This document shows, one piece after another, positions 1-33,144 of a stretch of DNA of 33,144 nt (position 1 is its first letter; every line of letters starts with the position of its first letter). Under the pieces are notes generated by a model. That model was not told the DNA's origin. It searched no databases and saw only the letters and a list, made by a program, of their open reading frames with translations. Origin of the DNA: Planctomycetota bacterium (GTDB lineage Bacteria > Planctomycetota > UBA1135 > GCA-002686595); NCBI GenBank assembly GCA_029259575.1, contig JAJDEX010000576.1:1-33144 (forward strand), read 5' to 3'. Made by a program: the position numbers and the translations under genes.

Positions 1-3000
1 AGCCTCGAAGCGGAAGTGGATTGGAGCGCGTTGCGGGTCCTCGCTGAGCAGCGCGGACGGCAACCGCAAGAGAAGGATGCTGTCGAGTTCTGGATGGGGC
101 TCCGTGTTCAAGCGGCGCTGCAGCACGCACTCGCCCAGGCCGCGCTGGTGGCCGGAGTCCCCGTACCCGATGCGCCGATCGTCGTCGTGCGGCGTCGCGA
201 CGAGGACCGCAACACCGACCCCGGACTGCAGACGGCGCTGGAGCGGACGCTCGGCACCGGAGCGCTCGCCGAGAACAGTCCCTGGTTCAGCGGCGTTGCG
301 CCGCACGAGGACCGACAGGGCGAGGTTCTCGTTCTCGCGGACGAGGCCGTTGTGGATCGCGTCCTCGAGGAGAACCCGGACATGCGACTGGCGGGACGCA
401 AATTGGGGATCTCCTATCCGGTCGAGGCGTCCAAACCCTTGATGCACATCGGTAGCGAGAGCCTGAGTGCGATTCACGTCATCGAAGTGCAGACGGCTCT
501 CGCGAACCTCGAGGACGGTCTGCTCGCGGGCATTCGCCACCGGTGCCCGGTGACCGCTGCGGACCTGACGGGGCGCTGCCTCGGAGGCAAGTACGAGATC
601 CTGCGCCAGATCGGCACCGGAGGATTCGGGACCGTCTACGAAGCGCGCGACAACATCCTGGACCATGCGGTCGCCATCAAGGTGCTGAGCGTGCCGGACG
701 GGGACGCCGAGGAGGCCTTCCTGGAGGAGGCGCGGCGCCTGACCCGGTTGTCCCACCCAGGCGTCGTCGAGTGGAAGGCGTTCGAGCGGAGCGAGGACGG
801 CATTCCGTACTTCGTGATGGAGTTGATCGAGGGGCGCATCCTCACCGAGGTGATCGCCGAAGAGGGACCGTTCGAGCCCGCACGCGCAGCGCGCATCGTG
901 CAGCAGATCCTCGATGCTCTACGCGCCGCGCACCGATTGCCGGGGGGCGACTCGTTGTTGCACCTCGACCTCAAGCCCGAGAACGTGCTGCTCGTTCCTG
1001 GTCGGGACGGCGAGCGCGTGAAGGTGATCGACTTCGGGATCGGGACGCTTGCAGACGGTTCACGGAACACGCTCGATGCAGTCGGTCCGGATGAACTGGG
1101 TGAGACCGGTCCGCTGACCACGCTGCATGCAGTCGCAACTCCGGGCGACGCGCACGCCTTCCGTTCCCTCGCCTGCACCCCCGAGTACTGTGCTCCTGAG
1201 CACGGACGACACGTCCTCGGCTACGCGGACATCGTGCCCCTGGACGGCCGTGCCGATCTCTACTCGTTGGGCGTCATCGCTTTCGAATTGCTCGAGGGGC
1301 GCCTGCCGTTCCTGACGACCGAACCGCGGATGCAGATTCTCGAGGAGAAGGCGACGCAAGCCGCGCCCACCTTGACTCGTGGGATCGCGCCCCGCAAGTT
1401 CGCCGCATTCGTCGCGCAGTGCCTGCAGACGGACCGTGCGCATCGATTCCACGACACGGACGACGCTCACGCTCAACTCGAGCGCGCGCTCCGTCCGCGT
1501 GCGTTGCGTGCCACCCTCGTTGCCGCAATGGCCGTCCTGGTCGCACTCGTGGGGTTCCTCGTTCGTCCGGCCGCATCTGCCCCCCGCCTCGAACTGCGGC
1601 GCGTCGGTGCCGGACAAGTGCTCGAGGTCCTGGGCGACACCGTTTGGATGGGGCCGAAGGCGCAGACCATCCGTTTGCGGGTGCCCGATCTCGCCGCTCA
1701 TCAGGTCGGAGCGCGAGTCGACGTGCGTTCGGGCATCGGTGAAGACTCGACCGAACCGATTCTGCTGGAAGCCGTCTGGGACGCGGGTGACCTCGTCCTG
1801 CGCCATCCGGATCGAATCGGGTCCAGCACCCAGGTCGTGCAGCTCGTCCTGGATGGCGAGGAACCCCTCGTTTCGGACCTTCTGACCGTTCGCTGGTTGG
1901 GTAGCGAGGCATGGTCCGTGGAGCCGATCGATCCGCGGGGTCGTGCCGGGCGCGCGATCGACGTCGACGGACAGCGCCTGGACGTGGAGGTCCGAGGTGT
2001 CGGTTCCGAGGACCTCGTCTCGGCCACATATGTCACCGAAGCGGGAAGCGTCACCGAGGCGTTCCATGCCTCAGCCGGGTCGAGCGCTCGCGTTTCCCTG
2101 CCCATCGAAGGCCTCCCGGGCCGAGCGCGCATCGAAGTCTTGGACCGCGCCGGCAACCGCGTCGTCAGCCCCTCGCCCTTCCCAACCTGTGCGGCGACGG
2201 TGCGCATCCAATCGGTCGAACTCGTCGCTCCGATGGATGGCGGTCGCGCGTGGATCGGCTCGGGAACCCGGCCTCGGCTGCGGGTCGACATGAGCACTCC
2301 CGCAACCTTGCACTGGTCGGCTCTGGACGAAGCTGGCAACACCTGTTCCCAGGGTTCCGCAGCCGTCTCGTCCGGCCGTACGCACATCGACCTGGTCGAT
2401 CTCGCCGATCCCTCGCGCGGGACGTGGTCCGGGAGGCTTGCGCTCACCGTCGACGACGCCGCCTACGTATGGAGGCGTCAGCCCGCGCAACGCGGTACCG
2501 ATCGCGCGAGTCTGCCGTTCACGGTCACCACCGACGTGCCGAGGGTGGGCATGTGGGCGACCTTCGGCGAAGGCGAACCGGTGCGTTTCGAGGACGGAGA
2601 TCGGATCCCCGTCGCGAGCGCCGTGGGGACGATCGTCGTCGAGCGGCTCTCCCCGCTGCCCATCGAGGTGAGCGTCGGCGACGGCGCCCCCGTTCGCATC
2701 GATGCCGCCATCGCAGGACGCGTCCACATTCCCGTGGAGGTGGGCGGTGCCGGAGAACGGCCGCTCCGGATCGAAGTGCGTCGCGTGCTCGACCGTGGCA
2801 CCGTCGCCCGTATCCCCGATCAGTCGTTCATCGCCATGCTCGAAGTGGACCTCACCCGACCGCGGTCGACGCTGTTGCCCGAGCACCTGCGAGGGGAGCG
2901 CAACGTGGCGTTGCATGTCGACTTCGCGGACGAACCCTTCCAGCGCGGCGGCCTCGCGGACTGGACCCTGCGCCGTGCCGAGAGCAGCCTGGAATTGGCG

Positions 3001-4305
3001 TCCGGGACCTTCGCGCTCGACCACGGTGCGAACGACCGGGTCCTCGCTCTGGCCGAATCGGTGCCGGATGGTGACCACGACTTCGAGGTCGTCGTGCGCG
3101 ACGAGGTCGGGCACGCGGACGAGCCCATTCACCGAACCTGGACGGTGGCACGCCACGGTCCGGACCTGGAGCTGCGTCGACCCGCACGCGACGTGTCGTG
3201 GATTCCAGGCGAGTCCGGCCGTTTCGAGATGGAGGTCCATGCGACCGACGCCAATCGAGTCGTCTCCGTGCAGGCCCTCGTTCGGACGGATTCCGGGAGC
3301 GCCGGTCCGTTTACCGGTGTACCGAACGCCGAAGGGACCTGGGACTTGGTGGGCGACCTTCCGCTCGGTTGGGTCGAACGCCCCGTCGCGATCGTCGTGA
3401 CGGCTGAGGACGGGCAAGGACGGAGCTCCGAAACGCGTTGGACCCGCGAGGTCGGCGTCTGGCGCCCGGCACGCCGCTCGCGGATTGCATGGGGGACGCG
3501 CGCAACCTGTGAGATGGTGCTGGTGCGAGGCAACGACGCGTCGCCCTACCTGTTCGGCGGGCGTGACGACGAGATCGAGACGGACCTGTTCCGCAAGCAC
3601 GGACTGCATCCCTATTCGATGTTGGGCACCCGGAAGTCCTGGGCCGTGCGCTACGAGGCTCGCGAGATCGCCGACGTCTACCTCGACGAGCGCGAGGTCT
3701 CCGCGGGCGAGTTCCTCGACTTCATGAGAGCGGACGACGGGTGGGGCCGAAGTGCGACCTGGTCACCGGGCGCCCGTCCTGCCGACGATCGCCGCGATGA
3801 TCTGGTGCAAAGTCTGTCCAGCAGCGATGCCGACGGGCCGGCCACGGGCGTGACCTGGGACGAGGCTCGGGCCTTCGCGCGTTGGGTCGGCAAACGGTTG
3901 CCCTCCTTGGTCGAGTGGGAGTACGCCGTCCGCGGTGGGAACGCCTACGGACCGGGGCCGCGGCTCGAAGGCCGGGAAGCTCCTGCTCCTGTCGGACTGA
4001 TGGACGGCCTGGCCGAGTGGACCGCCACTCCGGGCTGTCTAGCTCCGGAGGACACCTTGGTCCGTCGAACGATCGAACACCTGCGAGCCCATCGCGCCCT
4101 CGCGCTCGATCCAAGAGTGCTGATCGACCGATCCCCCCGACGCGACGCATGGGTGGCCGGCGACCCCGGTGGCGACCGCCTCGACTTCAGTTCCGTCGCG
4201 CGCCGTCGCTGTGACGTGACCCACCCTTTCCTCGGTTTCCGCTGCGCCATCGATGCGAGCGCAGTCGACGCCGATCACCGCGCTTCCACCGACACATCAC
4301 GATGA
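1..4305 (+). CDS. Membrane Ser/Thr protein kinase with extracellular Ig-like region and C-terminal SUMF1/FGE-like domain (5' end possibly outside window)
   Basis: Residues are counted from the GTG at 16. The frame is open to base 1 and that GTG has no clear ribosome site, so the gene may begin upstream. About 190 unrecognised residues precede a Pkn-type kinase: glycine loop GTGGFG (200-205), VAIK lysine 222, catalytic loop HLDLKPEN with Asp318, DFG 339-341, and EYCAPE in the activation segment. The usual HRD arginine is Leu317, so this is a non-RD kinase. One transmembrane helix follows near 498-517. About 650 residues of beta-rich, Ig-like segments come next, then a SUMF1/formylglycine-enzyme-like domain (about 1166-1412) with EMVLV, TWDEARAFARWVGKRLPS, EWEYAVRGG and LGFRC. 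That domain lacks the paired catalytic cysteines of true FGE; only Cys1399 lies near the site, so it probably binds rather than catalyses. The predicted topology is kinase inside, SUMF1 outside. The stop overlaps the next gene's start by four bases. The domain assignment is firm and the ligand unknown. Confidence 0.9.
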   Translation, partial: SLEAEVDWSALRVLAEQRGRQPQEKDAVEFWMGLRVQAALQHALAQAALVAGVPVPDAPIVVVRRRDEDRNTDPGLQTALERTLGTGALAENSPWFSGVAPHEDRQGEVLVLADEAVVDRVLEENPDMRLAGRKLGISYPVEASKPLMHIGSESLSAIHVIEVQTALANLEDGLLAGIRHRCPVTAADLTGRCLGGKYEILRQIGTGGFGTVYEARDNILDHAVAIKVLSVPDGDAEEAFLEEARRLTRLSHPGVVEWKAFERSEDGIPYFVMELIEGRILTEVIAEEGPFEPARAARIVQQILDALRAAHRLPGGDSLLHLDLKPENVLLVPGRDGERVKVIDFGIGTLADGSRNTLDAVGPDELGETGPLTTLHAVATPGDAHAFRSLACTPEYCAPEHGRHVLGYADIVPLDGRADLYSLGVIAFELLEGRLPFLTTEPRMQILEEKATQAAPTLTRGIAPRKFAAFVAQCLQTDRAHRFHDTDDAHAQLERALRPRALRATLVAAMAVLVALVGFLVRPAASAPRLELRRVGAGQVLEVLGDTVWMGPKAQTIRLRVPDLAAHQVGARVDVRSGIGEDSTEPILLEAVWDAGDLVLRHPDRIGSSTQVVQLVLDGEEPLVSDLLTVRWLGSEAWSVEPIDPRGRAGRAIDVDGQRLDVEVRGVGSEDLVSATYVTEAGSVTEAFHASAGSSARVSLPIEGLPGRARIEVLDRAGNRVVSPSPFPTCAATVRIQSVELVAPMDGGRAWIGSGTRPRLRVDMSTPATLHWSALDEAGNTCSQGSAAVSSGRTHIDLVDLADPSRGTWSGRLALTVDDAAYVWRRQPAQRGTDRASLPFTVTTDVPRVGMWATFGEGEPVRFEDGDRIPVASAVGTIVVERLSPLPIEVSVGDGAPVRIDAAIAGRVHIPVEVGGAGERPLRIEVRRVLDRGTVARIPDQSFIAMLEVDLTRPRSTLLPEHLRGERNVALHVDFADEPFQRGGLADWTLRRAESSLELASGTFALDHGANDRVLALAESVPDGDHDFEVVVRDEVGHADEPIHRTWTVARHGPDLELRRPARDVSWIPGESGRFEMEVHATDANRVVSVQALVRTDSGSAGPFTGVPNAEGTWDLVGDLPLGWVERPVAIVVTAEDGQGRSSETRWTREVGVWRPARRSRIAWGTRATCEMVLVRGNDASPYLFGGRDDEIETDLFRKHGLHPYSMLGTRKSWAVRYEAREIADVYLDEREVSAGEFLDFMRADDGWGRSATWSPGARPADDRRDDLVQSLSSSDADGPATGVTWDEARAFARWVGKRLPSLVEWEYAVRGGNAYGPGPRLEGREAPAPVGLMDGLAEWTATPGCLAPEDTLVRRTIEHLRAHRALALDPRVLIDRSPRRDAWVAGDPGGDRLDFSSVARRRCDVTHPFLGFRCAIDASAVDADHRASTDTSR

Positions 4306-5423
4306 ACATCTCGACCCTCGTACTTCCTCTCACCCTCCTCGTCGGTTGCGCCGGACCTGGTCACGACGACGGCCCACAGTTGCCGTTCCGGGTGGCCGTC
4401 CTGCCGACGACCGTCCGTGCTCTCGCGGCGCACCCCGACGCCGAAGACGCAGGAGTGACTCTCCGACTGGAGGAGGTTCAAGTGCGCGCCTCCCTGCTGG
4501 CGAAGCTCGATGGGCTGGCCTTCACCGAGGCCGTTCTCCTCGAACTGCCGGAAGACGTGGCGATCGAAGCGTTCCTCGCCCAACCGTTGTGGCAACAGGA
4601 CGAGCACTGGGTCTCGGAAGCCCGCCGGGCCGGGGCCGATCTGCTCGTCGAAACGGACCTCGCGTATCGCGAGGGAGCCAGCGGTACACGCAACGACAAG
4701 TTCTGGTTGAACCTTCCGCTGTTCGGAATGGGTGGACCCGCGTGCTACTTCGTCGAGGACCGGACCTACGTCGCCGATGCGATTCTGCACGCCAACGTGC
4801 ATGATCTGAACCCCGTCTACGAAGGCGTCGCAAGCCTCGAGGACGGTCGCGCCCAGTTGTTCGAAACCTCCCTTCGATTCGACGGTGTCACGATGGACTT
4901 CCTGGATCGTGCCGGCTCGAACCCCGGGTCCTTCCTGGTCTCCCTCCTCCTGCCTGCTGGTCTTTTGGCCACGAAGGGTTCGAACGTCGATTCCCAGCTC
5001 ACGAGGGACGTGATGAACGAGCTGGGCGCTGCGCTCGTTCACGAGGTCCGCGCGAGTGCCTCCGAGGTGCTCGTCGCGGACGACGTCGTTCCGTTCCACC
5101 TGGATCCGGACTGGTCGTGGATCGAAGAGGGCGACGAACTGCTCCTGGTCGGAGCGGTGTCCCGGATGGACGCTGCGGACGCCCGGCTCGCCGAGTGGCG
5201 CTCGGTCGCGGGTCGTGAGTCCGAAGAGGAGGTCCTCGGAACGGGGCAGTTCGAGCATTGGTCCGTCGACGAGGACCGCGCCACGCCCCGGAAGTCCTGG
5301 AGCCGGCACGCACTGCGCATCCCGGTCGACTCCCGTCATCGTGGAGCGCGCCTGCGCCTCGAATTGCTCGCGGAGGGACGTATGACCCGCTCGCGCACGT
5401 ACACGTTCGTGGTGCCCGACTAG
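4302..5423 (+). CDS. Lipoprotein of unknown function, coupled to the kinase gene
   Basis: The 373-residue product starts with a short lipoprotein signal peptide and lipobox LVGC (Cys16), so it should be lipid-anchored outside the cytoplasm. The mature part opens with FRVAVLP, a strand typical of periplasmic LpoB/CsgG-like alpha-beta folds. It continues through GADLLVETDLAYREG, a Gly/Pro/Cys-containing segment (GMGGPACYF) and a C-terminal beta-rich region ending SRTYTFVVPD. I do not recognise a named family, and the LpoB/CsgG resemblance is a weak impression from the first strand only. The ATG overlaps the upstream TGA (ATGA), which suggests translational coupling. A natural inference is that the lipoprotein works with, or is sensed by, the extracellular part of that kinase. 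Confidence 0.8.
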   Translation: MNISTLVLPLTLLVGCAGPGHDDGPQLPFRVAVLPTTVRALAAHPDAEDAGVTLRLEEVQVRASLLAKLDGLAFTEAVLLELPEDVAIEAFLAQPLWQQDEHWVSEARRAGADLLVETDLAYREGASGTRNDKFWLNLPLFGMGGPACYFVEDRTYVADAILHANVHDLNPVYEGVASLEDGRAQLFETSLRFDGVTMDFLDRAGSNPGSFLVSLLLPAGLLATKGSNVDSQLTRDVMNELGAALVHEVRASASEVLVADDVVPFHLDPDWSWIEEGDELLLVGAVSRMDAADARLAEWRSVAGRESEEEVLGTGQFEHWSVDEDRATPRKSWSRHALRIPVDSRHRGARLRLELLAEGRMTRSRTYTFVVPD

Positions 5424-5506
5424 GCCCCGAACGGTCCTCTTCGCGAACGGAGCGATCCGTGGCGGGGCTCCGAGGGGACCCAAGGGGCGGTTTCCGGCGG
5501 TTCGTC
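5424..5506. other. Short convergent intergenic gap
   Basis: These 83 bases separate the lipoprotein stop from the stop of the minus-strand sulfatase-like gene. A weak gccccg/cggggc pairing with a long loop is the only structure seen. No convincing terminator is present. Confidence 0.4.
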
Positions 5507-7120
5507 CTACTCGTCCGGCCAGACGCCGCCTTCGAGAGGCAGTCGATCCTGACCGTCGCTCCCGACGACCTCGTCGCCGCCCGAGTAGCCACCGGCGGCC
5601 AACTCGTTGCGTTCGAGGTCGGTCATCGGTCGCAGTTCGAGCCCGCGCTCGGGCAGGCTCCTGCGAAGTCCTCGGAGCGAATGGACCCAACGAGCGAGAC
5701 GATCCTGCCAACGTGCGGCTCGTTCCCCCGCGTCGAGCGGAGTGCCGGGTCCCGCGCCGTGGGGATCCGCTCCGAGGTCCAGATGCTGCATCGTCCAGGG
5801 CGCAAGGCCCTGCGTGCGGTACAGGACCTGCTCGTTCGCGCGCACCAGCGAAGCATTGCGCAGCGGCACCCGCGCATCGGGCGGGAAGAGCGTCAACTCG
5901 GACAGGTACGCCTGGGCGTCGTTCGCGGCCGTCCCGCGTGCGAAGGGCAAGAGATCGCGCCCCGACGTCGCAGCACCCAACTCGACTCCGGTCGCGGCGC
6001 AGATCGTCGGGACGATGTCGACCAGGCCCACGTTGCCTGCGACGAAGCGCCCACCCTCGATCCCCGCGGGCCAACGCACGATCAACGGTACCGAGATCGA
6101 CTCGAGCCAGAGTGCGCTGCGATGCGTCTTGCCGCCGTGTTCGAAGAACTCCTCGCCGTGGTCGGACGTCACGACGATCAGCGTGTCGTCGCTGATCCCA
6201 CGCGCTTCGAGGCGCTCGAAGAACTCGCCCAAGCGGTCGTCGACGTAGCGGATTCCACCGTCGTAGCGCGCGATCAGGTTGTGGCGATCGCGGTCGCTCA
6301 TGTCGGCGCGGATCGCGTCCGACGTCACGCCCATTCCCGTGATCGAGCCGTCGTAGTCCGGGTCGAACATCGTGTAGTACGGGTCGGGCGCGGTGTACGG
6401 GTCGTGCACGTCGAACAGGTGCACGAACAGGAAGAACGGATCGTCGCCGTTCTGCTCCAGATGCCCGTCCAGCCAGCCCTCGGCCGCGGCGAGCGTCTCG
6501 GGCGTGCTCATCGTGAAAGGATCGAACAGCGCCGGGTGCGCATCGCGGATCGCGAGCATGGCATCCTTGTCCTGCGACTCGAGCGCGGCTTGCCACAGGG
6601 GACCGACCTCGGGGTGGCTCCAGAACATGTGGCCGAGACGCTCCCAGTGCTCGAAGCCGGCGCCGAACCCGAAGCGGTCGTCCAGGTACTTCCACGTGAA
6701 GAACCCGCCGCACGCATAGCCGTCGTCGGTCAGCGCCTCGCTGAGGAACCGTCCGCGCAGGTCGGGCGCGATCGGTGCACCCTCTGCATCGAACCGGTTC
6801 CAAAGGCGGTCGTCGTCGATGCCGTGCGCGCTGATCGCGAGGCCGGTCAACATCGACAGGTGTGCGGGCAGCGTCCACGACGTCGTCGACAGGCAACGCT
6901 CGAAACGCACGCCCTCGGCAGCCAGCGCATCCAGCGCCGGCGTCGTGTCCCGCTCGTAGCCGTAGCACCCGACGTGATCGGCGCGCAGCGTGTCGATGCT
7001 GACGATCAGCACGTTCGGGCGCCGCGGCGCGTCCTCGTCCCCGTCGCCGCAACCGACGAGCGAGGTCAGCGCGAGCAGTGCTGCGAAGGTCGTGGGGGGG
7101 AGCCAGGTTCGGGAGCGCAT
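5507..7120 (-). CDS. Sulfatase-fold (alkaline phosphatase superfamily) lipoprotein with Thr at the nucleophile position
   Basis: The 537-residue protein has a lipoprotein signal peptide with lipobox LVGC (Cys24). It then shows the N-terminal sulfatase hallmark PNVLIVSIDTLRADHVGCYGY with metal-binding Asp43. TSDHGEEFFEHGGKTHRS, with the second metal cluster and a Lys/His pair, lies further on, followed by VPLIVRWP. The activation motif of classical type I sulfatases is C/S-x-P-x-R-x-x-L-x-T-G. Here it reads TLPAHLSMLTG (83-93): Thr83 replaces Cys/Ser and His87 replaces Arg. Formylglycine cannot form from Thr, so a Thr-nucleophile phospho-transferase or phosphodiesterase chemistry is more likely than sulfate ester hydrolysis; that is inference. 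The C-terminal tail is polar. The gene is divergent from pdxA and convergent with the lipoprotein gene. Confidence 0.88.
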   Translation of the reverse strand: MRSRTWLPPTTFAALLALTSLVGCGDGDEDAPRRPNVLIVSIDTLRADHVGCYGYERDTTPALDALAAEGVRFERCLSTTSWTLPAHLSMLTGLAISAHGIDDDRLWNRFDAEGAPIAPDLRGRFLSEALTDDGYACGGFFTWKYLDDRFGFGAGFEHWERLGHMFWSHPEVGPLWQAALESQDKDAMLAIRDAHPALFDPFTMSTPETLAAAEGWLDGHLEQNGDDPFFLFVHLFDVHDPYTAPDPYYTMFDPDYDGSITGMGVTSDAIRADMSDRDRHNLIARYDGGIRYVDDRLGEFFERLEARGISDDTLIVVTSDHGEEFFEHGGKTHRSALWLESISVPLIVRWPAGIEGGRFVAGNVGLVDIVPTICAATGVELGAATSGRDLLPFARGTAANDAQAYLSELTLFPPDARVPLRNASLVRANEQVLYRTQGLAPWTMQHLDLGADPHGAGPGTPLDAGERAARWQDRLARWVHSLRGLRRSLPERGLELRPMTDLERNELAAGGYSGGDEVVGSDGQDRLPLEGGVWPDE

Positions 7121-7212
7121 GGGGAGTGCCGGGCACCAGTCTTACCGCATCGACCCCGGCCCTGTCTGTTTCGTTCCGAGGAGACCCCGGTCTGGGACGT
7201 CGCGGTCTCGGA

Positions 7213-7218
7213 TAGAAT
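7213..7218 (+). promoter_or_regulatory. -10 element TAGAAT for pdxA, candidate leaderless promoter
   Basis: TAGAAT ends six bases before the GTG at 7225, so transcription would begin at or beside the start codon. No Shine-Dalgarno precedes the GTG. No clear -35 is visible. Confidence 0.5.
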
Positions 7219-7224
7219 CCGGCC

Positions 7225-8208
7225 GTGGACCCGATCTCCAACACTCCCGACGACCGTCCGATGCTCGCGCTGACGTCGGGCGATCCGTCCGGGATCGGTC
7301 CCGAGATCGTCGCGGCCGCTCTGAAGAATCCGGACGTGCTCGCCTCCGCTCGCATCCTGGTGGTCGGACCGGAATCCGTGCGTCCGGCCGGCGTCGAGAC
7401 CTACGACCCGAGCGCGTCCGCGCAGGACGTGTCGTGGGCGGCCAGCGAGGACGACCGAGCCTGGACGCTCGGCACGGCCACCGCATCCGGCGGACGCGCG
7501 GCGTTGGCCGCCTTGCGCGCCGGCGTCGATCTGGTGCAAGCCGGCTGTGCGCAGGCCCTGGTCACGGCGCCGGTCTGCAAGGAGGCGCTGCACCTGGCCG
7601 GCGAACGCGTCGAGGGCCAGACCGAACTGCTGGCACGTTGGGACGCCGCTGATCCGTACGAGATGGTGGCCGAGGCCGGCGACCTGCGCGTCATGTTGTT
7701 GACGCGTCACATGCCGTTGCGCGACGCGCTCGACGCGATCGATGGGGATGGGATCGTGGATCACTTGGTGCTCTTCGATCGCGCGCTGCGTGCCCAGGGC
7801 ATCGAGCGTCCGAAGCTCGCGATCGCGGGACTGAATCCGCACGCGGGGGAGGGCGGGCTCTTGGGTCACGAGGAGCACCGCACGATCACGCCTGCCGTTC
7901 GGGCAGCGCGACAGAAGGGCATCGACGTCGGCGATCCGCGTTCGCCGGACATGGTGTTCCTGGAGGGCGCGCGCGGGGACTACGACGGCGTGCTCGCGCT
8001 CTACCACGACCAGGCGTTCATCCCGCTCAAGCTGCTCAGCCAGGGTCGCGGACTCACCTGGATCGCCGGACTCTCGTATCTGCGCATGTCGCCCGTGCAC
8101 GGCACCGCGTTCGACATCGCGGGCCAGGGGGTGGCGGATCCCGAAAACCTCGTCCACGCCCTTCAGGAAGCGGCCCGACGCGTCCGATCGGGCCAGAAGA
8201 CCCGCTGA
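7225..8208 (+). CDS. pdxA: 4-hydroxythreonine-4-phosphate dehydrogenase family protein PdxA
   Basis: The 327-residue length and motifs match PdxA, the NAD-dependent enzyme that oxidises 4-phosphohydroxy-L-threonine in the DXP-dependent vitamin B6 pathway in the cytoplasm. Visible motifs are LTSGDPSGIGPEIV near the N-terminus, LNPHAGEGG, ALYHDQAFIPLK and SPVHGTAFDIAG. The three metal-ligand histidines are present as His162, His206 and His261, evenly offset from the E. coli positions. The usual GHTE substrate motif reads GQTE, with Gln132 in place of His. SPDHGTA is also altered, to SPVHGTA. These changes could mark a PdxA-like paralogue with another substrate. The GTG start is chosen because of the -10 just upstream. 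An ATG at 7261 would begin directly before LALTSGDP and is the alternative. No other B6 genes adjoin it. Confidence 0.92.
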   Translation: MDPISNTPDDRPMLALTSGDPSGIGPEIVAAALKNPDVLASARILVVGPESVRPAGVETYDPSASAQDVSWAASEDDRAWTLGTATASGGRAALAALRAGVDLVQAGCAQALVTAPVCKEALHLAGERVEGQTELLARWDAADPYEMVAEAGDLRVMLLTRHMPLRDALDAIDGDGIVDHLVLFDRALRAQGIERPKLAIAGLNPHAGEGGLLGHEEHRTITPAVRAARQKGIDVGDPRSPDMVFLEGARGDYDGVLALYHDQAFIPLKLLSQGRGLTWIAGLSYLRMSPVHGTAFDIAGQGVADPENLVHALQEAARRVRSGQKTR

Positions 8209-8230
8209 CTCAGCCTGGGACGGCTGGCTT

Positions 8231-8252
8231 CGGAACCCGACCTCAGGTTCCG
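8231..8252 (+). terminator. Possible hairpin after pdxA
   Basis: CGGAACC pairs with GGTTCCG across an eight-base loop, just after a smaller CAGCC/GGCTG stem at 8211-8226. There is no T-run, so factor-independent termination is doubtful. Confidence 0.3.
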
Positions 8253-8288
8253 CACGGCATCCCTCGCCCGGAGGCCGGCGAAGCGGGC

Positions 8289-8294
8289 TAGACT
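8289..8294 (+). promoter_or_regulatory. -10-like TAGACT upstream of the radical SAM gene
   Basis: TAGACT sits in GCTAGACTGAA, an 11-mer repeated exactly before the Myb-like gene near 32338. It would give a leader of nearly 90 bases before the ATG at 8389. The -35 is not clear. Confidence 0.35.
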
Positions 8295-8388
8295 GAACTT
8301 CCTCTCCCCGTGCTTCCGCGCCCCCGGATCCCCGTCGATCCGCCGTGGCCGGACGCCTGCCCAGACCCCTCTCCCGAGTTCCACCGCC

Positions 8389-10029
8389 ATGATTCAGCGG
8401 AAGAAGAAGATCGTCCTCTACCAGCCCAAGCAGGTGGACGACTCCCGCGGCGTCGAGTCGAGCAAGGACATGATCCCGCTCGAGATGCTGACGATCGCGG
8501 CCTATCCGCTTCAGGACGGCTACGACGTCGAGATCATCGACGGCTCCCTGTACCGCGGCGACGAGGGGCACGAGCGCTTCCTGGCGGCGTGCGAGGGCGC
8601 GATGATGGTCGCCACGACCGGCATCCTGGGCTACATGGTCACCGACGGCTGGCGCGCGATGAAGCGCGTGAAGCAGAGCTACCCGGACCTGCCCGCGGTC
8701 ATCGGTGGCTGGTTCGCCAGCGTGCGTCCCGACCTCCAGCTCGAGACCGGCATGTACGAGGCCGTGGTCCTCGGCCAGGGCGAGCTGACCTTCCGCGACG
8801 TCGTCGCTGCGATCGATGCGGGGGAGCCGCTCGACGACGTGCAGGGCCTGGCGCTCTGGCGCGACGGCGCCGTGTACAAGACCGACCCGCGACCGATCGC
8901 GGGCTGGGACCAGATCCTCAAGGTCCCGTACCACCTGATCGACATCGAGCCGTACCGCGAGCACCAGATGCGCGCGACCTCGGCGCGCGACGTGCTGCGC
9001 CTGCCGACGCCCCCGTGGATCGGATACGGCAAGCCGTACTTCGGTATCACCTACTTCGGCTCCTACGGTTGCCCCGAGCCGTGCACGTTCTGTTGCTCGC
9101 CGCTGGTCACCAACCGACGTTGGAAGCCGGTGCCGGCCGACCGCATGCTCGACGACCTCGAGGAGCTGCAGGACCGTTGGGGCTTCGACTCCGTGCGTTT
9201 CCACGACGCCAACTTCGGCGTGATGGAGAAGCGCTCCAAGGACTTCGCCGAAGGCCTCCTGAACCGCAACATGCAGTTCGGTTGGAACGCGTTCATCGAG
9301 ACGCACTCGATCCTGAACTACAAGCAGTCCACGCTCGACGCGATGGCCGACAGCGGCATGTACGTCGCCGAGATCGGCGCCGAGGCCGGCGACAACGACA
9401 TGATGAAGACGATCGGCAAGCCGATCCACGACGACGACAACATCGAGGCCGCGGTCCAGATGGATCGACGCGGCATCATGGGGTCGATCACCTACATCAT
9501 CGGCTTCCCCGGTGAGAGCGAGGCGTCGATGCTCTCGACGATCGACCAATGTCGTCGCCTGCACCTCGCGGCGCCGCACGCGCGCCCGAACGTCTGGCCC
9601 TTCCGCCCGATCCCCGGAACGAAGATGTGGGACGAGGCGCTCGAACTCGGCTACGAGGGTCCCAAGGACCTGCCCGACTGGGGTTCGATCGGCGAGTACC
9701 ACCTCGAGGAGACCTGGCCGGGCAACATCCCGCCCAAGGTCGCCGAGGCCCGCATGATGTACCAGCACTACGCGACCCTGAACTGGGGTCTCGCGCGCGG
9801 CAAGCGCGGCTGGTGGGAGGACCGCGCCGAGAAGCGCCTGACCGACGGCAGCTACGTCACCGGTCGCAACGAAGCGCGCGCGTTCGGTCTGTTCAACAAG
9901 GTCCGCAAGAAGCTCTTCCGCCCCGACGACGTTCCGCGCAGCTGGGTCGACCCGGGCCACAAGACGGGCACCGCCGGCAACGAACGTTCGGAAGCGCGCT
10001 CGGTGATGACCGACGCCACGAAGGGCTAG
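8389..10029 (+). CDS. B12-binding-domain radical SAM protein
   Basis: The 546-residue protein has an N-terminal cobalamin-binding-type Rossmann domain (about 1-150) with IVLYQPK, GYDVEIIDG, ATTGILGYM and PAVIGGWFAS. A radical SAM core follows with the 4Fe-4S cysteines Cys228, Cys232 and Cys235 in GCPEPCTFCC. Downstream are RFHDANFGV, AEIGAEAGD, SITYIIGFPGE and RPIPGTKMWDEA, typical of the BchE/P-methylase-like class B radical SAM enzymes. The B12 domain lacks the DxHxxG base-off motif, as is common in this class. The C-terminal 120 residues are basic and specific to this protein. The likely chemistry is methylation or rearrangement at an unactivated carbon using SAM and cobalamin. The substrate cannot be told, and neighbours pdxA and a secreted protein give no clue. 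Confidence 0.9.
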   Translation: MIQRKKKIVLYQPKQVDDSRGVESSKDMIPLEMLTIAAYPLQDGYDVEIIDGSLYRGDEGHERFLAACEGAMMVATTGILGYMVTDGWRAMKRVKQSYPDLPAVIGGWFASVRPDLQLETGMYEAVVLGQGELTFRDVVAAIDAGEPLDDVQGLALWRDGAVYKTDPRPIAGWDQILKVPYHLIDIEPYREHQMRATSARDVLRLPTPPWIGYGKPYFGITYFGSYGCPEPCTFCCSPLVTNRRWKPVPADRMLDDLEELQDRWGFDSVRFHDANFGVMEKRSKDFAEGLLNRNMQFGWNAFIETHSILNYKQSTLDAMADSGMYVAEIGAEAGDNDMMKTIGKPIHDDDNIEAAVQMDRRGIMGSITYIIGFPGESEASMLSTIDQCRRLHLAAPHARPNVWPFRPIPGTKMWDEALELGYEGPKDLPDWGSIGEYHLEETWPGNIPPKVAEARMMYQHYATLNWGLARGKRGWWEDRAEKRLTDGSYVTGRNEARAFGLFNKVRKKLFRPDDVPRSWVDPGHKTGTAGNERSEARSVMTDATKG

Positions 10030-10149
10030 GGCTTCGCAGACCGAGTGGTGTGATCCAGCGCCTCCAGGGTTCTGGAACGACATCTCAGTGGTGAAAGGGG
10101 CCTTCGTATGGTCGAATCGTTGCGTCCTCGAACCTCTTTAGGAGTCGTC

Positions 10150-10779
10150 ATGCGCATCCATGGAATCCTGCTCGGCCTCGGTTGTCTGTTCGCCATCTCG
10201 TTCGGGTCCCACGCGACCGGTCAAGGGGCCACGGTCGTCAGCGTCACTCCGGTCACCGGCGTCGTCCAGATCGGGCCCGGCGTCCCCGTGTACCCGTGCA
10301 ACACACCGAACGAGCACTACTTCGGGGACTCGGTCTTCCTGTTGGACAGCGGCATCCCGATCGGGCTGACCTCGGGTGTGCACGTGGACGCCGTCGGCGG
10401 ACCGACCGGAGCCTTCGGCTTCTTCTTGATGTCGGCGAACGCGACCACGCCGGTGGCGATCGGCCAGGGGTTGTTGTGTCTGACGCTGCCCGTCGCTCGG
10501 CTCAACTCGACGACGGCGAACTACGCCGGCAACCCCGCGTTCAATTCGCTGGGACAGTTCGACCTCGCCGGGTCGGGCGCTTTCGTGAACCTCAGCGGGA
10601 CGGCACCGCAGACCGGTGGCTTCGGATTCGACGTGCCGGCCGAGCTGCCTCCTCCGTTCGGTCCTGGTCTGGTCCAGACAGGGGAGACGTGGTGGCTGCA
10701 ACTCTGGTATCGCGACCGCGACGCGAACGGCAACGCCGTGTCGAACTTCTCGAGCGCGGTCGAGATCGAGATTCCCTGA
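10150..10779 (+). CDS. Secreted protein with C-terminal LQLWYRD module
   Basis: The start at 10150 is chosen over 10108 because AGGAG lies five bases upstream and a clean signal peptide begins there (MRIHGILLGLGCLFAISF, cleavage near ATGQ). The 209-residue product is rich in Gly, Thr, Asn and Pro and looks extracellular and beta-rich. The C-terminus (GETWWLQLWYRDRD, then NFSSAVEIEIP) resembles a module I associate with large families of secreted proteins in Poly30-like Planctomycetota. That is recollection, not a search result. The function is unknown, and a surface or cell-wall role is a guess. A strong hairpin follows the stop codon. Confidence 0.8.
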   Translation: MRIHGILLGLGCLFAISFGSHATGQGATVVSVTPVTGVVQIGPGVPVYPCNTPNEHYFGDSVFLLDSGIPIGLTSGVHVDAVGGPTGAFGFFLMSANATTPVAIGQGLLCLTLPVARLNSTTANYAGNPAFNSLGQFDLAGSGAFVNLSGTAPQTGGFGFDVPAELPPPFGPGLVQTGETWWLQLWYRDRDANGNAVSNFSSAVEIEIP

Positions 10780-10800
10780 CACGCCGCTGGTCCCAATGGG

Positions 10801-10832
10801 CGACGGGGTTCTCCATGCGGAGAGCCCCGTCG
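10801..10832 (+). terminator. Hairpin terminator after the secreted protein gene
   Basis: A 14-base-pair stem with one G-T wobble (CGACGGGGTTCTCC with GGAGAGCCCCGTCG) encloses the loop ATGC. It lies 21 bases after the stop. The following TTGCGTTAG is only weakly T-rich. Confidence 0.65.
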
Positions 10833-10916
10833 TTGCGTTAGTGCGCGAATCGTGCGTCGAATCGAGTTTCTTCAGCGCGGCGTGCAACCCGAGCGAGCGG
10901 CGAGCGTCCTTCGGGT

Positions 10917-12476
10917 GTGAAACACCTCGCCACGATTCTGTGCTCGTTGCTCGCCGTGTCGTCCACGGTCGCCCCGTCGATGGCCGCCTCGCAAGGCGCC
11001 TCCCACGACGACGAGAAGGTCCCGAAGACCTTCTCCGAGCTCGAGGCCGAGATGCGTTCCAAGTTCCCCGACTCGCGACGGCGCGCGGTCAAGCACCTGG
11101 TCGAGATTGGCACGGACGACGCCTGGGAATGGGTGCTGCGGGCGTTGGAGGATCCGCTGGGGCAAGTGGCGGACGAGGCCCAGCTGGCGCTGCCCAAGTT
11201 GCCGGACGAGCGACGCTGGAAGTTGTTGCTGGGCAAGGAGGGGCTGGCGCACGACGACCCGTGGGTGCGCGTGCGCATGGCCGAGGTGGTCGGGCGCACG
11301 ACGCAGGCGCTCGATGCCCGCAAGCTCCTGCGCGCCCTCGATCCCCGCGATCCGGTGGCGGCGCGCACGTTGCTGCGGTCGCTGGTGCAGAAGGCGGGCG
11401 GGAACGGCTTGACGGACGTTCCGCGGCGCTGGGGGAACGAGCTGCGCCCATGTCTGACGCGGCGCAAGGAACCCTGGTTGCGGGCCGAAGCTCTCGCAGC
11501 CTGGTTCGCCCTCGATCCGGAGGAGGCTGGAGGTAGCGTGCTCGATGGCACGCGCGACAAGTCCGGTCACGTGCGCGCCGCGGCGTTGCTTTGCTTGACC
11601 GCGCAGGACACGCGAGGCGTCGCGGTCGATGGGGCTGCCTTGCGTGAAGCGACGCGGTTGATCGTGGACGAGGACGCCCACGTGCGCTGGGTGGCGGTCG
11701 AGTGCCTCGGGCGGCTCGGGACCAAGGCCGCGCTCGAGGTCTTGATCGCACGGCTCGGTGTCGAGCCGCGCGAGCGCATCGAACGACGGGTCGTCGAGCG
11801 GTTGCAGGCACGCAGCGGATTGTTCCACCGTCGCGACCCACGTCCTTGGCGCGATTGGGTGCGTGACCTGCCTCCGAGCGGAGGACCGTCGCGCCCCGCC
11901 CAGCCTCCGGAGAATCGAGGCGATTCGGTCGCCGGGACGACGCGACTGCCGATCACCTCCGACCGGCTCGCTTTCCTGATCGACATGTCCGGTTCGATCT
12001 GGAACGTGCGCGACGACGGCACGCGTCGCAAGGACGAGATCGATGTGATCGTGCACCAGACGATCGATGCGCTGCCGGACGGGGTGCGCTTCAACCTGGT
12101 GCCGTTCGCGGGGCGGCCGGTCCTGTGGCAGGACGACGGGTTGGTGACGGCCAGCAAGCGCACGCGCCGCGAAGCGCGGACCTGGTACGACGACCTGAAA
12201 CTGACGGGACCCGGGGACTTCGAGGGGGCGGTGCGGCGTGTGCTGCTGGACCCCGAGATCGACACGTTGTGTGTGCTGACCGACGGTGCGCCGACGGGCG
12301 GTCGTCGCTGGCACCTCGAGATGATGATGCAGCTCCTGTTGGCCGAGACGCGTTTCCGGCCGGTGACGTTCGACGTCGTGCTGGTCGATGCTTCGCGGGC
12401 CGCGGAGCGGCGTTGGGACGTGTTGTGCGTCGGCAGCGGAGGCGAACTGACGTCGCGGACGTTGAAGGGGCGCTAG
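10917..12476 (+). CDS. Secreted HEAT-repeat / von Willebrand factor A domain protein
   Basis: The 519-residue protein begins at GTG with a signal peptide (MKHLATILCSLLAV, cleavage near PSMA-ASQG). Residues about 37-300 form HEAT/PBS-lyase-like helical repeats: DSRRRAVKHLVEIG, VRVRMAEVVGR, VRAAALLCL and VRWVAVECLGRLGT recur with similar spacing. A Pro-rich linker leads to a VWA domain (about 345-519) with the MIDAS motif DMSGS starting at Asp356, TGPGDF and LTDGAPT, so metal-dependent ligand binding is likely intact. The protein should act in the periplasm or at the surface as a scaffold or adhesion-like factor; the partner is unknown. It is followed after 38 bases by a methyltransferase gene that has its own -10 element. 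The start codon is moderately certain because the signal peptide begins right at it. Confidence 0.88.
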   Translation: MKHLATILCSLLAVSSTVAPSMAASQGASHDDEKVPKTFSELEAEMRSKFPDSRRRAVKHLVEIGTDDAWEWVLRALEDPLGQVADEAQLALPKLPDERRWKLLLGKEGLAHDDPWVRVRMAEVVGRTTQALDARKLLRALDPRDPVAARTLLRSLVQKAGGNGLTDVPRRWGNELRPCLTRRKEPWLRAEALAAWFALDPEEAGGSVLDGTRDKSGHVRAAALLCLTAQDTRGVAVDGAALREATRLIVDEDAHVRWVAVECLGRLGTKAALEVLIARLGVEPRERIERRVVERLQARSGLFHRRDPRPWRDWVRDLPPSGGPSRPAQPPENRGDSVAGTTRLPITSDRLAFLIDMSGSIWNVRDDGTRRKDEIDVIVHQTIDALPDGVRFNLVPFAGRPVLWQDDGLVTASKRTRREARTWYDDLKLTGPGDFEGAVRRVLLDPEIDTLCVLTDGAPTGGRRWHLEMMMQLLLAETRFRPVTFDVVLVDASRAAERRWDVLCVGSGGELTSRTLKGR

Positions 12477-12480
12477 GGGA

Positions 12481-12494
12481 GCGACCTCGGTCGC
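12481..12494. promoter_or_regulatory. Inverted repeat GCGACC-TC-GGTCGC
   Basis: A perfect six-base inverted repeat lies between the HEAT/VWA stop and the -10 of the methyltransferase gene. It covers where a -35 would sit, so it could be an operator or a weak terminator stem. Confidence 0.3.
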
Positions 12495-12502
12495 ACACCG
12501 CG

Positions 12503-12508
12503 TAGACT
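12503..12508 (+). promoter_or_regulatory. -10 element TAGACT, candidate leaderless promoter
   Basis: TAGACT ends six bases before the ATG at 12515. There is no ribosome-binding sequence between them, the same geometry as at pdxA. Confidence 0.5.
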
Positions 12509-12514
12509 CCGGCG

Positions 12515-13180
12515 ATGAGCGAAGACCTTCCCAACCCGGAGTCCATGGAATCCGGGTCCACGCGATCCGAGCCCACGATGCCCGGTCCCTACGACTGGGC
12601 CGATCACTACACCAAGGGCGACACACCCTGGGACCTGGGCGCCGCGCATCCGGATCTGGTCGCGCGCATCGCGGCGGGTGAGTTCGAGCCGCCCAGGACC
12701 GGGGCCCGCGCGTTGGTGCCGGGTTGTGGAAAGGGGCACGACGCCCTGGCGCTCGCCCAGGCCGGCTGGGTGGTCGTCGCGCTCGACTACGTGCCCGAGG
12801 TGCAGACCATTCTGGGTGCCCAGCTCGCGAAGTTCGGGGGCGAGGTCGTGCTGGGGGACGCGCTCGAGTTCGCGCCCGACGAGCCCTTCGACCTGATCTG
12901 GGAGCACACGTTCTTCTGCGCGATCGACCCGAGCGATCGCCCGCGCTACGCGGAGCTGATCCGCCGCGTCCTGGCACCTGGCGGCCAGCACGCAGCGATC
13001 GTGTTCCCCCTGGACAAGCCCGAGGAGGAGGGCGGTCCTCCGCACGGCTTCAACGCGAGCACGCTGGACGACCTGCTCGGGGACGAGTTCCGGCGATTGA
13101 CCGAGGAACCCGTCGGCCAGGGAGTCGGCAAGCGAACGCGACCCGAGCGGTTCTCCCTGCTCGAGCGGCGCGGCGGCTGA
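12515..13180 (+). CDS. TPMT-family SAM-dependent methyltransferase
   Basis: The 221-residue cytosolic protein matches the thiopurine S-methyltransferase superfamily. It has DTPWDLGAAHP (about 36-46), the SAM-binding motif VPGCGKGHD (68-76), acidic Asp91 after VVAL, GDALEF, and the family signature WEHTFFCAI (129-137), then LAPGGQHAAIVFPLD. Bacterial relatives methylate small thiol, selenium, tellurium or halide substrates, and the one here cannot be told. An extra 25-residue N-terminal extension rich in Ser, Glu and Pro could be disordered, or the start may be internal (Met22). Its stop lies two bases from the stop of the convergent nitroreductase-methyltransferase fusion. Confidence 0.88.
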   Translation: MSEDLPNPESMESGSTRSEPTMPGPYDWADHYTKGDTPWDLGAAHPDLVARIAAGEFEPPRTGARALVPGCGKGHDALALAQAGWVVVALDYVPEVQTILGAQLAKFGGEVVLGDALEFAPDEPFDLIWEHTFFCAIDPSDRPRYAELIRRVLAPGGQHAAIVFPLDKPEEEGGPPHGFNASTLDDLLGDEFRRLTEEPVGQGVGKRTRPERFSLLERRGG

Positions 13181-13182
13181 GA

Positions 13183-14661
13183 TCACTTGGCCTTGGTGTA
13201 GCTGCGGAACTGGAAACGTCCGCGGCTGGACTTCACACCAGGGACGTGCTCGAGCCATCCGAGCACGCGGCCGAGCCCGCGCACGAGTCCCCCGGTCCGC
13301 GCACCGAAGTTGCGCGTGCGGAACGCGAGTTCCTCGGGCGCCGGCGTGGCTTGGCTGCCCATCTTGCCGCTGGCCACCAAGCCAGCTGTTCGCAGCGGTC
13401 CATCGACTTCGGCCGGCGCGAGCGCCTGGAAGGGGCCGATGTTCGGATCGGGGGACAGCACGTACTCGACGCCGCCCGGGCCTCCGCGGCGCGCGCGCAG
13501 GCTCTCGGTCCATTGGTGGAACGAGCGCTTCGAGACGAAGGCGATCCACAGCGTGCCCCCGGGCTTGAGCCAGCGCGCCATGTCGTGGATCAAACGTGCA
13601 CGTTCTTCAGCGCCGAGGCCCTCGAGCCGGAACAGGCACGACACGACGTCGTAGGCTCCGTCCTCGGGCGCATCCATGCCGGCTGAAGCCGTGGGCCAAC
13701 CGCGCGTGACCGCATTCGGTTTGACGCGCTTGGCGCACCAGCCGGCGACCTCGGGGCTGCGCTCGGCGACCTCGAACGTGTAGCCGCGACGTTCGCGGGC
13801 GATGCGTTCCGTGAGGATGCCGGTGCACGGCAGGACGTCGAGCCAGCGGTTGCCGGAGTCCTGGTCGGCTGCGGGCACGTGCGCCTCGAGCGACTCGAGC
13901 AACGCGCGCGTCTCCCAGGCACGCGGCTTGTTGTGACGCAAACCATTCAACACGCGAGCGCGTTGGTAGATGGCCAGCAGGTCGGGTTCCCAGTCCGCCG
14001 GGTTCGCCGACGACGGAATCGGCCGACCGGTGTAGTGGTTGTAGTGCGCGACCTGACTGAGCGGGCGGCGCTTCGGTCCGGCCTTCGGGATCGCTTTCGG
14101 CCAACCCAGCGCGACGACGGCGATCACCATGCGATCGGGCGGCAGGCCGACGCGCGCGCGCACCTTCTCGGCGTCACCGGTCTGCGTGATCCAGAACGTG
14201 CCGAGGCCGAGCACCTGCGCGGCCAGACTCATGTTCTGGATGAGCGCGCTCGCGGACTGGATGTTGGCCGCGTTCTCCTCGGAGAACCCGCGCCCGTAGG
14301 CGACGACGATGTTGACCGGCGCGTTGCCCATCTGCGACGAGAGCGCCGCGAGGTCCGCGTTGATCTCGGGGTCGTCCACCGCGACGAGATCCCACATCTG
14401 ATAGTTGCAGGAACTCGGAGCCCAGATGCCCGCGTGCATGACCTGGTCGACGAGTTCACGGGCGACGGGGTCGGGCCGGAAGCGGCGGATCGAGCGACGC
14501 TCGTACAGCGCGTCCCAGAAGTCCTGGGCGGGCAACTCGGCCAGCGGCGGGGTGCGACCGTCCTCGATGTCCCCGGAGCCCGCGGTCGGATCCCCGGCGG
14601 GTCGGTCGGGGATTCCCTCCGAGGACGCGCTCGTCGGTTGCTCTTCGGGATCGGGGGGCAT
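13183..14661 (-). CDS. Nitroreductase-methyltransferase fusion protein
   Basis: The 492-residue protein joins two enzymes. Residues about 49-215 are an FMN-dependent nitroreductase: ERRSIRRFRPDPV (54-66), APSSCNYQMWDLVAV (81-95), MGNAPVNIVVAYG, SLAAQVLGLGTFWI, and VVALGWPKA near the end. Residues about 250-425 are a class I SAM methyltransferase with a divergent motif I (WLDVLPCTGILTE, 273-285), YDVVSCLFRLEGL and WLKPGGTLWIAF. The last 65 residues resemble the tails of methyltransferases. A roughly 45-residue acidic, Pro-rich start precedes the nitroreductase. I know no characterised protein with this order, so a coupled redox/methyl-transfer reaction on one substrate is inference. The ATG is preceded by GGAAGAGG. 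It lies 130 bases downstream of the sigma-factor pair on the same strand and may be read from its own promoter. Confidence 0.85.
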   Translation of the reverse strand: MPPDPEEQPTSASSEGIPDRPAGDPTAGSGDIEDGRTPPLAELPAQDFWDALYERRSIRRFRPDPVARELVDQVMHAGIWAPSSCNYQMWDLVAVDDPEINADLAALSSQMGNAPVNIVVAYGRGFSEENAANIQSASALIQNMSLAAQVLGLGTFWITQTGDAEKVRARVGLPPDRMVIAVVALGWPKAIPKAGPKRRPLSQVAHYNHYTGRPIPSSANPADWEPDLLAIYQRARVLNGLRHNKPRAWETRALLESLEAHVPAADQDSGNRWLDVLPCTGILTERIARERRGYTFEVAERSPEVAGWCAKRVKPNAVTRGWPTASAGMDAPEDGAYDVVSCLFRLEGLGAEERARLIHDMARWLKPGGTLWIAFVSKRSFHQWTESLRARRGGPGGVEYVLSPDPNIGPFQALAPAEVDGPLRTAGLVASGKMGSQATPAPEELAFRTRNFGARTGGLVRGLGRVLGWLEHVPGVKSSRGRFQFRSYTKAK

Positions 14662-14699
14662 GCCTCTTCCATCGGCCCGAAAGGGGCCTCTGGTCGAGG

Positions 14700-14705
14700 A
14701 TTCTA
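14700..14705 (-). promoter_or_regulatory. -10 element TAGAAT before the nitroreductase-methyltransferase gene
   Basis: On the minus strand TAGAAT gives a leader of about 30 bases containing a GGCCC/GGGCC hairpin and the Shine-Dalgarno-like GGAAGAGG. No good -35 is visible; the palindrome at 14719-14736 occupies that place. Confidence 0.4.
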
Positions 14706-14718
14706 CGCTGCCCTTGGC

Positions 14719-14736
14719 CCCGATTCGTGAATCGGG
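14719..14736. promoter_or_regulatory. Perfect palindrome CCCGATTCGTGAATCGGG, candidate operator
   Basis: Two eight-base arms are separated by GT. The spacing is too tight for an RNA hairpin but suits a dimeric repressor. It overlaps the -35 position of the nitroreductase-methyltransferase promoter. Confidence 0.45.
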
Positions 14737-14791
14737 CGGCTCGTGAGGCTCGTCCAGGCCGTCCCGGTCGAATCCGAAGTCCCCGGCGGAA

Positions 14792-15487
14792 TCAGAAGTC
14801 GGTCCCGAGGGGACGCAGGTCCTGTTCGGGCGGCGGGACCAACCGGGGCAGTCCCCGGCTCCCGAGCGGCACGATCAGGTGCAGGAGATTCGGCACGCCA
14901 GGCGCCGAGAGCTGCACGACCGGGACGCCATCGATCTGGCAGGTGTGCATGCGGACGCCGGAACCTCGCACGCCCTGACCGACGGCGGTCGCCGGCGGGT
15001 GGGTCAACACGAAGGCCTCGCCCTCCGGTCCAACGAGGCGCAGCGCACGGGTGCCGCGCCAGGGCAAGCCCTCGAGCGGACCTTCGACCGCATAGCGCGC
15101 GTCGTGGACCACGCCGACGGGGACGTCCCCGAACGTGCGCGGTCCTTGCGGTTGCAAGCTGCAACCGAACGTGCCGACGTCGTCGAGGGCCAGGACGTCG
15201 GGACCGAACGTCGGGATCTCGCTGCACAGGTCCGGCGAGGACAGGAAGCTGACGTACAGATCGTCGAGCGTCGGCCCCGGGGACGATCCGGGTCGCGTCG
15301 TCATCGTCGACACGATGAGCACCGCGGCGGCTGCAACCCCGGCGAGGCTCCACCACGCGGAGTGGCGACCCTCGTCACGGCTCCACAGCCGGCGGACCGT
15401 GCGCGCGGGGTCGGCGGGCGGCTGGAAGGAAGCCCGCAAGCGGGCTTCGATCGCCTCCCAGTCGTTGGTTCGTCGTTCGTCGCTCAT
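14792..15487 (-). CDS. Membrane-anchored partner of the ECF sigma factor, candidate anti-sigma factor
   Basis: The 231-residue protein has a charged cytoplasmic N-terminus of about 42 residues (MSDERRTNDWEAIEARLRASF, ending near DEGRHS). One transmembrane helix follows (about WWSLAGVAAAAVLIVSTM, 44-61), then an extracytoplasmic domain of about 165 residues. The outer part contains three cysteines (in SPDLCSEIP, GTFGCSLQP and MHTCQIDG) and a beta-rich C-terminus. The start overlaps the sigma gene's stop by four bases (ATGA), the arrangement typical of an ECF sigma and its anti-sigma factor. The N-terminus has no obvious zinc-binding ZAS motif, so the anti-sigma role rests on position and topology. 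The extracellular part could be the sensor. Confidence 0.75.
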   Translation of the reverse strand: MSDERRTNDWEAIEARLRASFQPPADPARTVRRLWSRDEGRHSAWWSLAGVAAAAVLIVSTMTTRPGSSPGPTLDDLYVSFLSSPDLCSEIPTFGPDVLALDDVGTFGCSLQPQGPRTFGDVPVGVVHDARYAVEGPLEGLPWRGTRALRLVGPEGEAFVLTHPPATAVGQGVRGSGVRMHTCQIDGVPVVQLSAPGVPNLLHLIVPLGSRGLPRLVPPPEQDLRPLGTDF

Positions 15488-16182
15488 CGCGAATGGTCCC
15501 CTTCGGCGGTGGGGGATTCAGGGCTCAGGCTCTTCAACATCGCGCTGCGCGCACGGTGGACGTGGCTCATCGCCGTGCCTTCGGGAATGCCGAGCGTCGC
15601 GGCGATGGTCTTGTGATCGAGTTCGAGGACGACCTTGAGCAGCAAGCAGGCGCGCGCGGTCGGGCGCAGGTCCATCAACGCGGCGACGAGTTCGTCGTCC
15701 CAGCTGCCATCGTCCCAGGGACTCAACTCGCCTTGCAGCGTGATCCCAGCACGCGGCGCCGGGCTGGCGGCGGGGCGCGAGGCCAGGACCTCATCCCCAC
15801 GCGCGACCTCCCAACGACGCACGCGCTTGCGCAGGCGATTGAGGGCGGAGTAGCGGACGATGCGTCCCATCCACGCGCCGAAATCGGTGCCCGGTTGGAA
15901 GGTGTCCAGTTTTTCGAGTGCGACCACGGCGGCTTCCTGCAACACGTCCTCGGCTTCGACCCGGTCGCCCGTGATGCTCGCGGCCACGGTCCACAATCGC
16001 GTGGCGTGGGATTCGAACATCGACCCGAAGGTCGGCCGATCCAGCCGGCCCGCGTTCGAGACGGGCTCGGAGGGAACCGGCAGATCGGACCGATCCCGGG
16101 ATGGGGTCCTGGCCGTGTTCGCGGTCGGAACCCGGCTGGGAGCGGGGTCGGGCATGCCGTGGGGGTGTTGTGTGGGCTCCAT
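15484..16182 (-). CDS. ECF-family RNA polymerase sigma factor
   Basis: The 232-residue reading starts at the ATG at 16182. Region sigma2 spans about 53-122 (FESHATRLWTVAASITGD, EAEDVLQEAAVVALEKL, FGAWMGRIVRYSALNRLRKR). Region sigma4 spans about 163-219 (DLRPTARACLLLKVVLELDH, IAATLGIPEGTAMSHVHRAR). Together these are diagnostic of an ECF sigma factor that directs RNA polymerase to a stress or surface regulon. The first 50 residues are Pro/Ser-rich and not part of the fold. The frame stays open far upstream to 16989, but that stretch runs antisense to a lipoprotein gene, so a start at 16182 or at Met10 (16155) is preferred. No strong Shine-Dalgarno is seen. The stop overlaps the next gene by four bases. 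Confidence 0.88.
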   Translation of the reverse strand: MEPTQHPHGMPDPAPSRVPTANTARTPSRDRSDLPVPSEPVSNAGRLDRPTFGSMFESHATRLWTVAASITGDRVEAEDVLQEAAVVALEKLDTFQPGTDFGAWMGRIVRYSALNRLRKRVRRWEVARGDEVLASRPAASPAPRAGITLQGELSPWDDGSWDDELVAALMDLRPTARACLLLKVVLELDHKTIAATLGIPEGTAMSHVHRARSAMLKSLSPESPTAEGDHSR

Positions 16183-16190
16183 GTCCTGGC

Positions 16191-16217
16191 GTGGGGAGGT
16201 CCTTGCGATCTCCCCAC
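16191..16217. promoter_or_regulatory. Inverted repeat GTGGGGAG-N11-CTCCCCAC in front of the sigma gene
   Basis: Perfect eight-base arms lie nine bases upstream of the sigma start, just after a GAGAAT -10-like hexamer on the minus strand (16219-16224). It could be an operator or a hairpin in the leader. Confidence 0.45.
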
Positions 16218-16371
16218 GATTCTCGGCCGATCGGTTCGAGGGATCCGTCGAATCGGACCCCGTGGTGTTCCGGGCAGGATGTCCTGGCGCCCAACCTACG
16301 GGCTCGCATGCCTGGCGTGAGCACGCATTCGATTCCCGGGGCCAGGTCGCTACGCTGCGCCGCGAACTCCC

Positions 16372-17049
16372 ATGCGTCGGCACCATCTCACGAACCTCGG
16401 AACGGCCTGGCTCTGGGCCGGCCTGCTGCTGGGCACCCTCGCCTGCGGCCCCGGAATCGGTCCGACCCCGGGCATCCCGCGATCCACGCCGCCGTCCGGC
16501 ATCCAGCACCGTGAGACGTTCGATGAGCGGACCGGCGCGCTGATTCATGCGTGGAACGAGAGCTTCGATCGGGGTGGGTTGCCGGTCCGGGAAGACCTGG
16601 AGCGTCGCTGGTGGCCCAACGGCACGCTGCGCGCCGAGCGCCATTGGCGATCGGGGATTCCCGTCGGACGTTGGTCGACGTGGTGGGAGGACGGTGCGCC
16701 GCGCTCGGTCCACGAGCACGCGCCCGAGCCGTCGACGATGACCTACTGGCATCCGGGTGGGTCCAGGTCGAGCGAAGGCCTGCACCTCCTGGGCAGCAAG
16801 CAGGGCGTCTGGACGTTCTGGGACGAAGCGGGGACCGTGAGGCGCGAGGGTCGTTTCGAGGACGGCATCGAGACCGGCGTGTGGACCCTGTGGCATCCCA
16901 GCGGCGCGCTGGAGGCCCGCGGCGTGATGCGCGCCGGCAAGCGTGTGGGGGAGTGGAAGCTGTGGGCCGAGTCCGAGGACGTGCGCCATTCGGACTGGAT
17001 GCCGCCGCTCGACCCGGTGCCCTCACCGCGTCGCGGCTGGAACGGCTAG
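16372..17049 (+). CDS. Lipoprotein with MORN-variant repeats
   Basis: The 225-residue protein has a signal peptide ending in lipobox TLAC (Cys25), so it is membrane-anchored outside the cytoplasm. The mature part carries short repeats of the MORN_2 (antitoxin YwqK-like) kind, each with a W-x-x-x-G or G-x-W core: RRWWPNGTLRAERHW, GRWSTWWEDGAPR, TYWHPGGSRSSEG, GVWTFWDEAGTVRREGRF, GVWTLWHPSGALEARGVM and GEWKLW. These form an open beta-sheet, and the known roles are in binding proteins or lipid surfaces. It is divergent from the sigma operon, so it may belong to that regulon (inference). TACGCT at 16351-16356 could be its -10. Its TAG stop lies in a CTAG that also stops the opposite SPFH gene. 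Confidence 0.85.
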   Translation: MRRHHLTNLGTAWLWAGLLLGTLACGPGIGPTPGIPRSTPPSGIQHRETFDERTGALIHAWNESFDRGGLPVREDLERRWWPNGTLRAERHWRSGIPVGRWSTWWEDGAPRSVHEHAPEPSTMTYWHPGGSRSSEGLHLLGSKQGVWTFWDEAGTVRREGRFEDGIETGVWTLWHPSGALEARGVMRAGKRVGEWKLWAESEDVRHSDWMPPLDPVPSPRRGWNG

Positions 17050-18014
17050 CGCGTCATGGAACGCAAGCGACCGGACGTCGACACGCGGGACATCAACGCG
17101 AGTTCCGCGCGACGGATGCGCACCGAGCTCCAGCCCTTCTGCGTCAAGGCCGCGCGCAGTCGGCGCAGGCGACGTCGATGCCGTTCGAACGACTGGATCA
17201 CGATCGCGCGGCGGCGCGGCATCTGTCGCGTGCCGACCAGCCCGAGCGCCATCGCGCGCAGCACGTCGCCCGATTCGACGACGCCCAAGGCGCGCATCCG
17301 TTCCTGGGTGACCTTGTCCATCTGCGTGATGCGCAGGCTCTGGGGCGAGGGGGTGATGCTGGGGAAACCGGCCGCTTCGACCGACACGCCCCAGGGCGCC
17401 AGGCGGCGCGTGAGATTGGCCTTGAGCTGTTCGTTCAAGGACGGAATGTCATGGATCGATACGCGTGTGCTGGTGCGCAGGACCTCCTGCACGCCGAGAC
17501 CGAGCATCTGGACCATGCCCTTCACGACGTCGTCGATCTCGATCAGCGCACGTCGGATGTCGACGATGCGGTAGACGAGGTTCGCGTCGGCGTGCAGGAC
17601 GAGGCCCTCCAGCGTCGCGACCCGTTGGCTCGGCAGGTCCAGCGTGCGCGATCGCGTCGGCAGGATCTCGCCCTTCTGCACGAACGGGATCATCCAATGG
17701 AAGCCCGGCTCGAGTCGCGCCCCCGCGCGTCCGAACGTGAAGCGCAGGCCCGTGTAGCCCGAGTCGACCGTCAAGCCCATCGCCTTGACGAGGGCGTAGA
17801 CCGAGGACACGACGATGTAGAAGAGGTTGTCGCCCAGCTTGTCGAAGAGGTCCCAGAGGAGCCGCGAACCCGGGTTGCGGGAGTCCTCGCCCTCGGTCGG
17901 CGTCTCCGTCTCCTTGGGTTCGTCCTGCCGCGAGGCAAGGGCCGCCTGCAACGCTCGAGCCTCGCGGCCCCAGCGTTCGTCGACGGTGGTGGAGGTCACG
18001 CGTCCGCGACTCAC
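17046..18014 (-). CDS. SPFH/band 7 (stomatin-like) protein, second of a tandem pair
   Basis: The frame is placed with a GTG that overlaps the upstream TGA (GTGA), preceded by GAGG four bases away, giving 322 residues. A second GTG at 17999 is the alternative. A polar, acidic N-terminus leads to a membrane-associating stretch near 63-81 (NLFYIVVSSVYALVKAMGL). A full SPFH core follows: GYTGLRFTFGRAGARLEPG, WMIPFVQKGE, TLDLPSQRV, ADANLVYRIVDIRRALIEID, WGVSVEAAGFPSI and TPSPQSLRITQMDKV. The last 50 residues are strongly basic (RHRRRLRRLRAALTQK). SPFH proteins form oligomeric membrane scaffolds that hold protease or lipid domains. Its sequence follows its upstream neighbour along the core, so the pair arose by duplication and probably hetero-oligomerises. 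No NfeD or FtsH gene adjoins it. Confidence 0.86.
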   Translation of the reverse strand: MSRGRVTSTTVDERWGREARALQAALASRQDEPKETETPTEGEDSRNPGSRLLWDLFDKLGDNLFYIVVSSVYALVKAMGLTVDSGYTGLRFTFGRAGARLEPGFHWMIPFVQKGEILPTRSRTLDLPSQRVATLEGLVLHADANLVYRIVDIRRALIEIDDVVKGMVQMLGLGVQEVLRTSTRVSIHDIPSLNEQLKANLTRRLAPWGVSVEAAGFPSITPSPQSLRITQMDKVTQERMRALGVVESGDVLRAMALGLVGTRQMPRRRAIVIQSFERHRRRLRRLRAALTQKGWSSVRIRRAELALMSRVSTSGRLRSMTR

Positions 18015-18796
18015 AGGTCCTCGTCGCCCTCCGATTCGTCGTCCAAGGGTTGCCCCGGATTCTCCATGGCGTCCTTCTCCTTCTGACGACGTTTCTCCTC
18101 GTCGAGCACGCCGTACATCTCGCCTTCGGCGCGGTCCGTGTACGCGTCGTCCTGGGCACGACGGCGGCGGGCGGAGGTCGCGGGCTCGTCCGGGTGGACC
18201 GAGACGACCGCGCCCGAGATCAAGGCGACCGCGGCTTCCTCGCTGAGTCCCTGGTCGGCCAGGTGTTCGTACAGCGCCAGCTTCTCGTGGGCCAGCATCT
18301 CGAGCTGGGTGATCTCGAGCGTCGTCGGCGACGGCGAGATGTTCGAGAACCCGAACTGCAGGATGCGCACGCCCCATTGGTCCTCGACGTTGCGCAGCTC
18401 GTCGCGAATCTCGTCGCACATCTGATCGACGGCCGTCACGGTCTTGCGGTCCTTGCTGGACACGACCTGTTGGATCGCGATGACGACGCGGTTCTGCAAG
18501 CCGGTCACCAGGTCGTCGACCTCGATGACGGCCTTGCGCAGGTTGACGATCTGGTAGACGACCTTCGAGTCGATCTCGTAGACCAGGTTGTCGCTCAGCT
18601 GGATGATCTGGGGCTCCAGGTCGAGCGTCGTGTGCTTCGTCTCCTTGACCTGGAACGTCTGGATGATCGGGATCTTGAAGTGGATCCCCGGTCCGACGAC
18701 CGAGCGGGCGCGGCCCAGGGTGAAGCGCAGAGCGTGTTGGCCGTCTTTGACGACGACGAAGAGGCCGGTGAAGGCTCCGAAGATGTCGAGGGACAT
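18011..18796 (-). CDS. SPFH/band 7 (stomatin-like) protein, first of a tandem pair
   Basis: The start is set at ATG 18796 (MSLDIFGAFTGLFVVV), where a hydrophobic membrane-entry segment begins; the open frame upstream is low-complexity Gly/Pro/Arg and unlikely to be translated. The 261-residue product shows HALRFTLGRARSVVGPGIHF, IPIIQTFQVKE, TTLDLEPQIIQLSDNL, SKVVYQIVNLRKAVIEVDD, WGVRILQFGFSNISPSP and ITQLEMLAHEKLALYE, all typical of the family. The C-terminal 60 residues are acidic and probably disordered (ending DDESEGDEDL). This contrasts with the basic tail of its partner, so charge pairing between the two is possible (inference). It is co-transcribed with the second SPFH gene and divergent from HMG-CoA reductase. 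Confidence 0.88.
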   Translation of the reverse strand: MSLDIFGAFTGLFVVVKDGQHALRFTLGRARSVVGPGIHFKIPIIQTFQVKETKHTTLDLEPQIIQLSDNLVYEIDSKVVYQIVNLRKAVIEVDDLVTGLQNRVVIAIQQVVSSKDRKTVTAVDQMCDEIRDELRNVEDQWGVRILQFGFSNISPSPTTLEITQLEMLAHEKLALYEHLADQGLSEEAAVALISGAVVSVHPDEPATSARRRRAQDDAYTDRAEGEMYGVLDEEKRRQKEKDAMENPGQPLDDESEGDEDL

Positions 18797-18963
18797 GGTG
18801 TCGGTTGGGCGCCTCTTGGGGCGTCGTGAGGGGATGCCGAGTGCGGGCCCCCGCCGAGGGGGCATGCCGCTGCGAGTCCCTGCTGGGTGGATGCGTGGGG
18901 CGGGCCCTCGGACGCAGCCCCATCGAATGGGGCCGGCCGGGTGCCGTGGTCCCGCCGAAAGGG

Positions 18964-18999
18964 GCGGACGTCCGCGGAGGATACTCGCTGGCCCTCCGC
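18964..18999. promoter_or_regulatory. Nested palindromes upstream of HMG-CoA reductase, candidate operator
   Basis: GCGGACGTCCGC is a perfect 12-base palindrome. It abuts a seven-base inverted repeat (GCGGAGG and CCTCCGC, 12 bases apart) that spans the -35 position of the HMGR promoter. Confidence 0.4.
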
Positions 19000-19007
19000 C
19001 CACGCGC

Positions 19008-19013
19008 TACCTT
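19008..19013 (+). promoter_or_regulatory. -10-like TACCTT, candidate leaderless promoter
   Basis: TACCTT ends six bases before the ATG at 19020. The hexamer is a poorer match than the others, but the spacing is the same as at pdxA and the TPMT-family gene. Confidence 0.35.
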
Positions 19014-19019
19014 CCCGCC

Positions 19020-20228
19020 ATGACTCCCCGTCCCACCCCGCCCCGGATCCCGCGCGAACGCGGTGACGATCACAATCCTTCCATCGTCGCGCGGCGCCTC
19101 GCGCTCTGCGAAGGGGCCGCCGGTGGCGCCCTGCCGTACCTGGCGGGGCAGTCCGTGGAGCCGGCGGCGGCCCGCGGCAACATCGAGAACCTGATCGGCT
19201 TCGCCCAGGTGCCCGTGGGCATCGCGGGTCCGATGTCGGTCGACACCTCGTCCGGCGAACGCACCGTCTACGTCCCGATGGCCACGACCGAGGGTGCGAT
19301 GGTCGCGTCCTACTCCCGTGGCATGCGGCTGCTCGGGGAAGGTGGGGGAGCCTGGGCGCGCGTCACCCGCGAGGGTTTGTCGCAGCACCCGATGCTGGAG
19401 TACGCGGACGTCCCCGGGGCGCTCGCTGCAGCGGACGTGGCGCGCACGAGCCTGGCGGCCTGGCGCGAGGTCGTCCAAGGCATCACCTCGCACGGCGAGT
19501 TGATCAGCGCGGATCCCGAGATCCTGGGGCGGCGCCTCGTGCTGCGCTTGATCTTCACGACGGGCGATGCGATCGGGATCAACATGGCGGCGCACGCGGC
19601 CGACCTGATCAGTCAAGACCTGGCGGAGCGTACGCGGGCCCGCGCGCGCTACGTCCACGGCCAGGACGTCGAGAAGCGCGCGAACGCTCGCGCACTGGTC
19701 GAGGGGCGCGGTCGCTCGGTCGTCGCCCAGGTCGTCGTGCCGCGCAAGGCCTTGCAGGACGTCGCGCGCGTCACGCCTGAGGACATGGTCGCCGTCGCGC
19801 GCGCCTACGCCACCGGCTACGCGCAACTGGGCACCCAGAACTGGACCGTCCAGGCCGCGAACGGGCTGTCCGCGATCCTGGTGGCCTGCGGCCAGGACGT
19901 CGCCTACGTCACCGAATCCGCCACAGGACTGCTGGATCTGGACCTCACGGACGACGGCGATCTGTTCGCATCCGTCACGTTGCCGTCGTTGTTGGTCGGC
20001 ACCGTCGGCGGCGGCAGCGGACAGGGCACGGCGCACGAGTGCCTGTCGATCCTGGGGTGCGTGGGCGACGGACAGGCGAACACGTTCGCCGAGATCCTGG
20101 GCGCCGCGGTGCTCGCCGGCGACCTGTCGTTGATGGCGGCCTTCTGTGCGCACGAGTTCGTCGAAGCGCACGAGCGTTTGGGTCGCAACCGCCCCGGTCG
20201 AGACCGCGACGGGAGTCCGAGCGCGTGA
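19020..20228 (+). CDS. Hydroxymethylglutaryl-CoA reductase
   Basis: The 402-residue catalytic domain reduces HMG-CoA to mevalonate, the committed step of the mevalonate route to isoprenoids. Motifs in order are ENLIGFAQVPVGIAGPM, ATTEGAMVAS with Glu91, GDAIGINM, DVEKRANA with Lys219, ACGQDVAYV with Asp293, VGTVGGGSGQGTAHE, and a C-terminal FVEAHERLGRNR with His384. These match the Glu/Lys/Asp/His catalytic set. The VGTVGGG and C-terminal His-x-x-x-Gly-Arg-Asn patterns look closer to class I (eukaryote/archaeal) enzymes than to class II bacterial ones. There is no membrane domain, so it is cytosolic. The Lys motif differs from the class I DKKPAAINW, so the subclass is uncertain. The stop overlaps the next start (GTGA). 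No other mevalonate gene is present here. Confidence 0.9.
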   Translation: MTPRPTPPRIPRERGDDHNPSIVARRLALCEGAAGGALPYLAGQSVEPAAARGNIENLIGFAQVPVGIAGPMSVDTSSGERTVYVPMATTEGAMVASYSRGMRLLGEGGGAWARVTREGLSQHPMLEYADVPGALAAADVARTSLAAWREVVQGITSHGELISADPEILGRRLVLRLIFTTGDAIGINMAAHAADLISQDLAERTRARARYVHGQDVEKRANARALVEGRGRSVVAQVVVPRKALQDVARVTPEDMVAVARAYATGYAQLGTQNWTVQAANGLSAILVACGQDVAYVTESATGLLDLDLTDDGDLFASVTLPSLLVGTVGGGSGQGTAHECLSILGCVGDGQANTFAEILGAAVLAGDLSLMAAFCAHEFVEAHERLGRNRPGRDRDGSPSA

Positions 20229-21148
20229 AGCCGGACTCGAAACCGTTGGGCCTGTGGGTCTGGATCTCCTACGGATTCCTGGTCGCGTGCCTCGGCATGT
20301 ACCTCTACATGGGCTCGCAGCCCGGGGGCGCGAACGCGATCTGGGTCTACCGCTTCGGTCGCTATTTCCTGGCGATCGGCGCGTTGCTCTTCCTGCCGAT
20401 CGCGTTCTTCTGCGCGTGGCGTTCGCAGCCGATGATCACGAGGCCGCGCGGCCTCGCCTTCGCGTGCTTGGCCGGCACGGTCGGGATCGCCACCTGGCCG
20501 GTGCCGTACAGCACGCCGCATCCGCCCAGCACGGTCGAGTTCCACATGCCGGTCGCAGGCGCCTGGCGCGTCCTGATCGGAGGCCGCGGCGACCAGGCCA
20601 ATCCGCTGCGCTTGATCCCCGCGCGTTGCACCGGCCTGCAGCTGGTGCGCGATGTCGAGGGAGCCCCGATCCGCGAGGGGGCCGCGGTGCCGCCGACCTA
20701 TGTGGATCACCTCGCCTTCGGGGAACCCGTGAGCTCTCCGTGCGCGGGGACGGTCGTGCGAGCCGTGGGGGACCTGCCCGACCTGCCCGCGCCCGAGCGG
20801 CGACGTAGCGCCGAGATCGGCAACCACGTGGTTCTCGAGGTCGGTGAGGGCGAATACCTCTATCTGGCCAACCTCCAGGCCGGGAGCCTGCAGGTCGGCG
20901 TGGGGGAACGGGTCGAGACCGGCCAGTCCGTGGCGCGGGTCGGGGCTTCGAGCCGCGCGAACCCCTCCTCGGCGCCCCATCTGGAGGTTTTCCTCGCCAG
21001 CCACCCTGACCTGCAGCACGCCGAAGGGGTGCCCTGGTTCCTGTTCGACTACGTCGCCGACGGCGTCCCGATCCGCTCCGGGGTCCCGCGCGGAGGGGTC
21101 GCCCGGGGTGGCGCTTGGGTGGGCCAGGTGATCGAAGCGAGTCGCTGA
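20225..21148 (+). CDS. Membrane protein with degenerate M23 (LytM-like) peptidase fold
   Basis: Starting at the GTG that overlaps the HMGR stop, the 307-residue protein has three predicted membrane segments (about 9-28, 47-65 and 78-95). An extracytoplasmic beta-rich domain follows. Its pattern follows M23 endopeptidases: YVDHLAFGEPVSSPCAGTVV (about 159-178), GNHVVLEVGEGEYLYLANL, VQ/VGxxVETGQSVARVGASS, then APHLEVFL with His252. In active M23 enzymes the last motif is HLHFE and the third is YAHL. Here these read HLEVF and YLANL, so at least two zinc-site or catalytic histidines are missing and a non-catalytic, peptidoglycan-binding or regulatory role is more likely. Coupling to HMG-CoA reductase may link isoprenoid carrier supply and envelope biology, but that is speculation. 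Confidence 0.75.
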   Translation: MKPDSKPLGLWVWISYGFLVACLGMYLYMGSQPGGANAIWVYRFGRYFLAIGALLFLPIAFFCAWRSQPMITRPRGLAFACLAGTVGIATWPVPYSTPHPPSTVEFHMPVAGAWRVLIGGRGDQANPLRLIPARCTGLQLVRDVEGAPIREGAAVPPTYVDHLAFGEPVSSPCAGTVVRAVGDLPDLPAPERRRSAEIGNHVVLEVGEGEYLYLANLQAGSLQVGVGERVETGQSVARVGASSRANPSSAPHLEVFLASHPDLQHAEGVPWFLFDYVADGVPIRSGVPRGGVARGGAWVGQVIEASR

Positions 21149-21161
21149 GCCCACCCGGGCC

Positions 21162-21189
21162 TTGACGCGCGGAAGCCGGCTCCTATCCT
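21162..21189 (+). promoter_or_regulatory. Sigma-70-type promoter for fusA
   Basis: TTGACG (-35, 5 of 6 to consensus) and TATCCT (-10, 4 of 6) are 16 bases apart. Predicted transcription starts near 21196, giving a leader of about 157 bases. It is one of only two promoters in the window with two readable hexamers. Confidence 0.65.
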
Positions 21190-21195
21190 GATTGG

Positions 21196-21352
21196 CTTCC
21201 ACGCCCGGAGAGCAAGTCTCTTTGGGCGCGAATCGACCCCTGTTCCCACTCGGAAGAGCGCCAAGAGTCCCGGCCAAGAGCCGGCTGTCGCGCACCTTCC
21301 GATCTCGATCGACGCACTTCGCGTCTGCCCCCATTCCTGATCCTCCATCGCC
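21196..21352 (+). promoter_or_regulatory. Structured 5' leader of fusA
   Basis: The leader opens with a ten-base-pair hairpin (GCCCGGAGAG, loop CAAGT, CTCTTTGGGC, 21203-21227). The sequence GCCAAGAG then occurs twice (21260-21267 and 21273-21280), the second copy within a short CCGG/CCGG stem. No Shine-Dalgarno is evident before the ATG. No known riboswitch was recognised. Confidence 0.5.
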
Positions 21353-23464
21353 ATGACCGCCGTCCTCAAGAAAGAGTCCCCGAGCCTGTCCAGGCCCCAG
21401 TCCAAGGGACTCGCGCGTCGCCGCAACATCGGGATCATGGCCCACATCGATGCGGGCAAGACGACCGTCACGGAGCGCGTGCTCTTCCTGACCCAGCGCA
21501 TCCACAAGACCGGCGAAGTCCATGACGGCGCCGCGACGATGGATTACCTGGAAGAGGAGCAGAAGCGCGGCATCACGATCCAGTCGGCTGCGACGTCCTG
21601 CGAGTGGAACGGCTACGAGATCAACATCATCGACACGCCGGGTCACGTCGACTTCACCGTCGAGGTCGAGCGCTCGCTGCGCGTCCTCGATGGCGCCGTC
21701 GCGGTGTTCGACGCCAAGAACGGTGTCGAGGCCCAGTCCGAAACGGTGTGGCGTCAGGCCGACCGCTACAAGGTTCCGCGCATCTGCTTCATCAACAAGA
21801 TGGACAAGATCGGTGCGAACTTCGAGTTCGCCGTCGGCACCATCCGCGATCGCCTCGGCGCGCGCCCCGTCCCGATCCAGCTGCCGATCGGCACCGAGAA
21901 GGACTTCGAGGGCTTCGTCGACCTGATCCGCATGAAGTACATCACCTTCCCCGACGATGGGGACGGTCGCGAGTACCTCGAGGGCGAGATTCCCGAGGAG
22001 CACATGGAGGCCGCCGAGCTGGCGCGCCACGACATGCTCGAGGTCGCCGCCGAGAGCGACGACGAGCTGCTCGACCTGTTCCTCGAGGATCAGCCGATCA
22101 GCGAAGAGATGGTCGTCCGCGCGCTGCGCCAGGCCTGCCTGAGCCTCGCCGCCACGCCGGTCCTCGCCGGTTCCGCCCTCAAGCACAAGGGCGTGCGCTT
22201 CGTCATGGACGCCGTCCTCCAGCTGCTGCCCGCGCCGATCGAGATCCCGCCCGTCGAGGGCACGATCCCGCACACCGAGACCATCGTCACGCGCAAGCCG
22301 TCCGACGACGATCCCGTCGCCGTCATGGCGTTCAAGACGATCGCCGAGCCGACCGGTGACCTGACCTTCGTGCGCGTCTACTCGGGCGTCCTCAAGAAGG
22401 GCACCAAGCTCGAGAACCCGCGCACGGGCAAGACCGAGCGCATCGGCCGCCTCGTTCGGATGCACGCCAACAAGCGCGAGGCGCTCGAGGAAGTGCACGC
22501 CGGCGACATCGCCGCCATCATCGGTCTGAAGAACACCGTCACCGGAGACACGTTGTGCGATCCGGACAACCCGATCGCGCTGCAGAAGATCTCCTTCCCG
22601 GACACCGTCATCTCGATGTCCCTCGAGCCGGAAGAGAACAAGGACCGCGACAAGCTGTCCGAGATCATCGGCCGCATGATGCGCGAGGACCCGACCTTCA
22701 AGGCGGTCACCGACGAGGCTACGGGCGAGCTCGTGATCTCGGGCATGGGTGAGCTGCACCTGGAAGTCGTCGTCGGTCGCATCAAGAACGACCACAACTG
22801 CGGCGTGCGCACCGGCAAGCCGAAGGTCGCGCTCAAGCAACGCCTCAAGAAGAACATCGAGACCCAAGCTCGCTACATCCGTCAGTCGGGTGGTTCGGGC
22901 CAGTTCGCCGTCGTCAGCGTCCGTTTCGAGTACGACCCCGAGCTGACCGGCTTCGAGTTCGTCGACGGCGTCAAGGGTGGCAACGTTCCCCGCGAGTACA
23001 TCCCGGCGGTGCGCACCGGTCTCGAGAGCTACTTCAAGGTCGGCGGCCGCAACGGTACGCCGTTCGTCTCGACGCGCTGCACGCTGTTCGACGGCAAGGC
23101 GCACGACGTCGACTCCAACGAGAAGGCCTTCGAGGCTGCGGGCGTCCTGGCCTTCCGCCAGGCGGTCGAGGGCGGCAACACCGTGTTGCTCGAGCCCTAC
23201 ATGAAGGTCGAGGTGACCGTGCCCGAGGAATTCCTCGGCGCCGTCGTCGGTGACCTCAACTCGCGCCGTGGCGAGGTGTCCGACGTCGACAGCCAGGGTG
23301 ACCTGCGCATCGTCCGCTCGGTCGTCCCGATCGCCGAGATGTTCGCCTACTCGTCCGCCCTGCGCGGCGCGACCCAGGGCCGTGGCCAGTACTCCATGGA
23401 GTTCCAGGAGTACCGCGACGTGCCCGAGGGCATCGCCAAGAAGATGCGCGAAGTCGAGGAGTAG
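21353..23464 (+). CDS. fusA: Translation elongation factor G
   Basis: The 703-residue GTPase has all EF-G motifs: G1 AHIDAGKTT (30-38), switch I ending [11 protein letters not shown]3 DTPGHVDF (94 onward), G4 NKMD (148-151) and GSALKHKGV. Domain II follows ([11 protein letters not shown]), then [11 protein letters not shown] and [12 protein letters not shown] in domain III, GGVPREY-like [12 protein letters not shown] in domain IV and a complete domain V. It catalyses ribosome translocation in the cytoplasm. QSAAT, GSALKxKGV and REDPTFK are closer to mitochondrial EF-G1 and the spirochaete/planctomycete type than to E. coli FusA (partial memory, not an alignment). No rpsL, rpsG or tuf genes flank it, so it is outside the classical str operon and may be one of several EF-G copies. 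It is followed by a terminator. Confidence 0.96.
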
Positions 23465-23492
23465 TCCCGCTTCCGCATCGTGTGATTCCAAA

Positions 23493-23527
23493 AAGGGGCG
23501 CGGGTTCGACTCGCGCCCCTTCTTCGT
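23493..23527 (+). terminator. Rho-independent terminator after fusA
   Basis: AAGGGGCGCG pairs with CGCGCCCCTT (23493-23502 with 23512-23521) around a nine-base loop, followed by a T-rich CTTCGT stretch. It lies 28 bases after the fusA stop. Confidence 0.8.
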
Positions 23528-23541
23528 TCCCCTCCGCACGC

Positions 23542-23547
23542 TACGAT
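23542..23547 (+). promoter_or_regulatory. -10 element TACGAT, candidate near-leaderless promoter
   Basis: TACGAT ends nine bases before the ATG at 23557, leaving room for a leader of two or three bases. No -35 is obvious, and the fusA terminator lies immediately upstream. Confidence 0.45.
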
Positions 23548-23556
23548 CTGACCCCT

Positions 23557-24576
23557 ATGCCCAGCACCGCCAAACGCCGTTGGAGCCGCGAGCTCCCGAA
23601 CGAAGTCGACGGGATCGCGATCGGTTCCTCCGGTCCGGTTCTCCTGCACGGCTACGACCCGCCCGCCGGCGGCAAGTGGATCGACGACGTCATCCCCGGC
23701 AAGCTCGGCGCGCTCGATCGCAACACCGGAGAACAGCTCTGGATGGCTCCCTGCGAGGTCGGCTACGGACGTGGTTTCGGCGCCGGCGTGGGGGACAAGG
23801 GCCAGGTCATCGTGCTCGGTCCCAGCATGAGCGGCCACCGCATCGTGCGCATGGCGATGGACGACGGTGAGTTGCTGCAGGCCGCCGCGATCCCTGCGTT
23901 CGATGTCGCGAACGTCGGCACGGACGTCGTGATCTGCGGCACGCCCAGCAAGCTGTTCGCGATCGGCAGTTCGGACTTCAAGAATACATGGGTGTACGCG
24001 CGCGAAGGCGAGCGCTACCACCACATCACACGGGTCGAGGACCGCGCGCTCGTCGTGTTCTCCAAGGAGAACCTGTACGGCGTGCTCGTGCTCGACGCCG
24101 AGACCGGCGATTTCGATCGCGTGCTCGTGCCGCCGTCGCTCGAGGCGGTCTACGGCCTCGCCGCGACCTCCGAGGCCATGGTCGTGCTGACCTCGAACCT
24201 GGGCATCGCGCTCCAGGGCGACGCGATGAGCAACTTCTTGCGCGACCTCGCGCTGCACCCGACCGGGGGCATGAAGGATCACCTGACGCTCGCCGCCTGG
24301 CGCCTCGATGGCCGCCGTTCGGACGCGCCGCTCTGGTACCGCATCCTCGAGACCACCGACCTGGACGACCTGCCGGACGCGTCGATCGCAGCGGACAGCG
24401 GCAAGCTCTATCTCGAACGCGGCGCCCTCCTCGAAGCCGTGGATGCCCTCACGGGACGTCCCCTGGGCGAATGGACGGTGCCGGGCCTCGACGAGCGCAT
24501 CGCCTGGAAGGTCACCGAAGGCGCGGGCCTCCTGGCCGAGGAGACGCGCGTCTCCGTCTTCGAACTACCGGCCTGA
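23557..24576 (+). CDS. Cytoplasmic PQQ-like beta-propeller protein
   Basis: The 339-residue product has repeating segments with the propeller-blade pattern 'x-L-x-A-x-D/E-x-x-T-G': GKLGALDRNTGEQLWMA, RIVRMAMDDGELLQ, GVLVLDAETGDFDRVLVP, LAAWRLDGRRS and LLEAVDALTGRPLGEW. These resemble the blades of PQQ-enzyme or WD40-like propellers. There is no signal peptide or membrane segment, so unlike most PQQ-repeat proteins it should be cytoplasmic. No cofactor-binding residues can be assigned. The ATG at 23557 is chosen because the open frame upstream crosses the fusA terminator. It sits between fusA and a DJ-1-like gene on the same strand. The function is unknown, and scaffold or sensor are guesses. 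Confidence 0.78.
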   Translation: MPSTAKRRWSRELPNEVDGIAIGSSGPVLLHGYDPPAGGKWIDDVIPGKLGALDRNTGEQLWMAPCEVGYGRGFGAGVGDKGQVIVLGPSMSGHRIVRMAMDDGELLQAAAIPAFDVANVGTDVVICGTPSKLFAIGSSDFKNTWVYAREGERYHHITRVEDRALVVFSKENLYGVLVLDAETGDFDRVLVPPSLEAVYGLAATSEAMVVLTSNLGIALQGDAMSNFLRDLALHPTGGMKDHLTLAAWRLDGRRSDAPLWYRILETTDLDDLPDASIAADSGKLYLERGALLEAVDALTGRPLGEWTVPGLDERIAWKVTEGAGLLAEETRVSVFELPA

Positions 24577-24629
24577 GCCCCACGCACCGTTCCCTCGGCG
24601 CTCCTCGATCGAGGGCTCCGAGATCCACC

Positions 24630-24658
24630 TTGACCGCACGCCGACCGGGCGCGACGAT
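24630..24658 (+). promoter_or_regulatory. Promoter TTGACC-N17-GACGAT before the DJ-1-like gene
   Basis: The -35 matches consensus at five of six positions and the spacing is ideal. The -10 ends nine bases before the ATG at 24668, so the mRNA would be nearly leaderless. Confidence 0.5.
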
Positions 24659-24667
24659 TCCGAGATC

Positions 24668-25237
24668 ATGGCCGAGACAACCGAACCGCAGCTCGACGAG
24701 GACGGCCTCGTCATCCAGACCTACGACAGCATGGTGCTCGTCGTCGTCCCTCAAACGGGCTTCGGCGACCAGATCCTGCGCTACGCGCGTTCGTCGCTCT
24801 ACAACGTGTCCGTCGGGACGCGTTCGGTCGCCCAGGATCCGGACACGGATGTCAAAGGCCGCTTGCAGGACGAGTTCCTGGTCGACGGTCCGCTCGCCGG
24901 CGAAACGATGGATGCCTACACCGGCATCCTCATCGCCGGTTGCGAGGGACCGAACCCGCTCGCGAACGATGCCCAGGTCCAAGCGCTGCTGCGCGCAGCC
25001 CACGCCGACGGCAAGCTCATCGCCGCGTGGGGGAACGGCCTCGAAGCGCTCGCCGCGGCAGGCGTCGTCAAGGGCCGCAAGGTCACCGGGGATGCCAGCG
25101 CCCAGTCCGCGACCAAGAGCGCGGGCGGCAAGTACACAGGACGTCAGCTCGAGGTCTCGAACCACATCGTGACCGCCGTCGACGAAGGCAGCGGCATGCG
25201 CTTCGGCCAAGCCCTGGCCGAAGTCGTTCGGATCTGA
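24668..25237 (+). CDS. DJ-1/PfpI-like protein lacking the nucleophilic cysteine
   Basis: The 189-residue protein follows the DJ-1/PfpI flavodoxin-like fold: VLVVVPQTGFGDQIL at the start, GILIAGCEGPNPLANDAQVQALLRAA-like acidic-loop region, then GKLIAAWGNGLEALAAAGVVKGRKVTGD. In family members the nucleophile elbow reads A-A-I-C-H-G-P. Aligning on the following AGxxKGRxVTG shows Trp121, Gly122 and Asn123 in place of Ile, Cys and His, so the usual Cys/His chemistry is absent. Another cysteine lies in the GCEG loop but not at the elbow. It ends with NHIVTAVDEGSGMRFGQALAEVV, the normal DJ-1 C-terminal helix. A pseudoenzyme or binding protein is likely. It probably forms a small cluster with the propeller gene upstream, though it has its own promoter. 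Confidence 0.8.
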   Translation: MAETTEPQLDEDGLVIQTYDSMVLVVVPQTGFGDQILRYARSSLYNVSVGTRSVAQDPDTDVKGRLQDEFLVDGPLAGETMDAYTGILIAGCEGPNPLANDAQVQALLRAAHADGKLIAAWGNGLEALAAAGVVKGRKVTGDASAQSATKSAGGKYTGRQLEVSNHIVTAVDEGSGMRFGQALAEVVRI

Positions 25238-25630
25238 GCGACGCGCCGATCGGGGGCCCTTTCCACGGGACCCGTTCGGTGTGCTCGGATTCCACTCGCG
25301 GCCTGGATGACGGCCGATCCCCATCCTTTCGCGGCGACCCAGGATCGGGGCGCGGATCCGAACATCGTGCTCAGCAGCGCGCAACTTCGCAACGGCCGCG
25401 CCGAGGCTCGAGGGCCGATTCCACGACCTGGGACGCGACTTCGCGGCCGCTCGGTGCCCGGATCCCTTCCGCGCCGTGTCCGTGTTCGGCACTGGATCGC
25501 GCAGGCACCCCACGACCCTCCCAGGTTGTGGTATCACCCAACTATTCGACCCACTCCTCGCGCTCGAGCCCGGTAGCTACCGCGTTCGCAGCACGTCCAC
25601 TCCGCACCGGGGCTCCAACCCGGAAATGCT
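25238..25630. other. Intergenic region before the Tex-like gene
   Basis: This 393-base stretch has no convincing gene. TATCAC (25532-25537) and TATTCG (25543-25548) could be -10 elements for the downstream gene, but neither has a good -35. The open frames crossing it have codon use unlike real neighbours. Confidence 0.4.
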
Positions 25631-28600
25631 TTGACTGCTACTCCCATCCTCGAAGCCCTCGCTCGTGAGCAGGGTGTCGATGCCGAGGCGGTTCGCGCCG
25701 TCCTCGAGATGCTCGATGCAGGCCTGACCGCGCCGTTCATCGGTCGCTGTCGCCGGGCCCGTACCGGCGGCCTCTCCGAAGGCCAGATCCGCAAACTCCA
25801 GCTGAGCCGCGGCGAGTTCGAAGAACTCGACCGCCGTCGCGGCACCATCTTGCGTGCGCTCGAACGTGAGGAGGGCCTTGCGCCGTCCATCATCGACTCG
25901 GTCACCAAGTGCATGGATCGCTTCGAGCTCGAAGACCTCTTCGTGCCTCACCGCCGGCCCGAACCCGAAGTGCAACTCGCGATGGATCGCGGTTTGGACG
26001 CGCTCGCGGACCAGCTCGTGAAGCCGATGCCGAAGCCGGCACGCGAAGCGCGCGCGCCCAAGGACGACGCTCCGGAAGGGACGGCGCCCGAAGTGGTCGC
26101 AGCTGCCGAGCCCGCCGTCGAAGCCGCGCCGACCGAGGCGCCCGCAGCCGAGGCCGCGCCGGTCGAGGCCGTGCCCGCAGAAGCTGCCGCGGTCGAAGCA
26201 CCCGCAACTCCTGAGGCCACGCCGGAACCCGACGTCGCTCCCGAAGCACCGGTCGCGGCTGACGAGCCCGCCGCGGCCGACGCTGCACCTGCAGAAGCTG
26301 CACCTGCAGAAGCTGCACCTGCAGAAGCTGCGCCTGCGGAACCTGCACCTGCTGAAGCTGCCTCGGGGGCCGAAGAGCCGCCGACCGCGGACGCGGTTGC
26401 GACGGAAGCGAGTCAGCCCACCGAGCCGGCCAAGGACGGTCGTCACACGGTCGCGGTCGAAGCGGACGTTCCCGGCCAGCACGGCGCGAGCACGCCCGCG
26501 CGCGTCGCGGTGACGCCGGAGCTCGCTCGCCTCTGCCAGCCGTTCGTGAACCCCGACAAGGGCATTCACACCGAGATCGAGGCGCTCGCCGGAGCGATGC
26601 GCATCCTCTCGGACCGACTCGGTCGCAACTCGGGCCTGCGAGGTCAGGTCCGCAAGATGATGGCCAAGCGCGGCACCCTGCGCGTGCGTCCGCTCGTCGA
26701 TCCCAAGCAAGCTGGCCGTCACAAGCCGCTGCTCAAGCTGAACCAGCCGCTCAAGCAGGTCCAGGGCCATCGCCTGATCGCGATCCGCCAGGCCCAGAAG
26801 GAGCGCGCGATCAATACGCTCATCGAGCTGGACACCCAGGTCGCCTTGCCCAAGGTGCGCCAGGCGCTGGGGCGTCGGACCGATCCCGCGTTCGAGGAAG
26901 TGCTCCACGAGGTCGCCCGCCGGGCCCTCGAAGCGCGCCTTCTGCCGGTGATCGAGGAGGACGTTCGCCTCGAACTCAAGGAGCGCGGTGACGCGGAAGC
27001 CCTGCGCTTCCTCGGTTCCCACCTGCGTCAGGTCCTGCTCAGCCCGCCGCAAGGCCGTCACCCCGCCGTGGGTGTCGACGTCAGCGCGAAGGGCGATTGG
27101 ATCCTCGCGCGCCTCGACGGCGAAGGCAACGTCGGCGCCAAAGGTCGCATCGAGACCGAAGGCAAGGACGCCGCGGCCCTCGGTGCCGAGCTCGTCGCCT
27201 TCCTCGAGGACTCGCCCGCCCGCGCCTTGGTCGTTTCGAACGGCCGTGGACCGCGTGCCCAGGTCGCCTCGATGCGCGCCGCGCTCGAAGCCGGCAGCCT
27301 CGGTCAGGTCGTCGTGCTCGCCACCGAAGCCGGACTGTCGAACTACGCCAACTCCGAGATCGGTCGCCGCGAGCTTCCGGACTGCACGGTGCCCGAGCGG
27401 GCTGCCGTCAGCCTCGGACGTCGCTTCCAGGACCCGATGTCCGAGCTGCTCAAGGTCGATCCGCGGCACCTGTCGCTGGGCTCCGAGCAGGGCTTGGTCA
27501 GCAAGGCCAACCTGCGACGCGTGCTCGACGAGGCGACCGAATCGGCCGTCGCGCACACCGGTTGCGTGCTGAACCAGGCGCCGGCCTCCGTGCTGCGTCA
27601 GATTCCCGGACTGGACGACGATCGTGTCGAAGCGCTGTTGGCGCGTCGCGCCGAGAAGCCGTTCACCTCCCGCGAAGAGCTGCGTACCGAGGGCCTCTTG
27701 AACGAGGTCCAGTGGACCAACGCGATCGGTTTCCTGCGTGTGCCGGAGTCCTCCGAGCCGCTCGACAAGACCAGCCTGCACCCCGAGCTCTACCCGATCG
27801 CCCGCAAGCTGCTCGAGAGCAGCGGCCAGACGGTCCAGGACGGTCTCGGTCGCCCCGGCGCCACCAAGGGACTGCGTCGCCAGACGTTCGAGCTCGACGA
27901 GGTGACGTGGCGTGATCTGATGCGGGAACTCTCGTTCCCTGGTCGCGATCCGCGCTTCCGCAACCACCTGCCCGAGTTCCTGCACCGCGACACCGATCCG
28001 ATTCGCATCACGGAAGGTCGCGTCGTCGAAGGTGTGATCACGAACGTGACCAGCTTCGGTGCATTCGTCGACATCGGTCTGGCCAACGACGCGATGATCC
28101 ACATCTCTCAGTTGTCCCAACGCTACTTGCGTGATGCCCGCGAGACGTTGTCCGTCGGACAGTGCGTGCGTGCCAAGATCACCGACCCGAAGGGCCAGCG
28201 CATGGCGCTCACCCTCAAGGACGTTCCGCCCGTCGAACGTGCACCGCGCGCTCGTCGTGAAGGTGGCGGCGGAGCTCGCCGTGACGGCGGAGGTCGCGAC
28301 GGTGGTGGTCGTGACGGCGGCAGGCGCGGAGGCGGCAAGGGCCGCGAGCGTGACCGTGGGGGACGTCCGGGCGATGCGCGCGGCATGATCCTGGGCGATG
28401 GCAGCGGGCGCAGCAAGCGCGGCCCCGGTGCGCGCCGCGACGACCGCAAGCGCGAGTCCGTCGAGCGCGTCGACCTGAAACAGGTCAACGCCAACGCCAA
28501 GCAAGCGGCCTTCAACCCGTTCGCGAAGTTCTTCAAGGCCAGCGAGCCCGAGCCCGAAGCGGGCCAGGTGACCGAAGCCAAGCCTGACAAGAAGCCCAAG

Positions 28601-28735
28601 CAGCCGAAGTCTCCTGAGCCGAAAGCCGCAGAGCCGAAAGCCGCAGAGCCGCAGGTCGCAGAGTCACCGGTCGCCGAGCCGACCGCTGCGGACCAAGCTG
28701 CGACGCAGGACGCACCGGCGACCGAGAACTCCTGA
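25631..28735 (+). CDS. tex: Tex-family S1 RNA-binding protein with large Ala/Pro/Glu insertion
   Basis: The 1034-residue protein contains a Tex N-terminal helical domain (1-130, with VLEMLDAGLTAPFIGRCRR and TGGLSEGQIRKL) and the FVNPDKGI...EALAGAMRILSDRL block (305 on). A YqgF/RNase H-like domain follows (about 477-600, GVDVSAKGDW), then helix-hairpin-helix repeats (about 647-705, LNQAPASVLRQIPGL) and an S1 domain (about 796-867, EGVITNVTSFGAFVDIGLAN). Tex proteins bind RNA and RNA polymerase in bacteria. Residues 131-303 are an Ala/Pro/Glu-rich insertion with tandem AAPAE, absent from E. coli-type Tex as I know it. The C-terminus has a Gly/Arg/Asp-rich tract (about 873-920) and a Lys/Pro/Ala tail. 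TTG is chosen as start because the Tex fold begins there; a three-codon ATG-CTT-TGA overlaps it. Confidence 0.92.
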   Translation: MTATPILEALAREQGVDAEAVRAVLEMLDAGLTAPFIGRCRRARTGGLSEGQIRKLQLSRGEFEELDRRRGTILRALEREEGLAPSIIDSVTKCMDRFELEDLFVPHRRPEPEVQLAMDRGLDALADQLVKPMPKPAREARAPKDDAPEGTAPEVVAAAEPAVEAAPTEAPAAEAAPVEAVPAEAAAVEAPATPEATPEPDVAPEAPVAADEPAAADAAPAEAAPAEAAPAEAAPAEPAPAEAASGAEEPPTADAVATEASQPTEPAKDGRHTVAVEADVPGQHGASTPARVAVTPELARLCQPFVNPDKGIHTEIEALAGAMRILSDRLGRNSGLRGQVRKMMAKRGTLRVRPLVDPKQAGRHKPLLKLNQPLKQVQGHRLIAIRQAQKERAINTLIELDTQVALPKVRQALGRRTDPAFEEVLHEVARRALEARLLPVIEEDVRLELKERGDAEALRFLGSHLRQVLLSPPQGRHPAVGVDVSAKGDWILARLDGEGNVGAKGRIETEGKDAAALGAELVAFLEDSPARALVVSNGRGPRAQVASMRAALEAGSLGQVVVLATEAGLSNYANSEIGRRELPDCTVPERAAVSLGRRFQDPMSELLKVDPRHLSLGSEQGLVSKANLRRVLDEATESAVAHTGCVLNQAPASVLRQIPGLDDDRVEALLARRAEKPFTSREELRTEGLLNEVQWTNAIGFLRVPESSEPLDKTSLHPELYPIARKLLESSGQTVQDGLGRPGATKGLRRQTFELDEVTWRDLMRELSFPGRDPRFRNHLPEFLHRDTDPIRITEGRVVEGVITNVTSFGAFVDIGLANDAMIHISQLSQRYLRDARETLSVGQCVRAKITDPKGQRMALTLKDVPPVERAPRARREGGGGARRDGGGRDGGGRDGGRRGGGKGRERDRGGRPGDARGMILGDGSGRSKRGPGARRDDRKRESVERVDLKQVNANAKQAAFNPFAKFFKASEPEPEAGQVTEAKPDKKPKQPKSPEPKAAEPKAAEPQVAESPVAEPTAADQAATQDAPATENS
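26282..26356 (+). repeat. 15-base tandem repeat encoding AAPAE
   Basis: GCTGCACCTGCAGAA occurs three times exactly (26282-26326), followed by two diverged copies to 26356. It codes for (Ala-Ala-Pro-Ala-Glu)n inside the Tex insertion and could vary in copy number by slippage. Confidence 0.85.
28616..28690 (+). repeat. 15-base tandem repeat in the Tex tail
   Basis: GAGCCGAAAGCCGCA occurs twice exactly (28616-28645). Three diverged 15-base copies follow, encoding Glu-Pro/Ser-x-x-Ala units in the disordered C-terminus. Confidence 0.75.
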
Positions 28736-28777
28736 GCCCGACCGGGGCAGCCTTCCTGGGCTGCACTCTGGGAACGC

Positions 28778-28815
28778 GAAGCGCCTCTCGTCCGTTTGCG
28801 GACGAGAGGCGCTTC
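28778..28815. terminator. 17-base-pair hairpin between convergent genes
   Basis: GAAGCGCCTCTCGTCCG and its exact complement enclose a TTTG loop. The hairpin lies between the Tex stop (28735) and the stop of the minus-strand gene (28866). It is probably a shared, bidirectional terminator, although T-runs are short on both sides. A smaller GCAGCC/GGCTGC stem sits at 28747-28764. Confidence 0.75.
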
Positions 28816-28865
28816 TCATACGTCGGGCCCGCTGCGCGGTCCCGTCGATCATCGATCCCCGCGGA

Positions 28866-30182
28866 TCAGCGCGGGTAGTTCGGAGGCTGCGGAGCCGAGC
28901 CGGGCCCGGGGAACGGCGGCGGAGCATCCAGGTCGATCTCCGTGACGTCCTGGGTCTGGGCCTCGAACGGCGGCGCTTCGAAGCGTACGTCAGGGGCCGG
29001 TTTCGGCAGCGGAGCGCGCGGTTCGGAAACGGGTCCCGTCATCGGGATCGCGTGCGGCACGGAAGTCTCGCTCGACGCCTCGGAGACGTGACGCTCGGGA
29101 GCCGGGCTCTCCGAACTCGCCTCGCAGGGCAGCGGAGCGGCAGGTTCCTTGTCTTCCGAGTGCGTGGCGCTCGCGTCGGTGTCCTCGGTCATCGGGTCGT
29201 CGAGCAGGTTGAGTCCGGACACGGGCTTGTGCTCGTCCGTCGCTTCCTTGTGGCGGGCCGCCTCGGCCTCCTCCTCCCACATCCCGGGATCGTCGGATAC
29301 GTCGTCGAGCAGGCCGAGCTCCGGCGCGGCCACCTTGGGTGCGTCCTCCGGCTCGAAATCGACCGTGATGGTCATCTCGAACTCGTCGTCGTCCGCATCG
29401 CTCTCGGGCTCCGCGAAGGGGTCGAGGCTTTCGTACGTCGGAGCGATGAGCTCGCCGTCCTCGAGCGCTTCTGCACCGGCCGGGATCTCGATCGCGGCGA
29501 CGGCTTCAAGCACTTCACCGACGTTGCGCTCGGCGCGGTCGGTGTTCTCCTCGATCGACTCCTGCAGGAAGTCGCGGCTGGCTTCGACCAGCTGGAAGAC
29601 CTCAGCGATGCGGCCCTCGATCTCCTGGGTGACCGCACCCAGTCGTCGGTCGATCTGCGCGTGCACCTGATCCAAGCTGGCGGCCAGGCGGTAGAGCGCG
29701 TCGTTCGCCTCGCCGGACTTGTCCGACGTGCGCCATTCGCGGATCTTCGCGGACAGCGCGTGGACCTCGCTGCGTGCCTGCAGCTGATCGTCACGCACCT
29801 CCTGCATCATGTTCGAGACCTCGACCATGTCCGCACCCAACTCGGTGACGGCCTGGTCCGTCTGGTTGAGGTCGAGCATGGACTTGGCCATGACGCGCGG
29901 GTAGCGGCCGATCATGCCCATCGCGAAGCACAGGAGCCCACCGACCATCAGGTCGCCGGCTGCGATCTGGCCCGATTCGAGGGTCTCCAGGAATCCGCTG
30001 AAGCCCGTGATCATCTCGGGGGCGAAGGCCCACAGACCACCGATCGCGGCGGACGCGATTCCGAACGTCATCAGGATCGGGGCGCCGAGCGAGGACCGGA
30101 CCTTGCGCGTGGTGAACGGGAAGGCTTTGACCTTCACTTCGGTGGCTTGGGTCTTCTTGTCTTTGGTCTGTTTGTGGGACAT
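28866..30182 (-). CDS. Membrane-anchored coiled-coil protein of unknown function
   Basis: The 438-residue product starts at an ATG with GAGGAG five bases upstream. A basic N-terminus of 32 residues precedes two transmembrane helices (about 33-54, GAPILMTFGIASAAIGG, and 77-94). A long helical, coiled-coil region follows (about 105-235) with heptad-like Leu/Ala/Met: LDLNQTDQAVTELGADM, VHALSAKIREW, RLAASLDQVHAQIDRRLG and VTQEIEGRIAEVFQLVE. The last 190 residues are acidic and Pro/Glu/Ala-rich, likely disordered. This layout resembles scaffolding or chemoreceptor-like linker proteins, but there is no signalling domain and I recognise no family. With both termini in the cytoplasm, the coiled coil would act inside the cell. 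It is divergent from ptsI. Confidence 0.8.
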   Translation of the reverse strand: MSHKQTKDKKTQATEVKVKAFPFTTRKVRSSLGAPILMTFGIASAAIGGLWAFAPEMITGFSGFLETLESGQIAAGDLMVGGLLCFAMGMIGRYPRVMAKSMLDLNQTDQAVTELGADMVEVSNMMQEVRDDQLQARSEVHALSAKIREWRTSDKSGEANDALYRLAASLDQVHAQIDRRLGAVTQEIEGRIAEVFQLVEASRDFLQESIEENTDRAERNVGEVLEAVAAIEIPAGAEALEDGELIAPTYESLDPFAEPESDADDDEFEMTITVDFEPEDAPKVAAPELGLLDDVSDDPGMWEEEAEAARHKEATDEHKPVSGLNLLDDPMTEDTDASATHSEDKEPAAPLPCEASSESPAPERHVSEASSETSVPHAIPMTGPVSEPRAPLPKPAPDVRFEAPPFEAQTQDVTEIDLDAPPPFPGPGSAPQPPNYPR

Positions 30183-30294
30183 ACGGGCTCCTCGAGGAAA
30201 TCGGATCGCACACGCGAGTCCCCGGCGGAGGATCACGCGTGGCGTTCCTCTCTGGTCGATCCGCGGAACCTCGGTTCTTGAGCCCGTCACGGAG

Positions 30295-30300
30295 TAGAAT
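30295..30300 (+). promoter_or_regulatory. -10 element TAGAAT for ptsI
   Basis: TAGAAT ends nine bases before the ATG at 30310, the same spacing as in front of the propeller and DJ-1-like genes. No Shine-Dalgarno is present in between. Confidence 0.5.
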
Positions 30301-30309
30301 GTCCGTCCT

Positions 30310-32076
30310 ATGCCCGCCATCAAGGGAACCGCCGTAGCTCCGGGGCTCGCTCTCGGTCCGGTACACATCGTGCGCGCCCGCCCGGACACGGTCCCGATCT
30401 GGACCATCCCCGGCGAGGCCGTCGAATCGGAGATCGCGCGCCTGCAATCCGCCCTCGACGCGGCCCGCGAACAGCTCACTCGCCAGGAGGAGTTGGTGCG
30501 CAAGGCCTCCGGCGAGCAGGACGCCGGGATCTTCGCCGTGCACCGGATGATCCTCGAGGATCCGGGCGCGCTGAAACAGGTCGGAACGCGGGTGCGCGAA
30601 GAACGCGTCAACGCCGAGACCGCGGTCCAGACCCTGATCGATCGCCTGCGCCAGCAGATGAGCGGGCTCGAGGGCGACAGCGTCCGGCGCTACGCCGACG
30701 ACGTCAGCGAACCCTGGAAGGTCGTGCTCGACCTGCTGCTCGAGCGTGACCAGGAAGCGGTCGCGGCGGGGGACGAGCAGGTCATCCTGGCCGCCGCGGA
30801 ACTGACGCCCCAGGTCGCCACGTTCCTCGAGCGCTCGCGCGTATTGGCCATCGTGACCGAGACCGGCGGACGCTTCTCGCACGGCGCGGTGTTGGCGCGT
30901 TCGTTCGGAATCCCCTGCGTCGTCGGTGTGCCCAACCTGCTGGCGCGTCTCGAGCAGGACATGCAGATCATCGTCGACGGCGATCAAGGGACGGTCGCGT
31001 TGCGCCCCACGGGCGACGCCATCGACACGTTCCTCGAGAGTCGACGTCAACGCGATGCACGCCAGGCGGGCCTCGCTGCGCACGCCACCCTTCCCGCGAT
31101 CACGCCGGACGGGACGTCGATCGGTGTGCTCGTGAACCTCGAAAGCATTCGAGACCTGGACACCTTCGACGTCAGGTACTGCGATGGCGTGGGCCTGCTG
31201 CGCACCGAGTTCCTCTACATGGAACGCAGCCAGTTCCCCTCCGAGGAAGAGCAGTACCGCATGTACCGGCGCGTGCTCGATCACATGGATGGGCGCCCGG
31301 TCGTCTTCCGCACGCTGGACATCGGCGGGGACAAGCAGTTGCCCTACTTCCAGACGCCCAAGGAGACGAACCCTGCGCTGGGTTGGCGAGGCCTACGCGT
31401 CACGCTCGAGTGGGCGGATCTGTTGCAGGTCCAGCTGCGCGCGATTCTGCGCGCGAGTGCCCACGGTGAAGCGCGCCTGCTGTTGCCCATGGTCGGTTCC
31501 GTCGACCAGGTCCGACGCGTTCGCAAGACGTTCGATCGGGTCAAGACCCAGCTGCAGGACCAGGGCTACTGGATCGCCGAGGACCTGCCGGTGGGGGTCA
31601 TGATCGAGGTCCCGGCCAGCGTCTGGGTCCTGCCCGAGTTGATCCAAGAGGTCGACTTCGTCAGCGTCGGGACCAACGACCTGACCCAGTACGTGCTGGC
31701 CGCGGATCGCGACAACCCGTTCGTGGCCAAGCTCTACGACCCGCACCACCCCGCGATCATGCGCATCCTGGCGCGCATCGCCGAGGTCTGCCTGGAGGCG
31801 GGCAAGCCGTTCTCGGTGTGCGGCGAGATGGCCGGTGACCTGGCGGCGACCCTCGGCCTGTTGGGGATGGGCTACACCTCGGTCAGCGCCGCGCCCAACT
31901 TCCTGCCCGAGCTGCGCTTCGCGGTGCGGCACACGACGGCGGTCGAAGCTCGCGAGTTGGCCAGTCGGTTGGCCGTCGCGGTGTCCTCCGAAGAGGTCCA
32001 GGAGCTGCTCGCCCAGCAGCACCGGCGCCTGTACGAACAGCTGGACACGAGCGGGATGTCGAGCCCCGGTTCCTGA
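30310..32076 (+). CDS. ptsI: Phosphoenolpyruvate-protein phosphotransferase (PTS enzyme I)
   Basis: The 588-residue protein is full-length enzyme I. It begins IKGTAVAPGLALGPV. It carries the phosphorylated histidine (His191) in TGGRFSHGAVLAR, then VDGDQGTVALRP. The PEP-binding TIM barrel shows GLLRTEFLYM, FRTLDIGGDKQLPYF, GWRGLRV, SVGTNDLTQYVLAADRDNP and the active-site Cys504 in SVCGEMAGD. The enzyme takes phosphate from phosphoenolpyruvate and passes it to HPr in the cytoplasm. No HPr, EIIA or HPr-kinase gene is found in the window, and in many bacteria ptsH lies immediately upstream. This suggests a dispersed PTS, possibly used for regulation instead of sugar uptake; that is inference. Confidence 0.95.
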   Translation: MPAIKGTAVAPGLALGPVHIVRARPDTVPIWTIPGEAVESEIARLQSALDAAREQLTRQEELVRKASGEQDAGIFAVHRMILEDPGALKQVGTRVREERVNAETAVQTLIDRLRQQMSGLEGDSVRRYADDVSEPWKVVLDLLLERDQEAVAAGDEQVILAAAELTPQVATFLERSRVLAIVTETGGRFSHGAVLARSFGIPCVVGVPNLLARLEQDMQIIVDGDQGTVALRPTGDAIDTFLESRRQRDARQAGLAAHATLPAITPDGTSIGVLVNLESIRDLDTFDVRYCDGVGLLRTEFLYMERSQFPSEEEQYRMYRRVLDHMDGRPVVFRTLDIGGDKQLPYFQTPKETNPALGWRGLRVTLEWADLLQVQLRAILRASAHGEARLLLPMVGSVDQVRRVRKTFDRVKTQLQDQGYWIAEDLPVGVMIEVPASVWVLPELIQEVDFVSVGTNDLTQYVLAADRDNPFVAKLYDPHHPAIMRILARIAEVCLEAGKPFSVCGEMAGDLAATLGLLGMGYTSVSAAPNFLPELRFAVRHTTAVEARELASRLAVAVSSEEVQELLAQQHRRLYEQLDTSGMSSPGS

Positions 32077-32236
32077 GTCCCGGTTCCCGACCCACGCTCC
32101 GGGAGATGTCCGGGTTCCAGGCTCCGTCGCCTTCGCTCGCGGTCCATCCGGGACCGTTTCCGGCGCTCCCGCCACCGCCGAACGACGACTCGGGGAGTCG
32201 GCCCAGGTCGTTCTCCCGTGCGGATGGACCGGTCTT

Positions 32237-32278
32237 GGGCCCATGGGGGATCCCCCGTTCTTTCCCGCTCGTGGGCCC
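32237..32278. repeat. Nested inverted repeats between ptsI and the Myb-like gene
   Basis: GGGCCCA (32237-32243) pairs with TGGGCCC (32272-32278). Inside them lies the perfect palindrome GGGGGATCCCCC (32245-32256). It could be a terminator for ptsI or an operator. No T-run follows. Confidence 0.35.
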
Positions 32279-32338
32279 CCTGGCCCTTCTGAGCGGATTC
32301 GGTCATTGTGTTCTGGACGGCAGCCCGCCCGGGACTGC

Positions 32339-32344
32339 TAGACT
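32339..32344 (+). promoter_or_regulatory. -10-like TAGACT before the Myb-like gene
   Basis: TAGACT lies in GCTAGACTGAA, the same 11-mer as at 8288. It ends 11 bases before the GTG at 32356. Confidence 0.4.
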
Positions 32345-32355
32345 GAAACCCAGAG

Positions 32356-33102
32356 GTGTTACCACACGTGCAAAAGCCGAGGTGGGGAGGAGACCGCCCG
32401 TCCAGCCTTCGACGCGGACGATGGTCGACGGAAGAAGTGGCCCGCTTCCGTGAGTTGTATGGCCTTCGCGACGAGCGTGCTCTAGCCCGCGAGTTGAACC
32501 GATCGATCTCTTCGATCCGGAAACTTGCGCGGGGCATGTACGCCGAGCAGCCGATTCGTACCGGTCCTTGGACCGCCGAAGAGGAGGATCGCCTGCGCAA
32601 GTTCCTCGGTGCGAGCACCATGGAGGCCCTCGGTCATGTGCTGGCCCGTGCCCATCGCGACATCGAGGACAAGATCGCCTCGTTCGCCCAACGCCGTGTT
32701 CGCGGTCCCTGGTCCCTCGAGGACATCGCGGACTTCAAACGCTTCTACGGCACACGCGCCGACGAGGACCTCGCGATCGTCTTCGGCCGCAGCCTCGACG
32801 AGATCCTGTCCATGGCGGGCGAGTTGCGGATCTCCAAGGACAAGGCCTTCCTGCGTCGCGCGAGCGGGGGCAAGGCGGCCACCCGCATGCCCCGTTGGAG
32901 CGAGGACGAACTGAAGGTCCTGGCCGAGCTGTACCCGACGGCCTCGAACCTCGACATCGCGCGCCGCCTGGATCGCTCGGTGAAGAGCGTGGTCTCGAAA
33001 GCGCACAACCTGGGCCTCAAGAAGGACCCCCAACGCCTACGCGAAATGGGCCGCCAGAACGTCTCGTTGCGTTACCGCGACAAGGACGACTCGGACGACT
33101 GA
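32356..33102 (+). CDS. Protein with four Myb/SANT-like repeats, probable DNA-binding
   Basis: The 248-residue protein contains four tandem helix-turn-helix-like units. Each begins with a Trp in (G/P)xWSxE: Trp23 (RWSTEEVARFRELYG), Trp72 (PWTAEEEDRLRKFLG), Trp119 (PWSLEDIADFKRFYG) and Trp181 (RWSEDELKVLAELYP). They are followed by L-A/DIA-x-x-L-x-RS-x-x-S/D-I, the recognition-helix position. Repeat four (DIARRLDRSVKSVVSKAHNLGL) is the best match to Myb/SANT-type and bacterial SANT-like units. Basic linkers separate repeats three and four. The last 25 residues are charged. The GTG at 32356 is favoured by the -10; another GTG at 32368 is possible. Such arrays normally bind DNA, so a regulator or nucleoid protein is likely. 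Target and effector are unknown. Confidence 0.8.
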   Translation: MLPHVQKPRWGGDRPSSLRRGRWSTEEVARFRELYGLRDERALARELNRSISSIRKLARGMYAEQPIRTGPWTAEEEDRLRKFLGASTMEALGHVLARAHRDIEDKIASFAQRRVRGPWSLEDIADFKRFYGTRADEDLAIVFGRSLDEILSMAGELRISKDKAFLRRASGGKAATRMPRWSEDELKVLAELYPTASNLDIARRLDRSVKSVVSKAHNLGLKKDPQRLREMGRQNVSLRYRDKDDSDD

Positions 33103-33144
33103 GTTCCACGTTCGGTGATCCTGAAAGATCGACCCGGACACCAT
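33103..33144. other. Right end of window
   Basis: Forty-two bases after the last stop show no gene, hairpin or promoter that I can support. Confidence 0.3.

Follow-up and report, generated by a model that had tools for sequence, protein, structure and literature searches.

A minus-strand gene of a Planctomycetota bacterium (assembly GCA_029259575.1, contig JAJDEX010000576.1) appeared, in a first-pass annotation of its sequence, to join a nitroreductase and a methyltransferase in one chain. Is the fusion real, is it kept in other genomes and in which pathway might such a protein act? The window is the whole stretch of DNA that was analysed (33 144 nucleotides). The gene, its relatives and its neighbours were followed by domain searches, structure prediction and comparison of genomes.

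Sequence sets

Species genomes were scanned for exact matches to 8-residue words from the window protein, giving 50 loci, and per-genome searches added more. From 81 loci, 71 strong matches (E ≤ 1e-20) were retained. Identical copies and one contig-cut protein were dropped, leaving 52 distinct full-length proteins, that of the window included. L073, whose gene is truncated by the contig end, was excluded from the alignments. Residue counts were made on 60 sequences, i.e. the 52 distinct proteins and eight more from families f47 and f27. The family of the window is referred to as f1.

Reading frame and domains

The gene reads through 492 codons without an internal stop. Its GC content by codon position (0.69/0.53/0.87, window GC 68%) fits coding DNA. 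The predicted full-length model had a pLDDT of 85.9 and a pTM of 0.78. Independent assemblies, among them the complete chromosomes of Poly30, Pla86 and Pla163, carry the same fusion. Both domains lay in one open frame in 52/52 distinct proteins; a stop or frameshift between the domains was looked for in each of them and none was found. An assembly artefact or a frameshift as the source of the fusion was thereby ruled out. The initial reading of two domains fused in one chain was thus confirmed by the open frame, by matches to PF00881 and PF13489 and by the 52 fused proteins. Coordinates are given in Table 1.

Table 1. Features of the fused gene and its convergent neighbour (window coordinates)
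Feature	Coordinates	Strand	Remarks
Fused nitroreductase-methyltransferase gene	13183..14661	-	492 aa, ATG start, stop included; 51 full-length relatives
FMN nitroreductase domain	14017..14523	-	About residues 47-215; PF00881; model match 4dn2_A
Conserved linker/cap	13909..13992	-	Residues 224-251; W224, Y232, G240, R242 and K245 in 60/60
Class I SAM methyltransferase-like domain (predicted)	13186..13860	-	About residues 268-492; Pfam, model and structure match, residue counts
Convergent TPMT-like methyltransferase	12515..13180	+	PF05724 TPMT, E 3.3e-25

Nitroreductase half and linker

The N-terminal half matched PF00881 with 94 bits (cut-off 23.5, E 1.5e-26), the best stretch starting at residue 53, and a PF14512 match reached residue 209. 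Together they agree with the first-pass placement of a nitroreductase at about residues 49-215. PF00881 was matched by all 52 distinct full-length proteins at E ≤ 0.01. The N half of the predicted model (range 41-204) was aligned with 4dn2_A over 160 residues (Z 21.3, rmsd 2.0, 31% identity). The best NCBIfam match of the fusion, also in this half, was the BluB model TIGR02476 (E 6e-18), yet its 64.9 bits are under the curated cut-off of 150 and a BluB identity was rejected.

Residues R55, R56, R59, P82, N86, Q88, R198 and R199 were identical in 60/60 sequences, and position 57 was Ser in 56 (S57 in the window protein) and Thr in four. FMN-site arginines and a serine of the nitroreductase family are described in PMC6017928. 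The residues expected at such a site are kept in the fusion, the matching of each one to its FMN contact being putative.

Of three segments compared, the linker (residues 224-251) had the highest median pairwise identity, 79%, against 72% for the N half and 50% for the C half.

Methyltransferase-like half

The structure search with the whole model listed mostly nitroreductases; the C half was therefore folded and searched alone. Its predicted model had a pLDDT of 86.7 and a pTM of 0.87, and the top match among class I methyltransferases had a Z of 17.4 (rmsd 3.5, 204 residues aligned). A class I (Rossmann-like) methyltransferase fold is predicted for this half. Three SAM methyltransferase Pfam models matched at about residues 265-381, just over their cut-offs (PF13489 28.5 bits vs 27, E 1.4e-6). 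PF13489 matched 51/52 distinct full-length proteins at E ≤ 0.01.

The landmarks of this half are LDVLPCTG at 274-281 (motif I), the acidic residue E300, the invariant R345 and E347, and GVEYVLSPDPNIGPF at 397-411. The unusual motif I (DVLPCTG) reported from the first reading is therefore as read. Leu or Met replaced the first Gly of GxGxG in 60/60 sequences, and the half is accordingly named methyltransferase-like. The second Gly was present in only 4/60, all four from f27, and another residue stood there in the other 56. The third Gly was found in 60/60, as was an acidic residue after strand 2 (56 E, four D at E300), and R345 and E347 were kept in 60/60. The odd motif I is a fixed trait of the family and not decay in a single genome. 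With the first Gly missing throughout and the second in 56/60, methyl transfer by this half is uncertain.

The domain might then carry out no methyl transfer and serve the flavin enzyme as a substrate- or SAM-binding platform. The replaced glycines are in line with such a role, as are Pfam scores barely over cut-off and the lower conservation of the C half relative to the N half. We consider it unlikely, given the retained acidic residue, third Gly, Arg and Glu. Selection also argues against it: for the 12 closest pairs, dN/dS was 0-0.13 in the N half and 0.08-0.28 in the C half, so that purifying selection acts on both. In addition, some active amino-methyltransferases have no Gly at the first position of motif I.

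Distribution and descent

The 51 distinct relatives were 45-69% identical to the window protein and, like it, all fused, so that the domain search in other genomes showed the fusion to recur. In a sample of 61 genomes of relatives, the full-length fusion was found in 21, namely 20/37 of family f1 and one of f8. In a sample of 392 Planctomycetota genomes, many of them incomplete and with at most three candidates scored per genome in both the fusion and the partner searches, it was found in 21 (13 f1, four f47 and four f27). The titles of the word-scan matches named Planctomycetota, a group within it, or an unnamed or uncultured bacterium; as the scan required identical 8-residue words, distant copies in other phyla could escape it. 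Among 31 pattern matches in viral contigs there was no relative of the fusion. None of 66 plasmid records spanned 80% of the query, and the best 20 of the 66 matched the nitroreductase half only.

A profile of the C half matched 16 places in 294 Planctomycetota genomes (E ≤ 1e-10, up to eight candidates scored per genome), and 16/16 lay inside fused frames; no separately encoded C half was found in these genomes at this threshold. Orthologues encoded apart, which would have spoken against a true fusion, are thus absent from this set for the C-terminal half. In the window's own genome, the same profile gave only three weak matches to generic methyltransferases (E 4e-4 to 9e-3). A 98-aa piece (G030:C258) matching residues 397-486 alone was considered as a free C half and rejected: it is a cut copy that runs into the end of a 3779-base contig. 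Free-standing relatives of the nitroreductase half were common, as expected.

Pairwise identities of the N and C halves were correlated (Spearman 0.82, 1770 pairs from 60 rows; permuted maximum 0.26). A tree of the N half was built from 23 fused rows chosen among the 60 and 19 free-standing sequences, from which L029 and L031 were removed at the outset. On the remaining 40 rows, two changes were needed to account for the fused set because the long-branch L109 falls in it (support 59/5). A single origin was not rejected when the fused rows were constrained to one clade (AU test, p 0.481). After removal of five long rows (L109, L002, L030, L025 and L026), the 23 fused rows lay on one side of a branch (99/97). 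Taken as a whole, the fusion is a stable family, kept intact across several families of Planctomycetota.

Two f1 genomes carry divergent fusions, G020 (L140:2376-3779) and G032 (L141:8608-10035), which group weakly with the f47 copies (79/60) and adjoin the gene of the ~600-aa partner protein treated below. They hint at transfer of a two-gene module.

Neighbours in the window

The separate methyltransferase gene seen at first reading to converge on the fusion was recovered as a PF05724 match, with 2 bases between the two stop codons. The functional link hinted at for this pair failed. In 37 f1 genomes, the TPMT-like gene was found in 9/20 with the fusion vs 5/17 without it (p 0.50) and was unmatched in 11/20 fusion-bearing genomes. 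Its presence does not follow that of the fusion, and it was rejected as a functional partner on co-occurrence. The HEAT/VWA neighbour was matched in 37/37 family genomes, with or without the fusion, and is uninformative.

The genes around the window's fusion are housekeeping or generic (PdxA, HMG-CoA reductase, EF-G, ECF sigma), and the gene order common to relatives reflects synteny. The HMG-CoA reductase and EF-G genes (window 18588-23464) were also near the fusion in 13 and 12 loci of relatives, respectively; for the M23 peptidase-like gene that separates them, two loci had a match. At 14792-16080, an ECF sigma factor gene overlaps the beginning of another gene. A single membrane span is predicted for the product of the latter, apparently the anti-sigma partner of this factor. 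A B12-binding radical SAM protein is encoded at 8389-10029, and its matches in the long loci of relatives were 48-82% identical. The frame at 1-4305, open to the window start, encodes a protein kinase domain followed by a C-terminal FGE-sulfatase-like domain.

A partner protein co-occurring with the fusion

In the sample's f27 genomes (4/4), as well as the f8 genome and the two divergent f1 genomes, the fusion is directly followed, on the same strand, by a gene for a protein of ~600 aa. One of these partner genes is cut by a contig end. In 7/7 adjacent loci, from three lineages, the partner has a possible start codon that gives an overlap of 4 to 22 bases with the end of the fusion gene. A single partner copy is present in the window's genome, on a contig other than that of the fusion (G000:C445:6949-8649, i.e. 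L153:6949-8649).

In the phylum sample, the partner was found in 30/392 genomes: 21/21 with the fusion vs 9/371 without it (Fisher p 4e-28, uncorrected for shared ancestry). The counts were 21/21 vs 11/40 in the 61 relatives and, within f1, 20/20 vs 9/17 (p 6e-4, again uncorrected for shared ancestry). The fusion is thus linked to the partner. To the objection of shared ancestry, the TPMT-like control and the adjacency seen in three lineages give a limited answer. Since the partner occurs with no detected fusion in nine genomes of the phylum sample and in 11 of the 61 relatives, the pathway may run without the fusion.

At the thresholds used, the partner had no match in Pfam or NCBIfam. When 12 members were compared with Pfam, matches were weak and scattered (best E 0.025), those to alginate lyase, in 4/12 members, having a best E of 0.051. 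Sequence and profile searches for its fold gave nothing significant (best, squalene-hopene cyclase, E 0.019), and an alpha/alpha toroid would be no more than a guess. Many polar residues are invariant in the family, whose genes lie downstream of those for GT4 glycosyltransferases in polysaccharide clusters of Planctomycetota.

Glycosyltransferase clusters

Twenty-four partner loci were picked by hand and read: the seven adjacent ones, 11 from the 31 genomes of one partner search and six from the 30 partner genomes of the phylum sample. A GT4c homologue was located upstream of the partner in 22/24, and the two were separated by nothing, by the fusion or by a GT2 gene. The usual order in f1, with queries taken from one of these loci (L157), is GT4a, GT4b, GT4c, partner, GT4d, GT4e. 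In 5/7 adjacent loci (four f27 genomes and one f8), the fusion is between GT4c and the partner, in a glycosyltransferase-rich cluster. Genes for epimerases, sulfatases, GT2 and B12 radical SAM proteins recurred around partner loci. An asparagine-synthase-type amidotransferase was present in three of them (L135, L137 and L139), and in one (L158) an exopolysaccharide glycosylphosphotransferase exceeded its cut-off (394 vs 296 bits). In 8/9 ordinary f1 partner loci read, including that of the window's genome, a GT2 gene (L157:7939-8841, L153:6017-6907) is found between GT4c and the partner, at the place taken by the fusion in f27 and f8 genomes.

The two divergent f1 pairs are in other surroundings. 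In G020 (L140), the pair is inside a different sugar-nucleotide cluster, with epimerases, a nucleotidyltransferase and a sugar C-methyltransferase. The pair in G032 (L141) adjoins a glycosylphosphotransferase-like gene that scored below cut-off, and an epimerase-like gene is further off. Being found in different sugar clusters, the pair appears to be a module shared by several kinds of polysaccharide locus.

Most f1 fusions are away from the cluster: the partner was nearby in 1/50 scan loci, several of which have short flanks. The fusion is also apart from the partner cluster in the four f47 genomes. These positions, together with the genomes that have the partner alone, are the main counter-evidence to a role in polysaccharide synthesis. 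A stand-alone detoxification or housekeeping enzyme (e.g. nitro or quinone reduction followed by methylation of the product), tied to polysaccharide genes by shared ancestry, would account for its generic neighbours in the window and for a fusion that, in most of the family loci read, is not with the cluster. This explanation appears very unlikely in view of the 21/21 co-occurrence with an unlinked partner, of an adjacent TPMT-like control that gave no association and of fusion and partner genes overlapping in three lineages.

Proposed function

We propose that the fusion is a tailoring enzyme, dependent on FMN and SAM, that belongs to a surface-polysaccharide pathway present in part of Planctomycetota, and give this reading a probability of about 0.5; the substrate, the order of steps and the methyl transfer in it are inferred from domains and context. 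The N half would be an oxidoreductase of the FMN nitroreductase fold, expected to be a dimer and presumed to bind FMN. It would carry out a two-electron redox change on a sugar, a glycolipid or a lipid-linked sugar intermediate. The C half, if it binds S-adenosylmethionine and is catalytic, would then methylate the group so exposed, both halves presumably sharing a substrate. The ~600-aa partner and several GT4 glycosyltransferases would act on the same chain, after or during methylation. The window's copy, although on another contig than the cluster, would still serve that pathway. We know of no nitroreductase-fold enzyme that acts on a polysaccharide precursor.

The bifunctional enzyme suggested by the first-pass annotation thus stands in part. 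The fusion, its conservation, the FMN-site residues and the predicted class I methyltransferase fold are in its favour, and a motif I with no first Gly in all 60 sequences is against it. It is quite unlikely, in our opinion, that the halves are both active, each on a substrate of its own within one pathway, and are held together without channelling. The data fit such an arrangement as well as they fit the proposed tailoring enzyme, but a linker with the highest identity of the three segments suggests more than a tether.

More tentatively, and with the odds somewhat against it, the fusion and the new ~600-aa family may constitute a module of two genes whose products modify the sugars in a bacterial surface polysaccharide. 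If so, the overlapping gene pair offers a compact, testable system in which to look for the substrate. If a polysaccharide is tailored, nitroreductase-fold flavin chemistry extends to sugars. It would be a flavin-dependent sugar modification for which we found and know of no described counterpart, together with a new carbohydrate-active family.

Comparison with known systems

In the open-access literature, with most subscription journals outside it, no report was found of the fusion, of its fixed motif I or of its tie to the partner. The nearest solved structure, the nitroreductase 4dn2 of Geobacter metallireducens, has the same fold (31% identity) and the residues expected at the FMN site. 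It is a single domain of ~190 residues, whereas the fusion adds a conserved linker and a methyltransferase-like domain. The entry 4eo3, by its title a peroxiredoxin-nitroreductase fusion, also joins a nitroreductase to another enzyme domain; it differs in that partner domain and in having its nitroreductase second.

For the predicted C half, five class I methyltransferases gave tied ranks: METTL6 (8owx), TM1293 (1vlm), MfnG (7ux6), CmoM (8joz) and UbiG (4kdc), with Z of 17.4, 17.3, 17.0, 16.8 and 16.5, respectively (rmsd 3.0-4.1, 191-229 residues aligned). The C half differs from them by its low identity (10-19%), its motif I LDVLPCTG and its conserved GVEYVLSPDPNIGPF stretch.

The related clusters resemble XrtA/PEP-CTERM exopolysaccharide loci, models of that system being the best NCBIfam matches of the amidotransferase and of one GT4. 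All these scores are below cut-off (amidotransferase TIGR03108, 498 vs 816.9 bits, one protein, L137), and the locus is similar only.

Two well-known families are involved, yet their pairing is stable over several families of one phylum and tied to an uncharacterised protein. Singly, the two halves fall in known families or come close to them; what appears new is their pairing, the fixed motif I and the tie to an unnamed partner.
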